Part shown: positions 1-64,000 of the stretch, in pieces | Position numbering within the stretch: position 1 is the stretch's first letter | Layout: every line of letters starts with the position of its first letter | Origin: Pseudoalteromonas viridis | GTDB lineage: Bacteria; Pseudomonadota; Gammaproteobacteria; Enterobacterales; Alteromonadaceae | Assembly (NCBI RefSeq): GCF_017742995.1 | Contig: NZ_CP072425.1 | Location: 3,348,001-3,412,000 of the forward strand | Length of the DNA: 64,000 nt | Reading direction: 5' to 3' | The notes under the pieces: generated by a model | Told to the model about the DNA's origin: nothing | What the model saw: the letters and a program-made list of their open reading frames with translations, nothing else | Databases searched by the model: none | Made by a program: the position numbers and the translations under genes

Positions 1-105
1 TCTGGCGATCACCGGGTTATTGATGGCGGAACGATTGCAAGATTCAATAATTTGTGGAAGTCTTACTTAGAGGAGCCGGCTAAAATGATGATGGCGATGC
101 GCTAA
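1..105 (+). CDS. C-terminal end of an unidentified protein (partial)
   Basis: Frame 1 is open from the first base of the window to a TAA stop and encodes the last 34 residues of a protein that begins outside the window. The tail is rich in Met (three in a row near the end) and ends in Met-Arg. Too little is visible to name the family. A strong hairpin terminator follows 32 bases after the stop, so this gene ends its own transcript and is not co-transcribed with the LON-domain gene. In other genomes ECF11 clusters often include a photolyase, but nothing in these residues shows that. Confidence 0.55.
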
Positions 106-137
106 TCATCGCTTTTTGCTAGTTTCTTACTTGTTGT

Positions 138-161
138 AAAGGGCCTTTACGGCCCTTTTTT
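138..161 (+). terminator. Rho-independent terminator
   Basis: An 8-bp stem (AAAGGGCC / GGCCCTTT) with a five-base loop is followed by a T-run. It closes the partial gene at the window start and separates it from the ECF-type promoter at 222. Confidence 0.85.
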
Positions 162-221
162 ATTGCTCCCGCCGATAAAAAACCAAAAAGCACGTACTGG
201 CTTAGCGAGATAGATTTTCGT

Positions 222-249
222 TGATCCGTGTAGATCGCTGATGCGTATT
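222..249 (+). promoter_or_regulatory. ECF11 (RpoE/ChrR-type) promoter of the LON-domain gene
   Basis: TGATCC at 222-227 is followed after exactly 18 bases by TATT at 246, and the two bases before it make CGTA at 244-247. The same TGATC(C/T)-N16-CGTA arrangement precedes the sigma factor gene and the lipid operon. ECF11 sigma factors such as Rhodobacter sphaeroides RpoE are known to use a TGATCC-type -35 element. The start codon lies about 35 bases downstream of the -10 element. Use by the sigma factor encoded here is inferred from motif identity. Confidence 0.75.
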
Positions 250-281
250 ACAAGTCAGATTTAACTGTTTGGCCTGATTTT

Positions 282-857
282 ATGATGCAAAGCGTGCAAA
301 TGGCACTTTTTCCACTACCCGTATTTCTGCTGCCCGGTGGCGTCACCCGGTTGCGGATATTTGAACAAAAGTATTTACGTATGGTGAAAGAAGCGGGTGA
401 CGACCGTCACTTTGCGCTGAGCTTGTATAAGTCTGCGACTGAATATCAGACAGCCCCCTGGGCAAGCTGGGTGGAGATTATTGATTTTGGCTCTGCGGAA
501 GATGATATATTGACCATAGATGTGCGCTCTAAGGGCTTGCTGGATGTAACCGAGGTCTGGATGGAAGCGGACGGATTACGTCAGGCCCGCTTTGTTGAAA
601 GACCACACTGGGCGCATTGCGAGCTGGCGCCCAGATATCAGCACATCAGTGACGAGCTGCTACGTATATTCAAACAAAATCCTGAGCTTGCAGCGCTCTA
701 TCCTGAGCCGCGCTTTGACGATGCCGCCTGGGTAGCTGGACGTTTCTTGGAGATTTTACCATTTTCTCCTGAGCATAAAGAGGGCTTTTGCGAGCCAGGC
801 ACATTGCCTCAGGCACTGAAATTCCTTGATACCATTTTAACGGGTCAGGACGACTGA
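282..857 (+). CDS. LON peptidase substrate-binding (N-terminal) domain protein
   Basis: The 191-residue product opens with the LON N-domain signature (ALFPLPVFLLPGG, then RIFEQKYLRM around residues 25-35). It has no ATPase or Ser-Lys protease domain, so it is a stand-alone LON substrate-binding protein, as found in many proteobacteria; its biochemical role is unknown. ATGs at 282, 285 and 300 are all possible starts; the one at 300 begins right at the domain and none has a strong ribosome-binding site. The gene has its own ECF11-type promoter and lies just upstream of the sigma factor gene, which places it in the predicted photooxidative-stress regulon. Handling of damaged proteins is a guess. 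Confidence 0.85.
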   Translation: MMQSVQMALFPLPVFLLPGGVTRLRIFEQKYLRMVKEAGDDRHFALSLYKSATEYQTAPWASWVEIIDFGSAEDDILTIDVRSKGLLDVTEVWMEADGLRQARFVERPHWAHCELAPRYQHISDELLRIFKQNPELAALYPEPRFDDAAWVAGRFLEILPFSPEHKEGFCEPGTLPQALKFLDTILTGQDD

Positions 858-876
858 TATATTCGTCAGCATTATG

Positions 877-904
877 TGATCCAAACCTATTCGTTCGACG
901 TATA
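877..904 (+). promoter_or_regulatory. ECF11-type autoregulatory promoter of rpoE-chrR
   Basis: TGATCC at 877-882, an 18-base spacer and TATA at 901-904 (CGTA at 899-902) match the other two promoters of this cluster. It lies about 40 bases upstream of the first possible sigma start codon. Autoregulation of the sigma/anti-sigma operon is typical of ECF sigma factors. Confidence 0.78.
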
Positions 905-944
905 GGGTTTACAGAAATAAAAAATCCGTTTTTAAACTTCCATT

Positions 945-1622
945 ATGTATGGATGTGAGCTAATGATAGAAAAAAGCCGTCAGCAAAGCATCGAAACGCC
1001 ACAGGGGTCAGTTATGAAAGACGTTGCTGCTACACAAACTTCGGAGCAACGCCTGCTCAGTCCCGAACAACAGGCGCAGTTGTGCGACTGGATGCACCGC
1101 ATTGCCAAGCAAAGGGACAGAAAAGCATTCGCCTGTTTATTTAAGTGGTTCGCACCTAAGGTGTTGCACCTTGGGCGTCAGCGTTTTGGTGATGCAAGCC
1201 AGGCACAAGAGCTGTTGCAGGAGAGCATGGCTAATGTGTGGCGAAAAGCGCATCTATTTAATGCAGAGAAAGGCGCGGTAACCACCTGGATTTATACCTT
1301 GGTTCGTAATCAGTCCTTCGATATGCTCAGAAAGATGCAGACCAATCGCGAGGATAACCTCAGTGAGGACATCTGGCAGCAACATAGCAACGAACGCGAT
1401 GATAGTGCCGAATTTTCCGATCATTTGTTGGACAGGCAGCTTGTAGAGTATGTAGAAAAGCTACCTGAGGAACAAAAAAATGTCGTGAAAGGCATTTATT
1501 TTCAGGAGATGAGCCAGGAAGAGCTGGCAAATCAACTTGGCATACCTTTGGGCACCGTAAAATCCCGACTGAGACTGGCACTGGGCAAACTGAAAGCACA
1601 TATGGGGGAGCACCATGATTAA
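945..1622 (+). CDS. rpoE: ECF RNA polymerase sigma factor, RpoE/ECF11 type (partner of ChrR)
   Basis: The product shows sigma region 2 (residues about 60-130, with the ELLQESMANVWRKA helix and the TWIYTLVRNQSFDMLRK segment) and region 4 (about 165-220, with the helix-turn-helix SQEELANQLGIPLGTVKSRLRLAL). There is no region 1 or 3, so it is an ECF sigma factor. It overlaps the ChrR-type anti-sigma gene by 8 bases, the standard arrangement of ECF11 pairs that answer singlet oxygen. The longest reading starts at 945; ATGs at 963 and 1014 are alternatives, and the last gives 202 residues, closest to the usual family length. A matching ECF promoter lies just upstream, so it probably drives its own synthesis. 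Confidence 0.92.
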   Translation: MYGCELMIEKSRQQSIETPQGSVMKDVAATQTSEQRLLSPEQQAQLCDWMHRIAKQRDRKAFACLFKWFAPKVLHLGRQRFGDASQAQELLQESMANVWRKAHLFNAEKGAVTTWIYTLVRNQSFDMLRKMQTNREDNLSEDIWQQHSNERDDSAEFSDHLLDRQLVEYVEKLPEEQKNVVKGIYFQEMSQEELANQLGIPLGTVKSRLRLALGKLKAHMGEHHD

Positions 1623-2265
1623 ATATCACCCATCCGAACAAATTCTTCAATCTTATGTTCAGGGAGAACTGTGCGCGTCACTCAGTGTGGCTGTGAGTAT
1701 GCATGTGGCTATGTGCCCGCAGTGTCAGCAGCTGACTAGTCAGTTTGAAGCAAGCTGTGCGCATAGCTTTGCTGGTGAGGATATGGACCTGCAAGGCGAT
1801 GAAAACTGGGACGATTTAATCGCCCAGATAACAGAAGACACTATGCTTGCTGAAGACCCTGCACCGGCGCCTCTCGAAATAGAAGTTAAGGGAGAGCAAT
1901 TTGTACTGCCATCCAGTTTACAAAATGTCGGTCTGAGTGGCTGGTTAAAACTCGGCAAGTTATCTCGCTCCAGGTTGAATCTGGGCGATGGAAAGCTGCA
2001 TGCCAGCTTATTACACATTGAAAAAGGTGGCAGTGTGCCACAACACACCCACAAAGGGTTTGAGCTGACGTTGTTGCTTTCGGGCACTTTCAAAGATGAA
2101 ATGGACAGCTATGTGCCGGGCGATTTCATTATGCTCGACGGCGAGCATGAGCATTCACCCGTTGCAACCGAGTCATGCCTGTGCTTTACGCTGGCTGATG
2201 ATGCACTGCACTTTAGCCAGGGGCTTAGTCAGCTGTTTAACCCTATTGGCAAGTTGATTTACTAG
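1615..2265 (+). CDS. chrR: ChrR-type zinc anti-sigma factor with C-terminal cupin
   Basis: The N-terminal anti-sigma domain has His5, His30, Cys34 and Cys37. This is the same spacing, shifted by one, as the zinc ligands of Rhodobacter sphaeroides ChrR. A C-terminal cupin follows, with QHTHKGFE (His144, His146, Glu150), a GEHEH segment (178-180) and a Cys-x-Cys at 188-190, a region linked to singlet-oxygen sensing in ChrR. At 216 residues the length fits the family. The protein is expected to hold the upstream sigma factor inactive in the cytoplasm and release it under photooxidative stress. The 8-base overlap implies translational coupling, and a terminator 40 bases past the stop ends the operon. 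Confidence 0.92.
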   Translation: MIKYHPSEQILQSYVQGELCASLSVAVSMHVAMCPQCQQLTSQFEASCAHSFAGEDMDLQGDENWDDLIAQITEDTMLAEDPAPAPLEIEVKGEQFVLPSSLQNVGLSGWLKLGKLSRSRLNLGDGKLHASLLHIEKGGSVPQHTHKGFELTLLLSGTFKDEMDSYVPGDFIMLDGEHEHSPVATESCLCFTLADDALHFSQGLSQLFNPIGKLIY

Positions 2266-2304
2266 CCCAGCAGTATAATACTTTCAAATTCGTCCTTCGA
2301 GTTG

Positions 2305-2332
2305 AGCACAAAGCCCGTCTTTGTGCTTTTTT
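2305..2332 (+). terminator. Rho-independent terminator after chrR
   Basis: A 9-bp perfect stem (AGCACAAAG / CTTTGTGCT) with a five-base loop is followed by six T residues. It isolates rpoE-chrR from the downstream lipid operon, which has its own promoter. Confidence 0.88.
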
Positions 2333-2454
2333 CGTTTATAGGGTGCTGATTTCAGGCGTTTTATCAAAAATGCTGCTAATGTAGTAAAAGAGCAAGTTTA
2401 CGAACTTAGGAAGGCCAAAGCCCGGACAAAAGGTTGCTGGAACCTGGAAGAGTT

Positions 2455-2482
2455 TGATCTGATGCTGTGTAGCACACGTACA
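2455..2482 (+). promoter_or_regulatory. ECF11-type promoter of the lipid-modification operon
   Basis: TGATCT at 2455-2460, an 18-base spacer and TACA at 2479-2482 (CGTA at 2477-2480) follow the same TGATC(C/T)-N16-CGTA pattern as the other cluster promoters, with one change in the -35 element. It lies 30 bases upstream of the chosen start of the first operon gene and just after a stretch with no other gene. Confidence 0.72.
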
Positions 2483-2512
2483 ACAGAGCATAGTAGCAAA
2501 AAGGACAGAGTA

Positions 2513-2998
2513 ATGACCGAACAACCAGACTGGCTCAGTAATTTTGTAAGGATTTACAATAAGCTGGACAAAGAAACCTTACACCTGTTGGAAGAAATTT
2601 ACCATCCTGATATTCAATTTAGTGACCCGCTTCACGGGATCAGTGGATTGCAGAATCTGAATGCTTATTTTAGCGACATGTACAGCAATGTGATCAGCTG
2701 TCAGTTTGATATTCAGCACAGCTTATCTCAGGGCGATCAGGCTGCTTTATACTGGACCATGCACTACAGACACAAACGCCTGAGCAAAGGACGTGAGATA
2801 AGCGTAGAAGGTCACTCCTTTTTAAAAATACAGGATGGCAAAGTGATAATGCACCGAGACTACTTCGATGCAGGTAGTTTGCTGTATGAGCATATTCCCG
2901 TCATGGGTATGGGGGTACGCTGGCTTAAATCTCGCATTAGTGGGGAGCAAGCGTCTGGCACAGACAATGGAGGGCAGCAGACATGCCCGAAGTTTTAA
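2513..2998 (+). CDS. NTF2-like / SnoaL-fold protein
   Basis: The 161-residue product has the small alpha+beta-barrel pattern of NTF2-like (SnoaL-type) proteins: an early helix with FVRIYNKLD, then HPDIQFSDPLHGISG, and a terminal GHSFLKIQDGKVIMHRDYFD strand pair. The start at 2513 is chosen because AAGGA lies nine bases upstream and because the longer reading from 2462 would begin inside the ECF promoter. The stop overlaps the next gene by 16 bases. It is the first gene of an eight-gene operon. Family members bind small hydrophobic ligands or act as isomerases, so a lipid-related role fits, but the substrate is unknown. Confidence 0.85.
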   Translation: MTEQPDWLSNFVRIYNKLDKETLHLLEEIYHPDIQFSDPLHGISGLQNLNAYFSDMYSNVISCQFDIQHSLSQGDQAALYWTMHYRHKRLSKGREISVEGHSFLKIQDGKVIMHRDYFDAGSLLYEHIPVMGMGVRWLKSRISGEQASGTDNGGQQTCPKF

Positions 2999-3708
2999 TT
3001 ACCGGCGCCAGCTCCGGAATCGGGCTGGCACTGGCCAAGCGCTATAAAGACGCAGGATACAGAGTGCACGTTTGTGGCCGTAGTAAAGACAAGCTGCAAT
3101 CGGTTTTGCCTGAATCTGAACAAGTCCGGCATATATGCTTTGATCTTAACGATAAGACTGCCATTTTTGAGGTGGCAGACAAGCTGCCCCAGTTGGATGG
3201 GATTATTCTTAACGCCGGTGGTTGTGAATATATAGACGACGCGAAACAATTCGATTCAGCACTGTTTGAGCGCATTATCCGCGTTAATTTGATCTCAGTG
3301 GGTTACTGCCTGGATGCCTGGCTTGGCAAACTCAACAGCAGCGCGTTTTTGGTTTTTGTCAGCTCATCGGCCAGTTTTTTGCCACTGCCGCGTGCTGAGG
3401 CCTACGGCGCTTCCAAGGCCGGACTGACCTATTTGGCCAAGACATTGGATGTGGATTTGGCTGGAAGCGGTATTCAGGTAAGTGTTGTACACCCGGGTTT
3501 TGTGGATACCCCGCTTACCCAAAAAAATGATTTCCCAATGCCTTGTCAGGTAACCAGCGAACAAGCCGCGGAGCGTATCTTTCAAGGGGTAGAAAAAAAA
3601 CAGTTTGATATTCACTTTCCTCGCAGGTTTACCTACCTGCTTAAATTTTTTGGTTGGTTGCCGCATAACGTTTGGCGACATGTTGCGGCAAAATGGATAA
3701 AAAGATGA
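2983..3708 (+). CDS. Short-chain dehydrogenase/reductase
   Basis: This is a classical SDR of 241 residues: the cofactor-binding TGASSGIG is at residues 7-14, ILNAGG near 78, and the catalytic YGASK (Tyr and Lys) near 140, preceded by SSSAS. A GGAGG-like site precedes the ATG. The gene overlaps both its neighbours, the next through ATGA at 3705. An SDR is also part of the ECF11 regulon described in Rhodobacter. It probably reduces or oxidises a lipid or aldehyde with NAD(P)H, but the substrate is unknown. Confidence 0.92.
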   Translation: MPEVLITGASSGIGLALAKRYKDAGYRVHVCGRSKDKLQSVLPESEQVRHICFDLNDKTAIFEVADKLPQLDGIILNAGGCEYIDDAKQFDSALFERIIRVNLISVGYCLDAWLGKLNSSAFLVFVSSSASFLPLPRAEAYGASKAGLTYLAKTLDVDLAGSGIQVSVVHPGFVDTPLTQKNDFPMPCQVTSEQAAERIFQGVEKKQFDIHFPRRFTYLLKFFGWLPHNVWRHVAAKWIKR

Positions 3709-4958
3709 AAAAAATAGCCGTCATTGGTAGTGGCGTTTCAGGTATGGTCTGTGCACGTTTGCTCAGTACCCAACACGATGTACATTTGTTCGAAAAAAGA
3801 GACCGCCTTGGTGGCCACACTGCCACAAAAGAGGTTGAGTACCAGGGCAAAACCTATCAGGTTGATACCGGGTTTATTGTTTATAATGACCGAACTTATC
3901 CAAACTTCATTAAATTGATGGATAAACTGGGGATCCAGGGTAAGCCCACTGAAATGAGTTTCAGTGTGCACAATAAAGACACCGGGCTGGAATACAACGG
4001 CCATGACCTAAATACCTTGTTTGCCCAAAGACGTAACTTAGTTCGCCCTAAATTTTGGCGCCTGATCCGAGAAATTGTACGCTTCAATAAAACAGCAAAA
4101 CAACGCTTCGCAGAAGATGACTTTTCTGCTAACGAAACACTGGGTAGTTTTCTTGACGAGCAAAACTTCAGCGATTTTTTTGCTGAGCATTATATTTTGC
4201 CGATGGGCGCTGCTATCTGGTCTACCAGCTTACAGAAAATGAAGGAATTCGAGCTCAAATTTTTTGTCCGCTTTTTCTATCATCACGGCTTACTCAATAT
4301 CAGCGACAGGCCCCAGTGGTATGTGATCCCAGGTGGCTCTAAGCAGTATATCGCGCCGCTATTAAGTGGTCTGGAGGCCAATATTCATGTTGATGCAGAC
4401 ATCAAAAAAGTGACCCGAGAAAACGGCCGTGTTCAGTTGCACTTTGCTGATACTGTAAGCGAGTTTGATGAGGTGGTACTGGCCTGTCATAGCGATCAGG
4501 CGCTCAACTTACTCGGCGATGCCAGCGCAGAAGAAAGCAGTGTGCTGTCGGCTATTCCTTACGCAAAAAACAGCGTGATTTTACATACTGATACGGATTT
4601 GTTGCCGAAACGTCCTCTAGCCTGGGCTGCCTGGAACTACTTGCTCGACAACAATGAATCTCGCCCAGCGGCAGTAACATACAATATGAATATACTGCAG
4701 GGTATCGAGGCGCCATGCACCTTTTGTGTGACGCTGAACCAGCCGATCGATGAAGACAAGGTGATCGGTCAATATCAATACGCGCATCCCGTATTTAATA
4801 CCCAGAGCATGGCGGCCCAACAGCGTCGCAAGGAAATTTGTGGACTTCAGCATACTCATTTTGCGGGCGCCTACTGGTACAACGGCTTTCACGAAGACGG
4901 CGTGCGTAGTGCCGTTGATGTGGCAGCACGGTTTGGCATAAGCCTGGACGACCTGTAA
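3705..4958 (+). CDS. FAD-dependent amine-oxidase-like protein
   Basis: The start at 3705 (ATGA overlap with the SDR stop) places the FAD-binding motif [14 protein letters not shown] at residues 6-19, followed by [13 protein letters not shown]. The 417-residue protein resembles NAD(P)-binding Rossmann flavoproteins of the amine oxidase/phytoene desaturase class. The longer reading begins with TTG inside the SDR and is less likely. An FAD protein of this kind, a DUF1365 protein and a Cfa-type methyltransferase commonly travel together. In R. sphaeroides, ECF-controlled flavoprotein and methylase genes are linked to furan fatty acid synthesis. A role as fatty-acyl oxidoreductase is inferred. Confidence 0.9.
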
Positions 4959-5767
4959 TGAGTGATACGCAGCACAGTTCGCCTTTATATGTTGGCCAGG
5001 TCAGGCATCGCCGTTTTGCACCTGTGTTTCATGGCTTTTCCTATCGCCTTTATATGCTGTGCCTGGATCTGGATGAAGACACCTTTGTGCAAAAAGGCCG
5101 GGGACTCATTGGTCCCCAGTGGTATCGGCCCATTCGTTTTTGCCACCAAGACTATCTCAAGGGTGATCCCGGCACGCTGCAACAACGTATAAAAAACAAA
5201 GTTATAGAGCTTGGCGGGCAATGGCCCGGAGGTCGCGTAAAAGCACTGGTTCAGGGGCGTTGTCTGGGCTTATATTTCAGCCCGCTCAATGTGTACTTTT
5301 GTTACGACGAGCAGGGCAAGTGTAACCTGATGCTGGCAGAAGTAAGCAATACCCCCTGGAATCAGCGACATTATTATCTGGTCGATATCAGTCAGGCGCA
5401 CAGAACCGATAAGGTATTTCATGTGTCGCCATTTATGACTCTGGATATGCAGTATTTGTGGCGTGTTAGTGCACCGCCCGCACAAGGGGCAGGGCGGTTA
5501 CTGGTGCACATAGAAAACCACGCTACGGCCGAACATGAGTACAAGCAAAGGGGCGCTTTACAAGACGACAAGCTGTTTGATGCCACCATGGCACTCAAGT
5601 CAACACCCTTGTCGGTTAAAAGCCTGTTGGGGCTGGGCCTGTGTTTGCCCTCTATGACATTGAAAATATGCCTGGCGATTTACTGGCAGGCACTCAAACT
5701 TTGGGTGAAGCGTGTGCCTTTCATACCGCACCCCGAAACGCATTCTAACTGTAATAAAGCGAAGTGA
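4958..5767 (+). CDS. DUF1365 family protein
   Basis: The 269-residue product has the DUF1365 hallmarks: [15 protein letters not shown] at the N-terminus, a central [12 protein letters not shown], and VFHVSPFM near residue 150. The start overlaps the stop of the FAD gene by one base (TAATG). The biochemical function of DUF1365 is not established. Its nearly constant position between an FAD oxidoreductase and a Cfa-type methyltransferase suggests a step in acyl-chain modification. The coding sequence contains an internal copy of the ECF11 promoter motif. Confidence 0.93.
5164..5191 (+). promoter_or_regulatory. Possible internal ECF11 promoter upstream of the Cfa-type gene
   Basis: Inside the DUF1365 gene, TGATCC at 5164-5169 is followed after 18 bases by TATA at 5188-5191, again with CGTA (5186-5189). 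This matches the full pattern of the three intergenic promoters and points toward the methyltransferase gene about 580 bases downstream. Being inside a coding region it may be chance, and no activity can be read from sequence. Confidence 0.4.
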
Positions 5768-5770
5768 TAC

Positions 5771-7048
5771 ATGGAACAAAATAGCCAAACCATCTCTAAG
5801 CCTGCCACGGTATCCTGGTGGCATCAGTTGATGATAAATAAAGCCAGAGCCGTCATTTTTAAGTTGCTTGAAAAACTGGAACATGACCGTCTTGAGATCA
5901 TTGAAGGCAGTGAAAAAGTGGTGCTGGGGACGATGCAACCCAGACTACAAGCGACCATTTTCGTCAATGACATTAGTTTTTACCTGGACGTGCTTAAAGG
6001 AGGCGGTATTGGCGCCGCGGAGGCGTTTATTGAAGGGAAGTGGCATAGCCCGGACCTGACCAAAGTGATCCGCATGTTTGCCCGCGCGCAATCTCAGCTG
6101 GATGAACTGGAAGGCAAAATGTCCTGGCTTAGCGCCGTGAAAAATCGCCTCTTTCACTTTGGCAATCGCAACAGTGAGTCGGGCTCTAAGCAAAACATAC
6201 TGGCCCATTATGATTTAAGTAATGATCTGTATCAGGCATTTCTCGACTCGACTATGATGTATTCCAGCGCGGTCTTTGAAACTTTGGATCAGCCCCTCGA
6301 GCAGGCCCAACATAACAAGCTAAAAATCATCTGCGACAAACTAGAGCTGAGCGCAGATGATCACTTACTTGAAATTGGAACGGGCTGGGGAGCGCTGGCG
6401 TTATTTGCTGCGCAAAATTATGGCTGTAAGGTCACGACCACGACGATCTCCGACGCTCAGCACGACTTTACAGCGCAAAGAATCAAAGCGGCTGGGTTGC
6501 AGGGGCAGATAACTCTGTTAAAGCAAGATTATCGTTTACTTGAGGGTAAGTTCGACAAGCTGGTTTCCATCGAGATGATTGAGGCCGTTGGGCACAGTTA
6601 TATGCCGGGCTTTTTTGCCAAGTGCAGCAGCTTGTTAAAAGACGATGGCCTGATGCTATTGCAGGCTATTACCATCTCTGATAGTCGCTACGACCACTAC
6701 CGCAATAACGTGGATTTCATCCAGCGTTATATTTTCCCAGGCGGGTGTTTGCCATCTGTGGCTGTGATGTCACAACACCTGGCCACACAGACGGATATGG
6801 TGGTGCGAGATATAGACGATATCGGCTTGCATTATGCGCAAACGCTTAAACGCTGGCGTGTTCAGTTTGAGCAGAACTGGCAGCAGATCCGCACGTTTGG
6901 ATTTGACGAGCAGTTCAGACGTTTATGGCTCTTTTATCTGCAATATTGTGAAGGCGCATTTTTGGAGCGGGTGATCAGTACGCATCATTTAGTTGCACGT
7001 AAACCCAGATATGTTGGGGTCAATGATGAGCAATTTCTGGCTAATTAA
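5771..7048 (+). CDS. cfa: Cyclopropane-fatty-acyl-phospholipid synthase family SAM methyltransferase
   Basis: The 425-residue protein has an N-terminal lipid-binding region (about 1-130) and a class I SAM-dependent methyltransferase domain. In the latter, HYDLSNDLYQAFLDSTMMYS (about 145-165) and LEIGTGWGALALFAA (about 200-215) match the Cfa family, followed by SIEMIEAVGH. Cfa enzymes methylenate or methylate double bonds of phospholipid acyl chains at the inner membrane. Relatives in ECF11 regulons include the methylase of furan fatty acid synthesis, so cyclopropane formation is only one option. It starts four bases after the DUF1365 stop. Confidence 0.93.
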   Translation: MEQNSQTISKPATVSWWHQLMINKARAVIFKLLEKLEHDRLEIIEGSEKVVLGTMQPRLQATIFVNDISFYLDVLKGGGIGAAEAFIEGKWHSPDLTKVIRMFARAQSQLDELEGKMSWLSAVKNRLFHFGNRNSESGSKQNILAHYDLSNDLYQAFLDSTMMYSSAVFETLDQPLEQAQHNKLKIICDKLELSADDHLLEIGTGWGALALFAAQNYGCKVTTTTISDAQHDFTAQRIKAAGLQGQITLLKQDYRLLEGKFDKLVSIEMIEAVGHSYMPGFFAKCSSLLKDDGLMLLQAITISDSRYDHYRNNVDFIQRYIFPGGCLPSVAVMSQHLATQTDMVVRDIDDIGLHYAQTLKRWRVQFEQNWQQIRTFGFDEQFRRLWLFYLQYCEGAFLERVISTHHLVARKPRYVGVNDEQFLAN

Positions 7049-7538
7049 CCTCGTTATATTCCAGTCAGTGTGGTGGTTGAGTGCTTTGTTCACTCACCAG
7101 GCACTGGTTGGGGTCATAGTGTTGCTGGCGCTGCACTTTGCGTTGTCGCCAAGTCGCAAGGCTGATCTCAGTAGTCTTATGGTTTTACCGGTAGGTTTAT
7201 TGGTAGACCAAGCGCTGGCGGCAGCGGGCGTCATTCAGTTTGCCGGCAATCAGCCCTGGCTTCCTGTGTGGCTTGCTTTTTTGTGGGTGCATTTTACTTT
7301 GACGCTCAACCACAGTCTGAGCTGGTTAGGACGTTGCCATCTGGGCGTTCAGTCTTTACTCGGTGCGGTGTTTGGTGCTCTGAGCTACATTGGCGGCATA
7401 AAACTCGGTGCACTTGATAGCGCGCTGTCCGTTTTCAATTTGTTTATTGTCTTTGGCGCTGTCTGGGCGGTTGTGTTGCCTCTGGTGGTTCACCTTAACA
7501 GCCGTTTTGTCGCGAAAACAGGAGTACAACATGTTTAA
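7023..7538 (+). CDS. DUF2878 integral membrane protein
   Basis: This is a very hydrophobic protein of about 171 residues with roughly five membrane segments and no soluble domain. It fits DUF2878 in size, in the opening FWLINLVIFQSVWWLSAL, and in gene position after a Cfa-type methyltransferase. Start codons at 7023 and 7026 lie inside the end of the methyltransferase gene; the upstream in-frame ATGs would overlap further. The last bases overlap the next gene. Function is unknown; an inner-membrane partner of the lipid-modifying enzymes is an inference. Confidence 0.85.
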   Translation: MMSNFWLINLVIFQSVWWLSALFTHQALVGVIVLLALHFALSPSRKADLSSLMVLPVGLLVDQALAAAGVIQFAGNQPWLPVWLAFLWVHFTLTLNHSLSWLGRCHLGVQSLLGAVFGALSYIGGIKLGALDSALSVFNLFIVFGAVWAVVLPLVVHLNSRFVAKTGVQHV

Positions 7539-8118
7539 ACAGTTAAACGGCTTGATTTTGTCAGCTGCATTAGTTGTGGCGCCCGCAGTGGCATCGATGC
7601 AGGCGGAGGCATCAACATCAACTGAGCTATCGGAGCTTGATTTACGTGGTACGGCAGACTTGCGCTATTTGTTCTGGGATGTTTACTCAGCTGCGCTTTA
7701 CACCGGCGGTGAGGCTTATCGGGAAACTGAATACCCTCAGATACTGAGCCTGACCTACAAGCGTGACATTGAAGCGCAGGAACTGGTTGACGCAACCGAA
7801 GAGCAGTGGCAAAAACAGCGGCTTTCGCTTGATAACAGTGAACAATGGCTGCGGCAGCTTGCACAGCTTTGGCCTGACATACGCAAAGGTAATCAACTGA
7901 TCCTGTTGGTCGATGAGGACCTGCAAAGTCGCTTTTACTTCCGTCCTGAACCGCCAGCCGAGTTAAGTGCGTCGCTGTCCGAATCTGATCTTAAAGCGTC
8001 GGCGCGCTTTTTAGGGGCGATTAAGGACAGTGCTTTTGGGCCGGCCTTTTTAGGGATCTGGCTGTCCGAAAAAACCACAGAGCCTGAGCTAAGAAAGCAG
8101 CTCATAGGAAGAAGGTAA
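7531..8118 (+). CDS. Secreted chalcone-isomerase-like protein
   Basis: The start at 7531 has AGGAG ten bases upstream and gives a 195-residue protein with a signal peptide (about 1-25, VASMQAEA). The mature part contains DLRGTADLRYLFWDVYSAALYT, typical of bacterial chalcone-isomerase-like proteins, a fold that in eukaryotes includes fatty-acid-binding proteins. It overlaps the end of the DUF2878 gene by 8 bases and precedes a DUF3833 lipoprotein. A periplasmic role in binding fatty acids or lipid products is plausible, but no catalytic activity can be claimed. Confidence 0.85.
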   Translation: MFKQLNGLILSAALVVAPAVASMQAEASTSTELSELDLRGTADLRYLFWDVYSAALYTGGEAYRETEYPQILSLTYKRDIEAQELVDATEEQWQKQRLSLDNSEQWLRQLAQLWPDIRKGNQLILLVDEDLQSRFYFRPEPPAELSASLSESDLKASARFLGAIKDSAFGPAFLGIWLSEKTTEPELRKQLIGRR

Positions 8119-8122
8119 CACA

Positions 8123-8650
8123 ATGAAACTAGTTATAACTTTTCTGCTGGCGTTGGCTCTGAGCGGCTGCACTAGCAAAACGATTGCGGATTACAGCGAC
8201 ACCAAGCCAGAGCTGGCACTGGAGCAGTTTTTTGAAGGTGAGCTTACGGCCTACGGGATAGTGCTGGATCGCAGTGGCAATCTGACCCGGCGCTTTGAGG
8301 CCGATTTGATAGGCACCTGGCGCGGCAATAAAGGCGAGCTGAAAGAGTGGTTTCGCTTCGACGACGGGGAGAAGTCAACCAGAGTCTGGCAGCTCGAGAA
8401 AACCGCGGATAATCGCTACAAAGGCACCGCCGGTGATGTGATTGGGGTTGCGCAAGGCGAAACGGCGGGGTCGGCTTTGTATTGGCGATATCAGCTTGAG
8501 ATCCAGTACCAGGGCAAGCCTCTGGAGGTGACCTTAGACGACTGGATGTATTTGGTTAATGAAAAGCGCTTGTTCAACCGCACAGAAATCATTAAATGGG
8601 GTTTTAAAGTCGGGGAAGTTATCCTCATTATTGAAAAGCATGATACTTAA
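8123..8650 (+). CDS. DUF3833 lipoprotein
   Basis: The 175-residue product begins with a lipoprotein signal peptide ending in LSGC (lipidated Cys at about 16), followed by the DUF3833 pattern: LEQFFEGELTAYGIVLDRSG, then GTWRGNKGELKEWFRFDDGE. It starts four bases after the previous stop and is the last gene of the ECF-driven operon, closed by a terminator. DUF3833 proteins have no assigned function. Constant association with Cfa-type and chalcone-isomerase-like genes suggests a role at the outer membrane or periplasm in handling modified lipids. Confidence 0.9.
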   Translation: MKLVITFLLALALSGCTSKTIADYSDTKPELALEQFFEGELTAYGIVLDRSGNLTRRFEADLIGTWRGNKGELKEWFRFDDGEKSTRVWQLEKTADNRYKGTAGDVIGVAQGETAGSALYWRYQLEIQYQGKPLEVTLDDWMYLVNEKRLFNRTEIIKWGFKVGEVILIIEKHDT

Positions 8651-8674
8651 AAACCAAACAGAACTTGACGTTGA

Positions 8675-8698
8675 AAAGGCCTGCACAAGCAGGCCTTT
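8675..8698. terminator. Bidirectional terminator between converging genes
   Basis: A 10-bp perfect stem (AAAGGCCTGC / GCAGGCCTTT) with a four-base ACAA loop sits between the DUF3833 stop and the stop of the opposite-strand permease. A's and T's at the stem ends allow it to act on both strands. Confidence 0.85.
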
Positions 8699-8704
8699 AT
8701 GTTT

Positions 8705-9865
8705 TCAGCTGAAGTAATATAAGCCGTAACCCACAAGCAAGGCGGGTATCGCCGAGTAAAGGGTGGCCATGGCGGCAGCTCCGGGTGCCAGCGCCAGTGC
8801 CGGGAATAGGGCATCACCGTCGTTGGCGATGGCGTTCGCAGCTAATGCATTGAAAGGTAGGACACCCTGAATATACAAGCTGGTGACCACTATCTGTGGC
8901 CCACAGCCGGGCAACATACCAATTGCAATGGCAATCAGCGGCGCAAATACTGCGTACTCAGAGAACCAGGCCGCCAGGTCCAGGCCAAACAAGGCAACGG
9001 ATAGTTCATACAGCATAAAGCTGGCCACCACCCAGGCGGTCACAAAGTGGGTGTCGTGGATGACCTTAGCCAGTTTGGAAGGGGGATCTTGTTCATCGTC
9101 CTCGGCAGTGACTTCGCGGTAGCTTTGGCCTTTTGAGGACAATGCCCAGATGGTCAGGGCGAACAGGGCCAGCGCTGCACCTGCCAGCTCAACAGGCTTG
9201 GTTAATATGCCCAGGTCCGCATTAAAAGCGATCAGCAGCGCGATAACCACACAAGGTAGCAAAACCCAGCGCCAAACAGGCTCGCTGAAGCGGATAGCGC
9301 TGGATGGCGTTTTGCACTCAATGGCGGTTCTGCTGAGTTTACTGGGTTGGCAAAATTCAGGTTTGTGCAGCATATTAACCACCAAACCACTGACGACTCC
9401 CACAGCCACACCCAGGGCGATGATAGTCAGGCCTTCGAGTGGCTTCTTAGCCAGAAGCAGGAACGCGGCATCGCCCATGGTTGCCGTCAGTACAGCAACC
9501 ACAGAGGCAAAACTTGCCTGTCCTTTGGTGAACTGAGTGACCACTATGATGGCACCGCCGCAGCCGGGTAGCGCCCCGAGTATCGCCGCCATTGAGATCT
9601 CCAATAGCGGCGACTTGGCTTTGAGATAACTGAGTTCTAACTGGGGCAGCCTGTCGATAAGAAAATAATAGATTGCCAGGGTACCGGCGACAAACACACT
9701 CACCTGAAAAAACGCGTCGGCGAGCGTGGCAATGGTTAAAGTGCGCAGAGGCTCAAATAGTAGTGCCAGGCAAATTAACATGGGCAGCAGCAGGCGCTTG
9801 TTTGCCAGTAACGAAGAGAGAGCTGCGCTGCGCTTGGTGGTTGTAGAGTAGGATTGTGAGAGCAT
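8705..9865 (-). CDS. Putative manganese/heavy-metal permease (ArsP_2-like, about 10 TM)
   Basis: The 386-residue membrane protein contains two related motifs, GALPGCGGAIIVVTQF in the first half and GMLPGCGPQIVVTSLY in the second, the internal duplication typical of the putative ten-helix heavy-metal exporter family often annotated as a putative manganese transporter. A hydrophilic loop rich in Glu and Asp separates the halves. ATG 9865 is preferred over the first in-frame ATG at 9898 because the longer start would bury a leader hairpin in coding sequence. A Fur-like box lies upstream, so metal control is likely. Substrate and direction are inferred from family only. Confidence 0.85.
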   Translation of the reverse strand: MLSQSYSTTTKRSAALSSLLANKRLLLPMLICLALLFEPLRTLTIATLADAFFQVSVFVAGTLAIYYFLIDRLPQLELSYLKAKSPLLEISMAAILGALPGCGGAIIVVTQFTKGQASFASVVAVLTATMGDAAFLLLAKKPLEGLTIIALGVAVGVVSGLVVNMLHKPEFCQPSKLSRTAIECKTPSSAIRFSEPVWRWVLLPCVVIALLIAFNADLGILTKPVELAGAALALFALTIWALSSKGQSYREVTAEDDEQDPPSKLAKVIHDTHFVTAWVVASFMLYELSVALFGLDLAAWFSEYAVFAPLIAIAIGMLPGCGPQIVVTSLYIQGVLPFNALAANAIANDGDALFPALALAPGAAAMATLYSAIPALLVGYGLYYFS

Positions 9866-9867
9866 AA

Positions 9868-9901
9868 AAAGTGCAACCGGTTGAAAACACAGTTGCACTT
9901 T
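9868..9901 (-). promoter_or_regulatory. 10-bp inverted repeat in the permease leader
   Basis: AAAGTGCAAC and GTTGCACTTT form a perfect 10-bp inverted repeat around a 14-base loop directly before the chosen start codon. On the minus strand the second arm runs into a short T-run, so it could be an attenuator, a start-masking hairpin or a protein operator. Confidence 0.5.
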
Positions 9902-9910
9902 AGAATGATA

Positions 9911-9929
9911 TTAAATGAAAATCAATATC
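9911..9929 (-). promoter_or_regulatory. Fur-box-like site upstream of the permease
   Basis: The 19 bases match the classical Fur box in 14 of 19 positions by eye, within a wider TGATATT...AATATCA inverted repeat. It lies about 45 bases upstream of the permease start, between it and the end of the M28 peptidase gene. Fur or its Mn-responsive variant (Mur) could use it. Confidence 0.45.
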
Positions 9930-9937
9930 ATTTGCAT

Positions 9938-11569
9938 TTATTTGTTGCGTTGAAACTCAGAAGTTGCTTTCCAGGTCGGCCATTCACTTTGCTGAGAAAT
10001 ATCGTACCCTACCTGGAAGAACAATTGCAGATCCTGTACCGCACCGCTTAAGTCCCACTCTTCACGGTAGCGATCACACGGCTGGTGATAACAACCACGT
10101 AGAACCAGGCTCATACGCTTACGGTATTGCTCAGTAGCTTCGTCACGCGCTTCAGTACCGCCGCCGGCATACATGGCCGGGACGCCCATATTAGCAAAGG
10201 CGAAATGATCTGAACGATAGTAGCCACCTGCTGCGGGACGCGGGTCGCCAGAGACAACACGGTCCTGTGCTTTTGCGGCGGTTTCCAGCATTTCGTCCAG
10301 TGATGACTTGCCAATACCCACAACACTGATGTCTTTTACTTTGCCCAGCAAGTTCAGGCTGTCCATATTAATGTTGGCAACCGTTTTATCCGCAGGGATA
10401 ACCGGGTTGGCAGCATAAAATTTTGAGCCCAGCAGGCCTTGCTCTTCCGCAGTCACGGCCAGGAAAGTGATTGAACGGTCCGGCTTAACAGGCAGCTTGC
10501 TGAAAGCTTCGGCGACTTCAATCATGCCACCTGTACCGGTTGCATTATCGTGTGCGCCGTTGTAAATCTTATCGCCTTTACGGTTAGGATCTGTGCCCAA
10601 GTGATCCCAGTGTGCAGAGTAAATGATGTGCTCGTCACTGTGCTTGGCACCAGGCAGGGTCGCGATAAAGTTATAAGACGTCGAGGTGCTGATCTTACTT
10701 TTCACGGTGACAGACGCGGTTAAGTCGCCCATGTCTACGTGATAGGCACCGGCTGCCGCTTTTTCTTTTGCTTCGGCAAAGTCCAGTCCGGCTTTTGCAA
10801 ATAGCTCTTTGGCAACATCACTGGTTACCCAACCTTCGACAGCAACACGGTCCATGTTGTTGTTTTCTTTCTGGAAGCCAAACTGAGGGCCACTCCAGGA
10901 GTTCTCAACTACGCTCCAGGGGTAAGAGGCTGGTGCCGTTTCGTGAACGATAATAGCACCTGCTGCACCCTGACGGCTCGCTTCTTCATATTTGTATGTC
11001 CAGCGGCCGTAGTAGGTCATGGCTTCACCGGTAAACAAAGCCGGATCTTTGCGTGCAAAGCCTGGGTCATTTACCAGCATTACCACAGTTTTACCGCGTA
11101 CATCCAGGCCTTCGTAATCGTTCCAGCCATATTCAGGGGCATTGACACCATAGCCGACAAACACCAGCTCTGAATCTTTAATCGACTCCAGTTTGCTGAT
11201 ACGGCCGGTACCCATCACCATATCTTTCTTATACTCGTAATCTTTGCCGCCAATGCTCAGGGTCATGTTAGAGTCGGCTTCGATGGATACCAGAGGCACT
11301 TCCTGAAAGAAGCTGTCGCCATTGCCTGGCTGGAAACCCAGCTCAGTGAAATGTTTCTTAAGATATGCCAGAGTCAGCTCTTCGCCTTTGGTAGACGGGG
11401 CGCGGCCACCAAATTCATCAGAGGCCAGGGTTTTGATATGAGCAGTTAGTTGTTCGGCGTTAATGCTGTTATAAGCGGCGGTTACGTCGCCAGGCTGATT
11501 GGTTTGTGTCGCCATACAGCCAGCTAACACAGCAACAGAAAGTGCGCTAAGCGCGAGTTTTAGTTTCAT
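9938..11569 (-). CDS. M28 family zinc aminopeptidase, lipoprotein, with PA domain
   Basis: The 543-residue product begins with a lipoprotein signal (lipobox LAGC, Cys18). A protease-associated domain (about 120-260) is inserted before the M28 catalytic core. Zinc-binding and catalytic residues are visible: YSAHWDHLG (His), NGAHDNATGTGG (Asp), VTAEEQGLLGS (Glu-Glu), the NMDSLN aspartate and YYRSDHFAFA (His). It is expected to be a cell-envelope aminopeptidase that trims peptides for nutrition. It lies alone, divergent from the DUF3025 operon. Confidence 0.92.
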   Translation of the reverse strand: MKLKLALSALSVAVLAGCMATQTNQPGDVTAAYNSINAEQLTAHIKTLASDEFGGRAPSTKGEELTLAYLKKHFTELGFQPGNGDSFFQEVPLVSIEADSNMTLSIGGKDYEYKKDMVMGTGRISKLESIKDSELVFVGYGVNAPEYGWNDYEGLDVRGKTVVMLVNDPGFARKDPALFTGEAMTYYGRWTYKYEEASRQGAAGAIIVHETAPASYPWSVVENSWSGPQFGFQKENNNMDRVAVEGWVTSDVAKELFAKAGLDFAEAKEKAAAGAYHVDMGDLTASVTVKSKISTSTSYNFIATLPGAKHSDEHIIYSAHWDHLGTDPNRKGDKIYNGAHDNATGTGGMIEVAEAFSKLPVKPDRSITFLAVTAEEQGLLGSKFYAANPVIPADKTVANINMDSLNLLGKVKDISVVGIGKSSLDEMLETAAKAQDRVVSGDPRPAAGGYYRSDHFAFANMGVPAMYAGGGTEARDEATEQYRKRMSLVLRGCYHQPCDRYREEWDLSGAVQDLQLFFQVGYDISQQSEWPTWKATSEFQRNK

Positions 11570-11750
11570 AGTGTTATTATCTTCGCTTGTTGTTATACGC
11601 CGCTAGTATAACGTTATTTGCACCGGGATTTCGACTTTTGGCGATAATTGACGGGTTTGGCTGTTTACTATACAAAGTTGGCTGGGATACGAGCCCATGC
11701 TGGGTTAAAATGGCGGCTTTGACTGTGCCAGATAAAGACTAACCGGCAAT

Positions 11751-12572
11751 ATGAATAAATTTACCGCGCCAGAGCACTGGCATGCAGACCTGTTTACTCA
11801 GGCACCCTTCGAGCATCTTGAAGAGCTTTTTACACTCAGCCAGCACGCAGACTGGCCCGCTTTTGAATGGCTGAATGCGCAGCAAGATCAGCAGCATAAC
11901 CGCCAGGTGGTGTTTACCCCCAACAGTGAACTGGAAGGCGAAACCTTGTACTACGAAGAGATTATCGCGCAGACTAATCGCATTCCAACCCGGGAAAATA
12001 ACTGGCATGACTTCTTTGGGGCTCTGATCTGGTGCCTGTTTCCTCAAACCAAATCTTTGTTAAATCAGCTGCATATGCAGGAAATTGCCGAGCATGGCCT
12101 GAAGCAACGTAGCAAAAAGCGCAATGCGCTGACGCTGTTTGATGAGTGTGGCGTGGTGCTGGCGGTGCCTGATATGAGCTGGCAAACCGCGTTAAGAGCA
12201 CACCAGTGGCAGGAAGTTTTTTATGAATACGGCGCGATGTGGCACCATAACCTGCTGCCATTTGTCTTTGGCCATGCCAACTATGAAATGCTCACTAAGC
12301 CGTTTATCGGGCTAACGGGCAAAGTTGTGTGTATTGAGGTCGACGAAGCCTTTTATCATTTGCCGCTGGCGCTTCAGTATCGCCATCTCGATAAGCAACT
12401 GGCCAACATGATTGAGCAGCAGGGGTTACTCGATAACAATAAGCAGATGTCGCCTTTACCTTTGCTGGGTATACCTCAGTGGTATCAGGGGCAACAGGAC
12501 CTGGCGTTTTACAATGACACCGACTATTTTCGGCCCAAGCGGCAGAAAGTGACTAACAAGGACACACAGTGA
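11751..12572 (+). CDS. DUF3025 family protein
   Basis: The 273-residue soluble protein has the DUF3025 core NRIPTRENNWHDFFGALIWCLFPQTK (about 83-108) and a later LTLFDECGVVLAV segment. Function of the family is unknown. Its stop overlaps the GTG start of the ABC ATPase gene (GTGA), so it is translationally coupled to the NatAB-type transporter. That makes a role with the exporter possible, but the association may be only genomic. Confidence 0.88.
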   Translation: MNKFTAPEHWHADLFTQAPFEHLEELFTLSQHADWPAFEWLNAQQDQQHNRQVVFTPNSELEGETLYYEEIIAQTNRIPTRENNWHDFFGALIWCLFPQTKSLLNQLHMQEIAEHGLKQRSKKRNALTLFDECGVVLAVPDMSWQTALRAHQWQEVFYEYGAMWHHNLLPFVFGHANYEMLTKPFIGLTGKVVCIEVDEAFYHLPLALQYRHLDKQLANMIEQQGLLDNNKQMSPLPLLGIPQWYQGQQDLAFYNDTDYFRPKRQKVTNKDTQ

Positions 12573-13354
12573 TACAGGTTGAAGGTTTACAAAAACGCTT
12601 CAAGCTCAGCAAGGAGCACAGCAAAAATAAAACCAGCCAGGACGCCAGAGAGCGGGATGGCTATTTTCATTCCGTCGAATCTGTGTCGTTTCAGTGCCAG
12701 CAAGCCGAAGTACTTGGGCTGCTTGGCCCAAATGGCGCGGGCAAGACCACCACATTAAGAATGCTGTCCACGGCGCTGACGCCAGATAGCGGCGCAATTC
12801 TGGTCGGTGGGCAGGATATTGTTAAAAACCCGCTCTATGGCCGCCGTTGTATCGGCTTTTTATCCGGTACGACAGGCCTGTACGGGCGACTAACCGCCAA
12901 AGAAAATGTTGAATATTTTGCCAGGTTGCATGGCCTCAAAGGCAAGGCACTCAAGGCCCGCTGCGAGCTGTTATTTGAAACTTTGGATATGACCGCATTT
13001 CTCGATAAGCGCTCAGACAGCTTGTCTACCGGTATGAAGCAAAAAACCAATATCGCCAGAGCTGTGGTACATCAGCCTCAGGTGGTGATTTTGGACGAGC
13101 CGACTACAGGTCTGGATATTATGACCAAACAGACCGTGCTGACCTTTATCAGGCAGCTTAAAGAGCAGGGGACACCCGTGATCTTCTCTACCCATCATCT
13201 GGACGAAGTCGATATGTTGTGTGACAAGGTGTGTGTGATTGACAAAGGGATAAGCTGCTTTGAAGGCGACCTGGACGCTTTTCGTACGCTGGGGCGCAAC
13301 AACGAGCTCAACCAGGCATTTATGACTATCATTCGGGAGACACAAGATGTTTGA
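12569..13354 (+). CDS. natA: ABC transporter ATP-binding protein, NatA type
   Basis: The 261-residue ATPase has Walker A GPNGAGKTTT (about 54-63), the signature LSTGMKQKTNIARA (about 152-165, the variant typical of the DRA/NatA group), Walker B VVILDEPTTGLD and the His-switch FSTHHLDE. It starts with GTG inside the stop of the DUF3025 gene and overlaps the permease gene by 8 bases. With the permease it forms an exporter of the NatAB type, which in Bacillus pumps sodium; the substrate here is not shown. Confidence 0.92.
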   Translation: MIQVEGLQKRFKLSKEHSKNKTSQDARERDGYFHSVESVSFQCQQAEVLGLLGPNGAGKTTTLRMLSTALTPDSGAILVGGQDIVKNPLYGRRCIGFLSGTTGLYGRLTAKENVEYFARLHGLKGKALKARCELLFETLDMTAFLDKRSDSLSTGMKQKTNIARAVVHQPQVVILDEPTTGLDIMTKQTVLTFIRQLKEQGTPVIFSTHHLDEVDMLCDKVCVIDKGISCFEGDLDAFRTLGRNNELNQAFMTIIRETQDV

Positions 13355-14555
13355 AGTCATGTTAAAGGAGCTAAGAGAGCTGCTCAGAGACCGTAAAACC
13401 TTGTTCTTTGTGATAGCCCTGCCAATTGTTATTTTTCCGGTGTTATTTGCCTTTGTTGCGTTTCTCACGTCTAAAGCAGCGCTGGAAGCCGAGCAACAGG
13501 TTCATACCTTTTATGTGGTTAACGAAGACTATGCGCGCCCGTTTGCTGATACCTTGTTCTATCATCGCAGTTTTAAGCGCTATGACGGCGACGCTAAACT
13601 TGATAGTGTCGAAGCGCTTCGTGACGCAGTAAGACAAGGCATTATTGATGTGGGGGTGTATATTCCGGCAGAGCCTGATAAGCAGCTGAGTCTGGGTAAC
13701 CAGACGCGGTTTCAGGTGGTCTTTAATGATGCCCAATCCATCAACTATATTTACAGCCGGGTCAAGAAAGTAATAGATGAGTACTCGGCCACGCTAAGGG
13801 AGCAGGCATTGGGCGAGCTAGGTGTGGCTGTGGATAAACAGGCAGCCATACTGAAACCTGTGGAGATGGAAAAGGTCGATACAGCCGATCAGCGAGAGAA
13901 CATTGGCGAGAAAATTGGTGCGTTTATTCCGTATATGTTGATCCCGCTGGTGCTGATGGGGGCCAGCTACCCGGCCATAGATCTGGGGGCTGGTGAAAAA
14001 GAGCGTGGTACACTCGAAACCTTGTTGCTAACGCCCCTGACCCGCACTCAGCTGGTACTGGGGAAATTTTTCACCATTTTGATAAGCTCCATTGCCTGTG
14101 CACTGGTGACTGTTTCCAGTATGTCTGTGTGGATCTGGATTGCGAGTGGGTTTGGCGCACTCGATCCTATCCTGAGTGCGTTTGCAACGGTGAATCAGTG
14201 GGATTTTCTGCTGATTTTTGCTTTGTTGCTGCCGGTCGCTATGATGTTGTCATCCCTGGTGCTTGCCATCTCTATTTATGCCCGCAGCTTTAAAGAAGCG
14301 CAGAATTACATGGGACCACTGAGCATGTTTGTGTTTGTGCCGATTGTGGTGTCGGTTTTGCCTAACATGACGCTGACAGCCAAAACCGCCTGGATCCCCA
14401 TTACTAACGTGGCACTGGCTATCAAGGAAATTGTTAAAGGGACCGTCGACTATCAAGCCGTCGGCTTGATTTTTCTGGCTTCAACACTTCTTGCCGGCGC
14501 CTTGCTGGCGTGTTGTGTGCGCTGGTTTAGCCGCGAAGCGGTGTTATTCAGATAA
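13347..14555 (+). CDS. natB: ABC transporter permease, NatB type
   Basis: The 402-residue protein has one N-terminal membrane helix (about 19-42), a long extracytoplasmic domain (about 45-190) and about five C-terminal membrane helices with the GAGEKERGTLETLLLTPLTR coupling segment, as in NatB/ABC-2 exporters. The ATG overlaps the end of the ATPase gene. The operon ends in a 13-bp stem between this gene and the converging phosphoesterase. Confidence 0.9.
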   Translation: MFEVMLKELRELLRDRKTLFFVIALPIVIFPVLFAFVAFLTSKAALEAEQQVHTFYVVNEDYARPFADTLFYHRSFKRYDGDAKLDSVEALRDAVRQGIIDVGVYIPAEPDKQLSLGNQTRFQVVFNDAQSINYIYSRVKKVIDEYSATLREQALGELGVAVDKQAAILKPVEMEKVDTADQRENIGEKIGAFIPYMLIPLVLMGASYPAIDLGAGEKERGTLETLLLTPLTRTQLVLGKFFTILISSIACALVTVSSMSVWIWIASGFGALDPILSAFATVNQWDFLLIFALLLPVAMMLSSLVLAISIYARSFKEAQNYMGPLSMFVFVPIVVSVLPNMTLTAKTAWIPITNVALAIKEIVKGTVDYQAVGLIFLASTLLAGALLACCVRWFSREAVLFR

Positions 14556-14561
14556 CGCCAT

Positions 14562-14594
14562 CAGCATGGTTAATCTCAGGCATTAACCATGCTG
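14562..14594. terminator. Bidirectional hairpin between converging natB and phosphoesterase genes
   Basis: A perfect 13-bp stem (CAGCATGGTTAAT and its complement) with a seven-base loop fills the 44-base gap between two converging genes. It lacks a clear T-run, so its strength as an intrinsic terminator is uncertain. Confidence 0.6.
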
Positions 14595-14599
14595 GCAAT

Positions 14600-15406
14600 T
14601 CAGGCAGCTTTCACGTCTTCAGAAGAAACAGCCTCGGGCTCAACCACCGTCAGGACTTTTTTGATATCTGACCAGTGCAGCAGTTCAATGCGGCCCTGTT
14701 CATTTTCCACCAAGGCAGTGCAGTTCTCTATCCAGTCACCATCATTACAGTACACAATACCATCCATCACTGAGATCCTGGGCTGATGTATGTGGCCACA
14801 GATAATGCCATCAACACCGCGTTTTTTCGCCTCGTGAACGGCGGCTTGTTCAAATGCATGAATGGCCTCGCGGGCTTTGTGCACACGGTTTTTGAGCCAG
14901 GATGCCAAAGACCAGTAGTGGCCGCCGTATAACCTGCGTACCCGATTGGTCCAGCGATTGAGGAAGAGTAAAAAGTCATACGCCGCATCACCTATGATGC
15001 TGATAAGTTTGTTGTAGCGGGTGGCGGAGTCAAAATCGTCGCCGTGCAACAGCAAAAACCGCTTACCTGCTGACGTGGTGTGGATATAGGTTTTATGGAC
15101 TTCTACATGAAACAGGGTTTTGCCGACATAGTTTCGAAACGTTTCGTCATGGTTGCCGGGAATATAAATTACCCGAGTACCGTTTTCGGCTTTGCGCTGA
15201 ATGCACTCCAGCACCTGGTAGTGGCTCGGGTGCCAGAAAAACTGGCGCTTCAAAGACCAAAGATCAACAATGTCACCGACCAGGTACAAGGTATCGCAGC
15301 GGGTGCTATTGAGAAAATCTAACAGAAATTCGGCTTTACAGTCTTTATAGCCGAGGTGGACATCGGAGATCCAAATTGTCGGATAGTAGGTGTGTGTCAT
15401 AGCCAT
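14600..15406 (-). CDS. UDP-2,3-diacylglucosamine diphosphatase-like metallophosphoesterase (LpxH2-type)
   Basis: The 268-residue protein shows the metallophosphoesterase series: SDVHLG near residue 10, GDIVDLW, PGNHDE, LLHGDDFD and CGHIHQP, all carrying the dinuclear-metal ligands. The arrangement and the RxGHYW-like helical insert resemble LpxH-related enzymes that cleave UDP-diacylglucosamine in lipid A synthesis. This variant may be a paralogue with another substrate. ATG 15406 is chosen (15400 is also possible); the longer reading adds a tail without homology. It lies downstream of proS in the same direction, but a hairpin separates them. Confidence 0.82.
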   Translation of the reverse strand: MAMTHTYYPTIWISDVHLGYKDCKAEFLLDFLNSTRCDTLYLVGDIVDLWSLKRQFFWHPSHYQVLECIQRKAENGTRVIYIPGNHDETFRNYVGKTLFHVEVHKTYIHTTSAGKRFLLLHGDDFDSATRYNKLISIIGDAAYDFLLFLNRWTNRVRRLYGGHYWSLASWLKNRVHKAREAIHAFEQAAVHEAKKRGVDGIICGHIHQPRISVMDGIVYCNDGDWIENCTALVENEQGRIELLHWSDIKKVLTVVEPEAVSSEDVKAA

Positions 15407-15496
15407 GCTCTCGAGCGTAATAAACCCCAAGTTAGAGATAGCGGATGACAAAAGCAGGGCAGTTAAGAGAAGCTATTATGACACTGCAAAAGAGTA

Positions 15497-15518
15497 AGGA
15501 GCGCACGGAAGCGCTCCT
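15497..15518 (-). terminator. Terminator after proS
   Basis: An 8-bp stem (AGGAGCGC / GCGCTCCT) with a six-base loop lies just past the proS stop; on the minus strand it is followed by a T-rich but interrupted run. Confidence 0.6.
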
Positions 15519-15526
15519 GTGGGGCG

Positions 15527-17251
15527 TTACTTGCCCAGTGCTTTGGCGATTTCTGCCACCGCTGAATCAATGTCCAGCATTAGCTTTTCACCGGTATGGC
15601 GGTTTTTCAGCTCAACCTGATTGTTATCCAGGTTGCGCTCGCCGATGACCAGGGTAAAGGGTACACCAAGCAGCTCCATGTCGTTAAACATGACACCCGG
15701 GCGCTCTTTACGATCGTCAAACAGCACTTCTACACCGGCTGCTTGCAGATCCGCGTAGAACTTCTGTGCAATGTCCGGGATACGGTGAGACTTGTGCATG
15801 TTCATTGGTACAATAGCCAGCTCAAATGGGGCAATGGCTTGTGGCCACTTAATGCCGTAGTCATCATTGTTCTGCTCAATTGCAGCGGCAACAATGCGAG
15901 ATACGCCAATGCCGTAACAACCCATGGTCATGACCTGGTTCTTACCGCTTTCGCCAAGTACGCCGGCATTCATCGCTTCTGAATACTTAGTGCCCAGCTG
16001 GAAGATGTGACCAACTTCGATACCACGTTTGATCTGAAGTGTGCCCTGGCCACACGGGCTGGGATCGCCTTCAACCACGTTACGCAGATCCGCAACTGTG
16101 TAATCTGTTACATCGCGGTCCCAGTTAATGCCACTGTAGTGAACACCATTTTTATTGGCACCCGCAACGAAGTCTGCCATTACCGCAGCGCTGCGATCAA
16201 CAATGACTGGCATGTTCAGGCCAACCGGACCCAAAGAGCCAGGCTTTGCACCAATCGCCGCGACTATGTCTTCTTCTTTGGCCATTTCCAGCGGAGCATC
16301 AACCAAAGGTAGTTTCTCGGCTTTTAGCTCGTTTAGTTCATGGTCGCCACGTAAGATCAGGGCAACCAGACCACGCTGCTCGTTTTCGTCAGGTGCACCG
16401 TAAACTATCAGCGTTTTAACGCCACGATGTGGTTTAACACCGTGTTTTTCTTTGAGCTCAGCAATGGTGTTGGCTTCTGGTGTGTCAAAGGTGTTAAGTG
16501 CTTTGGCTGGCTCCGGGCGAGGCTCAGAAGGTGCAACGGCTTCCGCTTTTTCGATGTTAGCTGCGTAGTCACTTTCAGTGCTGAATGCGATGGCATCTTC
16601 ACCCGATTCGGCCAAAACGTGGAACTCGTGTGACACGCTACCACCAATTGAGCCGGTATCTGCGATAACCGGGCGGTAATCCAGTCCCAGGCGCTCAAAG
16701 ATATTACAGTAAGCCTGATGCATGGCCTGATAGGTTTTTTCCAGACAGGCTTCATCCAGGTGGAAAGAATAAGCATCTTTCATGGTGAATTCACGGGCAC
16801 GCATTACACCAAAACGCGGACGCACTTCATCACGCACTTTAGTCTGAACCTGATACAAAGTCAGAGGCAATTGCTTGTAACTGCTGACTTCACGGCGTAC
16901 CAGATCGGTGATCACTTCTTCGTGAGTCGGACCAAGTGCAAACGGACGATTGTGTCTGTCGTTGATGCGCAGCAGCTCAGGACCAAATTGCTCCCAACGA
17001 CCCGATTCCTGCCACAGATCGGCGGGCTGGATAATAGGCATCAGCATTTCAATGGCGCCGGCTTTGTCCATTTCTTCGCGGACAATTTTTTCTACTTTAC
17101 GCAGCACTTTCAGGCCCGAAGGTAACCAGGTGTATAAACCCGAGGCCAGTTTGCGGATCATACCCGCGCGTAACATCAGCTGATGGCTGATCACTTCTGC
17201 ATCTGCAGGCGTCTCTTTTTGAGTCGCTAAAATATATTGACTGGTACGCAT
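15527..17251 (-). CDS. proS: Prolyl-tRNA synthetase
   Basis: The start at 17251 gives [20 protein letters not shown], nearly the E. coli ProS N-terminus, and 574 residues, the usual length of bacterial-type ProS. Class II motifs are visible: motif 2 with [21 protein letters not shown] (about 140-160), the editing insert (about 220-400) and motif 3 [14 protein letters not shown] (about 445). The enzyme charges tRNA-Pro and its insertion domain hydrolyses Ala-tRNA-Pro. The longer reading from 17302 adds 17 residues not found in the family. Confidence 0.97.
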
Positions 17252-17409
17252 ACTTGTTCCGTTCAATTGATGGTTGTTCAGGCCGTTTGCCCGGGCAACC
17301 ATACGTTGTTGTAGTATTTTTGTCGGGTTAGTTTAACAGTGCTAAAACCGCTTAAAAAGCTTTATTTACCGCGAACAAGCGACTGTTTAAATGGCTGGGG
17401 TATTTTTAC

Positions 17410-18120
17410 TCAATCCGCCCGGATATGAGCGACTTCCAGCACATAATTGTGTTCGCCATCGACTTGCCAGCGAATGTTAAAATCGTACAGGTTCATACCG
17501 TAACTTTGAGTGCTGGCCTGTTTTTTCTTATAGGCCGGGCGTGGGTCTTGTTTAAGCACGTTGGTGATAAAGGCTTTTAGTTCCGGATAGGCGTGCTGGG
17601 CACTAATAAAAGCCTCAGCCTGTTCGCTAAATGCCACTGTCATCGCCGTCTCAGGGCGGGTATCGGCAAAACCGGCAGCAGCATCGCTGAGCGCATCGGA
17701 ATAGGGCAAATAGGGCTTGATATCCACAATCGGGGTGCCATCGAGCAGGTCAATCCCGGATAACAGCAGTGCCAGCTGACCATTTTTGTATTCGACCCCT
17801 TCGAGCTTTACCGCGCTCATGCCGATACCATTGGGCCTAAAGGTTGCACGGGTTGCAAACACGCCCTTTCGCTCGTTACCGCCTAAACGGGGTGGGCGCA
17901 CTAACGCAGAGTAGCCTTTGTCGGCGGTCTCGTGAAAGCGAAATAACAGCCAAAGGTGGCTGAATTCCTCGATACCACGCACAAACTCCTCGCGATTAAA
18001 CGCATCACAAAATACCAGTTTAGCTCTGGCCTCTGGCACCAGTCGGGGTTGTCTTGGAATGGCAAATTTTTGTTTGTAGGGTGAGTGGATCACCCCTATG
18101 GGCTGTATGTCGAAATGCAC
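17410..18120 (-). CDS. trmO: tRNA (N6-threonylcarbamoyladenosine(37)-N6)-methyltransferase TrmO
   Basis: At 236 residues with GVIHSPY (about 9-15), PRQPRLV, LWLLFRFH, RPPRLGGNER and ATRATFRPNGIGMS, the protein matches TrmO (formerly TsaA/YaeB), whose E. coli form is nearly the same length. TrmO methylates t6A37 of tRNA-Thr with SAM. The start is GTG at 18120. The gene lies upstream of proS on the same strand, with about 158 bases between TrmO's stop and the proS start codon, so separate promoters are likely. Confidence 0.94.
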   Translation of the reverse strand: MHFDIQPIGVIHSPYKQKFAIPRQPRLVPEARAKLVFCDAFNREEFVRGIEEFSHLWLLFRFHETADKGYSALVRPPRLGGNERKGVFATRATFRPNGIGMSAVKLEGVEYKNGQLALLLSGIDLLDGTPIVDIKPYLPYSDALSDAAAGFADTRPETAMTVAFSEQAEAFISAQHAYPELKAFITNVLKQDPRPAYKKKQASTQSYGMNLYDFNIRWQVDGEHNYVLEVAHIRAD

Positions 18121-18269
18121 GTGTTGTTCCGGCAGTTATTTTGCGCGTATTGTAACGGCGTAATGCCTGCGGAACAAATGCAACTGCAACGTGCTGTAAT
18201 CAGGTGTAATTCCCCAGGCTCAGGTTTGTAGCTAGGATCGGGTTATTACATGATGTATTGGTTTGTAAA

Positions 18270-18623
18270 ATGTTTAGTATCGAGAGTTCACCCAAGGCTG
18301 CGCAACATGGCGAGATGGTTTCCAATATGATGGAGCCGACCTACAGTCGTCTGGTTAGTCATATTTGTCGCAAGGTCTTTTCCGAGCAATCGCCGGTCAT
18401 GCCATTAGTGGTCGAGCAATTACGTAAACGGCGCGTGTTCTTGCAGCCGTTGTTTGCCGGTGTTGGGGATGGCACTATTCGCGCCACACAGCTTAATACG
18501 GCATTACAGTGTGAAATTGAGCTGGTTGTCAGCAAGGTCATGTCGCAGTGTGATATGCCGCGTCACGAACTCGTTAGGCACACGAATAAAACCCTGTTTG
18601 AGCTTGCCAGACAGGCAATCTAG
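18270..18623 (+). CDS. Small hypothetical protein
   Basis: This 117-residue, mainly helical soluble protein has no motif I recognise. Its stop codon overlaps the stop of the converging response regulator by a few bases. ATG 18270 is preferred to the TTG at 18258; neither has a strong ribosome-binding site. Codon use and amino-acid composition look like a real gene. It could be specific to this lineage. Confidence 0.6.
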   Translation: MFSIESSPKAAQHGEMVSNMMEPTYSRLVSHICRKVFSEQSPVMPLVVEQLRKRRVFLQPLFAGVGDGTIRATQLNTALQCEIELVVSKVMSQCDMPRHELVRHTNKTLFELARQAI

Positions 18624-19408
18624 TGATTATCAACGATATCCGGTACAGCGTTGTTCAGCTTATGCATCAGTCTATCCAGGTTCTGACGCACCGACTCTGC
18701 GCATTTATCCAGCTCAAACCTAACCCCTAACAAGCAGTCTTGCTCCGGGCCCTCATTGGCCTCAATACGCACTATGGTGCCATACAAGGGCGAAATACTG
18801 AGTGCGTGAGGCCCGTCAAAATTGTTAAAGCTGAGATTAAACTCTGTGATTTTATAGAGTTTCAGAGCATCGACATAATCAGTATAAACCTGCATACCGG
18901 TGTGACTGATATTTTGCACTTTGCCCTCAAGCAATGCATCGGATGCAATGATCCGCATTGCGTGTGAGGGCAGAGCGGAGTGACGTACAGAGTCACGCTT
19001 ACTCGCACCATTCCAGGATTTATTAACTGCGGCTTCCAGTTTGTCTGCCCGAAACGGTTTGACAACAAAATGGCTGACGCCGTTTTGAATAGCAGTAATG
19101 ACAAAGTCCCGCTCGCCATTTGAGGTCATCATAATGAAAGGGATGTCTTTGAATCTGGCGCTGTTGCGCACCCGATAGAGCAGCTCCTCGCCATTGAGCT
19201 CAGGCATCTGCCAGTCAGAAATAATAATGTCGACCGGTTGTGATTCGAGGATCTGCAGCGCCTGCTTGCCATTGGTGGCCATAAGTACCTGCTCTGACCC
19301 CAGACGCGTTTTAATGATGTTGCGCACAACATTGCGCACAGTGGTACAGTCATCGACCACCAAAAACCGGACATTTCTCACTACTACTTGCTCTACATTT
19401 GACCACAT
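18620..19408 (-). CDS. Response regulator with receiver and PilZ-like domains
   Basis: The receiver domain (about 12-135) has the acidic pair VDD at 18-20, the phosphoacceptor Asp in IIISDWQMPELNG, the switch Thr in MMTSNGE and the Lys in VVKPFRADK. A PilZ-like domain follows (about 145-240) with NISHTG in place of (D/N)xSxxG, but no RxxxR motif is visible before it, so cyclic-di-GMP binding is doubtful. A membrane or motility output is typical of receiver-PilZ proteins. No kinase gene is adjacent. Confidence 0.88.
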   Translation of the reverse strand: MWSNVEQVVVRNVRFLVVDDCTTVRNVVRNIIKTRLGSEQVLMATNGKQALQILESQPVDIIISDWQMPELNGEELLYRVRNSARFKDIPFIMMTSNGERDFVITAIQNGVSHFVVKPFRADKLEAAVNKSWNGASKRDSVRHSALPSHAMRIIASDALLEGKVQNISHTGMQVYTDYVDALKLYKITEFNLSFNNFDGPHALSISPLYGTIVRIEANEGPEQDCLLGVRFELDKCAESVRQNLDRLMHKLNNAVPDIVDNH

Positions 19409-19713
19409 TTTAAGCCGGCGGCAATCATAGCACAGACCATACCAGCAGGTAAGAGATCCATTGGATAATTTTAAACCGTTCCAATTTGAGTGACTTAATC
19501 ACAGGCTGCTGCTGAATATGTGAGTAATTGTTGTGAAAAGGTGCGCAAAGTTACACTTGCTCACAAGGCTCCCACTGAGTTTTGCATTTATTCAGCGCAT
19601 TATTGAGCCACAGATTCAGGGACAGTCTGGGTGTTGCTCAACATGGCTACTCACGGCCTTCCCGCATTTTCAATCTCAGCGCAATAACACTTTTAGAGAC
19701 AAAGGAGCTCATT
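19409..19713. other. Intergenic region between receiver-PilZ and MipA/OmpV genes
   Basis: These 305 bases separate two divergent genes. Besides the AAGGAG ribosome-binding site just before 19714 I see no convincing promoter, operator or RNA structure, and the short open frames here lack coding character. Confidence 0.6.
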
Positions 19714-20511
19714 ATGATCGGGATTACTAAACACACGTTAGCGGCTACTGTAGGTGGCTTATTTTTGGGTCTGGCAAGTGTGAATAGCTACGCCTCTGAA
19801 CCCGGGCAAGATGACTGGGAGGTCAAAGTAGGGGCTGGCGTATTGGTGGCGGATCTGCCCTGGCAAGGTGTTGACAACGAAATTGCGTTGATACCTATGG
19901 CCGACATTAAGAAAGGCAACTGGTTTTCTAATGAAGACGCGACAATTGGTTATCAGTTTCTGAATATTAAGGATGTTTTTAGCGCCTACGCGGGTCTTGG
20001 CTATCGCAATGAGGGCTACGACAGCCTGTTTGGCGATAACAGCTCCAACAGTAAAGTGTTTGAAGGCTACGATGCCCCGGATGGAGAGCTGGTTTTGAAC
20101 TATGGGGCCAAATTCTTGTGGTTTGGGCTGTCGGGACATACCGACTTGTCTGATGAATCAGACGCCACCAATTTTACGTTCAGTGCAGAAGTCCCTTTGT
20201 ATGAAAGTGCTTATGGATTTGGCATTTCTGCACAGGCGCAGGTACGCTGGCTGGATGCTGATTACGTAAATACCGTCTATGGGATCAGCGGTAAAAATAT
20301 CAATGCTTCAGTTGGTCGGACGGCTTATCAGACCGATGACAATGCATTAAACGTAACCTTTGGTCTAAATGCTTATTATCAGCTGACACCAGAAATCACT
20401 TTAATCGGTAGTGTCAGCAGAACGGAGCTGGATGATGAGATCAGCAAAAGCCCACTGGTCGGTGATGACACCATGGATGTTGCCTTTATTGGTGCGCTTT
20501 ACAAATTTTAA
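19714..20511 (+). CDS. MipA/OmpV family outer-membrane protein
   Basis: ATG 19714 has AAGGAG at the right distance and gives a 265-residue protein with a signal peptide (about 1-27, cleaved after SYA). The mature chain is a series of amphipathic strands ending in Phe (LYKF), as expected of an outer-membrane beta-barrel. The VYGISGKNINASVGRTAYQTD segment and overall size match the MipA/OmpV family. In other bacteria these proteins serve as porins or scaffolds for murein enzymes; a specific role is not shown. The 44-residue extension of the longer reading has no signal-peptide logic. Confidence 0.85.
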   Translation: MIGITKHTLAATVGGLFLGLASVNSYASEPGQDDWEVKVGAGVLVADLPWQGVDNEIALIPMADIKKGNWFSNEDATIGYQFLNIKDVFSAYAGLGYRNEGYDSLFGDNSSNSKVFEGYDAPDGELVLNYGAKFLWFGLSGHTDLSDESDATNFTFSAEVPLYESAYGFGISAQAQVRWLDADYVNTVYGISGKNINASVGRTAYQTDDNALNVTFGLNAYYQLTPEITLIGSVSRTELDDEISKSPLVGDDTMDVAFIGALYKF

Positions 20512-20536
20512 TTGTCATACTGTTTTTGCTCATGAT

Positions 20537-20571
20537 CACGCTGGTTCAGTCGTCCTGATCCAGCGTGTTTT
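20537..20571 (+). terminator. Terminator after the MipA/OmpV gene
   Basis: CACGCTGG and CCAGCGTG form an 8-bp stem followed by TTTT. The structure overlaps the last codons of the converging thioesterase gene, whose stop lies in the loop. Confidence 0.65.
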
Positions 20572-21028
20572 GTAATAACGACTCAGTCTGAATCGCGATT
20601 TCTTTCATCTTAATGGCATATTGCTCCAGCGCTTTTTGCTCCTGGGTTTTCGCTTCATACTTGGCAACCGGAATAGGGTAGCCGGCCTGGTCCATGGCAA
20701 TAAAGCTGATGATGCAATGATTGGTTTCGACCATGTGTTGCTTTTGTGGGTCGCCACAACGTACCTGAATAAAAATCTGCATACTGGTTTTGCCTGTATG
20801 GGCAATGCGTGCAGAGACTTCAACAATCTGGCCAACCAAAATAGGGCGGTGAAAACGCACGCCCGCGACGGAAACCGTAACACAATAGGCGCCACTCCAG
20901 CCCGCGGCACAGGCATAGCCCGCCTGATCTATCCATTTCATTACTACGCCACCGTGCACTTTTCCACCAAAGTTCACGTCGGTTGGCTCGGCTAAAAAGC
21001 GAAACACTACTTCAGATTGCTGCGCCAT
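20546..21028 (-). CDS. Acyl-CoA thioesterase (hotdog fold, YciA-like)
   Basis: This is a 160-residue hotdog-fold thioesterase. PTDVNFGGKVHGGVVMKWIDQAGYACA (about 14-40) carries the catalytic Asp/His region of the YciA/BFIT group, and FHRPILVGQIVEVSARIAHTGKTSM follows. ATG 21028 is chosen because GAGGTG lies six bases upstream. The enzyme hydrolyses acyl-CoA. The gene lies downstream of the ETF-QO gene in the same direction, but a strong terminator lies between them, so it has its own promoter. Confidence 0.9.
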   Translation of the reverse strand: MAQQSEVVFRFLAEPTDVNFGGKVHGGVVMKWIDQAGYACAAGWSGAYCVTVSVAGVRFHRPILVGQIVEVSARIAHTGKTSMQIFIQVRCGDPQKQHMVETNHCIISFIAMDQAGYPIPVAKYEAKTQEQKALEQYAIKMKEIAIQTESLLQNTLDQDD

Positions 21029-21068
21029 AGGGCACCTCATATTCCAAAAAACGTTTGCTTAAGTATAG

Positions 21069-21090
21069 AAAAAAAGGGGCATTTTGCCCC
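21069..21090 (-). terminator. Strong terminator after the ETF-QO gene
   Basis: Read on the minus strand, GGGGCA-AAA-TGCCCC is followed by a T-run of seven or more. It stops ETF-QO transcription before the thioesterase gene. Confidence 0.88.
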
Positions 21091-21145
21091 GGCAATTTAG
21101 GATAAAAAGCGTTTGTGGCAGGTCTGGGACACCTGCCAGCATAAA

Positions 21146-22795
21146 TTACATGTTGGGATAGTTAGGACCACCTGCGCCTTCTGGCGTCACCCAGGTGATA
21201 TTCTGACTCGGATCTTTGATGTCACAGGTCTTACAGTGAACACAGTTTTGTCCATTGATCACAAACTGTTTATCACCGTTTTCATCTTCGTTGACCTCAT
21301 ACACACCTGCCGGGCAGTAACGCTGTGCAGGCTCTGCATACTGTTCAAGATTTACCTGAATAGGAATAGAGGCGTCTTTAAGCTGCAAATGACAAGGCTG
21401 CTCTTCTTCATGGTTGGTATTGGATAAAAACACCGACGACAGCTTATCAAAGCTCAGTTTTCCGTCTGGCTTGGGATAACTAATTTCCTGCGAATCCTTT
21501 GCCAGTCGAAGCGAGGCGTGGTCCAGCGTGGTATCTTTGAGTGTAAAAGGCAGTGAGCCTGAAAACAGGTTTTGGTCAACCATGTTGTAAGCACCGCCTA
21601 AGATGCGGCCAAACTTATGCATGGCCGGGCCAAAGTTACGTGACTGATAAAGCTCGTCATATAGCCAGCTGCTTTTGAAGTTATCGGCAAATTCGCTTAA
21701 GTCTGCGCGATGTGCTTCCTCACTCAGGGCCGCCACAATGGTATCTGCGGCAATGATGCCCGATTTCATCGCGGTGTGGTTACCTTTGATTTTGGCAAAA
21801 TTCAGGGTACCTGCGTCACAGCCCACCAGCAGTCCGCCAGGGAAGTGCATTTTAGGTAAGGCGTGAAGGCCACCCTTGGCAATCGCACGAGCACCATAAG
21901 CAATGCGCTCACCACCTTCCAGCGTGTCTTTAAAGACTTGCTGATGTTTCATACGCTGAAACTCGTCAAACGGACTCAGGTACGGATTTTTGTAGTTTAG
22001 ATCTATGATTAATCCGACTACGACCTGATTATTCTCAGCATGGTACATAAACGAACCGCCGTGGGTTTCGTTATCGAGTGGCCAGCCCGTACCATGGACA
22101 ACCTTACCTTCCTGATGTTTTGCCGGGTCAATTTGCCAGATCTCTTTAAAGCCAATACCGTAGTGCTGAGGGGTTGCATCTTTGTCCAGTGCAAACTGGC
22201 TTATCAGCTGTTTACCCAGATGGCCACGACAGCCCTCTGCAAATACGGTGTACTTGGCTCTCAGTTCCATACCTGGCATGTAACTGTCTTTTGGCTCGCC
22301 ATCTTTGCCAACACCCATATCACCGGTGATGATGCCTTTCACCTCATCATCTTCGACTATCAGCGAGTGCGCGCTGAATCCGGGGAATACCTCCACACCC
22401 AGTTGCTCAGCTTGTTCAGCCAGCCAGCGGCAGACATTGCCCATAGAGACAATATAGTTGCCGTCGTTTTTAAAGGTTTTCGGCACGGCAAAGTGGGGAA
22501 TACTGGTTGCCTTGTCCTGATCTTTAAACAGGTAGATTTCGTCCTCGGTCACTTTTGTGGTGACAGGGGCATTTTTTTCAGCCCAGTCCGGGATTAATTC
22601 GTCCAGCGCTTTAGTTTCAAAGACAGCACCAGACAATATATGTGCTCCGACCTCTGAGCCTTTTTCAACGACACAGATCATCAGTTCTTGTTGTTTTTCC
22701 TGTGCCTGTTGTGCAAGTCGGATCGCGCACGACAAGCCCGCAGGGCCCGCGCCAACGATCACAACATCAAATTCCATGGTTTCGCGTTCGACCAT
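21146..22795 (-). CDS. Electron transfer flavoprotein-ubiquinone oxidoreductase (ETF-QO)
   Basis: The 549-residue protein has an N-terminal FAD-binding IVGAGPAGLSCAIRLA (about 13-28), GAHILSGAVFETKALDELIPDW, and a C-terminal ferredoxin-like part in which four cysteines (one in RYCPAGVYEV, three in CVHCKTCD) bind a 4Fe-4S cluster. ETF-QO is a membrane-associated enzyme that passes electrons from ETF to ubiquinone, linking acyl-CoA dehydrogenases to respiration. It is divergent from etfBA, sharing a control region with two palindromes. ATG 22795 has GAGGT upstream. Confidence 0.97.
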   Translation of the reverse strand: MVERETMEFDVVIVGAGPAGLSCAIRLAQQAQEKQQELMICVVEKGSEVGAHILSGAVFETKALDELIPDWAEKNAPVTTKVTEDEIYLFKDQDKATSIPHFAVPKTFKNDGNYIVSMGNVCRWLAEQAEQLGVEVFPGFSAHSLIVEDDEVKGIITGDMGVGKDGEPKDSYMPGMELRAKYTVFAEGCRGHLGKQLISQFALDKDATPQHYGIGFKEIWQIDPAKHQEGKVVHGTGWPLDNETHGGSFMYHAENNQVVVGLIIDLNYKNPYLSPFDEFQRMKHQQVFKDTLEGGERIAYGARAIAKGGLHALPKMHFPGGLLVGCDAGTLNFAKIKGNHTAMKSGIIAADTIVAALSEEAHRADLSEFADNFKSSWLYDELYQSRNFGPAMHKFGRILGGAYNMVDQNLFSGSLPFTLKDTTLDHASLRLAKDSQEISYPKPDGKLSFDKLSSVFLSNTNHEEEQPCHLQLKDASIPIQVNLEQYAEPAQRYCPAGVYEVNEDENGDKQFVINGQNCVHCKTCDIKDPSQNITWVTPEGAGGPNYPNM

Positions 22796-22874
22796 TTTTA
22801 CCTCACATAGATTGACGGTAGTTTAACTAAAACGAGGCTTTAGTTTGTTAAGGTTAAGCTAAGGTTATTTTAGG

Positions 22875-22890
22875 TTGACGTTTACGTCAA
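22875..22890. promoter_or_regulatory. Palindromic operator 1 between ETF-QO and etfB
   Basis: TTGACGT-TT-ACGTCAA is a perfect 7-bp inverted repeat with two central bases, lying 80 bases upstream of the ETF-QO start. It resembles sites predicted for LiuR-type MerR regulators of branched-chain amino acid and fatty acid catabolism; the assignment is inferred. Confidence 0.65.
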
Positions 22891-22923
22891 CAGGAAGTAG
22901 TCTGGATTCATTAAATTGTTTTG

Positions 22924-22939
22924 TTGACGTTTACGTCAG
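22924..22939. promoter_or_regulatory. Palindromic operator 2 between ETF-QO and etfB
   Basis: This is a second copy of the TTGACGT-TT-ACGTCAA element with one changed base (last A to G). It lies 49 bases from the first copy and 31 bases before the etfB start. Two near-identical sites flanking divergent genes argue for joint control. Confidence 0.65.
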
Positions 22940-22970
22940 CCCTATAGAATAACCAGATGATGGAGTAACC

Positions 22971-23723
22971 ATGAAAGTACTTGTGCCAATCAAACGCGTG
23001 ATTGACTACAATGTCAAGGCAAGAGTCAAGGCCGACAACAGTGATGTTGATCTGACCAATGTAAAAATGGCAATGAACCCGTTCTGTGAGATAGCGGTAG
23101 AAGAAGCAATCCGCCTTAAAGAAGCTGGTACAGCCAGCGAAGTAATCGCAGTATCAATAGGCGATAAAGCTTGCCAGGAACAACTGCGTACGGCGCTTGC
23201 TCTGGGCGCTGACAAAGCCATTCATATTGAAACAGATGCTAAGCTGGAGTCGCTTCATGTTGCTAAACTACTGGCAAAGCTGGTTGAGCAAGAGAGCCCT
23301 GAACTGGTTATTCTGGGCAAACAATCTATCGATTCTGACAACAATCAAACTGGTCAGATGTTAGCTGCACTGACTAAACGTCCTCAGGGCACCTTTGCGT
23401 CTAAAGTAGAAATTGCAGACGGTAAAGCGGTTGTCACCCGTGAAGTAGATGGTGGTCTGCAAACGGTCGCTCTTAACCTGCCTGCGGTTGTAACCACAGA
23501 TCTGCGTCTGAATGAGCCGCGCTATGCATCTTTGCCCAACATTATGAAAGCCAAACGTAAGCCACTTGATGTGATTGCAGCAGATACGCTGGGCGTTGAT
23601 CTTGCGCCGCGTGTGGAGCTGATCCGTGTGGCAGAGCCGGCTAAACGTGAAGCGGGTATCGTTGTTGAAAGTGTAGAAGAACTGGTTAATAAACTAAAAA
23701 CTGAAGCTAAGGTGATCTCATGA
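22971..23723 (+). CDS. etfB: Electron transfer flavoprotein subunit beta
   Basis: The 250-residue protein begins [19 protein letters not shown] and contains [18 protein letters not shown] (about 37-54) and the conserved [25 protein letters not shown] segment, standard for EtfB. With EtfA it forms the soluble FAD/AMP heterodimer that accepts electrons from acyl-CoA dehydrogenases. It overlaps etfA by 4 bases (ATGA). Confidence 0.97.
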
Positions 23724-24646
23724 GCGTACTAGTTATTGCTGAACACGAAAATGGTGTATTAAAGCCAGAAACTGCAAAAGTGGTTCATGCGGCGAGCAAG
23801 CTTGGCGCAGAGATCCATGTTCTGGTTGCGGGTCATAACGTTGGAGCGGTGGCTGAGGCCGCGGCACAAATCGCAGGCGTTACGGCGGTTAAGCTGGCGG
23901 ACGACGGCGCGCTGGATCATCAGTTGGCTGAAAGCACAGCGGATTTGGTTATCACACTTGCACAAGGTTACAGCCATATTCTGGCTGCGGCATCGACCAC
24001 AGGCAAAAATATCATGCCTCGCGTTGCGGCATTGCTGGATAAATCACAAATCTCTGAAATTGTAGATGTGGTAGATGCGGATACCTTTATGCGCCCTATC
24101 TATGCTGGTAACGCCATTGCTACGGTTAAATCATTAGAAGCACAAAAAGTTATCACCGTGCGTGCCAGTGCGTTTGATGCCGCCGGTGAACAAGCACCTG
24201 TTGCTGTCGAAACACTAACTGCATCGGTTGAAAACACCAGCAGCAGCTTTGTCGGTGTTGAGCAAACTGAGTCTGAGCGCCCAGAACTGACGGCGGCACC
24301 TGTGGTTATTTCTGGTGGTCGCGGCATGCAAAACGGGGAGAACTTCTCACTGCTGGAAGGCATTGCAGACAAACTAGGGGCGGCCATTGGTGCATCACGT
24401 GCTGCGGTTGACGCAGGCTTTGTACCAAATGATATGCAGGTGGGTCAGACGGGTAAAATCGTAGCGCCAGACCTATACATTGCCGTTGGTATTAGCGGTG
24501 CGATTCAGCATCTGGCAGGTATGAAAGATTCTAAAGTCATCGTTGCTATCAACAAAGATCCGGAAGCGCCTATTTTCCAGGTGGCTGACTACGGTCTGGT
24601 GGCTGATTTGTTCGACGTATTACCTCAGCTCGAACAAGCCCTGTAA
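23720..24646 (+). CDS. etfA: Electron transfer flavoprotein subunit alpha
   Basis: The 308-residue protein has the EtfA N-terminal domain and a C-terminal FAD-binding domain with ISGGRGM (about 195), [39 protein letters not shown] and [18 protein letters not shown], all diagnostic of EtfA. It is translated from the ATGA overlap with etfB and is followed by a terminator. It delivers electrons to the divergently encoded ETF-QO. Confidence 0.97.
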
Positions 24647-25045
24647 CAACAAATTCTGGTTGTTAAAGCCGTGAGCACGCCCGTGCCGCGGCTTTTTTCG
24701 TTTAACCAGCGTGTCTTTATGACACCAACTTTATGATTTTTAGCTTGCTCCCCATTTCTGTCTGTTAGTTCATAACCAAAAAGCACTGCCTTAATCAGCT
24801 GCTTTTCTCATGCGGGGTCAAAACAGCTCATATAATTACACTCCTGAGCGTATGTAACGCTTTTTTCTCTTCAAATCCCATAGGTTAGTGCCATAGAAGG
24901 GGGCATTTTGGCTCACCCAGCGCGAAAACGACGTGGTTTCAAGGGGGTTAAGCCCTGTACCGACACTGGCTGCAATAATTTGGTCATTGAGCACGGTTAA
25001 GGTCTTCGCGGATTTTATAAACGACTCTTTCTGTGCGAGAAAAAT
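24647..25045. other. Intergenic region etfA to TonB receptor
   Basis: These 399 bases contain the etfA terminator (24665-24698) and a weaker 5-bp hairpin with a T-run at 24847-24866 (AGCGT-ATGTA-ACGCT), which might end or attenuate a transcript entering the receptor gene. I searched for a PhoB box (two CTGTCAT repeats) and for a Fur box and found neither. No coding frame looks real. Confidence 0.55.
24665..24698 (+). terminator. Rho-independent terminator after etfA
   Basis: AAAGCCG pairs with CGGCTTT, with an inner GCAC/GTGC stem, and the structure ends in six T residues. Confidence 0.82.
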
Positions 25046-27835
25046 ATGAAAAATACTCTACCTTCCGTGATATCCAAAGCCTGTGCTGGCGTTGCCATGG
25101 CACTTGGTGTGTTAAGTGCACCTGCGTTTGCCAATACCTTGCAAGGTGAACTGACCGATCAACAAAACAAAGCCCGTTTTGAAGGCGCTAAAGTCATCAT
25201 CAAGGAGTTGGGCCGCGAAGTCAGCTCTGAGCGCAATGGTGAATTCAGGTTCATCAATCTACCGGCTGGCACGTATACGCTGGAAGTGCGTTACATTGGT
25301 GCGCAATCGGTTACCCAGCAAGTTGTGATTAAAGACAACCAGGTGACTCAAACACGAGTACAGCTCAGTGCTTATCAGGGGGAAATGGACAACATCATTG
25401 TCAAAGGGCAGCGTGCCGGGCAGGCAGGTGCCCTGAACAGACAAAAAAATGCCGATGGTATTAAATCTGTGGTCAGCGCAGACAGCATTGGTCAGTTACC
25501 GGATCAAAATGCTGCTGAAGCGCTGCAACGTTTACCGGGGTTGTTTATCGAGCGCGACCAGGGTGAAGGTCGCTTTGTGGGTATTCGGGGCATAGATCCG
25601 AACCTCAACAATGTGACCATTAATGGCGCTGCCGTGCCGTCTCCAGAGGGCGGTGTACGCAGCGTGGCGATGGACGTGCTGCCGAGTGAAATTATCCAGA
25701 GCCTGGAGGTCAGCAAAACGGTCACCCCCGATATGGATGCCAATGCCATTGGCGGCAGCATTGAAGTGAAAAGCTTAAGTGCCTTTGACCGTGAAGGCGA
25801 GAGCTACAGCTTTACGGTGCAGGGAGCCTACAATGAGCAGGTCGAGAAGAGCAGCCCGAAATTGTCGGCAAGTTACAGTGATATCTATGAGATAAGCAGC
25901 CAGACACAGCTGGGTGTTGCAACCGCGGTTTCCTGGTTCGAGCGCAAGTTTGGCTCGCATAATATGGAAACTGATGGTGGCTGGATGGCGCTTGAAATGG
26001 ACGATGCCAATACTGGAGAGGAAGTGGCATTTTTTGGTGCTGAGGAAATTGAGCAGCGTCACTACAGCATTACCCGAGAGCGACTGGGTGCTGCATTAAA
26101 CTTAGATCTGCATCAGGGGTTGTTCAACAAATATTACCTCAGAACTATGTACAGTGAGTTCTCAGACGATGAGTTTCGCCTGCGTAATGAGTACAAGTTT
26201 GATAAAGGCGAGTATCTGAGCGCACAATCCGGCGATACCATGGCCTATTTTAGCGGCGCAGAAATGGACCGGGACACCAAAGACCGCTACGAAGAACAAA
26301 GTATTCTGTCTTTAGTGGCTGGCGGTGAGCATCTGATCAGCGACTGGTTTATTGAATACAGTTTGGTGTACTCAAAATCAGATGAGCGAGAGCCAGAGCG
26401 CCTGGACATTGCCTTTGCCGGGGAAGACCTGATGCTGGGATATGCCAGCCTGGGCGATACTCCGGTACTGTCTCGTAGTGAGGCCGCGCATCAGTTAAGT
26501 GGTTTTGAACTGGATGAAATTGTTTACGAAAACAACCTCAGTGAAGACGAAGCAACCAGCTTTAAGCTGGATCTGAGCAAAGATCTGTTGATCGCGGGGC
26601 ATAACGCGGAACTAAAGTTTGGTGCTAAGTACCGCGACCGCGAAAAGTTTAATTCGGTTAATGCTGTGGTGTATGACGGCGGGTTTGATGATGTGACGGC
26701 TGAGCAGTTTAAAACGCCTGCACCAGAATACGATCCGGGTGATTTTGGTCCGGGTTTGTCGCAGCACGGGCTGCAAGCCTATTTTGCACAAAATCAGAGC
26801 AGCTTTGAGCGTAACGAACAGGAAACCAGCATCGAGTCAAAAGGGCGCAGTTACCGCTCTGATGAAACGGTCAGTGCTCTGTATGCGATGATCAATATTG
26901 ATTTTGGCAAACTCAATCTCATCACGGGTGTGCGGTATGAGGATACAGACTACACCACCAGAGGCTATAGGGTGGCCCTCGAAAAAGACAACCTGACAGA
27001 CAGTGAGCAAGTTAATATTACACCTTGGGAGGTGGATAAATCCTATGACCATTTACTGCCAAACCTGACCTTGCGTTACGAGCTGGCAGACGACCTGATC
27101 TCCCGCTTTGCTTATACCCAGACACTTGCTCGTCCCGGCTTTGAAGAAGCGGCTGCTTATCAGCTGCTGGAAAGTGAAACGGATGAAGACGATGGCCAGG
27201 TCGTGACTGAACGTGAAGGTGAGGTTGGTAACCCTGACCTTGACCCTTATGAGTCGCAAAACCTAGACCTGTCGATTGAGTACTACACCGGGAACATTGG
27301 CGTTATGTCAGCGGGTTTGTTCCACAAGCAAATCGACAACTTTATCACTGAGCAGGAAGTACAAGGGGAGCCTCAGTGGGCGGGCTATAAAAAAGTCATG
27401 CAATACGTCAACGGTGGCGAAGCGGATTTAACGGGGATTGAGCTGGCTTACAGCAAAAACTTCAAAAATGGCCTGATGTTTTCGGCAAACACCACCTTGA
27501 TAGATGCTGATGACAAGTTGACCCGTCAATCCGATACCGTGGCTAACCTGATGTTTGGCTATGAAGATAACGCACTCAGTGCTCGTATCAGCGGTAACTA
27601 CAAAAGTAAGGCTTACCTGAGCACAGAAAATGAGGCACGTGTTTATCAGGACGACCACATGCAGTTAGATTTGAGCGTGAAATACTACTTTACCGAGCAA
27701 ATGCAGCTGTATTTCAATGCCATTAACCTGACCGACGAACCGCTTTATATTTATCACGGTGAGCAAAAATATAACTTCCAGTATGAGCAATACGGCCGCT
27801 CGTTTGAGCTGGGCTTTACTTATACCTCATTTTAA
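25046..27835 (+). CDS. TonB-dependent receptor (Xanthomonas-Caulobacter type) with carboxypeptidase-like N-terminal domain
   Basis: The 929-residue protein has a signal peptide (about 1-29, ending FANT), a carboxypeptidase-regulatory-like domain (about 32-110), a plug domain (LPDQNAAEALQRLPGLFIERDQGEG, VGIRGIDPNLNNVTING, about 150-235) and a long beta-barrel ending in aromatic-Thr-Ser-Phe. The plug motifs are typical of the large TonB receptors first grouped from Xanthomonas and Caulobacter, which import carbohydrates and other bulky molecules. It is followed at 45 bases by a secreted phosphoesterase gene, suggesting uptake of a phosphorylated compound. The ligand is not known. Confidence 0.93.
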   Translation: MKNTLPSVISKACAGVAMALGVLSAPAFANTLQGELTDQQNKARFEGAKVIIKELGREVSSERNGEFRFINLPAGTYTLEVRYIGAQSVTQQVVIKDNQVTQTRVQLSAYQGEMDNIIVKGQRAGQAGALNRQKNADGIKSVVSADSIGQLPDQNAAEALQRLPGLFIERDQGEGRFVGIRGIDPNLNNVTINGAAVPSPEGGVRSVAMDVLPSEIIQSLEVSKTVTPDMDANAIGGSIEVKSLSAFDREGESYSFTVQGAYNEQVEKSSPKLSASYSDIYEISSQTQLGVATAVSWFERKFGSHNMETDGGWMALEMDDANTGEEVAFFGAEEIEQRHYSITRERLGAALNLDLHQGLFNKYYLRTMYSEFSDDEFRLRNEYKFDKGEYLSAQSGDTMAYFSGAEMDRDTKDRYEEQSILSLVAGGEHLISDWFIEYSLVYSKSDEREPERLDIAFAGEDLMLGYASLGDTPVLSRSEAAHQLSGFELDEIVYENNLSEDEATSFKLDLSKDLLIAGHNAELKFGAKYRDREKFNSVNAVVYDGGFDDVTAEQFKTPAPEYDPGDFGPGLSQHGLQAYFAQNQSSFERNEQETSIESKGRSYRSDETVSALYAMINIDFGKLNLITGVRYEDTDYTTRGYRVALEKDNLTDSEQVNITPWEVDKSYDHLLPNLTLRYELADDLISRFAYTQTLARPGFEEAAAYQLLESETDEDDGQVVTEREGEVGNPDLDPYESQNLDLSIEYYTGNIGVMSAGLFHKQIDNFITEQEVQGEPQWAGYKKVMQYVNGGEADLTGIELAYSKNFKNGLMFSANTTLIDADDKLTRQSDTVANLMFGYEDNALSARISGNYKSKAYLSTENEARVYQDDHMQLDLSVKYYFTEQMQLYFNAINLTDEPLYIYHGEQKYNFQYEQYGRSFELGFTYTSF

Positions 27836-27880
27836 ACTTGGCCGGAGTGTGCCGGGGTAACCCGGCACTGCGTATACCTT

Positions 27881-29146
27881 ATGACTTTTAAACCACTTGT
27901 TCTTTGCTGCCTGAGCGTGCTTTGCGGCTCAGCGATGTCGGCTGACACTATTTCTTTCCTGGCCTTTGGCGATGGCGGCTATCATCCCGATTACCCAAAA
28001 CTAAAACATATCGAAAAGCCAAAAAATAAGGCGCAGTTTATTGCCGCTGAAAAAGCCGACTGGCTGCAAGAACACCGTCCGCTTGATGAGTTTAATCATG
28101 CGCCGATCTACGTTTATCCTGATACTGACATTGCCACAGAGCAGACCGGGGCGATTGCCACGGGTAAGGCTATGGCAACCTTGTGTCAGCAAAAGCGCTG
28201 TGACTTTGCCATTCAGCTGGGCGATAACATTTACCCCGACGGGGCGGGTGCCAACGATGGTAAAGACGATCAACAACGTATGAATGATTTGATCTTAAAA
28301 CCACTTCAGCCTTTATTTGCCCAACAGCCTGATCTGGTTGTGTATTCTGCGCTGGGCAACCACGACTGGAAAACCTCGCGCAAAGGGGTCAAGTTACAAA
28401 CTGAATGGATGGCAAAGCAGCCAAACTTTACCATGTCGCTCCAGGGCTACTACAGCTACACAATAGGTGAGCCGGGCAATGATGTTGAGCTGTTCGTACT
28501 GGATACCAATATGCTGCTTTCAGGCCAGCACTACTACGAGGTGCCATTACGGCCCGATGGCAGCGAGCAGGGGTTGGCCAGTGCACTGGCATCCGGCCAG
28601 GCTGAGGTAGAAGACATTGAGCGTCATGAAGTGCCCGTTAACGGTGAGGATCATCGTCAGCTGGCATGGCTGGCCGACGGGCTGAAAAACTCCAAAGCAA
28701 AATGGAAACTGGTGTACGGACACCATATATTGTGGTCGATTGGCGGCACTAAATATGACGAAGGCCATGTGTTACGGCGGCTTATTTTACCTGAGCTGTG
28801 TCAGTATGCTGATGCGTACATTGCCGGGCATGAACATGATTTGGAATTACTGACGGATGATTGCAGCCGCATCATGCCGGGCAACACTAAACCTAAGCTT
28901 CCGCTGATCATCAGCGGCGCGGCTGCAAAAATGCGTGGCACTCATACGCCCTTTGCTCAGCAGCAAGAAAAGCGCTATCCGGAATACGATCTGGTGTGGT
29001 CGAAAAGTTTTATCTGGGGTTTTGCGCACATTGAATTAGATAACCAGCAAGACAGATTGAATGTGTCTTTTTATACCACGCCACATGATCGCAGTGGTCG
29101 GTTAGAAGCGGAGCAATCCTTTAGCTTTGCCAGGCGCGGCAACTAA
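27881..29146 (+). CDS. Secreted metallophosphoesterase (purple-acid-phosphatase-like)
   Basis: The 421-residue protein has a signal peptide (about 1-20, MSA|DT) and the metallophosphoesterase series FGDGG (about 30), LGDNIYPDG (about 113), ALGNHDW (about 155), YGHHILW and AGHEHDLEL, giving all expected dimetal ligands. It is expected to dephosphorylate organic phosphates in the periplasm or outside. It sits directly behind the TonB receptor gene and shares its terminator, so the two probably form one uptake unit. No PhoB site was seen. Confidence 0.9.
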   Translation: MTFKPLVLCCLSVLCGSAMSADTISFLAFGDGGYHPDYPKLKHIEKPKNKAQFIAAEKADWLQEHRPLDEFNHAPIYVYPDTDIATEQTGAIATGKAMATLCQQKRCDFAIQLGDNIYPDGAGANDGKDDQQRMNDLILKPLQPLFAQQPDLVVYSALGNHDWKTSRKGVKLQTEWMAKQPNFTMSLQGYYSYTIGEPGNDVELFVLDTNMLLSGQHYYEVPLRPDGSEQGLASALASGQAEVEDIERHEVPVNGEDHRQLAWLADGLKNSKAKWKLVYGHHILWSIGGTKYDEGHVLRRLILPELCQYADAYIAGHEHDLELLTDDCSRIMPGNTKPKLPLIISGAAAKMRGTHTPFAQQQEKRYPEYDLVWSKSFIWGFAHIELDNQQDRLNVSFYTTPHDRSGRLEAEQSFSFARRGN

Positions 29147-29163
29147 AGGGAACTCGAGTAAAG

Positions 29164-29207
29164 GCACGGCGTTTGGGTTGGCAGTTATCCTGATGCCGTG
29201 CTTTTTT
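29164..29207 (+). terminator. Rho-independent terminator after the phosphoesterase
   Basis: GCACGGC and GCCGTGC form a 7-bp stem closing a 24-base loop, followed by six T residues. Confidence 0.75.
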
Positions 29208-29336
29208 AGTCTGATCAAAAGTTCATGGCATTACGTATTGTGCACTATAGTTATACTCACACGCAGATATCGTAAATACCTGATAGAACCCTAGTTCGGG
29301 TTACGTATCTTAGATTAAATAAGAGTCGAGTTGCCA

Positions 29337-30464
29337 ATGAATACCCATGATCCTTCAATGGAAGAAACCTTGTTCTTCGGTCAGCTAATGGAGAGCTCCT
29401 CTCCAATTGAATTACTCAAACAAATCCTGATGAATTCTCAGCACGCCATTGTGGTAACAGATGCAGATCGAGACCATGGTTATCGCGTTGTGTACGCAAA
29501 TCAGGTGTTCTGCAGACAAACCGGATATGAGCTTGCTGAACTGATAGGGCAGTCGACGTCAATATTACAGGGTCCAAAGAGTAACCGCAGGGTACTGGCC
29601 CGTCTCAGCCCGGCGCTAGAAAAAAACGGCTATTTTTACGGCTCATCGGTGAACTATCGTAAAGACGGCTCCATGTATCCGGTAGAGTGGAACATCTCGG
29701 CGATAACCAACGACGCAGGTGAGGTCACTGATTATATTTCATTACAGAAAGATCTGACCAACATGCGTCGCCTGGTCAGGCAAATTCGCGACTCTACTGA
29801 AGTGTTCAAACAGTTTTATCTGGATTCTTTGGGTAAAGGAAGCCGCTTTGGCAGCGGCTCTGATTCGGTGCTCAGAGCACTAAAAAGAAGTGCTAAATTG
29901 CTCAACGGCAGATTGAAACTGAAAGACAATGTTGAACTTTTTCAGGACGCCTTTCCTTATCAGGAGCCGGAAGAAGACAAGTTTGAAGAACTGTTTTTTG
30001 ACCTGGATGAAGCGTCCGCAGGTGAGGCCGATCAACGCCTTAACAAACAGGCGCTGAGTGCAGAGGAGTTTTGGGCAGACAGTCCCATTGAAGAAGATGA
30101 TGTTGAGTCAATCGTCGGTGCACTGGGTGAACTGGAATCTGAAACGGGCCTCATAGAGCTCAATGGGTATTCAGAGGCGCGCTTTAAAAATGTTGCCAGG
30201 CTATACAAAGAGCTCGCTAACACCCTCTATTTTTGTATTGAATTCAACGATGGTGCCTTGATGATAGACGAGGTTGCTGAACGCCTTGACGCTCAGGCTA
30301 CGAACTCTTCGTTTCCAATCGAATTCTTGCTGATGTTTAACAAGGATATCAGTAGCTGGCTGAATGAGGTTTTTGTAGAGAAGCAAGCCGATAACGTCTT
30401 TGCGGGTGAAAGCAATGCCATTATGGCAGGGGAGCAGCTGCTGTCTTTGATTGGCAAGGAATAG
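29337..30464 (+). CDS. LOV-like PAS domain protein lacking the photoactive cysteine
   Basis: From ATG 29337 the product has 375 residues. A PAS domain (about 28-140) has the LOV look: VVYANQVFCRQTGYE, GQSTSILQGPKSN and NYRKDGSMYPVEWNISAI. In photoactive LOV domains the second motif is GxNCRFLQ; here Thr replaces the flavin-binding Cys. The rest (about 160-375) is acidic and helical with no recognised output domain, so how it signals is unclear. It stands alone between terminated units. It may bind flavin or another ligand without LOV photochemistry. Confidence 0.82.
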   Translation: MNTHDPSMEETLFFGQLMESSSPIELLKQILMNSQHAIVVTDADRDHGYRVVYANQVFCRQTGYELAELIGQSTSILQGPKSNRRVLARLSPALEKNGYFYGSSVNYRKDGSMYPVEWNISAITNDAGEVTDYISLQKDLTNMRRLVRQIRDSTEVFKQFYLDSLGKGSRFGSGSDSVLRALKRSAKLLNGRLKLKDNVELFQDAFPYQEPEEDKFEELFFDLDEASAGEADQRLNKQALSAEEFWADSPIEEDDVESIVGALGELESETGLIELNGYSEARFKNVARLYKELANTLYFCIEFNDGALMIDEVAERLDAQATNSSFPIEFLLMFNKDISSWLNEVFVEKQADNVFAGESNAIMAGEQLLSLIGKE

Positions 30465-30487
30465 GCGATAAATTAACCACTCATCAC

Positions 30488-30502
30488 TTGCCATTGTGGA
30501 AA
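30488..30502. promoter_or_regulatory. Imperfect operator upstream of the TM/winged-helix pair
   Basis: This site matches the perfect palindrome at 30521-30535 in 12 of 15 positions and lies 33 bases upstream of it, about three helical turns, as expected for paired regulator sites. Confidence 0.5.
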
Positions 30503-30520
30503 GTCAATGTTAGTCTTTAG

Positions 30521-30535
30521 TTTCCATAATGGAAA
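30521..30535. promoter_or_regulatory. Perfect 15-bp palindromic operator
   Basis: TTTCCAT-A-ATGGAAA is a perfect inverted repeat 14 bases before the chosen start of the membrane protein gene. With its partner at 30488 it is a probable operator of the winged-helix regulator encoded downstream. Confidence 0.62.
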
Positions 30536-30549
30536 GTAAAGGAATGACA

Positions 30550-31032
30550 ATGAATAAAGACACTAAAGCAGATGTAGACGCAGCAAGGGCAGCCCTGGCG
30601 CTGTCGGGCAAGGCGAAACGACAGGCACTTGTTTTACTCAGGCCGCCCATTTGGCTGAATGGAATAATAAGCTTACTGGCCGCAGCCGCTACCATTACCA
30701 GTGCACAGGCCAGTCAGAGCAGTCTCTGGACTTTCTTTGCGCTTAGTACTTCAGTCGCCTTGATAGCTCTGGTAGTGGGCTGGTCCTGTTATCTCAAGCT
30801 TTCGGGTGTTAGCGTAAAAAGCCCGCTTGGCCACAACTCTAAAAGTACCGCCCGTTACCTTGCACTGGCTCTGCTCAGCGCATTTATCGTCCTGTTGGGG
30901 TACCACCAAACACAACAAGGGAGCTGGCAATTTGCTTATCTGGCGGGCTTGCTGATTGGGATTTTGAGTAGTGTAGGGTTACACAAGTTACCTGCAGGCG
31001 AGTGGATATCACAGGACAAAGATAATGACTAA
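30550..31032 (+). CDS. Hypothetical membrane protein
   Basis: The 160-residue product has about four membrane segments after a charged N-terminus (DTKADVDAARAALALSGKAKRQ). ATG 30550 is chosen because AAAGGA lies six bases before it and because the first ATG at 30529 lies within the palindrome. The gene overlaps the winged-helix regulator gene by 8 bases. Membrane protein plus small winged-helix regulator is a recurrent gene pair in proteobacteria, but the job of the membrane partner is unknown. Confidence 0.75.
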   Translation: MNKDTKADVDAARAALALSGKAKRQALVLLRPPIWLNGIISLLAAAATITSAQASQSSLWTFFALSTSVALIALVVGWSCYLKLSGVSVKSPLGHNSKSTARYLALALLSAFIVLLGYHQTQQGSWQFAYLAGLLIGILSSVGLHKLPAGEWISQDKDND

Positions 31033-31312
31033 AGCGTGTTTTGATCCGCTGATCCATGCTCATAACCGGTTACAGATCTGCGCCTTGCTTGAAAGCGTTG
31101 CTGAAATGGAGTTTTCTGTTGTGAAAACACAGCTTTCGGTCAGCGATTCGGTGCTATCCAAGCACGTCAAAGCACTGGAGCAGGCCGGCTATATAACGCT
31201 AAGCAAACGTACCAGTCTGGCTCGCCAGCGTACCTGGTTGTCTCTAACCCGTGATGGAGAACTTGCTTATCTGGGTCATGTAGCGGCGCTGCGGGAGATT
31301 GTTGGTCTTTAA
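31025..31312 (+). CDS. Winged-helix transcriptional regulator (HTH_34 type)
   Basis: The 95-residue protein is a single winged-helix domain. LQICALLESVAEMEFSVVKTQLSVSDSVLSKHVKALEQAGYI (about 15-56) is the helix-turn-helix and the RQRTWLSLT segment is the wing. It fits the small MarR/ArsR-related regulators with only a DNA-binding domain. The gene is translationally coupled to the membrane protein and probably autoregulates through the palindromes at 30488 and 30521. Confidence 0.88.
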   Translation: MTKACFDPLIHAHNRLQICALLESVAEMEFSVVKTQLSVSDSVLSKHVKALEQAGYITLSKRTSLARQRTWLSLTRDGELAYLGHVAALREIVGL

Positions 31313-31351
31313 AAGCGCCCGGTAGCTAAGCGTTGAGTTAGTCGGTTAATA

Positions 31352-31945
31352 TCAACCAGATGACAGGTTCAACTGCATTGTTGTTGAGCCTGAAAAACCG
31401 AGTAACCAGTTTAAATAGGGAAAGTGCTCTGTTTTTACGGCGACAAACCCTTTAGCTTCATAGAGTTTTCTTGCCCTGGCATTACGGTCTATCACATCCA
31501 GGCGGACGGACGAATACTTGTGTCTCTGGGCATGCGTAACAATGCAGTCCAATAACTGAGTGCCTATACCCTGACCACGGTAGGCCTTCTGAACGGCTAT
31601 CCCGTCCATAACCAGTTCATTCAAATCGGGCTGGCGTTCATACAGGCTGAACAGCAGGCCGGCACGTATACCACCCGGTATACCCAAATGTTTAATTAAC
31701 CCGGTTATACCCAGGCCGCTTGTCAACGCACCATGGCCATCACTAAATCCCGCGATCCCAATCGGCGTATCATTATGCAGTGCGACGAACGAGTACCTGG
31801 GTATAAAACAATTCTGCAGAATGGTAAGTCGCTTTGCTTTGTCGGGGATGGCATGAGAAAACTTACTGCCAAATGCTTGGTCGTAGAGTTTAGCAATTGA
31901 CTGAGCGTGTTTGATGTCCCATCCTCGTTCAAATTTGACTGTCAC
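31352..31945 (-). CDS. GNAT family N-acetyltransferase
   Basis: The GTG start at 31945 has AGGGAG eight bases upstream and gives 197 residues; the longer reading adds 24 residues without GNAT similarity. The acetyl-CoA-binding motif A is VQKAYRGQGIGTQLLD (about 120-135), followed by LDVIDRNARARKLYEAKGF, typical of GNATs. The substrate is unknown. Confidence 0.88.
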   Translation of the reverse strand: MTVKFERGWDIKHAQSIAKLYDQAFGSKFSHAIPDKAKRLTILQNCFIPRYSFVALHNDTPIGIAGFSDGHGALTSGLGITGLIKHLGIPGGIRAGLLFSLYERQPDLNELVMDGIAVQKAYRGQGIGTQLLDCIVTHAQRHKYSSVRLDVIDRNARARKLYEAKGFVAVKTEHFPYLNWLLGFSGSTTMQLNLSSG

Positions 31946-32087
31946 GAGGTCACTCCCTTTTATATAAATCAGCTGATACAGACAATGAGACAGCAGGTTG
32001 GCTTGTTTGCAATACAAAAATGAGGGAGCTGAAGACTTGATGAGTTCACACTCGCTGAGTTCACACTCCCTTGGTTAAAAACCAGGC

Positions 32088-32561
32088 TTATAGTTTTTCC
32101 AGGATCACTTCTGCTTTGCTGACCTCAAAGGTTTTAGGCGCTTCAACCAGTAGGGTTGTAACAACACCATTGTCGACTATCATGGCATAGCGCTGTGAGC
32201 GGATCCCGCCGAATCCCTCTGTGTCCATTTCCAACCCAAGGGCTTTGGTAAAACTGGCGTCGCCATCACCCAGCATCATTATTTCGCTGGCATTGTGTGC
32301 CTCTCCCCAGGCTTTCATCACGAAAGCATCATTCACAGACACACACGCGATGATATCCACGCCTTTGGCTTTGATTTTATCGGCCAGTGTTACGAAGCCC
32401 GGTAAATGAGCCGCAGAGCAGGTCGGCGTGAAAGCACCGGGGACCGCAAACAGGACGACTTTCTTGCCTGCGAACAGGGTGTCGCTTTGGTGTGTCACCA
32501 TGCCATCTGCAGTCAGTTCACTTAATGTTGCTTGGGGTAAGGCTTGTCCTTGTTCAATCAT
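32088..32561 (-). CDS. Peroxiredoxin, Prx5 type
   Basis: ATG 32561 has GAGGAAA upstream and gives 157 residues. The peroxidatic site PGAFTPTCSAAHLPGF (Cys at about 45) and GFGGIRSQRYAMIVDNGVV near the end are diagnostic of Prx5-type peroxiredoxins, which reduce peroxides using glutathione/glutaredoxin or thioredoxin. No fused glutaredoxin is present. It lies alone, so control cannot be read from context. Confidence 0.93.
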   Translation of the reverse strand: MIEQGQALPQATLSELTADGMVTHQSDTLFAGKKVVLFAVPGAFTPTCSAAHLPGFVTLADKIKAKGVDIIACVSVNDAFVMKAWGEAHNASEIMMLGDGDASFTKALGLEMDTEGFGGIRSQRYAMIVDNGVVTTLLVEAPKTFEVSKAEVILEKL

Positions 32562-32719
32562 GATTTTCCTCAATTGGATGTTATGAGATTTACCCTATTT
32601 TAGACATAAAACCTCAGTTTAAACACAGACAAAACGCAAGGTTAATCGATGTTTTTATAAATATGTTTGATTTAACATAAGTAGCCTGAATGACTCAGGC
32701 TACCAGCAGTTTTGGCAGG

Positions 32720-34015
32720 CTACTTACTTGAACCATGTATGTAGTTAAAGATATGACTTACGCCGGCATTCTCAGTTGGGCCCGAGTACGCATGGCAATC
32801 AAAGCAGTTTGTTGCAGGTGTGAGATTTTCAGGGCCTGTATAGGTCACTTCCTTAAACTTGCGTCCTTGCTGGGCATTGGTTTCCATGGTGGTGTTGGCA
32901 AGCTGAATAGAGCCGCGTTGATTATCGCGATTGCTGGAGGGCAGGGCCACATCATTCAGCCACAGTCCACCAACCAACTCATACTTGGCCAGCACTCGTA
33001 ATGAATTATAAGTAGGCATGCGCTTGAACACTTTGTTCAGCTGCTCGTTAAGCGAGATAATATTAGCCCGGTTGTGCTCGGCCTGGTTATCACCTTCAGC
33101 AGTGCCTTGCGCGTATACCTGACAAACCTCAGTCGGAGGGCCTTCAAGTGGTGAATCGCCTTTCGAGCCTGGATCTAAGGTTTGATTAAAGTTACAACCC
33201 GTGGCCGGATAAGGTAAGGATGCTGTGCATTGCTCGCTGGCAAAGCTCCAGTCCGAGATGGACTGATTTGCTTTTTGACAATCCGGTGCATTGTATTTGT
33301 GCTCAAAGGTGGCCCAGATAAACTCAGGGTGACTCGGGGTACTAATCACTAAATGAAAGCCAACCATGCCATACACTTCATCGGCATCCAGTTCGCCATT
33401 ATTATTGGTATCGGAGCGCACCCAAACATAGTTTGGTTTGTCTTTTTCACTGATCTTGCGCCAGGATGTCTTTATTTCGGTTGTACCCGCAGGCAGCGTT
33501 GCTGAGCCTTGAGCGACATCACACATGCCGCGATCAAAACGGGTTTCATACAATACAATATTACCGTTCTGGTCGTACAATACGGCATTGTTTAGAGCCT
33601 GGTTCATCTCATGGGGTGCAGTGAAATCTTCCTTTGTTGTATGCGGGTCTTTGGGGCCTCTGACAAACAGTTTAGACTGCAAGGTATTGGGAGCACAGGA
33701 ATCCTGACCACCACCAATATAGATGGCATAGCGGTCTTCGTTTAAAAAAGTACGCTCTTTACCATCGGGCGCATTCAATAAAGAAATAAACCATTGCCAG
33801 GAAAACTGGTAAAACTGACACAAATTCTGCCCGCCGCCTGGAATTTCACTGGGTGGATTATTTGGGTTAGTGACCCAATTTATATTAGCCGGGCAAAACA
33901 TCGGGTCCTGGCTGGAGGCGGTGTTACCTGGATCAGAAGAGCCTGAAGGGTCACTCGAGCAGGCCAGTAATGTAGTAATGGCTGCACTGAGCAGAGAAAG
34001 CTTTAGGGGGTGCAT
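32720..34015 (-). CDS. Lipoprotein with a single C-terminal CxxCH haem motif
   Basis: ATG 34015 (AAGGAA upstream) gives a 431-residue protein with a lipoprotein signal (LLACSSD, lipidated Cys about 19) followed by a Ser/Gly/Asp-rich linker. The body contains WQWFISLLNAP, a DTNNNGELDADE segment resembling a calcium loop, and near the C-terminus NCFDCHAYSG, one CxxCH covalent haem site. One haem in a large envelope-anchored protein suggests an electron-transfer or oxidoreductase role. It resembles uncharacterised mono-haem proteins of marine gammaproteobacteria; no function is claimed. Confidence 0.75.
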   Translation of the reverse strand: MHPLKLSLLSAAITTLLACSSDPSGSSDPGNTASSQDPMFCPANINWVTNPNNPPSEIPGGGQNLCQFYQFSWQWFISLLNAPDGKERTFLNEDRYAIYIGGGQDSCAPNTLQSKLFVRGPKDPHTTKEDFTAPHEMNQALNNAVLYDQNGNIVLYETRFDRGMCDVAQGSATLPAGTTEIKTSWRKISEKDKPNYVWVRSDTNNNGELDADEVYGMVGFHLVISTPSHPEFIWATFEHKYNAPDCQKANQSISDWSFASEQCTASLPYPATGCNFNQTLDPGSKGDSPLEGPPTEVCQVYAQGTAEGDNQAEHNRANIISLNEQLNKVFKRMPTYNSLRVLAKYELVGGLWLNDVALPSSNRDNQRGSIQLANTTMETNAQQGRKFKEVTYTGPENLTPATNCFDCHAYSGPTENAGVSHIFNYIHGSSK

Positions 34016-34294
34016 AACAATTCCTTTCAAGATCGAGACGGTCTTGTTAACTGTAGAGCAAGTGTAAGAAGTTACCATTACCGGGGATTACAGCCGATGA
34101 TTCTTGTATGCTCAATTTATATGAACATGTAGGGGCCCTAGCACTAAAAACAGTTCTACATTTAAATGCTTGATTGCTTAATTCATAAAAAATGATAAGT
34201 TGCACCGTGAAGCAAAAAACCTTCGCTGGCAGGTCGCTCATTTGATGGTTGTGAAGATGAAATGGTCAATGTTGTATAGTACTAAGGGCAATTT

Positions 34295-34678
34295 GTGAGC
34301 TATATACAAGTTTATATATTGGTTTTACTTTGTGCATTTTCGGTCTGTTTTGTGGCCGCTATTTTCAAGAGGCGCACTCATAGCCATAAATCTGAACACA
34401 ATGCTCCGACAACCCAAGAGGAAAACAATAAGCCGGCAATCATGCTAGGCTATGATGAAACTCTTGCAAGAAAATTAGAACATAACCCATTATTTCAGTC
34501 TGTGTATGGTGACTGTGAAAAAGCACGGACAGAGTTTTCTAAAGATCCTGGGGCATTTTCTGCGCTGATTATGGATGTTATGGATATTGTAAATCGTTAT
34601 GCAATCAGGCATCGAGAAATCGACGCCAATCTATGGTCTGGCATCATAATCAGAAAAATGTTTCCAGAGCATAAATAG
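34295..34678 (+). CDS. Hypothetical membrane-anchored protein
   Basis: This is a 127-residue protein with one N-terminal membrane helix (about 5-25), a polar linker, and a helical domain with MLGYDETLARKLEHNPLFQSVYGD. The start is GTG, with AAGGG upstream. I do not recognise the family. It is followed by another anchored unknown protein on the same strand. Confidence 0.62.
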   Translation: MSYIQVYILVLLCAFSVCFVAAIFKRRTHSHKSEHNAPTTQEENNKPAIMLGYDETLARKLEHNPLFQSVYGDCEKARTEFSKDPGAFSALIMDVMDIVNRYAIRHREIDANLWSGIIIRKMFPEHK

Positions 34679-34751
34679 CACGGATCATCTCGCGCACTAA
34701 TGACCAGCTTGGGCTAACGAGCTGCCAGTGGAATCAAGGTAAGGAGCAAAG

Positions 34752-35447
34752 TTGCTAGTTGTATTTATTATCGCCATGCTGGGGCTGGTCATCTTATTGA
34801 TGATCTTTTCTAAAGAGCCTCAGCGAAAGCCAAGCAATGACCTTAACCCCTCGAAATCCCAACCGATTCTTCCGAAAAAGGTAACCAAACGGATTGTGAC
34901 GATAACTCCCAATGAGTCAGGGGACTTGATTGTACAATTCCCAGATAATGAGTATCGCGTGCTTAGTTTAAGTATCCCCAGGGAGGCTTTTGGCTGGGAA
35001 GCGCTTGCCTATCCCAGTAACGCAAAGAGATTTACGTTTACGCCAGAAAAAGTATCCTTGGAATTTGGCGGTGAGCTGGACGCGGACTATCTGTTTCTTA
35101 ATTCAAAGCGAATAGAGCCTGAATTGCTTGAAAAACAGTGGCTCAGGCTTTGTCATAGAAATCAGGCTCCAACGGATCGCCACCCCAGCCATCATGTTTT
35201 TTCTGTGTCTATATCTCCTTTCAATGAAAAGCTCTTTGCTATCAGCCAGTCGATAGGAGGGGGGATTACAGACACCGGGGGCGGACGAAGTTATACACTG
35301 GAAGAACTATTAGCCTGGTCGAACTGGAAAGTCCATTTTGAACTTTCGGGTTGTTCATGGGCAATCCCAGTCATCGAAAACACCCAAGATAAAAAGGCCT
35401 TGATAAACACGTTAATCACAGAGGCCTGTAAAAGAAATGGCATGTAA
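34752..35447 (+). CDS. Hypothetical membrane-anchored protein
   Basis: The 231-residue protein has one N-terminal membrane helix (about 2-20) and a soluble domain rich in beta strands (FPDNEYRVLSLSIPREAFGWEALAYP). The start is TTG with AAGGAG just upstream. A glycine-rich SIGGGITDTGGGRSY loop is notable. No family recognised. Its position after the previous gene (73-base gap) and the similar N-terminal anchor suggest a common process. Confidence 0.62.
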   Translation: MLVVFIIAMLGLVILLMIFSKEPQRKPSNDLNPSKSQPILPKKVTKRIVTITPNESGDLIVQFPDNEYRVLSLSIPREAFGWEALAYPSNAKRFTFTPEKVSLEFGGELDADYLFLNSKRIEPELLEKQWLRLCHRNQAPTDRHPSHHVFSVSISPFNEKLFAISQSIGGGITDTGGGRSYTLEELLAWSNWKVHFELSGCSWAIPVIENTQDKKALINTLITEACKRNGM

Positions 35448-35562
35448 ACATGAATAACAGACAGAATGCACTCCCAGCTAGTCGGACTTCCTTTTCCTGC
35501 CAAGCCCGTTATAGTGCGGGTATACCCGCAAGTCAGATATGATTTCGCCTCAAGGAGCTATT

Positions 35563-36414
35563 ATGAGTAACACCTATACAATTCGCACTATGACTCGTGA
35601 CGAAGTCGACCTGGCAATCGAGTGGGCCGCACAGGAAGGCTGGAATCCGGGACTTGAAGATGCACATTGTTATTATCAGGCCGACCCGCAAGGGTTTTTA
35701 ATTGGCTTGTTGAATGATGAACCAATTGCGGTGATTTCGGCGGTAAAATACGCCAGCGCGTTTGGATTTATCGGGTTTTACATTGTTAAACCTGATTATC
35801 GGGGGCAGGGCTTTGGATTAAAAATCTGGCAGGCTGCTGTGGCCAGGCTAGCCGGCTGTAATATTGGTTTAGATGGTGTGGTTGAACAGCAAGAAAACTA
35901 TAAAAAATCAGGGTTTTCTTTGGCTTACTCTAATCGTCGCTATCAGGGAAGTAGTCACAAGCTGGCCGTTCAAAGTACGTTAGAACTGACTGAGCTGGAC
36001 GCCTTACCGTTCAGTACAATTGCGCAATTTCTTGAGCCGTTTTTCCCGGTACAAAGAACCGGGTTTTGGCATGCCTGGCTGACGCAGAGTAATACAAAGT
36101 CTGTTGGTGTGCTGGTTGGCGGAGAATTACAGGGGATTGGGGTTATCAGGCAGTGCAGGGAAGGCTACAAGATAGGCCCTTTGTTTGCCCAAAACACGCA
36201 GCAGGCTGAGGCTATAATTGGTGCATTGAGCTCACAAGTTGCGGATGATTGTGCGATATTTCTGGATGTGCCAGCCTGTTATTCAGCGGCGGTAGAGCTT
36301 GCCCAAAAGCTCGATATGACTCCGGTGTTTGATACGGCACGTATGTATACGCAAGAGGTGCCAGAGATAGGCATAGACAAAACGTTTGGCGTGACTTCGT
36401 TTGAAATAGGGTAG
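35563..36414 (+). CDS. GNAT N-acetyltransferase with extra C-terminal GNAT-like domain
   Basis: ATG 35563 (AAGGAG upstream) gives 283 residues. The first half is a GNAT domain with VKPDYRGQGFGLKIWQAAV (about 80-98); the second half (about 150-283) resembles the GNAT-like domain often fused to such proteins. Substrate unknown. It stands alone. Confidence 0.88.
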   Translation: MSNTYTIRTMTRDEVDLAIEWAAQEGWNPGLEDAHCYYQADPQGFLIGLLNDEPIAVISAVKYASAFGFIGFYIVKPDYRGQGFGLKIWQAAVARLAGCNIGLDGVVEQQENYKKSGFSLAYSNRRYQGSSHKLAVQSTLELTELDALPFSTIAQFLEPFFPVQRTGFWHAWLTQSNTKSVGVLVGGELQGIGVIRQCREGYKIGPLFAQNTQQAEAIIGALSSQVADDCAIFLDVPACYSAAVELAQKLDMTPVFDTARMYTQEVPEIGIDKTFGVTSFEIG

Positions 36415-36456
36415 TTAAAGCCGAAATGGCGCACATCAGTGCGCCATCATATCAGA

Positions 36457-36888
36457 TCACAGGCTGATGCTGTGTCTCAATGTTACTTCACACGGATCGC
36501 TATCGCGACCGAATCCTGACTGAATGAATAATTCATCACCTTGTTTAAGGTTAGTCAGGATCGCTTTCGTTGTGTCATAACGGCGTTTAGCAACCTGATC
36601 GTCGAAGTTGGTCGAGCTATCTTTGTTAACATCATAATAAATGTTACAACCGCCCGTAGCACCATTATTGGTTGTCCACGAAAAGTTAATGTTGTAGTTA
36701 GAAACACTGTAATTAAACTTCGCGTTCTGGTTTTGAGAATAGGTATCACCAATATGAACCGTTGTCCAACGTGCCTGCGGTACGCCCGGACGAGGTTGTT
36801 CTTCGATACTAACTCCCAGAGAAGCGGCCTGAGCGGCCCCCGTAAGCGTAAGAGCAGCCAGAATTAACGATGTTTTTAGAATTTTCAT
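36457..36888 (-). CDS. Small secreted protein of unknown function
   Basis: ATG 36888 (AAGGAAA upstream) gives 143 residues with a clear signal peptide (about 1-21, AAQA|AS). The mature part is beta-rich with two cysteines (GGCNIYYD and DPCEV) that could form a disulfide. No family recognised. Confidence 0.68.
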   Translation of the reverse strand: MKILKTSLILAALTLTGAAQAASLGVSIEEQPRPGVPQARWTTVHIGDTYSQNQNAKFNYSVSNYNINFSWTTNNGATGGCNIYYDVNKDSSTNFDDQVAKRRYDTTKAILTNLKQGDELFIQSGFGRDSDPCEVTLRHSISL

Positions 36889-36986
36889 TATAAATTTCCT
36901 TATGTATGACATACGCGCTTGTATCCAAATGACAAGCGCGTTTGCATATTAGGGAAATTTGAGTTGGTTGTAAAATTAAAATTATA

Positions 36987-37829
36987 TTAATTTTGCTTTT
37001 TTGATTTTATAAGTGAAATTGATGTGGCTTCTATCTGGATCTTTTCCTGTTTGAACAAACCACCAATGGCCTTTTTAAAGTTGGCCTTGCTGGTGGAGAA
37101 GGTTTTTTTGATAAGCTCAGGATCTGACTTGTCACCCAGTGGTAAAAAGCCGTTGTTCTCCTCAAGTTTCTTAAGGATCTGTGCGCCTAAGTCTGAGATC
37201 TTATCCATGCCAGGTTTTTCGAGTAACACGTCGATTTTGTCGTCTTCATGAACCTGCTTTATGTAGCCTGTCATGCGCTGGCCTATGTACATACGTTTAA
37301 ACACCGTATTAAAAAACACCATGCCAAAGTGTTGCTCGTTGACGATCACTTTATAGCCCAGATCGGTTTTAGCGGCGACAATTAACTCAACCTGTTCAAA
37401 CTTTTTGTACTGTGCAGGCGTCTTGTTTAAAAATTTCCCAAGGTTACTGGAGGCACATAAACGCTTGCTGGCGTTGTCCAGATACAGCTTAACCAGGTAG
37501 CTGTAGCCTTCGCGCATTTTCGGCTTCTGCTCGTTATAGGGCGCCAATACATCTTTACTGATCCCGAGATCTAAAAACGCACCGACCTTATTGATTTGTT
37601 TCGCACGCAGCAGGGCAAACTCACCCAATTGAGCAAGTGGTTTTTGGGTGGTCGCGCAGGGGTGGCCCTGGTTGTCGCTGTACACAAACACTTCAACATT
37701 GTCGCCAGCTTCAAGGTGATCAGGCAGTTCCTTGAGTGGCAAAAAAACATCGCCATGCTCTTTGCCATCCAGGTATGCACCTTCGGCACAAATCTCTTCG
37801 ATCATTAAAAATTGAGTAGTACCTAGCAT
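36987..37829 (-). CDS. CvfB-like S1 RNA-binding protein
   Basis: The 280-residue protein has the layout of CvfB/YitL proteins: several S1-type OB folds (segments HGDVFLPLKELP, KVGAFLDLGISKDVLAP and GYKVIVNEQHFGMVF) and a C-terminal winged helix (KKTFSTSKANFKKAIGGLFKQEKI). CvfB binds RNA and affects virulence gene expression in Staphylococcus. It is separated by 2 bases from the upstream DEAD-box helicase gene on the same strand, suggesting a joint RNA-handling operon. Confidence 0.9.
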   Translation of the reverse strand: MLGTTQFLMIEEICAEGAYLDGKEHGDVFLPLKELPDHLEAGDNVEVFVYSDNQGHPCATTQKPLAQLGEFALLRAKQINKVGAFLDLGISKDVLAPYNEQKPKMREGYSYLVKLYLDNASKRLCASSNLGKFLNKTPAQYKKFEQVELIVAAKTDLGYKVIVNEQHFGMVFFNTVFKRMYIGQRMTGYIKQVHEDDKIDVLLEKPGMDKISDLGAQILKKLEENNGFLPLGDKSDPELIKKTFSTSKANFKKAIGGLFKQEKIQIEATSISLIKSKKQN

Positions 37830-37831
37830 GT

Positions 37832-39163
37832 TTATTCCTCGGTTGGCTTTTTAGGTTTTCTTCTTAGTGGCGCATGTCCGTCGACGTCAAATGGCGCCGG
37901 AATGGCTTTTTTCGCTTGCTGTGGCTTACGTTTAAGTGGTCGTTTTGCCTTTGCTTTTGTTTCAGTCGGTTTGCGCTTGGTGCCAGGCTTAGGTTTAGCT
38001 ACCTTGGCTTTAAAGCCTTTAAATTTTGCTTCAAGCCCTTCGACTGATTGAAACTGCACTGACTCCTTGAGATAGGCTGCAATGGCTTCGTAGCTCTTCC
38101 AATCTTTAGGTCCGACAAATGAAATCGCATCGCCTTTAAACCCGGCTCGGCCAGTACGCCCGATCCGATGAACATATTCTTCCGCTTGTTTTGGCAAGTC
38201 GAAATTGATGACGTGAGAAACATTGAGCAAGTCAAGACCACGAGACGCAACGTCTGTGGTAACTAACACCTTATAAAGGCCGCGGCTGAATGCATCCATG
38301 ATCTCCAGGCGTTTACTTTGTGGCAAATCACCCGCCAGTGCAACGGCTTTAATGTCCATGTCGTTGAGCATGTCACTGAATCGGTTGGTATCCTGGCGAG
38401 TAGCGGTAAAGATAATGCATTGCTTTACATCACCTTGTTGCACAAAGTGTTTTAGCAGGGCTTCTTTGTGATCCAGGTGGTCGGCAAAATACATTGCCTG
38501 ACGAATATCATCATGTTTTTCATTACTGCCACTGAGCAGGATACGCTTGGGTGATTTCAACAGATCTCTGGAGGTGATTTCAATCTGAGCATGCTCAAGC
38601 GTTGCCGAGAAGAGTAAGGTCTGACGAAGTCGGTGATCGGCTGCCTGGTTAATGGTCGACAGTTGCTTTTCAAAGCCAAGGTCGAGCATACGGTCGGCTT
38701 CGTCAAAAATTAGCAGTTCAAGGCCATGAAGCTGCAAGCTACGTTGTTCTATATGGTCCGTGATCCTGCCGGGTGTACCAATCACAAAATGGGGGTCTTT
38801 GCGCAGGGCTTTTACCTGATCATTAAAGTTTTCACCACCAAGTACTTTAGTGCACGACATAGCGGTACCGGCAGTAAGTAATCGGCACTGATTAAACACC
38901 TGAGTAGCCAGTTCTCGCGTTGGCGCAACGATGAGCACGCGAGGGTCTCGCTTGCTAAGCGCTTTTTGTTTCATCACGCGCTGAACAGCAGGGAGCAAAA
39001 ATGCCAGAGTTTTTCCTGAGCCGGTTTTTGACTGAGCAAAGGTATCGTACCCGGCAAGGGCGGTTGGGATGGCCTGAGCCTGGATCTCGGTAGGGGTGGT
39101 GATCCCCTGGTGTTCTAATTGTTTTTCAAAGCGCAGGTCAAGACCCAGTTCGGAAAATCTCAA
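37832..39163 (-). CDS. DEAD-box RNA helicase
   Basis: The 443-residue protein has the Q motif (PTEIQAQAIP), Walker A SKTGSGKT (about 45-52), PTRELA, DEAD in LIFDEADRMLDLGF, SAT, TDVASRGLD and HRIGRTGR, so it is a complete DEAD-box helicase. A basic Lys/Pro-rich tail (about 380-443) is typical of RhlE/SrmB-like enzymes acting on ribosomal or cold-stress RNA. The start is TTG, with GGAGAAG upstream. It is followed by the CvfB-like gene. Confidence 0.92.
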   Translation of the reverse strand: MRFSELGLDLRFEKQLEHQGITTPTEIQAQAIPTALAGYDTFAQSKTGSGKTLAFLLPAVQRVMKQKALSKRDPRVLIVAPTRELATQVFNQCRLLTAGTAMSCTKVLGGENFNDQVKALRKDPHFVIGTPGRITDHIEQRSLQLHGLELLIFDEADRMLDLGFEKQLSTINQAADHRLRQTLLFSATLEHAQIEITSRDLLKSPKRILLSGSNEKHDDIRQAMYFADHLDHKEALLKHFVQQGDVKQCIIFTATRQDTNRFSDMLNDMDIKAVALAGDLPQSKRLEIMDAFSRGLYKVLVTTDVASRGLDLLNVSHVINFDLPKQAEEYVHRIGRTGRAGFKGDAISFVGPKDWKSYEAIAAYLKESVQFQSVEGLEAKFKGFKAKVAKPKPGTKRKPTETKAKAKRPLKRKPQQAKKAIPAPFDVDGHAPLRRKPKKPTEE

Positions 39164-39400
39164 GGTACTCTTCTCCAGTAATTATTTTCTAAAACGCAGC
39201 ATTATAACAAACTAACTCTCCCAAGAACCATAACTTTACGGTGCTTAATGTCAGTTCTGTAATGGGCGCGGGCAAACGGTTTTGCAATTATCCTTAAAAT
39301 CCGTAAAATATCGCGCCTGGCGCCGGATTTACGATCCGGTTATGTGCTTACACGTCGTGCTTAAGTGTAGGCTGTTTTAAAGCTTATCGAAGAGAAAGTT

Positions 39401-40387
39401 ATGAATAACCATTTTGTTGTATGTGCAATGTACAAGTTTGTGTCTTTGCCAAATTATCAAGCCATCCGTCAGCCTTTACTCGATGTTATGGAAGCCAATG
39501 AAGTGCGTGGTACTTTGTTGCTGGCAGAAGAAGGGATCAATGGTACGGTTGCGGCCAAGCGCGAAGGGATTGATGCCTTGCTTGCTTGGCTCGATAAACA
39601 GCCTGGCCTGGATAACATTGTATATAAAGAGTCATACGACGAATCCTGCCCGTTTTACCGCACTAAGGTTAAACTGAAAAAAGAAATCGTCACCATGGGC
39701 GTACAAGGCATTGACCCTAAAGAAGTGGTGGGTACTTATGTTAAGCCACAGGATTGGAACGCACTGATCTCTGACCCTGACGTGGTGCTGGTTGATACCC
39801 GTAACGATTACGAAATCGAGATCGGGACGTTCAAGAACGCCATTGACCCAAATACTAAAACTTTCCGTGAGTTCCCCGCGTGGGCTGAGAAAAACCTTGA
39901 TCCGGCAAAACACAAGAAAGTAGCCATGTTCTGCACTGGTGGTATTCGTTGTGAAAAATCAACGGCGTATATGAAAGAGCAGGGCTTCGAAGAAGTCTAT
40001 CACCTTGAGGGCGGCATTCTTAAATACCTGGAAGATGTGCCAAAAGAAGAGACCATGTGGGAAGGCGAGTGCTTTGTATTCGACAACCGCGTTGCCGTTG
40101 ATCACGACCTGAACAAGGGGTCTTACGAGCAGTGCCACGCTTGTCGTATGCCAATTACCGAAGAAGAAATGCAGCGTCCTGAATACATGGAAGGGGTATC
40201 ATGCCATCACTGTTATGAGAGCGTGACTGAAGAGCAAAAAGCCCGTTTTGCAGAGCGCCAGAAGCAAATAGAACTGGCAAAGCAACGGGGTGAAGGTCAC
40301 ATTGGCCATGAAGCGCAAGAAACGTTGCGTGCCCGCAAAGAGCAAAAGCAAGCAAAGAAAGAAGCGCAGCGCGCTAAAACGGCGTAA
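39401..40387 (+). CDS. trhO: tRNA uridine(34) hydroxylase TrhO (rhodanese family)
   Basis: The 328-residue protein has an N-terminal acylphosphatase-like domain (about 1-90), a rhodanese domain (about 125-220) with the active-site loop [11 protein letters not shown] (Cys at about 186), and a C-terminal Cys-rich region with CHACRMP and CHHCYES. This is the YceA/TrhO arrangement, which makes 5-hydroxyuridine at tRNA position 34 with oxygen. A hairpin terminator follows. Confidence 0.95.
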
Positions 40388-40409
40388 TTGCTTTGCGCAA
40401 CTAAAACTT

Positions 40410-40434
40410 AAAAGCCAGCGTTATGCTGGCTTTT
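40410..40434 (+). terminator. Rho-independent terminator after trhO
   Basis: AAAAGCCAGC and GCTGGCTTTT pair with a five-base GTTAT loop; the T-run belongs to the second arm. Confidence 0.83.
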
Positions 40435-40580
40435 ATGTATCTATTATCCGTTAGTCAAACGGATCCCTCTTTTGTAATGAGCCCTGCGCCTGATAGGCGA
40501 AATTGTTGTACCTTTGTGGCTGATTTGCACAAAACCAATCCTAAATAACGACATTAATAATTTTAAAAAATAAAATAGTA

Positions 40581-40610
40581 TTGAATCAAATCAAAGTATG
40601 TGTAGATAAT
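40581..40610 (+). promoter_or_regulatory. Probable sigma-70 promoter of the fibrinogen-like gene
   Basis: TTGAAT at 40581-40586, an 18-base spacer and GATAAT at 40605-40610 give a good -35/-10 pair, about 120 bases upstream of the start codon. Confidence 0.42.
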
Positions 40611-40732
40611 ATGTGCTTCAATTCAAGCGTCGGGGGGAACCCAGGATGAACTTGACACTTAGATAGCATTACTAGCAAAAATGTTACCCTCAAAAACAGC
40701 TCTACATAATATGACCCACAAAGGACTTTTAT

Positions 40733-42127
40733 ATGTTTAAGAAAACTCTACTCACCTGTTGTATTCTTGCTGGTGCTTCTGCACAGGCGTTTAACCTGGC
40801 AGAGATCACAGTGACAGATCAAAGCGTGGCTGTTCCCAAAACAGCACAACAGGTCCTCGTTACTGGTGTGGCAAGTTTAAACGATGCTGAGCCGGGCAAC
40901 GTGATGGTTTCAGACAATGGCGATGGTACTGTATCGGTACGATTTGCTGAGTGGGATTACCTGGATGGGATTCACCAAGGCGAAACGGTATCCACGCTTA
41001 CGCTGGATAAAGGTCGCCATGAAATGGCGGATGGTTCAGTTTGGGAAGTCGGTAGTATTGTGGTTGGCACTTCACAAAAAGCGTTTCGCTTCACTCAGCA
41101 GTTACCGCAGATGCCTTACCTATTTTTGAGTGGTCAAAGTGATGCCAACCAGTCTTCTTATGTTGCTCGCGCGAGTAACGTTAATCAGTTAGGCTTCAGT
41201 GCTTATGTAGAGTACCAGGAGCAACCGGTTGCAGGTCGTGCAACCACGCAGCAGAGCATTGCATATCTGGCTGTTTATGCACCAAATAAGGAAGGGGCGC
41301 TTGATTCAGGTGAGGTCTACCATATCGATCAAGTCGTTATGGACCACACTGGTGCGGCGTTTAAGCAGCACGAACTTATTTTGTCGGAAGAGCAATCAAA
41401 AGACGCTGAACTAACACACATTGAGGAAGTTGTTAACGTACTGACCATCGACGGCCACCTGTTTGCTCAGGACGTGACGTCTTATGGTTCAGATACTGTC
41501 AGCATCCGAGCAAACAAAGACGCCATCACCTTACCGAGCCCTTATTACGCCAGCTGTAATGCGCTACTGCAAAATGAACCTCAGTCTCCATCCGGGTTCT
41601 ATGTACTTGATCAGGATGGCAATGGTGCTATGCCTGAGTTTACAACATACTGTAATATGGATGAGCACGGTGGTGGCTGGACTCTGGTTGGCTTGCGTCG
41701 AGTGGTTGGTTATAACTACGCAAACAGTAACACGACACTGGATGGCTGGTTTGAGGCGACGCAAAACATCACAAGTTTTGATGCCAACTACCACCTGACG
41801 GATGCACAGTGGGTAAACTACAAAAACAGCATGCAGGAAATGCTAATGGTGATGCCTGCGATTAATAACTACGCTATTGCCGATCTCAGCGTGTTAAACA
41901 CCGCTAACTGTATTCCGCTTCAGGACACACTTGGAGAGAATAAAGACAGAACAGGTGAAGCAAGATTCCGTCTGTTCTGGCATGAGTCATCTGGTTGTTC
42001 AGGCAGCGGCAGGGATTACACTATGCTGAATTATGCCAATATCTACAACTTTAACGGCGCGATGTACAAGTCAAGCAATGTCAACGGGTATGCTGCAAGC
42101 CAGGTAACCTATATCTACGTCAGGTAA
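40733..42127 (+). CDS. Secreted protein with C-terminal fibrinogen-like domain
   Basis: The 464-residue protein has a signal peptide (about 1-19, SAQA|FN), a strand-rich middle part with VARASNVNQLGFSAYVEYQE (about 145-165), a pattern found in large marine secreted proteins, and a C-terminal fibrinogen-like domain. The latter starts with SCNALLQ, continues with SGFYVLDQDGNGAMPEFTTYCNMDEHGGGWTLVG (about 290-325) and ends with two more cysteines. The GGGWT motif is the hallmark of fibrinogen-like domains, which in animals bind sugars. AAAGGA precedes the start. A lectin or adhesion role is inferred. Confidence 0.8.
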   Translation: MFKKTLLTCCILAGASAQAFNLAEITVTDQSVAVPKTAQQVLVTGVASLNDAEPGNVMVSDNGDGTVSVRFAEWDYLDGIHQGETVSTLTLDKGRHEMADGSVWEVGSIVVGTSQKAFRFTQQLPQMPYLFLSGQSDANQSSYVARASNVNQLGFSAYVEYQEQPVAGRATTQQSIAYLAVYAPNKEGALDSGEVYHIDQVVMDHTGAAFKQHELILSEEQSKDAELTHIEEVVNVLTIDGHLFAQDVTSYGSDTVSIRANKDAITLPSPYYASCNALLQNEPQSPSGFYVLDQDGNGAMPEFTTYCNMDEHGGGWTLVGLRRVVGYNYANSNTTLDGWFEATQNITSFDANYHLTDAQWVNYKNSMQEMLMVMPAINNYAIADLSVLNTANCIPLQDTLGENKDRTGEARFRLFWHESSGCSGSGRDYTMLNYANIYNFNGAMYKSSNVNGYAASQVTYIYVR

Positions 42128-42144
42128 CGATAGACGAAAATGTT

Positions 42145-42173
42145 GGTTGCAGCTCCTCTATGGTGCTGCAACC
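42145..42173 (+). terminator. Hairpin after the fibrinogen-like gene
   Basis: GGTTGCAGC and GCTGCAACC form a 9-bp perfect stem with an 11-base loop, but no T-run follows, so it may be a weak terminator or a transcript-stabilising hairpin. Confidence 0.5.
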
Positions 42174-42272
42174 GGCCACAGTGAGAAAGCGTGTTGTTGT
42201 TCCAAGTTCATAAAGCAAGCTTGGTAAACTTTGTCCATGTGATATGAGTGCTATCTGATAAAGAATGAAAGA

Positions 42273-43136
42273 CTAGCCAGTTATCGTTTTGACGAGATCT
42301 TTTATCCAAACTGGTGCACTGCGCCGAAGAATTAAGCACAGCTGCTCTGTATTGTGTCTGGCATCATCCACAACAGACAGTTTTGTCAGCTGCCAGGTTG
42401 AGATCATATAGTCAGGCAGATAGGCAATTGCCGCGCCACACCTGACCAACTCACATAAAGCAGCATAATCGTTCAGTACCCACTTTATGTCTCTGTTAAA
42501 ATTGGCGCTTGGCCAGCCATCACATCCGATGCCGCGTACTTCGCCACAAAAAGGTGACGCCTCTGGTACAGCAAAGGGGAACCTGGCGAGATCTTCATGT
42601 GTCAGATTCACTTTATGCGCAAGTGGGTGAGTATCGCCAACCGCCAGTTCAAGGGTAAGCTGGCCTAATGAATGCACTTCAAGCTCCTCAGTCAGATAGG
42701 GCTTAACCAAACTGGTCGTTAATGCAACATCCACCAGACCACGTTTGAGTTTATCAAGTGCTGCGACTTCGAAGTCAGTCTCGTAACTTATTTGGATACC
42801 TGAAGCGCGCGAACCGAAGAGCGCAACCCACCGATACTGTAGGATTGCCGGGGCAGATATACGACAGCAAAACACAGATTGTTCGGGGCGCAATAGTGAC
42901 TCTATATTTCTGGTCAGATCCAATATTTTAATGGCTTCAGGTAACAAACGTGCGCCATTTTCATTGAGGACCAGCTGCTTTCCAATTCGGTCAAATAACA
43001 ATACGCCCAGCGAAGACTCTAGCTTTTTTAAAGATTTTGATAGGGCACCTGGGGTGGTATGTAGCTTTATAGCGGCGCTCTGAAGCGTTTGTGCATTGGC
43101 AATTGCGATAAAGCGATTTAATTCTATTATTTCCAT
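42273..43136 (-). CDS. LysR family transcriptional regulator
   Basis: The 287-residue protein has the N-terminal LysR helix-turn-helix (LNRFIAIANAQTLQSAAIKLHTTPGALSKSLKKLESSLGVLLFDR, about 6-50) and an effector-binding domain. It is divergent from an unknown secreted protein gene, 66 bases apart, which it may control. The effector is unknown. Confidence 0.92.
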   Translation of the reverse strand: MEIIELNRFIAIANAQTLQSAAIKLHTTPGALSKSLKKLESSLGVLLFDRIGKQLVLNENGARLLPEAIKILDLTRNIESLLRPEQSVFCCRISAPAILQYRWVALFGSRASGIQISYETDFEVAALDKLKRGLVDVALTTSLVKPYLTEELEVHSLGQLTLELAVGDTHPLAHKVNLTHEDLARFPFAVPEASPFCGEVRGIGCDGWPSANFNRDIKWVLNDYAALCELVRCGAAIAYLPDYMISTWQLTKLSVVDDARHNTEQLCLILRRSAPVWIKDLVKTITG

Positions 43137-43202
43137 TTTGGAACTACAGTTGAGTCTTTGGAGACGATATGGAAATAAATATACCTTAAACTTAGCGATA
43201 AT

Positions 43203-43856
43203 ATGCCAAGAATTGAGGTGTTTTCTTTGTTTAAGTGGTTGTTACTGTTTTTGAGTCCTTATGTGGTTGCGCATCAAAATCACACAAGCTTTGGTGTTCA
43301 TGGTCTGGTTTTGATGCAAGTGGAGCATAAAATGATTGCCTCTCATTTGCCTATGCCAGCGGGTTTACATGCGAGACAGCTTATTTTTGAAGTAGAGGGC
43401 ACTGTGGATGAGCATGAGAAAGCACTAAAGCTGATCAAGTCTGAGTCTTTAGTAACGTTTGCTCCCAATCCGTTTGAGTTAGATAAGTTGCGTAAGGGAG
43501 ATATCGCAGAACTCACGGGCAATTTATATCGGGGGCACTTTGAACGCGGAGGGATACAAGTCAGAAAGGGGCTTAAACTCAAAGTAAATAAGATACTACT
43601 CGATAAACCGATTGTACTGGCCGACAATGGTTACTTTTATATGAGCCCAGTTACCGCGCAGTCTTGTTTACTTGTCCATAAAATTGGCAGGCTCCCTAGT
43701 TTTGACCAAATTGTTCAGGTCAGCTGTCGCGGTCAGGCAAATTTAACCGCTACAGTAGACAGCGGGCAGAATGCCCCCTGGCATGAAGCAACATCGTTAC
43801 AGGTTAGATTTATCCGTTCACTTTACCTTGAAACTCAGGACTTTTCTGGGGGGTAG
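43203..43856 (+). CDS. Hypothetical secreted protein
   Basis: The 217-residue protein starts with a signal-like hydrophobic stretch (about 8-22, FKWLLLFLSPYVVA) followed by a predicted beta-rich domain (LRKGDIAELTGNLYRGHFERGG, KLKVNKILLDKPIVLADNGYFY). No family recognised. Its 3' end overlaps the converging TPR gene by 47 bases. It is divergent from the LysR gene. Confidence 0.62.
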   Translation: MPRIEVFSLFKWLLLFLSPYVVAHQNHTSFGVHGLVLMQVEHKMIASHLPMPAGLHARQLIFEVEGTVDEHEKALKLIKSESLVTFAPNPFELDKLRKGDIAELTGNLYRGHFERGGIQVRKGLKLKVNKILLDKPIVLADNGYFYMSPVTAQSCLLVHKIGRLPSFDQIVQVSCRGQANLTATVDSGQNAPWHEATSLQVRFIRSLYLETQDFSGG

Positions 43857-44895
43857 GTTTGACTGCTGGTTCTTTGCAAAAAGAACGTGCTTTAAACCAG
43901 CCAGGTGCCGCTTTTTCGGCTCGGACAGGGCGCTTAGCGGGATTTACTTCTAGTTTTACTTTAGGTGCCAGATAACGCTTAACCAGTCGCTGCAGCTTCT
44001 CACTTTCAAGTTGTTCAAATGCAGATAATAGATTTTCTCTGGTGTCCTGAGAAAGTGCTTTACCCAGGTTGGCATCATTGGCACTGACTAGCCAAAGTAG
44101 TAGCGCTTTTTTAGACCTGTCCGGATATGCGTCAACCAATGCGGAAATGGGGCTGATCAGACGTTGGAAATTAAGCGTATGCCCCTGAATGGCGAATACG
44201 AGCAACAGGTTGGTGCCTGCGGTAATGTTGCCAGAGCGCTTGTCGCTGGACTGATAGCCAACCAGTGCATCGCGATAATAAGTTTCGGCCATGTCAATCT
44301 TGCCCTCGTCCAGTGCAAGTGTACCTAGGTTATTATTTACGTTTGCGAGGGCGCGTTCGTGATGAAGCCTCAGTGCGATGTCTCGCGCCGCTTGATAGGA
44401 CTGTCGGGCGAGAGTGTAATCATTCATGTGTCTTGATAGCACAGCCAGATTGATAAGCAACACCATGCGTTTTTTGTCACTGAGCTCGAGTGCTAGGGCG
44501 CAGGTATAGAGGTTTTTTGCTTCAGCGAAGTAGTCAAGCCGTCTTAAAGCGATACCCATGGCACTTAACATGCTCGCCAGGTGCTTTTTAAAGTATGCTT
44601 GCTGCTGTAAATTGATGAGTGCCTCTAGCTCCGTTTCTATGTTGTTTAGATTATTCGTGGCGATGGCTGAGCGGACTTTAATTAAGTGCCAGCGCACCTG
44701 CTGGGATGGGGTGAGGGTCTTTATCGAATTGACTTGTCTGAGTAAACGGTAAGAATGAGACGGTTCAACAATAATGTAATCTTCTGCTTCTCTTAATATA
44801 TCCGCAGATGAGCGTTCAGCCGTTTGGGGGTTAGCAAAGCAGGACAGGCTATAACAGACATTAATCAAAAGCAATAACCAGGTGTTTTGCAATGC
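43810..44895 (-). CDS. Secreted tetratricopeptide-repeat protein
   Basis: A TTG at 44895 with GGAG seven bases upstream starts a 361-residue protein with a signal peptide (about 1-20, CFA|NP); the longer reading from TTG 44949 hides that signal. The middle (about 75-250) contains TPR repeats (LASMLSAMGIALRRLDYFAEAKNLY, ALANVNNNLGTLALDEGKIDMAETYYRDAL). The C-terminal tail is basic and Pro-rich. TPRs make it a scaffold or sensor in the envelope; partner unknown. Confidence 0.72.
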   Translation of the reverse strand, partial: ALQNTWLLLLINVCYSLSCFANPQTAERSSADILREAEDYIIVEPSHSYRLLRQVNSIKTLTPSQQVRWHLIKVRSAIATNNLNNIETELEALINLQQQAYFKKHLASMLSAMGIALRRLDYFAEAKNLYTCALALELSDKKRMVLLINLAVLSRHMNDYTLARQSYQAARDIALRLHHERALANVNNNLGTLALDEGKIDMAETYYRDALVGYQSSDKRSGNITAGTNLLLVFAIQGHTLNFQRLISPISALVDAYPDRSKKALLLWLVSANDANLGKALSQDTRENLLSAFEQLESEKLQRLVKRYLAPKVKLEVNPAKRPVRAEKAAPGWFKARSFCKEPAVKPTPQKSPEFQGKVNG

Positions 44896-44993
44896 GTACT
44901 CCAAAAAAGCGAGTTGATAGTTAAGACACTCTTTAAGATAGCGCAACAAAGACGAGGCGTCTACGTAATAGGTATTCGCCTCACAAGCAGGAA

Positions 44994-45389
44994 TTAAAGA
45001 AAAGCGTGATCTTTCAGCGCTTTTTCTACGATATGTATGTTGGCGCCAGTAATGACTTTATTCCCAATGATAATTTGAGGAATATCAGCACGCTGCAAGC
45101 TGTTAAACAACACTTTGATGTGCTGATCGTCGGATTCGATGTCTCTGCTTAGGTAATCAATATTAAGTCGCTTAAAGTAGCTTTGAACTTGTTTACAGTA
45201 CTGGCACCAGTGAGTGGTATAAAGGATCACCGGCTTATCGGTGCCTTCATAGTGGGCGGATGTGTCCTGCGTTATAACATGCGGTTGATAGAATAATTGG
45301 GTGTAGCCATACTTAAGAGCAACGCCCAGACATGTACCAAAAAATAGCATTGCTATAAACACAGCGCTTTGTTTTAGTTGTTGTTTCAT
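44994..45389 (-). CDS. Membrane-anchored glutaredoxin-like protein
   Basis: ATG 45389 (AAGGAAA upstream) gives 131 residues: an N-terminal membrane helix (about 9-30), then a glutaredoxin fold with YTTHWCQYCKQVQSYF (CxxC at about 67-70), the cis-Pro region ADIPQIIIG and a final helix. A membrane-anchored Grx facing the periplasm would reduce or oxidise thiols there; a cytoplasmic-facing topology is also possible. Confidence 0.8.
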   Translation of the reverse strand: MKQQLKQSAVFIAMLFFGTCLGVALKYGYTQLFYQPHVITQDTSAHYEGTDKPVILYTTHWCQYCKQVQSYFKRLNIDYLSRDIESDDQHIKVLFNSLQRADIPQIIIGNKVITGANIHIVEKALKDHAFL

Positions 45390-45505
45390 AATTTTCCTTA
45401 TTATTTTTATTTGTTCCTGCTTGCAAACTAGCAAGCCATGTAAAGTTACAAAAAGGTACATATTGTGTCAATTAATTTAATAAACAATCGACGATAACCT
45501 TGAAA

Positions 45506-46813
45506 TTAACGATTACCTGGCTCTCCAGAATGCACACTATGACTGTTTGGCGCATGCCGTTTGGTCGATAAGAACGTCAACCAGGTTAACAGTGAGGCAA
45601 GAAAAAGCGCCACACAGGTTGATATTGCGGCGCCAGTAATGCCATGGGTAGGGATCAGCAGCCAGTTTAGCAGGGCGTCTGTAACGAGTGTCACCATACC
45701 GATAATCACAACATATTTCCCTTTTCCCGTATATTGCAGCCAAGTCGAAACAAACGCTGTGACAGCCCAGAAGCAGGAACCTAGGATCAGGTAGTGTAAC
45801 GCGTCATTGGCGCTAAAAAAGTCCTCACCGAATAATTGTAATAAGTGTGAGCCTGATAAAAATAGTCCGCATGAGAGTACTAAAACGGTGCCAAGCAGAA
45901 CCTTCTGGCCTTGCCATAAGATATGCTCTGCGTATTCTTCGCCTTTTTCCAGCGCCTGTCCCAGCAAGGGAACGAATAGTGCGATGATACTCACCTGTGC
46001 GACAGGGATCATATGGGCCGTTGTGACGGCACCTGCATAGTGCCCCACCTCATGCTCCAGAGCCAGCAGTTCAAGCATGTACAAGTCTAATTGTGAAATC
46101 GCGATGGTGACTAACATCGACAGCATCATCGGAATGGATGTTGCCAGCAGCTGTGGCTGATTGCTAACCGGTGTTATCCGGCAGAGCGTGAGTAAGTTTT
46201 TATGTTTCAACACTTTCAACTGCCAGCTGACAATGATGGCTAAGATCACAATGCCAGCCACGATGACATGCCATAAATGCACCTGCTCTAACAAAGCAGC
46301 CAGAGCCAGAACCACTCCTGTTTTTGCTAAAGGGAGTACGATGCGCCAGGGGAAATTGGCATACATGAGCAATTTTGCGCTTTGCAAAACCCGGCTCAGT
46401 ATAGCACCGAGCGCGATGAGCGGAATGGCTGCTGAAATCCAAAGCAGCGCGTGGTGATCGTTCGCAGACCAGCTTTCGAGATGAATGTAGCCGCTTAAGT
46501 AGGTAATGATAAAGATTACAAAAGATAAAGCGAGTGCAATTTTACCGAAAAAAATGACAAAGCCGCCAACCTCACGTGTTGACTTGTTCGCTAATGGTTT
46601 GGCTAAGATCTTAGGTGCGACTCTGTCACCTCCGAGCAATACTAATACGCCACAAATGGTGGCGTAAGCATAGGCAACCTTATAATCGCCATATTCATGC
46701 GTCGTCAGTGTGCGGCTCAGGCTCAGATTGAAGGCATAATCTACTAAAAAGCCAATTACAACGGACACACTGAGCGTGAGCGCGCCTTGTTTCAGATACT
46801 TATCGTGTTGCAC
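45506..46813 (-). CDS. Polysaccharide flippase / oligosaccharide-export membrane protein
   Basis: The 435-residue protein has about 12-14 membrane segments and the general look of Wzx/RfbX flippases of the MOP superfamily (opening GALTLSVSVVIGFLVDYAFNLSLSRTLTTHEYGDY). The start is GTG at 46813, without a strong ribosome-binding site. No glycosyltransferase or other polysaccharide gene is adjacent, so its substrate is unknown. Confidence 0.82.
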   Translation of the reverse strand: MQHDKYLKQGALTLSVSVVIGFLVDYAFNLSLSRTLTTHEYGDYKVAYAYATICGVLVLLGGDRVAPKILAKPLANKSTREVGGFVIFFGKIALALSFVIFIITYLSGYIHLESWSANDHHALLWISAAIPLIALGAILSRVLQSAKLLMYANFPWRIVLPLAKTGVVLALAALLEQVHLWHVIVAGIVILAIIVSWQLKVLKHKNLLTLCRITPVSNQPQLLATSIPMMLSMLVTIAISQLDLYMLELLALEHEVGHYAGAVTTAHMIPVAQVSIIALFVPLLGQALEKGEEYAEHILWQGQKVLLGTVLVLSCGLFLSGSHLLQLFGEDFFSANDALHYLILGSCFWAVTAFVSTWLQYTGKGKYVVIIGMVTLVTDALLNWLLIPTHGITGAAISTCVALFLASLLTWLTFLSTKRHAPNSHSVHSGEPGNR

Positions 46814-46892
46814 AGTGTTTAGTCGTCACTTAAATTCTAATCAGTTCTAGCTTATTATACTGCAGCGGGCGAGACGATTGAATTTCACCACA

Positions 46893-47459
46893 TTACACAG
46901 AAAAAGGCGCTTGTGTATCGAGAGCCAGGGCAATGTCAATGCAGCGCAATGCGGCTTGCTTATCTCCCTGCACAAAAGCGGAGGTTGTGGCCCCTTCTTT
47001 AAGTAAACACAAGCCATCAACCAGTTTGTCATTAGGCTGGGGCAAGCAGTCAGTAATAAGGCGCCTCACTGCGACTTTATGACTGGCACAGCGGTTCAAA
47101 ATTTGTGGATCCAGGGTTGCAGATTCACCCGCTGTATTGATAAAAAAACACCCCCTGAACTGACCCAGCTCGGTGGCGCGGTCATTGAACCAGTCATTCA
47201 GAGCATTAAACAGCTGCCTGATTAAATCGGCATTGCTTTGCGCATCCGCGAGTTTTTCGTTCAGCCACTGCAAGTACCTTTGGTCTCGAAGTGATAAAGC
47301 GGCGAGGATAAGATCCTCCTTTGAGCTAAAGTGATGATACAGGGTCTTCTTGGCAACGCCGCTGTGTGCAATGATCTCATTGATCCCAACCGTCCCCGTG
47401 CCTTTTTGGTAAAACAGCTCTAACGCATTGTTCAGCAGTAACGCTCGTTTGTCGGACAT
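46893..47459 (-). CDS. TetR/AcrR family regulator
   Basis: The 188-residue protein has a TetR helix-turn-helix (LFYQKGTGTVGINEIIAHSGVAKKTLYHHFSSKEDL, about 16-50). It is divergent from the HPP-family gene and flanked by two palindromes that should be its operators. Ligand unknown. Confidence 0.93.
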   Translation of the reverse strand: MSDKRALLLNNALELFYQKGTGTVGINEIIAHSGVAKKTLYHHFSSKEDLILAALSLRDQRYLQWLNEKLADAQSNADLIRQLFNALNDWFNDRATELGQFRGCFFINTAGESATLDPQILNRCASHKVAVRRLITDCLPQPNDKLVDGLCLLKEGATTSAFVQGDKQAALRCIDIALALDTQAPFSV

Positions 47460-47496
47460 ATCAGCCTCCTTTAGATTTGTACTTATCTTGACATGG

Positions 47497-47514
47497 GTAG
47501 ACAGGCTTGTCTAC
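47497..47514. promoter_or_regulatory. TetR operator 1 (perfect palindrome)
   Basis: GTAGACA-GGCT-TGTCTAC is a perfect 7-bp inverted repeat with four central bases, in the gap between the divergent TetR and HPP genes. Confidence 0.7.
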
Positions 47515-47522
47515 TATAGTAA

Positions 47523-47540
47523 GTAGAACAATCTGTCTAC
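47523..47540. promoter_or_regulatory. TetR operator 2 (imperfect palindrome)
   Basis: GTAGAACA...TGTCTAC repeats the outer arms of operator 1 (12 of 18 identities) 26 bases downstream, just before the ribosome-binding site of the HPP gene. Confidence 0.6.
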
Positions 47541-47554
47541 TTTCAGGAGGTGTT

Positions 47555-48004
47555 ATGTCAAACTGGACTGTTTCTTTATCTGCGGGTGTCGGCACTATGC
47601 TGGCAATTACCGTACTTGCGCTGATTGGGCATCACAATCAGGAGTATTGGTTGCTGATGGCGGCGTTCGGTGCATCTTGCGTGCTTATTTTCGCGGTACC
47701 CGAGAGTCCGCTTGCGAAAGCGCGAAATGTGATCGCGGGTCATTGTCTTACCGCTTTGGTGGGCGTCGTGTTTGCTACTTTTATCCCTGTTAATGCACTG
47801 TCGTTAGGGATCGCAACGGGATTGGCTGTGATGTTGATGGTTTTAAGTAAAACGGTACATCCGCCTGCCGGCGCAAATCCGTTGTTTATCATGTTGACCG
47901 GGCAAAGCTGGGCGTTCTTACTGTTTCCGGTTTTAACCGGTGCCATATGCCTGGTACTGATAGGTCGGGGCTATCATCAGATCCGTGCACTTTGGTTTGC
48001 TTAA
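47555..48004 (+). CDS. HPP family membrane protein
   Basis: ATG 47555 (AGGAGG upstream) gives 149 residues with about four membrane helices and the family signature TVHPPAGANPL. HPP proteins are small integral membrane proteins; plant relatives move nitrite, but bacterial function is poorly known. It is controlled in all likelihood by the divergent TetR. Confidence 0.9.
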   Translation: MSNWTVSLSAGVGTMLAITVLALIGHHNQEYWLLMAAFGASCVLIFAVPESPLAKARNVIAGHCLTALVGVVFATFIPVNALSLGIATGLAVMLMVLSKTVHPPAGANPLFIMLTGQSWAFLLFPVLTGAICLVLIGRGYHQIRALWFA

Positions 48005-48031
48005 TTTCTCGTCTTGAGCTAAAAAACTAAA

Positions 48032-48046
48032 TAATAGTGATTATCA
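48032..48046 (+). promoter_or_regulatory. Fur box upstream of the DUF3325-DUF3649-PepSY operon
   Basis: The 15 bases TAATAGTGATTATCA match the Fur core TGATAATnATTATCA in 12 of 14 defined positions. A TATAAT -10 element lies at 48059-48064, so a bound Fur would block the promoter. Confidence 0.62.
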
Positions 48047-48103
48047 ATACTGTTTGTGTATAATGTACAGAATTGTCTTTTTGCAATAACAGGGAGTGAA
48101 AAA

Positions 48104-48361
48104 GTGCTTACTTCAATATTGGTTATGCTGCTACTCGCAGGAACCACCGTTATGTACCTCAGTAATAAGAATCAGCGCTGGCTTAAAAAGCAAATTAAAA
48201 GTGGCTGGCGCGCCTTAGCCTATCTGTTGTTTTTAGCTGCATTTATGGGCTTCAACACTAGTATGGGCATACCTGTCAGCCTGTTTATCTGCTTCATGAT
48301 CATCATGTTGTCGCTGATGTTTATCCCACTTTTGGCGTCAATAGGCAGAGGTGGGCAATGA
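48104..48361 (+). CDS. DUF3325 small membrane protein
   Basis: GTG 48104 (AGGGAG upstream) gives 85 residues with about three membrane helices. Size, opening helix and neighbours (DUF3649, PepSY) fit DUF3325, a protein of iron-uptake operons. It overlaps the next gene by 4 bases. Function unknown. Confidence 0.75.
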   Translation: MLTSILVMLLLAGTTVMYLSNKNQRWLKKQIKSGWRALAYLLFLAAFMGFNTSMGIPVSLFICFMIIMLSLMFIPLLASIGRGGQ

Positions 48362-48669
48362 ACAATTACACTCCGATACAAGCTGACTGGCTGAGTAAAA
48401 CGTTAGCCGGACTGATTGGCGGCGCGCTGCTGAGTTTTTCTATCATTGGCTTGTTTGCCTGGTTTGGCCCCTCCGGACTTTCGTCTCCCTTAAGCAACGC
48501 TGAACTGTTATGGAAGACTCAGTTTAATATGTGGCTAAGTGTGCCAATTTGGTTACTCATCCTGAGCTTTTCTTATCTGTTCAAAAGTGGTGCTCAGGCT
48601 TGGTTTTATCTGCTGTCGGCAAGCTTTGCAGGTTATTCCATTTTAGCTATTTTAAGGGGGCTATTATGA
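48358..48669 (+). CDS. DUF3649 small membrane protein
   Basis: The 103-residue product has three membrane helices and matches the DUF3649 pattern (QADWLSKTLAGLIGGALLS, then WLSVPIWLLILSFSYLF). It overlaps the genes on both sides by 4 bases, so the three products are translationally coupled. It is known only from iron-regulated operons. Confidence 0.78.
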   Translation: MNNYTPIQADWLSKTLAGLIGGALLSFSIIGLFAWFGPSGLSSPLSNAELLWKTQFNMWLSVPIWLLILSFSYLFKSGAQAWFYLLSASFAGYSILAILRGLL

Positions 48670-50279
48670 AAGTCCGAGCGGATATTCTGAGAACTTACCA
48701 AAGTCTACACACCTGGACAGGTATTACGTCAAGTTTACTGCTGTTTATCGGCTTCTTCGCGGGTGCTCTGACCATGTTTGCACCTGAAATTGACCGCTGG
48801 GCAACGCCCAGCAGGCACCAAATGGCCAGTATTGAAACAGAGCGTTATGATGTACTGCTGGACACGGTATTACAGACACACCCAAAAGCCAGCGACAGCG
48901 TGATCTTGCATTTTGATGACGCCCTGTCTCCAGTGAGCTGGTATGAGCAGGGGTCGCCGCGCGGGCTCCGGCTGGATGATATACGCTGGCACGGTACGTT
49001 AGACGAAAATGACCAGCTGATCACTGAGCTGGTGCCCGTTAACAGTCTATCTGCATTGCTCGATATGCTGCATCGTACAGCAGGCATTGGCGGTGAAGTG
49101 GGCCATACACAGGCGGGCGTTTACATACTAGGGATTGCTGCGGGCTTGTATTTCCTGGCTCTGGTTTCGGGTGTGATCTTTTTACTCCCCACGCTTGTTA
49201 AGCGGTTTATGGCCGTACGGGCGCAGGGCGAAAGAAAACGATTTTGGCTGGATGGCCATAATTTACTGGGCATAGCGAGCTTGCCTTTTCATATAGTCAT
49301 TGCGTTGACTGTCTGTGTGTTTGCTTTTCACGATATTTTGTATGGCACTTTAGCTCAGGTGTATGGTGATAAACCGTTATTTCCGCGCAACGCACCGTCA
49401 AAAATAGAGCGCAATATAGCTGACTTGCCAAAAGTCAGTGAACTGGTTGCGCTGGCTGAGTCTCATGCGCCGGGCTACCAGGTGGCTCAGATAAAGCTCA
49501 GTAACCTGAACAAACCCTCTGCGTTTGCAACTATAGATGTGGTTAATGAGGGAGAAATTGCGAGAGGGGCGCTGAATGACTTTATTTTTATTAATCCCTA
49601 TACGCTTGAAATAGTGTCCTCCAGTGTCGCTCACCCTGAGCAAACGGTCTGGGCAAGAATTGTGTCGAGTTTCTTTGGGTTACATTTTGGTAGTTACGGC
49701 GGCGACCTGGTACGCTGGGCTTACTTTTTAATGGGCCTTGCCGGAGCTTGTTTGTTTTATTCTGGCAATATACTGTGGCTTGAAAAAAGGCGTCAGAAGG
49801 GCATACAACAACGTCGCGCTTATCGTATAATGGGCGCGCTGACGGTGGGCGTTAGCCTGGGGTCGCTGATGGGTATAGCAGCTGTGTTCGCCAGCAACAA
49901 ATGGCTGACACTGGCGCCTGTGAATATCAATCACGCATATATGTTTGTTTACTACGCAAGTTTTAGCTGCGTAATGATAAGTGCGTTTGTATACGGCCCG
50001 GCAAAAACTGCAATTAATAGCTTAAAGCTATTAGCGATGTTTTGTGTTTTGATACCTGTGACGTCTGTGCTGGCGAGCTTAGTTCCGGCGCTTAGCTTAT
50101 GGACGCCAAATAGCCTGGGCGCTTTGATGATTGAAGTGATTGCATTGGTGTTTGCTACAGTATTCTGGTGGATGTCAGGCTATGTTAAACGCAGAGCTAT
50201 GGTAAACGAGCCAGGCAGTATCTGGTACATTGAAACATCAGACGCTATAAGATCAGAACTCTCAGTTAAACATAGCTAA
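48666..50279 (+). CDS. PepSY-associated TM domain protein (iron reductase-like)
   Basis: ATG 48666 (AAGGGGG upstream) gives 537 residues. It opens with ILRTYQSLHTWTGITSSLLLFIGFFAGALTMF, a signature of the PepSY-TM family, and contains several more helices, two of them with HNLLGIASLPFHIVIALT and the RWAYFLMGLAGACLFYSGNILWLEKRR pair. Relatives act as siderophore-iron reductases in the inner membrane, with histidines binding haem. The Fur box and the small-protein partners support an iron role. Confidence 0.9.
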   Translation: MKVRADILRTYQSLHTWTGITSSLLLFIGFFAGALTMFAPEIDRWATPSRHQMASIETERYDVLLDTVLQTHPKASDSVILHFDDALSPVSWYEQGSPRGLRLDDIRWHGTLDENDQLITELVPVNSLSALLDMLHRTAGIGGEVGHTQAGVYILGIAAGLYFLALVSGVIFLLPTLVKRFMAVRAQGERKRFWLDGHNLLGIASLPFHIVIALTVCVFAFHDILYGTLAQVYGDKPLFPRNAPSKIERNIADLPKVSELVALAESHAPGYQVAQIKLSNLNKPSAFATIDVVNEGEIARGALNDFIFINPYTLEIVSSSVAHPEQTVWARIVSSFFGLHFGSYGGDLVRWAYFLMGLAGACLFYSGNILWLEKRRQKGIQQRRAYRIMGALTVGVSLGSLMGIAAVFASNKWLTLAPVNINHAYMFVYYASFSCVMISAFVYGPAKTAINSLKLLAMFCVLIPVTSVLASLVPALSLWTPNSLGALMIEVIALVFATVFWWMSGYVKRRAMVNEPGSIWYIETSDAIRSELSVKHS

Positions 50280-50294
50280 ACAGTTAATGTAAGC

Positions 50295-50325
50295 AGGCAG
50301 AACATTTTGTGTGTTCTGCCTTTTC
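50295..50325 (+). terminator. Rho-independent terminator after the PepSY gene
   Basis: AGGCAGAACA and TGTTCTGCCT form a 10-bp stem with a seven-base loop, followed by TTT. Confidence 0.85.
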
Positions 50326-50359
50326 TTTAAGTAGAGAAAGAACACATCATACATGTTAT

Positions 50360-50881
50360 TTAATATAACAAGGTCAACTTATTAGTAAGAACTCGCAACA
50401 TGCTTTCTTTACAAGAAGAAGGGTCCGACAGACCTTGTATGAGTGTCATAAAGTAACAGTCCATCATGACTGTCGCTTTAATGTCGTCATACGCCTGCTC
50501 CGCGAACAGACGTTGTTTAAACGCCTCAATCTGATCGGAAAAATAGGCCTGATGCCACAGTAAATCACTCAGCAATGCCTGGCTAAACTCTCTGTGCTGC
50601 AAGTAAAATGAAAACAGGTGGTCTGCATAGTGGCGTAACTTAAGTCGCGCGGAGTGGTGCTGATCAGCACTGCTTGCTTGTTCAAGCACCGCATCTATGC
50701 GTTGATGCATTGCCGTTTTGAGAATATCAATTTTATTGGGAAAGTGACTGAAGACAGTGCCCACCGCAACGCCCGCAGCTGTTGCTATCTGCCGGGTAGA
50801 GGTATCTTTGTAGCCGTGTTCGATAAACAGTTGCCAGCTCTCATCCAGGATCAGCTGCTTGGTTTTTTCACTCTTTTTCAT
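50360..50881 (-). CDS. TetR/AcrR family regulator
   Basis: The 173-residue protein has the TetR helix-turn-helix LFIEHGYKDTSTRQIATAAGVAVGTVFSHFPNKIDIL (about 17-53). It is divergent from a 69-residue membrane protein gene whose promoter carries two palindromes, which are candidate operators. Confidence 0.93.
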   Translation of the reverse strand: MKKSEKTKQLILDESWQLFIEHGYKDTSTRQIATAAGVAVGTVFSHFPNKIDILKTAMHQRIDAVLEQASSADQHHSARLKLRHYADHLFSFYLQHREFSQALLSDLLWHQAYFSDQIEAFKQRLFAEQAYDDIKATVMMDCYFMTLIQGLSDPSSCKESMLRVLTNKLTLLY

Positions 50882-50915
50882 TGCTTTCCAGCCTAACCGT
50901 TTTCAGCATTATATC

Positions 50916-50930
50916 ACGATAAGAAATCGT
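50916..50930. promoter_or_regulatory. Short inverted repeat before the TetR gene
   Basis: ACGAT-AAGAA-ATCGT is a perfect 5-bp inverted repeat 35 bases upstream of the TetR start codon. It could be an autoregulatory site but is short enough to be chance. Confidence 0.35.
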
Positions 50931-51044
50931 CTTAACATAGCCCGGTTATATTTAAGTTGCCATATGCTTGCGTGTAACTAGCTGATTAAGAAAGAGTGTT
51001 AGCCTTTACCATGTCATTATAAGCACGGGTTTTGTCAATGCCTA

Positions 51045-51086
51045 TTGACAATTGAGCGTGCTCATTTAAAAATATGAGCGCGCTCA
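51045..51086 (+). promoter_or_regulatory. Promoter with twin palindromic operators upstream of the small membrane protein
   Basis: A TTGACA -35 element (51045-51050) is followed by TGAGCGTGCTCA (51053-51064) and the perfect 12-bp palindrome TGAGCGCGCTCA (51075-51086), centred 22 bases apart, about two helical turns. An AT-rich -10 region lies between them, so a bound repressor would cover the promoter. The divergent TetR is the likely binder. Confidence 0.62.
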
Positions 51087-51105
51087 ATAACATTAAGGAG
51101 GCGAT

Positions 51106-51315
51106 ATGTTGCAGCGATTCATAGGTTATGTTCTGTTTGTTCCATTCATTATTTTTTACAGCTATGTGCTCGGTCCGGTGCTCAAAGCCTTTCTGGTGCC
51201 AGGCGGATTGGCGATCCTGTTTTTTATCTTGGGGCCCGAGGCATTTTTGTTTCACTGGCGCAATGCCCGTAACGACCAGCCAGTGGTTGCCGTGACAAAC
51301 AACATCTCGGGTTAA
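51106..51315 (+). CDS. Small hypothetical membrane protein
   Basis: The 69-residue product has two hydrophobic segments (about 5-25 and 30-45) and a polar tail. AAGGAGG lies eight bases before the ATG. No family recognised. Its promoter has twin palindromes and it is divergent from a TetR gene, so it is probably the main target of that regulator. Confidence 0.68.
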   Translation: MLQRFIGYVLFVPFIIFYSYVLGPVLKAFLVPGGLAILFFILGPEAFLFHWRNARNDQPVVAVTNNISG

Positions 51316-51434
51316 ACTGCTCAAGCAGAAATGTCGATTCGCTTTGAAGCGCCACTTGGGTATAATACGCCTGAAGTTGGCGCATACCCCAAAAAACTGC
51401 GCCTAAATCGTTCAATTTAAACTGAGGAATAATT

Positions 51435-51917
51435 ATGACGGTTGGCATCATTATGGGCTCTAAGTCCGATTGGCCTACAATGCAACACGCAGCAGAAATG
51501 TTGGATAAGTTCGGTATTGAGTACGAAACAAAAGTTGTTTCTGCACACCGTACACCTCAATTGCTCGCTGACTATGCATCCTCAGCCGCTGAGCGTGGTA
51601 TTAAAGTGATTATCGCCGGCGCCGGTGGTGCTGCTCATCTGCCGGGTATGGCCGCAGCGTTTACCAGCTTGCCTGTATTGGGCGTGCCCGTTAAATCTAA
51701 AACACTTAATGGGGTAGACTCCTTATTGTCTATCTGTCAGATGCCTAAAGGGGTTGCTGTCGGTACACTGGCAATTGGAGATGCTGGAGCTGCGAATGCA
51801 GGCTTACTGGCTGCCCAAATCCTGGGCTGTCAGCAAAGTGAAATTTTTGAAAAGGTTGAAGCCTTCCGCAAGGCGCAAACTGAAACCGTTCTGGCTAACC
51901 CTAACCCAGCAGAGTAG
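51435..51917 (+). CDS. purE: N5-carboxyaminoimidazole ribonucleotide mutase
   Basis: The 160-residue product has [13 protein letters not shown] (about 7-19), SAHRTPQ (about 42-48) and [13 protein letters not shown] (about 66-78), the hallmarks of class I PurE. It interconverts N5-CAIR and CAIR in purine synthesis and works with PurK, encoded two bases downstream. I found no convincing PurR box upstream. Confidence 0.98.
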
Positions 51918-51919
51918 TA

Positions 51920-53068
51920 ATGAAAGTATTAGTTTTAGGCGCAGGCCAGTTAGCTCGCATGATGAGCTTGTCGGCCACGCACTTAGATATCCAGGTTTCA
52001 GCCTACGATGTTGCCACCCAGCAAGTGATTAATCCGGTTACCTTTGAAGCGCACGCAGCCACGCTTGAGCAAGCCATCGCGAATGTAGATGCGATCACTG
52101 CGGAATTTGAACATATTCCGGCTGACGTATTAGCTGTGTGCCAGCAAACCGGTAAGTTTTATCCCGGCGCAGAAGCCATTTTAACCGGCGGCGATCGCGG
52201 CAAAGAAAAAGCGCTGCTTGAAAAGGCTCAGGTGGCCTGCGCGCCTTATGCCTTGATCACCGAAAAGTCGCATTTTCTGGACGCTATCGACAAACTCGGC
52301 AAACCACTTGTGGTTAAAACCTGTCAGGCAGGCTATGACGGTAAAGGTCAGTGGCGCGTCAAACATGACGATGAAGTGGATGCCATCTGGCAGGAAATGT
52401 CTGAGTTTCTGGCTGCCGGTACCGACACCACGCCTCACGCTATTATCGCGGAGCAGATGATCCCGTTCGACAGAGAAGTGTCTATTATCGGCGTGCGAGA
52501 CCGTACCGGCCATTGCCGCATCTATCCGTTAACTGAAAACCAGCACACCAATGGTGTACTGACGCTATCTGTTGCGGGTAAGGAAAAGTCGACGATTCAG
52601 GCTCAGGCAGAAGCGGCTTTCTCGGCTATTGCCGGTGAGCTGGATTATGTTGGCGTCCTTGCGATAGAGTTTTTTGATGTCGACGGCACTTTACTGGTCA
52701 ATGAAATTGCGCCGCGCGTGCACAATTCTGGCCACTGGACGCAACAAGGTTGTCATGTCAGTCAGTTTGAAAACCACATGCGTGCCGTTGTGGGTTTACC
52801 CATAGGTGATACTAGCCTTGTCAGACCAACGGCTATGATCAATGTGCTGGGACAGGCGAGTATTCCTACCGAGGTATTGAGTGTGAGCGGTGTTACCAGC
52901 CACTGGTATGGCAAAACTGCCAAGCCGGGGCGCAAAATGGGTCATATCAATGTCTCAGCAAGCAACTTACATGAACTGGGGGAGCGCCTTGCTGAACTGG
53001 CGGAAATACTCCCGGAAGATGCCTATCCGGGCATTGCCCACACCAGTCATGCATTGATCCTCAATTAA
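51920..53068 (+). CDS. purK: N5-carboxyaminoimidazole ribonucleotide synthase
   Basis: The 382-residue protein begins with VLVLGAGQLARMM and has the ATP-grasp fold with VVKTCQAGYDGKGQW (about 134-148), EQMIPFDREVSIIGVRD and NEIAPRVHNSGHWT, matching PurK. It makes N5-CAIR from AIR, bicarbonate and ATP. It follows purE by two bases and ends at a strong terminator. Confidence 0.98.
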   Translation: MKVLVLGAGQLARMMSLSATHLDIQVSAYDVATQQVINPVTFEAHAATLEQAIANVDAITAEFEHIPADVLAVCQQTGKFYPGAEAILTGGDRGKEKALLEKAQVACAPYALITEKSHFLDAIDKLGKPLVVKTCQAGYDGKGQWRVKHDDEVDAIWQEMSEFLAAGTDTTPHAIIAEQMIPFDREVSIIGVRDRTGHCRIYPLTENQHTNGVLTLSVAGKEKSTIQAQAEAAFSAIAGELDYVGVLAIEFFDVDGTLLVNEIAPRVHNSGHWTQQGCHVSQFENHMRAVVGLPIGDTSLVRPTAMINVLGQASIPTEVLSVSGVTSHWYGKTAKPGRKMGHINVSASNLHELGERLAELAEILPEDAYPGIAHTSHALILN

Positions 53069-53076
53069 GGATTGTC

Positions 53077-53103
53077 GACGCCGGGTTTACCCGGCGTCTT
53101 TTT
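53077..53103 (+). terminator. Rho-independent terminator after purK
   Basis: GACGCCGGG and CCCGGCGTC form a 9-bp GC-rich stem with a TTTA loop, followed by five T residues. Confidence 0.92.
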
Positions 53104-53118
53104 ATCTAATAAACGCGT

Positions 53119-54072
53119 ATGATCGTCAATATGTTATTAGAACGACCTGGTCTTCACAAAGCCTTATTTCTGTTTGCCTTCTTATTTGCACTTTCGCCTT
53201 TTGCCAGTGCGTCTTTGGCACTATTTATCGGTCTTGGGTTTGCGCTTGTATTAGGAAATCCCGTTGCTGATCTGTCTAATACTGCATCAAAATGGTTACT
53301 TAAAGTGGCCGTGATAGGCTTGGGATTTAACGTCAATATCGAAGACGTCCTGGCTGTTGGCAGTAGCTCTGTGGTGTTAACCATTGTTAGTATCACCGCC
53401 ACAATTGGGCTGGGTGAAATTCTCAGCCAGGTGTTTCGTCTCAACCGCAATACCGGCACGCTCATCTCATTTGGTACCGCGATTTGCGGGGGCAGTGCGA
53501 TAGCGGCAATGGCGCCTGTGATCAAGGCAAAACAGGATGAAATCGCGATTTCGCTGAGTGTCGTCTTTGCCTTAAATGCACTGGGCCTGCTCATTTTCCC
53601 CTGGCTGGGTCATTACTTTTCACTCACTGAAAGTCAATTTGCGATTTGGAGTGCCCTTGCGATTCACGATACCAGCAGTGTTGTCGCAGCGGCTGCGGTA
53701 TACGGACCAACCGCGTTGGCAATGGCAACCACCATTAAACTCACCCGAGCTATGTGGATAGTGCCTTATGCTGCCATGGCGGGTGTATTCTCGCGCTCTA
53801 GTGAAAGAGCCAGTATCCCTTTATTCATTGTAGGTTTTATTGCGGCTGCTACTATCAATACTTGGTTGCCTGAGTATCAGGGTGTCTGGTCTGTATTTTA
53901 TAGTGGCGCTAAGTCGGTGCTGGTTGCCAGCTTGTTTCTTATCGGCAGCGGTGTATCTATGGCCATGTTGCGTCAAAGCGGTTGGCGACCATTTGCAATG
54001 GCAACTGTGCTCTGGTTTATCGTCAGTGGCGTGATGTTGTTACTCATTTTGGACGGCCTGATAGCGCTGTAA
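53119..54072 (+). CDS. YeiH family putative sulfate exporter
   Basis: The 317-residue membrane protein has about ten helices and the YeiH/UPF0324 motifs GLGFNVNIEDV, GTAICGGSAIAAMAPVI and AIHDTSSVVAAAAVYG. The family is often annotated as sulfate exporter, without proof. Start 53119 is used; 53131 is an alternative. It stands alone behind the purK terminator. Confidence 0.9.
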   Translation: MIVNMLLERPGLHKALFLFAFLFALSPFASASLALFIGLGFALVLGNPVADLSNTASKWLLKVAVIGLGFNVNIEDVLAVGSSSVVLTIVSITATIGLGEILSQVFRLNRNTGTLISFGTAICGGSAIAAMAPVIKAKQDEIAISLSVVFALNALGLLIFPWLGHYFSLTESQFAIWSALAIHDTSSVVAAAAVYGPTALAMATTIKLTRAMWIVPYAAMAGVFSRSSERASIPLFIVGFIAAATINTWLPEYQGVWSVFYSGAKSVLVASLFLIGSGVSMAMLRQSGWRPFAMATVLWFIVSGVMLLLILDGLIAL

Positions 54073-54178
54073 TATCTATGGTTCATCGAGTTACCTGCAT
54101 GCAGATCAGCGCATTACAAAAAAAATAAAAAAAATGAATTTTTTTGGAACTTATTCTCATGACCACAGGTCTACTTTT

Positions 54179-54275
54179 ATGAGGCGTGGATAGGCCTCAT
54201 TTCATACTCGTTGTCCATCAACGACTATGTGAGCGCAGAGAGTATTTGGCCAGTATCTTTACTGGCCTTTTTTTT
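54179..54275 (+). ncRNA. Candidate structured small RNA ending in a terminator
   Basis: Three hairpins in a row are visible: ATGAGGC/GCCTCAT (54179-54200), TCGTTG/CAACGA (54208-54224) and GGCCAGT/ACTGGCC (54248-54267), the last followed by eight T residues. A strong terminator about 180 bases after the upstream gene, preceded by other hairpins, suggests either a 3'-UTR-derived or independent small RNA, or a leader attenuator of the peptidase gene. No good promoter was found directly upstream, and I do not recognise an Rfam family. Confidence 0.4.
54248..54275 (+). terminator. Strong Rho-independent terminator in the intergenic region
   Basis: A 7-bp stem GGCCAGT/ACTGGCC with a six-base loop and eight T residues ends the candidate RNA. 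Confidence 0.88.
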
Positions 54276-54376
54276 GCAATAATCGCTCAGACTGGTCGTT
54301 TGTCTAAAATTGTTCGAATTATCTGTATTCATTTGCTTAAATTAGCGTTCAATAGCAAATTTAGATAATTCATAAA

Positions 54377-56851
54377 ATGAAACAATCTCTTACTTCTCTT
54401 GCCGTGGCATCAGCGTTATTTCTAGCTGGTTGTCAGGTCACTCAAACAAGTAATAATAAATCAACAGCATACGAAACAGTCCCCCCAGCCGTCATGGCCA
54501 GCTCTGAAGCGACAGGCACTGAAAGCATCACGCTCGAACAGGCAATGGCTCATCCCGACTGGCTTGGCAGAAAACCGGAAGGCGCTTTTTGGAGCGCCGA
54601 TAGTCAAACTGTGTTGTTTAAGCAAAAACAAGTGGGAAGTAAACTAAGAGACACTTTCAGTTATGGTGAGAAAGGGCTTGAGCAAATCGCCTTATCGAAC
54701 CAGCACCAGATAGGTGCAGATGATGCGGTATACTCGCGCGATGGCAAGCAACAGGCCTACACTTTTTCGGGCAACATATTTGTCAAAGATATCACCACCA
54801 ACCAGGTCACCCAGCTGACACGTTCCAGTCAAAAAGCCGAGCAACTGCAGTTTTTGACCAACGGGCAGCTTGCCTACGTTGCAGACAATACCTTTTATGC
54901 CATTGATCTGAGGTCAGGCCTGACTACTGAGCTGGCCAAGCTCATCACGGCAAATGCGCCACAAGGCGTCACTGAGCCACAGAGTTATCTTGCTAAGGAG
55001 CAACACAAGCTCATCGGTTATGTTGCACTTCAGCATAAGAATGCCAAAGACGCGCAAAGCCGCAAAGAGGCACTGATAGCGCAGAATGACACGCTCGACG
55101 AAAACCTGTTTTACCTGGGCAAAGACCAGCGTATCGTCGAGACCAGCTTATCGCCAGCGGGTGATAAACTCATTGTTGCCGTCACCAAAGACGTGCCTGA
55201 GCGAAGCGCGCAAGACATCATGCCCAATTACGTTACGCAGGATGGCAATATTGACCCCGTTAAAGCACGCAGCCGTGTGGCAGACAACAAGCCCATTGAA
55301 CACACGCTGATATTCATCGATCTGAATACCAAAGAGCAACACGCATTGAGCTACCAAGGCTTGCCTGGTTTTGATGACGATGCGCTGGCCGAGGTAAAAA
55401 GTGAAAATGCCCGTGCTCAGGGTAAAACTTACACCAGCAAAAAATCACCACGTCACATTGCGCTGATCCTTGACTGGGCCTGGGATCAATCTGCTATCCA
55501 GTGGAACGCACAAGGTTCTGAAGTCGCGGTGATGGTTGAAGCTTGGGACAATAAAGACCGCTGGATTGCAACCGTAGACTTTACTAACAATAAGCTGGTG
55601 TCGCAGCATCGCCTGCACGATAAGGCCTGGGTTAACTACACCCACAATGACTTTGGCTGGCTCAACCATGAAGATACGCTGTATTACCTGTCTGAAGAAT
55701 CTGGCTACAGTCATTTATATACCAAGCCACTGAAAGGTAAGGCGACTCAGCTGACCTCAGGAAAATACGAAGTGTCTGAGCTGACGCTGACCAAAGATGA
55801 TAGCGCCATCTATTTTAAGGCGAATATAAAGCATCCGGGTGTCTATGAGATATACCGTGTGAATGTGCAATCAGGTGAACAGGAAACGCTGACCAACCTC
55901 AATGGTATGACGGACTATGTACTGAGTCCGGATGAAAGCAAACTCTTGCTAACGCACTCAAAAATCGCTATGCCACCGGAGTTGTTTATTGCCGATGCAA
56001 AGCCAGGTAGTACAGCCAAACAGATCACCCATACCGTTTCTGAGGCATTCCTAAGCAAAAAGCTCATCACCCCCAAAGTTGTCGCAGTGCCATCCAGTCA
56101 TACCGACCAACCAATTTATGCCAAGGTTTACTATCCGGCCGATTATCAGGAAGGTGAGCAAGGTAAGACACGCAAAGCGGTGATTTTCAATCATGGTGCG
56201 GGCTACTTACAAAACTCACATATGGGTTGGTCCGTTTATTTCCGCGAGTTTATGTTCCATTCTTTGCTCGCCAGTGAAGGCTACGTGGTCATGGATATGG
56301 ACTATCGCGCATCTAAAGGATATGGACGAGACTGGCGTACTGCCATTTACCGCCACATGGGTAAACCTGAAATTGAAGATTTGGCCGACGGCGTGAACTG
56401 GATGGTTGAAAACGTCAACGTCGACAGAGGTGCAGTGGGTACGTATGGCGGATCTTATGGTGGCTTTATGACCTTTATGGCGCTGTTTACTCAGCCTGAA
56501 CTATTTCAGGCCGGTGCGGCACTCAGACCTGTCACTGACTGGGCGTATTATAACGATACCTACACCTCCAATATCCTGAACCGCCCGGCGGATGATCCCA
56601 TTGCGTATCGTCGCAGCTCACCCATTTATTTTGCCGAAGGCCTGAACAAACCTATGCTGATCAATGCGCCTATGATTGATGACAATGTGTTTTTCCAAGA
56701 TGTGGTTCGGCTGGTGCAAAGGTTGATAGAGCTTGAGAAAGAAAATTATGAAACGGCAATTTATCCGGTAGAGCCGCATGGCTTTGTGCAGCCTTCAAGC
56801 TGGCTGGATCAATACCGTCGTATTTATAAACTATTCAAAGAAAACCTGTAA
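54377..56851 (+). CDS. S9 family prolyl oligopeptidase / dipeptidyl peptidase, lipoprotein
   Basis: The 824-residue protein has a lipoprotein signal (LAGC, Cys about 19), a beta-propeller region (about 60-560, WD/PD40-like repeats such as FWSADSQTVLF) and a C-terminal alpha/beta-hydrolase domain. The catalytic Ser693 is in GGSYGG, the Asp in MIDDN (768 or 769), and His801 in EPHG. This is the S9 layout; activity on Xaa-Pro peptides is expected. It is envelope-anchored, like the M28 peptidase at 10-11.5 kb. Confidence 0.93.
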   Translation: MKQSLTSLAVASALFLAGCQVTQTSNNKSTAYETVPPAVMASSEATGTESITLEQAMAHPDWLGRKPEGAFWSADSQTVLFKQKQVGSKLRDTFSYGEKGLEQIALSNQHQIGADDAVYSRDGKQQAYTFSGNIFVKDITTNQVTQLTRSSQKAEQLQFLTNGQLAYVADNTFYAIDLRSGLTTELAKLITANAPQGVTEPQSYLAKEQHKLIGYVALQHKNAKDAQSRKEALIAQNDTLDENLFYLGKDQRIVETSLSPAGDKLIVAVTKDVPERSAQDIMPNYVTQDGNIDPVKARSRVADNKPIEHTLIFIDLNTKEQHALSYQGLPGFDDDALAEVKSENARAQGKTYTSKKSPRHIALILDWAWDQSAIQWNAQGSEVAVMVEAWDNKDRWIATVDFTNNKLVSQHRLHDKAWVNYTHNDFGWLNHEDTLYYLSEESGYSHLYTKPLKGKATQLTSGKYEVSELTLTKDDSAIYFKANIKHPGVYEIYRVNVQSGEQETLTNLNGMTDYVLSPDESKLLLTHSKIAMPPELFIADAKPGSTAKQITHTVSEAFLSKKLITPKVVAVPSSHTDQPIYAKVYYPADYQEGEQGKTRKAVIFNHGAGYLQNSHMGWSVYFREFMFHSLLASEGYVVMDMDYRASKGYGRDWRTAIYRHMGKPEIEDLADGVNWMVENVNVDRGAVGTYGGSYGGFMTFMALFTQPELFQAGAALRPVTDWAYYNDTYTSNILNRPADDPIAYRRSSPIYFAEGLNKPMLINAPMIDDNVFFQDVVRLVQRLIELEKENYETAIYPVEPHGFVQPSSWLDQYRRIYKLFKENL

Positions 56852-56894
56852 TTTAAAGTTGGCGCAGCGCACAGGAGCTGCGCCTTTTTAAGCG

Positions 56895-57467
56895 TTATTT
56901 CTTTTGCCACAGCAAGGGCAGGGCCAGCACCACACCGCCAATGGCACCAATTAAATGTGATTCAATCGCAACACGGGATGAAATTAGCTGACCGACTTCA
57001 TCGCTGGGGCCCGCATACTGCTCCCAGGCCAGTTTACCGAGAATGCCCAAAAAAAGCAGCACACCGGTTCTTTCTCCTACTTTAATATCCTTAATTGCCC
57101 CCCAGACTATAACGCCATGAAGCAAGCCACTGAGACCAGTATAAATGCGGATATCCGGACAAAAAAGCCAGATGCCCAGGCCGGTCCACAACCCAAGCAG
57201 CAGCAGGTGAACGGCATAAGTTTTAGGCGATCGGTACTCTGCATGTAACACCCAGATAAACACCACGCCGACCACATTTAGCAGCCAGTGCGTCCAGTTG
57301 GTATGAACATACTGGCTGGTCAGGATCCGCCAAAATTCGCCCTGGTCAATCAGCTCACGGTTGAAGGTGAGTAATGCCTGGACAGGCGGCAGCATAAGTA
57401 CCGCACAAAGAACAATCAAAAATGCAGGTGGAAGAAGGTAGCGAGGTGCTAACGGCAGATCAAACAT
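56895..57467 (-). CDS. rrtA: Rhombosortase (rhomboid-family protease)
   Basis: The 190-residue protein has about six membrane helices with the rhomboid catalytic motif YTGLSGLLHGV (Ser) and SHLIGAIGG (His), and a conserved WRILTSQYVHTNWTHWLLN near the N-terminus. Size and motifs fit rhombosortase, which cleaves GlyGly-CTERM tails of secreted proteins. None of the secreted proteins in this window shows such a tail, so its substrates lie elsewhere. It is divergent from ggt. Confidence 0.9.
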   Translation of the reverse strand: MFDLPLAPRYLLPPAFLIVLCAVLMLPPVQALLTFNRELIDQGEFWRILTSQYVHTNWTHWLLNVVGVVFIWVLHAEYRSPKTYAVHLLLLGLWTGLGIWLFCPDIRIYTGLSGLLHGVIVWGAIKDIKVGERTGVLLFLGILGKLAWEQYAGPSDEVGQLISSRVAIESHLIGAIGGVVLALPLLWQKK

Positions 57468-57549
57468 AATATTTCTTAGAATTTTTTTGCATATTGTGCC
57501 TGTTTACTTTTATGATGCCAATCATCTATCAGAAGAATTTCCAGACTCT

Positions 57550-59313
57550 ATGAAATATCGCCTATCACTTGCCACACTGGCGCTCGGCGCCGCATTACCA
57601 TTCACTTCTTCAGCACTAGACAACAACACCAGAGAAGTCAGAGAGCCCGAAGCCGCGACCGGATTGCAGCTAAAAAAAGAGAAGACGGCTAAAAAGTACA
57701 TGGTGGTTGCTGCCAATGCCCACGCCAGTAAAGCCGGGCAGTTGATGCTACAACAAGGCGGTAGTGCCATCGATGCTGCCATTGCCGCTCAGCTAGTGCT
57801 GACCCTGGTTGAGCCTCAATCCTCCGGCATTGGGGGCGGTGCGTTTATTCTGCATTATGATAAAGAAAATGAATACCTCACCACCTTTGATGGTCGTGAA
57901 ACGGCACCGAAAGACGCAACCCCGTCATTATTTTTAGACAAAGAAGGCAAGCCGGTTCGCTGGATTGAGGCGGTTGTAGGGGGTCGCTCTGTTGGCACAC
58001 CCGGGATACTTCATGCGCTAAAACAGGCACATGATAAATATGGCAAACTCAAGTGGCGTCATCTGTTTAAGCCTGCAATCGAGCTTGCCGAGAATGGCTT
58101 TAATGTGTCACCGCGCCTACATATGCTGTTAGAAAAGGAGCTCAACCCGGGTTTGACCAAGCTATCCCCGGCCAAAGAGTACTTTTATCCTGATGGTAAA
58201 CCACTCGAAACCGGCACGTTACTGCGTAACCCGGAGCTGGCCAAGCTCTACCGCGAAATCGCCGAATTTGGCCTGAAGGGCTTTTATGAAGGTAAAAATG
58301 CCGATGATATAGTGCGCGCAGTGCAAAAAGCCGCCATCGCGCCGGGTGTGTTGTCGTTGTCCGATCTCAAAAATTACCACAGCAAAGAGCGCGCGCCCAT
58401 TTGTACCAGCTATCACAGCTACCGTGTGTGTTCAATGGCACCGCCCAGCAGTGGCGGGATTGCCGTACTGCAGATCTTAAAACTACTGGAAGGTAAAAAG
58501 CTCAGTCAATATCAACCGAATGATCCGCAGGCGATTCATTTATTCACTCAGGCTTCACGCCTGGCATTTGCCGATCGCAACTATTACATTGCCGACCCAG
58601 ACTTTGTTGAAGTACCCACACAAGGATTACTCAACCCAGCCTATCTGAAACAACGGGCCAAGCTCATCACAGACAAGGACAACAAAGAGGTACCCATTGG
58701 CGATCCCAGCAAGGGCACTTTGGCATACGCCATGGACGATAGCTACGAATTACCCTCAACCACGCACCTTTCCATTGTTGATGCCGATGGCAACGCGGTG
58801 TCGATGACGTCCTCTATTGAGATGGCTTTTGGCTCAACCGTGATGGTGAACGGCTACCTGCTAAACAATCAGCTTACTGACTTCTCGCTGTCACCAAAAG
58901 TAGGGGACTTGTGGGTTGCAAACCGGGTTGAGGCACACAAGCGGCCGCGTAGCTCAATGTCACCGGTGATGGTATTTAACAAAGATGACTCACTCAAGTT
59001 AGTGGTTGGCTCTCCGGGCGGCAGCCGGATCATTAATTATGTTGCACAAACCATCATTGGCGTACTCGACTGGGGACTATCACCCCAGCAGGCGATTGAC
59101 TTGCCAAGGGTGACAAATCGCAACCAATACACCACGCTGGAAAAGGGCACCGAGATCGCAAAATTAAAGCCAATTTTGGAAGCCAAAGGTCATACCGTCA
59201 GGGTCAGAGATCTCAACTCTGGAATTCACGCCATCGAGGTGAAAGATGATCTGTTAGTCGGTGGCGCCGATCCGCGCAGGGAAGGCGCAGCAATGGGCGA
59301 ATCCAGCGAGTAA
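57550..59313 (+). CDS. ggt: Gamma-glutamyltransferase
   Basis: ATG 57550 gives 587 residues with a signal peptide (about 1-21). GGSAIDAAIAAQLVLTLVEPQSSGIGGGAF (about 60-90) and the self-cleavage site before Thr404 in PSTTHLSIVD are diagnostic; the small subunit contains VGSPGGSRIINYV. The proenzyme cuts itself into two subunits and hydrolyses or transfers gamma-glutamyl groups, for example from glutathione, in the periplasm. A terminator with a 23-base loop follows. Confidence 0.96.
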   Translation: MKYRLSLATLALGAALPFTSSALDNNTREVREPEAATGLQLKKEKTAKKYMVVAANAHASKAGQLMLQQGGSAIDAAIAAQLVLTLVEPQSSGIGGGAFILHYDKENEYLTTFDGRETAPKDATPSLFLDKEGKPVRWIEAVVGGRSVGTPGILHALKQAHDKYGKLKWRHLFKPAIELAENGFNVSPRLHMLLEKELNPGLTKLSPAKEYFYPDGKPLETGTLLRNPELAKLYREIAEFGLKGFYEGKNADDIVRAVQKAAIAPGVLSLSDLKNYHSKERAPICTSYHSYRVCSMAPPSSGGIAVLQILKLLEGKKLSQYQPNDPQAIHLFTQASRLAFADRNYYIADPDFVEVPTQGLLNPAYLKQRAKLITDKDNKEVPIGDPSKGTLAYAMDDSYELPSTTHLSIVDADGNAVSMTSSIEMAFGSTVMVNGYLLNNQLTDFSLSPKVGDLWVANRVEAHKRPRSSMSPVMVFNKDDSLKLVVGSPGGSRIINYVAQTIIGVLDWGLSPQQAIDLPRVTNRNQYTTLEKGTEIAKLKPILEAKGHTVRVRDLNSGIHAIEVKDDLLVGGADPRREGAAMGESSE

Positions 59314-59348
59314 CCTTGGCGCTCATTCACTAAATAACGTATAATGTA

Positions 59349-59393
59349 CGGCTCTGTTTACGCATTGACCATGCCTAAGCAGAGCCGTTTTTT
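59349..59393 (+). terminator. Rho-independent terminator after ggt
   Basis: CGGCTCTG and CAGAGCCG form an 8-bp stem closing a 23-base loop, followed by six T residues. Confidence 0.78.
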
Positions 59394-59486
59394 ATTGGTC
59401 TGACATGCTTAAAATTCATTGAATTTTAATGCATTTGCGCAATAATAATCCCTTGTACTTAAATTAACGAGTCACAGCTTGTAAAT

Positions 59487-61181
59487 ATGACTAAACAATC
59501 CGATCCCAATTATCTCTACATTCCATACTCTGGCCCTACGCTTTTAGAAACGCCGCTATTAAATAAGGGCAGTGCATTTAGTCAGCGCGAGCGCGAGAAC
59601 TTTAACCTGACAGGTCTCGTACCGCCACGCTTTGAAACTATTGAAGAGCAGGTCGAACGCTGCTATCAGCAGTTCTCTAGTTTCAACGACAACCTTAACA
59701 AGCATATTTATCTGCGTGCTATTCAGGACAACAACGAAACCTTGTATTACCGCCTGGTACGCGACCACCTTGAAGAAATGATGCCAATCATTTACACCCC
59801 AACGGTGGGTGATGCGTGTGAAAAGTTTTCAGATATCTATCGTAGTTCGCGCGGTTTGTTTATTTCGTATGAAGAGCGCCATCAAATCGACGACATTCTG
59901 CGCAACGCGACCAAAAATAAGGTCAAAGTTATCGTTGTGACCGACGGCGAGCGTATTTTGGGCCTGGGCGATCAGGGGATCGGCGGCATGGGTATTCCAA
60001 TCGGTAAACTCGCGCTGTACACCGTCTGCGGCGGGATCAGCCCAGCCTACACCTTGCCTGTGATGCTTGATGTAGGTACAAATAACGAAAAACTACTCAA
60101 CGACCCTATGTATATGGGCGCGCGTCATAAGCGTATTTCTCAGGAAGAGTATGACGAGTTCCTGGACTTATTCATCAAAGCGGTCAAACGTCGCTGGCCG
60201 AATGTGTTGCTGCAGTTTGAAGATTTCGCACAGCCTAACGCCATGCCATTACTGAGCCGCTACCGTGACGAGATCTGTTGCTTTAACGATGATATTCAGG
60301 GCACCGCCTCTGTGACTGTGGGCTCACTGTTAGCCGCTTGTCGTGTTAAAGGCACTAAGCTGTCTGAACAAAAAGTGGTATTTGTCGGTGCAGGCTCCGC
60401 CGGATGTGGTATTGCAGAGCAGATCATTGCGCAAATGGTATCCGAAGGCATTTCTGATCAACAAGCGCGTAGCCAGATCTTTATGGTTGACCGCTATGGC
60501 CTGCTGACTGAAGGTATGGAAGGGTTACGTGACTTCCAGGCAGCCTTAGTCCAGTCAAAATCAGCGCTAGAAGCCTGGAGCTTCAGTGGCGAATTTGCTT
60601 CGTTGCTGGACGTTATGCATTGTGCGCAGCCTGACATTCTGATCGGTGTATCGGGTCAGCCAGGGCTGTTTACCGAGCAAGTGATTAAGGCAATGCACAC
60701 AGGCTGTGAGCGTCCAATTATCTTCCCGCTGAGCAACCCATCTCGTCAGGTAGAAGCACATCCAAAAAATGTGATTGAATGGACCCAGGGCCAGGCAATC
60801 GTGGCAACCGGTAGCCCATTCGAGCCAGTTGAGTTCGATGGCCAAACCTACACCATTCCGCAGTGTAACAACAGTTACATCTTCCCGGGCATTGGTCTGG
60901 GCGTGTTGGCAGCCAAAGCATCGCGCATTACCGAATCTATGCTGATGGTCGCCAGTGAAACACTTGCTGAGTCTTCGCCATGGGCTAACACCGGCAAAGG
61001 CAGCTTACTTCCTTCACTGGTTGAAATTGAGCCACTGAGCAAGCGCATTGCTTATGCCGTTGCTAAAAAAGCCATGGAAGAGGGCGTTGCGCTAGAAATG
61101 CCAGAAGATCTGATCTGGGCGGCAATTGAGAAGAACTACTGGTTACCTGAGTATCGTAACTATAAACGCTGTAGCGTATAA
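59487..61181 (+). CDS. maeA: NAD-dependent malic enzyme
   Basis: The 564-residue protein has [18 protein letters not shown] (about 102-119), [25 protein letters not shown] (about 150-175) and the NAD-binding [14 protein letters not shown], and matches E. coli MaeA in length. It converts malate to pyruvate and CO2 with NAD reduction. A hairpin follows. Confidence 0.97.
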
Positions 61182-61196
61182 CTCCGTAGCATAAAC

Positions 61197-61229
61197 AGTG
61201 TGGCGCAATTGTGATTTTTGCGCCACACT
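61197..61229 (+). terminator. Hairpin after maeA
   Basis: AGTGTGGCGCAA pairs with TTGCGCCACACT in a 12-bp stem with a nine-base loop. The T-run after it is very short, so termination strength is uncertain. Confidence 0.6.
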
Positions 61230-61368
61230 TGATCTCAGCGCTGTTCGCTCAGCGTTGGGCTGTGCATGGAGCACTGTAGAGAATCTGTGCAGATCCGACC
61301 TCACTTTGCTATGCAGCAGGAATCCAGCAAAACCGGCTTTGCATTGATGTTCGAGGTAGGTGAACTGA

Positions 61369-62184
61369 ATGCGCTACGCCATCTTACTTATTGTATGCCT
61401 TTGCTCGGTAACCGTAAGAAGTGAACCGATACACATAGACATTATCTCTGATTACTCTCCTGACTCAAACCAAGCGCCCGCCGACTTGGCAACCCAGTTA
61501 CTTCTAAAAATAGAACAAACACTTCAGGGCAAATTAACCCTGGACTTTATGCCCGCCAGCCGCGAAAGGGAATGGCGCGAATTAGTACGTAACCCAAACG
61601 CCTGCTTGTACAACAAGGTTAAGACACCTGAACGCGAAGCCATGGCGCTGTTCACCGCTTATCCGCTGATGTCTTTTCCGGCAAATCGCCTGATCCTTAA
61701 AAACCAGCCAAACATCCCAGATACCATATCACTGGGAACTGCGGTCAGAATGGGGTTCAGCATAGGTGTGTCCGAAGGGCGCTCTTATGGCCTCGAGATT
61801 GACAACTTTATTACAGCTAACCGCAATGCATTTTGGGTTGCTGAGGGTAACCAAAGCGCCTATCGCCTCAGAACTATGCTGAGTCAGGACAAGCTGGATG
61901 GGATCATTGAATACAGCTCGGTATTCATCAATGAACATCCTTCAGCACAGGCCCTTAATGGCTACAGCTTTCACGCGATAGAAGAAGCAGGGTTGACCAT
62001 TTTTGGCTATATCGCTTGTGCTAAATCGAACGAGGGTAAGCGAGCGATTGATCTGTTGCAAGCGGCGCTGCAAAGGCCTGATCTACAGCAAGCGATCATC
62101 TCCGCGCATACGGGACTATTTTTTGAACAAGAAGAGCCCTTCATACTGCGCGCTTTACACAAAGCGTTTAACATTCAGCATTGA
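61369..62184 (+). CDS. Periplasmic substrate-binding protein (SBP_bac_3-like)
   Basis: The 271-residue protein has a signal peptide (about 1-18) and the type II periplasmic-binding fold pattern (LATQLLLKIEQTL, MPASREREWRELV, LDGIIEYSSVFI). Such stand-alone proteins in Alteromonadales are often sensors or unassigned binding proteins. No ABC permease gene is near. Ligand unknown. Confidence 0.8.
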   Translation: MRYAILLIVCLCSVTVRSEPIHIDIISDYSPDSNQAPADLATQLLLKIEQTLQGKLTLDFMPASREREWRELVRNPNACLYNKVKTPEREAMALFTAYPLMSFPANRLILKNQPNIPDTISLGTAVRMGFSIGVSEGRSYGLEIDNFITANRNAFWVAEGNQSAYRLRTMLSQDKLDGIIEYSSVFINEHPSAQALNGYSFHAIEEAGLTIFGYIACAKSNEGKRAIDLLQAALQRPDLQQAIISAHTGLFFEQEEPFILRALHKAFNIQH

Positions 62185-62274
62185 TTAACAAACTTGTGCT
62201 TTAATTGGCGCATCTCTTGTGGTTTTATAATTCATAATCACATCATCCTATTCCAACAGAGTAAGGAGGCGTCC

Positions 62275-62973
62275 ATGCGCTCACTTTTAGCCGCTGCAAT
62301 TTTTGCGATCAGTACCTGCGCACAAGCAGGCAGTTTACCCGAGGGTCCACATTTGTATGTAAAGGGCATGTCGTCAATGGAAGTGCAGCCTGATGCAGCC
62401 ATTATTCGTGTCGCGATAACTGAAAAACACAAGTCATTACCGGATGCCAAATCTAATGTTGATCAGGTAATGGCAAAGGCTATCCAGATTGCGAAAGACT
62501 TTAACATTAAAAGCAACGATATCCATGCCGAGCAGCTAAATGTGCACCGCCAGACACGCTACAACCGCACCACTAACGAAGAAGAGTTCGACGGTTTCAG
62601 AGTAAGCCGCAGCCTGACGGTAAAACTCAAAGACCTTTCAGAATATCCTAATCTGCTTCAGGCTTTTGTAGACAGCGGTATCAATCAGTTTAATAACACT
62701 GAGTTTGTTGTTGAAGACAAAGTGGAATATATGAAAAAGCTTAAAAAGTCAGCCATTGAAGAAGCCAAAGCGGCCGCCAGAGAACTAGCCGATGACTTTG
62801 ATGTGGACCTGGGCCGACTATATTCTGTGTCATTTTCACCGATGAACGTACCTGTACAGCCTTATGCCCGTGGTAAAATGATGGCCGCAGAAGCGATGGA
62901 TGTCAGCCAGGCTTATAATACCGGAGACACAACACTGACTGCCGAAGTGTATGCGGTGTATTTTATCGAGTAA
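62275..62973 (+). CDS. SIMPL domain (DUF541) secreted protein
   Basis: ATG 62275 (AAGGAGG upstream) gives 232 residues with a signal peptide (about 1-18, CAQA|GS) and the SIMPL core: LYVKGMSSMEVQPDAAIIRVAI and KAKIQIAKDF-like helices, then FDGFRVSRSLTVKLKDLSEYPNLLQ. These proteins form rings or pores in the envelope of bacteria; E. coli YggE belongs here and lowers oxidative damage. The tail is rich in Met/Ala. Confidence 0.9.
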   Translation: MRSLLAAAIFAISTCAQAGSLPEGPHLYVKGMSSMEVQPDAAIIRVAITEKHKSLPDAKSNVDQVMAKAIQIAKDFNIKSNDIHAEQLNVHRQTRYNRTTNEEEFDGFRVSRSLTVKLKDLSEYPNLLQAFVDSGINQFNNTEFVVEDKVEYMKKLKKSAIEEAKAAARELADDFDVDLGRLYSVSFSPMNVPVQPYARGKMMAAEAMDVSQAYNTGDTTLTAEVYAVYFIE

Positions 62974-63021
62974 ACTCTCTATACTGGACCTACTTATAAT
63001 ACTTACAAGTAGGTCTGCGTC

Positions 63022-63396
63022 ATGATAACAGGATTTTTTGCTGCCATATTTACCCTTTTCTATATCAAACTCAGCTTTGATATCATAGGTTTACGCCACA
63101 AGCACCAGGTAGCGCTCGGAGATGGTGGTCATCCCGCATTAGAGCGGGCGATCCGCGCCCATGCCAACTTTATGGAATACACGCCGCTGTTGTTAATTCT
63201 CTTGTTCGCACTGGAATTTCAGGGCGGTCAGGCAATTTGGTTGTATCTCACCGGCGGCACCTATTTAGTCGGCCGTATTTTGCATTCATTTGCGCTGAAC
63301 ATGGCTAATCTTAAGCTGCGTGTGATGGGAATGGCACTGAGCTTTTTATCATTACTGGCGCTGTCTATTATTAATCTTTATTGTTATTTTGTTTAA
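63022..63396 (+). CDS. MAPEG family membrane protein
   Basis: The 124-residue protein has about four membrane helices with RAIRAHANFMEYTPLLLIL and YLVGRILHSFALN, the hallmarks of bacterial MAPEG proteins, which include glutathione transferases/peroxidases. Its stop codon overlaps the ATG of the sulfotransferase gene by one base, so the two genes are translationally coupled. Confidence 0.92.
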   Translation: MITGFFAAIFTLFYIKLSFDIIGLRHKHQVALGDGGHPALERAIRAHANFMEYTPLLLILLFALEFQGGQAIWLYLTGGTYLVGRILHSFALNMANLKLRVMGMALSFLSLLALSIINLYCYFV

Positions 63397-64000
63397 TGGA
63401 AAAAATCTTTATTGCCGGCTTGCCAAGAACCGGTACTACCAGCGTATGTGCTGCATTTCTCGAGTTTGGGTGTAAAACAGCACATACGGCATATACACGT
63501 GAAGCGCTATCGCAAGCGCAGGTGATTGCAGACACACCGGTCTTTAATGACTATGAACAGCTCGCCGCTTTATACCCGAACAGCCGCTTTATATATCTGG
63601 ACAGAGCCATGGAAAGCTGGGTCCCATCAATCAGACGCTTGCTCACCCGCATGCTACCCAGGCTAGAGACTCAGCAGGGCGGATTCAACGACACGCTAAA
63701 ACGCTGCTACTATGATACTTTTGCCAACTTGAGTGCGGATAATATCGCGTGCGATCACTACCTGACAGATATCTACCGACAGCATCGCAAAAAGTTACTG
63801 TGCTTTTTGGACGCGCACCAGATTGAGTACTTGATATTGGATGTATCGCACCCACACAGTCTGCAACAACTGAGCGACTTTATGGGTATAGACACTAACT
63901 TAACCAAGCAAATGCCAAACCTTAACCAGGGGGGCAAAGTCACAGCCTGGAAGCAAATTGAGCATCCGCTCAAAGTCGAGTCAACCCGTCATGGCAAGGC
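63396..64000 (+). CDS. Sulfotransferase family protein (partial, runs off the window)
   Basis: An open frame starts at ATG 63396 and runs 201 codons to the window edge with no stop. The N-terminus EKIFIAGLPRTGTTSVCAAFLEFG has the PAPS 5'-phosphosulfate-binding loop (RTGTTS) and RFIYLDRAMESWVPSIRR has the 3'-phosphate motif (RxxxxS). These are the two signatures of sulfotransferases. The substrate is unknown. Its start overlaps the MAPEG stop. Confidence 0.8.
   Translation, partial: MEKIFIAGLPRTGTTSVCAAFLEFGCKTAHTAYTREALSQAQVIADTPVFNDYEQLAALYPNSRFIYLDRAMESWVPSIRRLLTRMLPRLETQQGGFNDTLKRCYYDTFANLSADNIACDHYLTDIYRQHRKKLLCFLDAHQIEYLILDVSHPHSLQQLSDFMGIDTNLTKQMPNLNQGGKVTAWKQIEHPLKVESTRHGK

Follow-up and report, generated by a model that had tools for sequence, protein, structure and literature searches.

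The regulon of the Shewanella oneidensis RpoE2-ChrR system comprises rpoE2 (SO_1986), a Lon-domain gene (SO_1987) and the SO_3386-SO_3374 operon with phrB and cfa, so that both photolyase and cfa are members, as are hemH2 and pgpD (PMC4336711). The promoter motifs TGATCC and CGTATT and the inclusion of the Lon-domain gene, RT-PCR-tested in that organism, resemble what we describe here. By locus numbers, the S. oneidensis photolyase and lipid operon lie away from rpoE2-chrR, unlike the linked locus of the relatives discussed below, and the accessible parts of the report describe no promoter inside photolyase. For Pseudomonas syringae PSPTO_1043/1042, ChIP-seq yielded the consensus TGATCC-N16-CGTA; some sites lie inside coding regions, and intragenic ECF11-type sites as such have therefore been known earlier (PMC5507510). 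The same work describes katG and a phrB-cfa operon whose promoter, unlike that of the linked relatives, lies upstream of phrB.

The Rhodobacter sphaeroides sigmaE-ChrR system (ECF11) likewise combines a zinc anti-sigma factor bearing a cupin domain with the furan-fatty-acid genes UfaM, UfaD and UfaO, but it is alphaproteobacterial, its ufa genes occupy two loci and it feeds an RpoHII cascade; the described parts of its regulon include the fasciclin gene RSP_1409 and lack a LON-domain gene. UfaD is a fatty-acyl desaturase and UfaO a furan-ring-forming oxygenase with a DUF1365 domain (PMC7380195), and in R. palustris RPA2571-2570-2569 the order is D-O-M. Photolyase belongs to the regulon in Shewanella, P. 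syringae and Rhodobacter.

Since this regulon is already known, the Pseudoalteromonas viridis window (the whole 64-kb stretch of DNA analysed) adds one member. New are a lipid-operon site embedded inside photolyase in relatives and an apparently foreign cluster in the P. rubra-like clade, whose near-identical genomes include the window's own. Neither a promoter inside photolyase nor an intragenic ECF11 promoter is reported in the open-licence PMC titles and abstracts found by our literature search.

Results

An ECF11-type RpoE-ChrR system and a predicted furan-fatty-acid operon

The open reading frames around the sigma factor gene (Table 1) are laid out as the initial annotation implied, and its designation of the locus as an ECF11 RpoE-ChrR system with a shared promoter is borne out. 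Among solved structures the sigma factor is nearest to R. sphaeroides SigE (2q1z_A, E 1.7e-34), and it scores 292.3 against the nearest NCBIfam equivalog, PRK12526, just under the cut-off of 301. Its gene overlaps chrR, whose product clears TIGR02451 (187.1 bits, cut-off 124.5) and, as had been noted, aligns His5, His30, Cys34, Cys37 and a His-x-His-x3-Glu motif with R. sphaeroides ChrR (2z2s, E 3e-21). The predicted promoter upstream of rpoE-chrR fits the published ECF11 consensus TGATCC-N16-CGTA. Judged by sequence, the window system is an ECF11 RpoE-ChrR system of known kind, with a function that, by analogy with characterised relatives, would be photo-oxidative.

In the lipid operon a CMAS methyltransferase, a flavin amine-oxidase-type protein and a DUF1365 protein together make up a UfaM/UfaD/UfaO set, in the same gene order as in R. 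palustris. By this analogy the operon is a furan-fatty-acid (UfaD-UfaO-UfaM) operon, its enzymes having the corresponding predicted functions. The LON-domain protein matches PDB 7cay_A (E 1.5e-10) and, weakly, the substrate-binding domain PF02190 (E 3.7e-5; 24.2 bits, under the cut-off of 28.7); the ATPase and protease domains of Lon protease are absent from its 185 residues. A search of 108 genus genomes detected its gene in 102; it lies upstream of the sigma gene in 58 of 61 loci.

Table 1. Features of the cluster and its flanks (window positions). The names E2-like, LysR-like, alkyltransferase-like, katG-like, folM/folE-like, HAD-like, acyl-CoA dehydrogenase-like and kelch-like were given by eye only.
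Feature	Position	Strand	Remarks
Lipoyl E2-like gene end, left flank	1..104	+	named by eye
ECF11 promoter site, LON-domain gene	222..247	+	TGATCC-N16-CGTA, upstream
LON substrate-binding-domain protein	300..857	+	185 aa from ATG 300; frame open from ATG 282
ECF11 promoter site, rpoE-chrR	877..902	+	upstream; TGATCY-N16-CGTA match
ECF11-type sigma factor	945..1622	+	start uncertain: 945, 963 or 1014
ChrR zinc anti-sigma factor with cupin domain	1615..2265	+	TIGR02451, 2z2s_B alignment
ECF11 promoter site, lipid operon	2455..2480	+	intergenic in window; inside photolyase in relatives
SnoaL-like protein, lipid operon gene 1	2513..2998	+	PF12680, PF07366
Short-chain dehydrogenase	2983..3708	+	PF00106
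Flavin amine-oxidase-type protein, UfaD-like	3705..4958	+	PF01593
DUF1365 protein, UfaO-like	4958..5767	+	PF07103, E 6.3e-71
Fourth motif match	5164..5189	+	within DUF1365/UfaO-like gene
CMAS methyltransferase, UfaM-like	5771..7048	+	PF02353, E 2.1e-83
DUF2878 protein	7026..7538	+	PF11086
Chalcone isomerase-like protein	7531..8118	+	PF16036
DUF3833 protein, lipid operon end	8123..8650	+	PF12915
ArsP_2 permease, right flank	8705..9898	-	PF11449

Conserved predicted promoter sites in the window

TGATCY-N16-CGTA had been placed on the plus strand at 222, 877 and 2455, ahead of the LON-domain gene in the first case, of rpoE-chrR in the second and of the lipid operon in the third, and we confirmed all three. 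They had also been said to share one -35/-10 spacing; scanning the plus strand of the first 17.6 kb with spacers of N14 to N18 returned only four matches, all with N16. Among plus-strand sites checked in the first half of the window, none outside the cluster had been seen to match; this extends to both strands of the 64-kb window, which has no match beyond 222, 877, 2455 and 5164, but the last of these, inside the cluster, had been left unlisted. Chance expectation, first put at 0.25 per 64 kb, was lower when recomputed (0.10, sd 0.33; 100 dinucleotide shuffles), and the four window matches were reached in 0 of the 100 shuffles.

The three upstream sites are conserved across the genus. The lipid-operon site is strict in 60 of 61 genus loci and the sigma-gene site is strict at N16 in 48 of 61, with a score of at least 8.7 of 10 (N15-17) in 60; the 61st locus (L112) has a strict site outside the reach of the N15-17 scored scan. 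Upstream of the LON-domain gene the site is strict in 21 of 58 genus loci and reads TGATCG at roughly the same position in 27 more. A score of at least 9 of 10 at about that position was obtained for 48 of the 58 genes, and for 0 of 58 shuffled upstream regions (one shuffle each). Coincidence as the source of the three sites has virtually no probability: the motif has ten fixed positions only, about nine matches are expected genome-wide (scaled from the window shuffles) and a substantial share of the 24 genomic matches is intragenic, but the window matches all fall within the cluster, and same-position sites recur throughout the genus. The match at 5164 is present in seven of the nine clade genomes, the window's own included, and the DUF1365/UfaO gene carries no such motif at any of the 52 other genus loci, so this match is probably due to chance; we rejected it as a fourth promoter for lack of conservation.

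Further candidate members of the regulon

The initial annotation regarded the regulon as self-contained and complete and proposed a genome-wide search for TGATCY-N16-CGTA. That search gave 24 strict matches, and the description was not upheld: the cluster is not self-contained, because two matches tested outside it, ahead of a fasciclin lipoprotein gene and a DCC1-like gene on the other replicon, sit at conserved places. Strict sites (N15-17) precede 14 of the 20 fasciclin orthologues examined, a count made without L389 (a second fragment), and 13 of the 30 DCC1-like orthologues examined, loci having been obtained for 30 of 39 rows. The fasciclin gene recalls RSP_1409 of the R. sphaeroides regulon.

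Photolyase is missing from the window cluster. In the nine clade genomes a DUF1722-photolyase pair lies at the C2 locus, and the 700 nt upstream of it contain no convincing ECF11 site; the best candidates reach at most 8 of 10, and we rejected a site at this orphan pair.

A candidate promoter inside the photolyase gene of relatives

The other genus members read have their genes in the order (LON -) rpoE-chrR - DUF1722 - photolyase - lipid operon. In their 52 loci, as in 61 from other genera of the family, the lipid operon lies directly 3' of photolyase. The 52 were found via the sigma factor and not via the codon pattern; the 61 are all those from other genera among the 74 of 295 family genomes that matched the codon pattern. 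The family figure of 59/61 is biased for the base after the arginine codon, because the pattern demanded AA there.

Linked photolyase genes have the ECF11 site in the codons for FDPxGxFIR, with 148 of 157 copies strictly intact. Across 12 aligned photolyases the motif residues F, D, P, G, F, I and R never vary. The amino acids fix many of the ten bases, and the site might be a product of the motif plus codon bias with no promoter role. The free positions speak against this. The wobble bases inside -35 and -10 rank first to third among 142 conserved codon columns, whereas those lying between the three site T's have ordinary conservation. On the tree of the 157 genes the three bases changed 1, 2 and 2 times; the remaining 110 of 113 conserved codon columns changed at least 19 times each (median 46). 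Codon usage elsewhere in the linked genes predicts an intact fraction of only 0.16-0.18. CGT makes up only 27-30% of the arginine codons there. The residue after the motif arginine is K, T, N, I, M, S or an AGR-encoded arginine, all ANN codons; in Veronia, Aliidiomarina and Enterovibrio this codon-10 arginine is spelled AGA or AGG. We consider codon bias a highly improbable source of the embedded site and rejected it on the conservation of the wobble bases.

Loss of linkage tends to go with loss of the site. Among genus photolyases matching the codon pattern, 80/80 linked copies are intact vs 0/9 unlinked ones, a count in which 16 sigma-bearing genomes have no row because the pattern demands exact residues. 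The nine unlinked copies are those of the P. rubra-like clade, cut off from the lipid operon; each loss is synonymous, and a fraction of 0.136 would be predicted from their similar codon usage. In an order-wide set that placed no condition on the last codon, 38/44 linked and 1/18 unlinked genes have the site (1/17 photolyases, as unlinked L241 has no photolyase match), and codon 10 begins with A in 39/44 vs 5/18. For this set we looked at 70 of 93 matching rows (30 automatic and 40 of the other 63, hand-chosen across families), its final size being 62 after removal of L208-L215, already counted or from the window's own genome. Phylogenetically independent linked/unlinked contrasts number only four to five and are concordant on average (median sign-test p 0.25), on a tree that includes L241 with a very long branch. 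Three linked genomes that have lost the site also lack ChrR, which 19 of the 20 intact linked genomes checked for it do possess; outside the genus, linkage is confounded with possession of ChrR, present in 0 of 10 unlinked genomes.

Counter-cases exist. Five linked genomes with ChrR have no strict embedded site (G277, G240, G124, G405 and G464), and the site persists without a downstream lipid operon in Photobacterium arenosum (L275), Serratia quinivorans and L233. In a named set of 80 loci (motif parsed in 59; all loci with a SnoaL match scanned ahead of SnoaL; genomes may overlap other sets, L263 being G094), the embedded site is missing from 8 of the 25 loci that have SnoaL downstream, namely Rheinheimera, Photobacterium phosphoreum, four Pseudomonas, an Oleiphilus and an unclassified gammaproteobacterium. 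None of the Pseudomonas photolyases scanned has it.

The embedded site could instead serve the ECF11 sigma factor for another transcript, such as a 3'-end small RNA, which its strand and position would permit; SnoaL matches begin about 170-690 nt downstream. We regard this as improbable, given that all nine clade genomes lack the site though photolyase and ECF11 remain and the lipid operon lies elsewhere, and that an intergenic site precedes SnoaL in the window and in two Shewanella, in which photolyase, apart from SnoaL, is without the site.

Taken together, these sequences, the degree to which they are conserved and the difference between linked and unlinked copies suggest that in many relatives one promoter of the circuit is written inside the photolyase coding sequence and kept by synonymous codon choice. 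It is very likely that in ten or more families of the window's gammaproteobacterial order (f1, f6, f9, f11, f12, f14, f15, f16, f21 and f25) an ECF11 promoter within FDPxGxFIR drives the furan-fatty-acid operon, dictates codon choice at three positions as well as the residue after the arginine, and decays once the operon moves or the sigma system is lost.

Probable origin of the cluster in the P. rubra-like clade

The 8.5-kb cluster on chromosome 1 of the clade is probably a horizontally acquired replacement, with only DUF1722-photolyase left at the native C2 locus. In quick trees of UfaD and ChrR, 14 main genus members group without the clade (SH-aLRT 100 and 98), whereas in that of photolyase the clade groups with main genus members (SH-aLRT 98); the clade's sigma factor shares no more than 60% identity with the others. 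Of 25 genus loci from outside the clade, 13 have the flanking E2-like and permease genes next to each other, about 70-1000 nt apart and without the cluster. A vertically inherited, relocated and fast-evolving copy would account for a gene order that is the same except for DUF1722-photolyase; moreover, no donor was found among the best 120 listed UfaD sequences (nearest outside the clade, 66% identical), and the GTDB genus is not one clade, 4 of 18 sampled genus loci also falling outside the main 14. Set against the conflict between the trees and the sigma divergence, vertical descent appears unlikely. A photolyase relic ahead of the site at 2455 was rejected, as 2263-2515, upstream of and around the site, gave no meaningful match.

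Discussion

We hold with strong confidence the explanation as a whole, combining an ECF11 RpoE-ChrR regulon in the window, a lipid-operon promoter inside photolyase in relatives and a probable horizontal replacement in the clade. In the mechanism that we propose, the cupin-bearing zinc anti-sigma factor ChrR would hold the sigma factor until singlet oxygen or organic peroxide, the presumed signals, release it. The free sigma factor would then transcribe from TGATCY-N16-CGTA before the LON-domain gene, rpoE-chrR (feedback) and the lipid operon, with the fasciclin lipoprotein and DCC1-like protein as putative further targets elsewhere in the genome. The UfaM, UfaD and UfaO homologues may convert 18:1 membrane acyl chains to furan fatty acids, which would quench singlet oxygen. 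In the relatives, a correctly spaced portion of the site would already come with the FDPxGxFIR motif; it would be completed by three synonymous T's and the following ANN codon, which selection would preserve for as long as the lipid operon stays downstream.

The embedded site would be an exceptionally clear instance of a regulatory signal within a near-invariant protein motif, for which the P. rubra-like clade, Shewanella and the genomes without ChrR offer natural controls, and an example of synonymous sites strongly selected for transcription. The predicted sigma-dependent start inside photolyase would be overlooked by gene-by-gene annotation and by intergenic promoter scans, and the lipid-protection operon may thus carry a wrong promoter assignment in many marine bacteria.

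The ECF11 cluster of the window

A search of the whole window for the ECF11 promoter pattern TGATCY-N16-CGTA returned four matches and no others, all on the plus strand, against an expectation of 0.10. Three of them, each 5′ of one transcription unit, had been claimed in the initial annotation and were found again; the expectation is lower than its chance figure of 0.25 per 64 kb. The fourth match is common to seven of the nine near-identical Pseudoalteromonas rubra-like genomes to which the window's own belongs (the window clade) and is missing from all 52 genus loci outside that clade; it is probably a chance occurrence.

Matches to TGATCY-N16-CGTA in the window
Feature	Position	Strand	Location
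ECF11 site	222	+	5′ of LON-domain gene, 300-857
ECF11 site	877	+	5′ of rpoE-chrR, 945-2265
ECF11 site	2455	+	5′ of lipid operon, 2513-8650
Fourth match	5164	+	inside DUF1365 gene

The eight genes of the lipid operon encode SnoaL, SDR, flavin amine oxidase, DUF1365, CMAS methyltransferase, DUF2878, chalcone isomerase-like and DUF3833 proteins. The closest solved structure to the sigma factor is R. sphaeroides SigE (E 1.7e-34), while ChrR scores over the TIGR02451 cut-off and, aligned to 2z2s, retains the zinc and cupin ligands, as had been proposed. The cluster is an ECF11 regulon, of a kind already known. Published work describes an RpoE2 regulon in Shewanella oneidensis comprising the Lon-domain gene SO_1987, rpoE2-chrR and a phrB/cfa operon, with the motifs TGATCC and CGTATT and based on semi-quantitative RT-PCR (PMC4336711); a core regulon, made up of rpoE-chrR and the genes for furan fatty acids, in the Donohue review (PMC6852236); a blue-light-responsive chrR-sigmaE operon with VC2303 in Vibrio cholerae (PMC5241685); and UfaM as methylase, UfaD as desaturase and UfaO as DUF1365 oxygenase, the R. 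palustris ufa genes having, by locus number, the order D-O-M like the window operon (PMC7380195).

Sites outside the cluster

Contrary to what had been supposed, the regulon is not self-contained, since conserved sites also stand 5′ of fasciclin lipoprotein and DCC1-like genes outside the cluster. Across the two contigs of the genome (4.25 and 1.30 Mb) there are 24 strict matches, a good part of them inside genes; scaling the window shuffle figure predicts about nine, and the reversed pattern gives four. In P. syringae, the ChIP-seq consensus is TGATCC-N16-CGTA and many sites are non-canonically placed, for example inside coding regions (PMC5507510).

For the two outside sites we scanned 350 nt upstream of orthologues, accepting N15-17 as strict. 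The fasciclin lipoprotein (P0001) is present in 20 of 45 genus genomes, with a strict site at 14 of the 20 genes (13 at N16; 9/15 once five window-clade genes are removed), and the DCC1-like protein (P0002) was found in 38 of 45, with a strict site at 13 of the 30 genes examined from 39 rows (9/25 likewise reduced by five). All of the genes lacking a strict site, except L393, have a weaker one at a similar distance with CGTA intact. The fasciclin site fits the R. sphaeroides RpoE regulon, which includes the fasciclin RSP_1409 and folE2 (PMC7074977).

Other strict matches, beside genes named by eye, lie about 100 nt 5′ of a katG-like gene (L011, G000:C1:2964390-2964415), about 70 nt 5′ of a folM-like SDR gene followed by a folE-like gene (L005, G000:C1:1409662-1409687) and, in intergenic-looking positions, 5′ of HAD-like (L020, G000:C2:186108), acyl-CoA dehydrogenase-like (L022, G000:C2:490596) and kelch-like (L019, G000:C2:122844) genes, G000 being the window genome and C1 its chromosome 1. 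The P. syringae study has katG among PSPTO_1043 targets (PMC5507510).

The sigma factor and LON gene in the genus

At the thresholds used, sigma is present in 105 and LON in 102 of 108 genus genomes; both are missing from G003, G014 and G071, and sigma occurs without a LON match in G078, G079 and G080. LON precedes sigma in 58 of the 61 loci read (the window's own and 60 of the 104 others having sigma). The 58 LON promoter sites, about 65-80 nt 5′ of the gene match, comprise 21 strict, 27 TGATCG and 10 weaker forms, and no shuffled upstream region (one shuffle each) attained a score of 9. This suggests that the consensus TGATCC/T is too strict for scans, TGATCG being a common -35 form at LON genes.

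Origin of the window-clade cluster

Sigma is 97-100% identical among the nine window-clade genomes and at most 60% identical to that of every other genus genome; among the matches listed, the closest named UfaD is that of P. rubra (98%). In the other 52 loci, chrR and SnoaL are separated by about 2.3 kb, occupied by a DUF523-DUF1722 gene and one for a DNA photolyase (photolyase found in 52/52, ORFs listed for five). The window genome carries its DUF1722-photolyase pair on C2, at 437-439 kb, downstream of what by eye are LysR-like and alkyltransferase-like genes; three of the five listed relatives' loci have genes of this kind 5′ of the cluster. On C1 the cluster is flanked by genes for an E2-like protein and an ArsP_2 permease. 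Of the 25 genus loci from outside the clade, 13 have these two next to each other without the cluster, their matches about 70-1000 nt apart (at most 250 nt in five), and the remaining 12 have no E2 within 1.5 kb. Quick trees took in 18 of the 52 other loci. In that of photolyase the window clade joins the 14 main genus members (SH-aLRT 98); in those of UfaD and ChrR the 14 form a clade excluding it (SH-aLRT 100 and 98), and the four other sampled loci fall outside the main group in all three. Most simply, a foreign LON-rpoE-chrR-lipid cluster would have been inserted on C1, and the native C2 cluster lost save for the DUF1722-photolyase pair. The UfaD search identified no donor among the matches listed.

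The fusion gene of DUF523 (2-thiouracil desulfurase) and DUF1722 adjoins photolyase in the genus (L063-L114) and at many other loci. Besides the orphan C2 photolyase, two adjacent photolyase/cryptochrome-family genes lie about 47 kb 5′ of the window (L116, L117, G000:C1:3299666-3301386).

A probable lipid-operon site within the photolyase gene

Outside the window clade, the genus has its lipid-operon site inside the photolyase gene, about 170-210 nt 5′ of SnoaL, where it is spelled out by the codons TTT GAT CCn nnn GGn nnn TTy ATh CGT Ann (FDPxGxFIR-x). Among the open-licence PMC papers listed in searches, none was seen to report a promoter embedded in photolyase. A degenerate codon search of the 108 genomes gave 89 rows, and none in 16 genomes with sigma and three without. 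The site is intact in all 80 linked photolyases (about 3.5 kb or less from sigma, on the same contig) versus none of the nine unlinked window-clade ones, where every loss is synonymous (CGC in two, GAC in two, TTC in five). Sequences, positions, conservation and site loss from linked to unlinked genes are seen directly. With no convincing ECF11 site found within 700 nt upstream, the window-clade photolyase appears to have left the ECF11 regulon.

In other genera, a family search demanding AA after the arginine codon, which had matches in 74 of 295 genomes, showed SnoaL 3′ of photolyase in 61/61 loci read and the site intact in 59. Order-wide and without that filter, it is intact in 38 of 44 linked versus 1 of 18 unlinked loci (L241, among the 18, being without a photolyase match), and codon 10 starts with A in 39/44 versus 5/18; the independent linkage contrasts number only 4-5, concordant on average and not significant. 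ChrR scored over the cut-off in 19/20 intact linked, 5/8 broken linked and 0/10 unlinked of the 38 genomes searched, the three broken linked genomes without it all coming from genus g76.

A scan of named species (80 loci, motif parsed in 59) found the site intact in 17 of the 25 loci where SnoaL follows photolyase and in 3 of the other 34. Before SnoaL the embedded site occurs in Motilimonas, Colwellia, Thaumasiovibrio, Enterovibrio, Psychromonas, Veronia, Idiomarina, Aliidiomarina, Thalassomonas, Thalassotalea, Vibrio amylolyticus and eight Pseudoalteromonas; in Enterovibrio, Veronia and Aliidiomarina the second Arg of FIRR is AGA or AGG, giving the A. Counting against the association are linked genes without the site (Rheinheimera, Photobacterium phosphoreum, Pseudomonas loci, an Oleiphilus and an unclassified gammaproteobacterium) and embedded sites without a lipid operon right downstream (Photobacterium arenosum, Serratia quinivorans and L233); in P. 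pectinilyticum (L277) the site is present and the contig ends. In two Shewanella the photolyase gene is about 3 kb away from SnoaL and is without the site; since it encodes FIK in place of FIR, synonymous change alone does not account for the absence. Both have an intergenic TGATCT-N16-CGTA 213-216 nt 5′ of SnoaL.

In 113 linked genes, the three -35/-10 wobble bases take the top three places for conservation among 142 conserved codon columns, with T in 113, 113 and 111, compared with 40-66% at the intervening wobble positions. When 157 linked genes are placed on a tree, the three bases change 1, 2 and 2 times, and the other 110 of 113 columns at least 19 times (median 46). The site is strictly intact in 148 of the 157; among the nine exceptions is L096, with Arg in place of Pro and the sequence TGATCG-N16-CGTA, the -35 form common at LON genes. 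From the codon usage in the rest of these genes, the intact fraction predicted is 0.16-0.18 for linked versus 0.136 for unlinked, so codon bias does not account for the contrast between the two groups.

The release of sigma from ChrR, the signal for it and the chemistry of furan fatty acids are established from characterised systems. The LON-domain protein, with neither ATPase nor protease, may, as a guess, help in turnover or handling of damaged protein. We infer that the embedded site starts the lipid-operon transcript.
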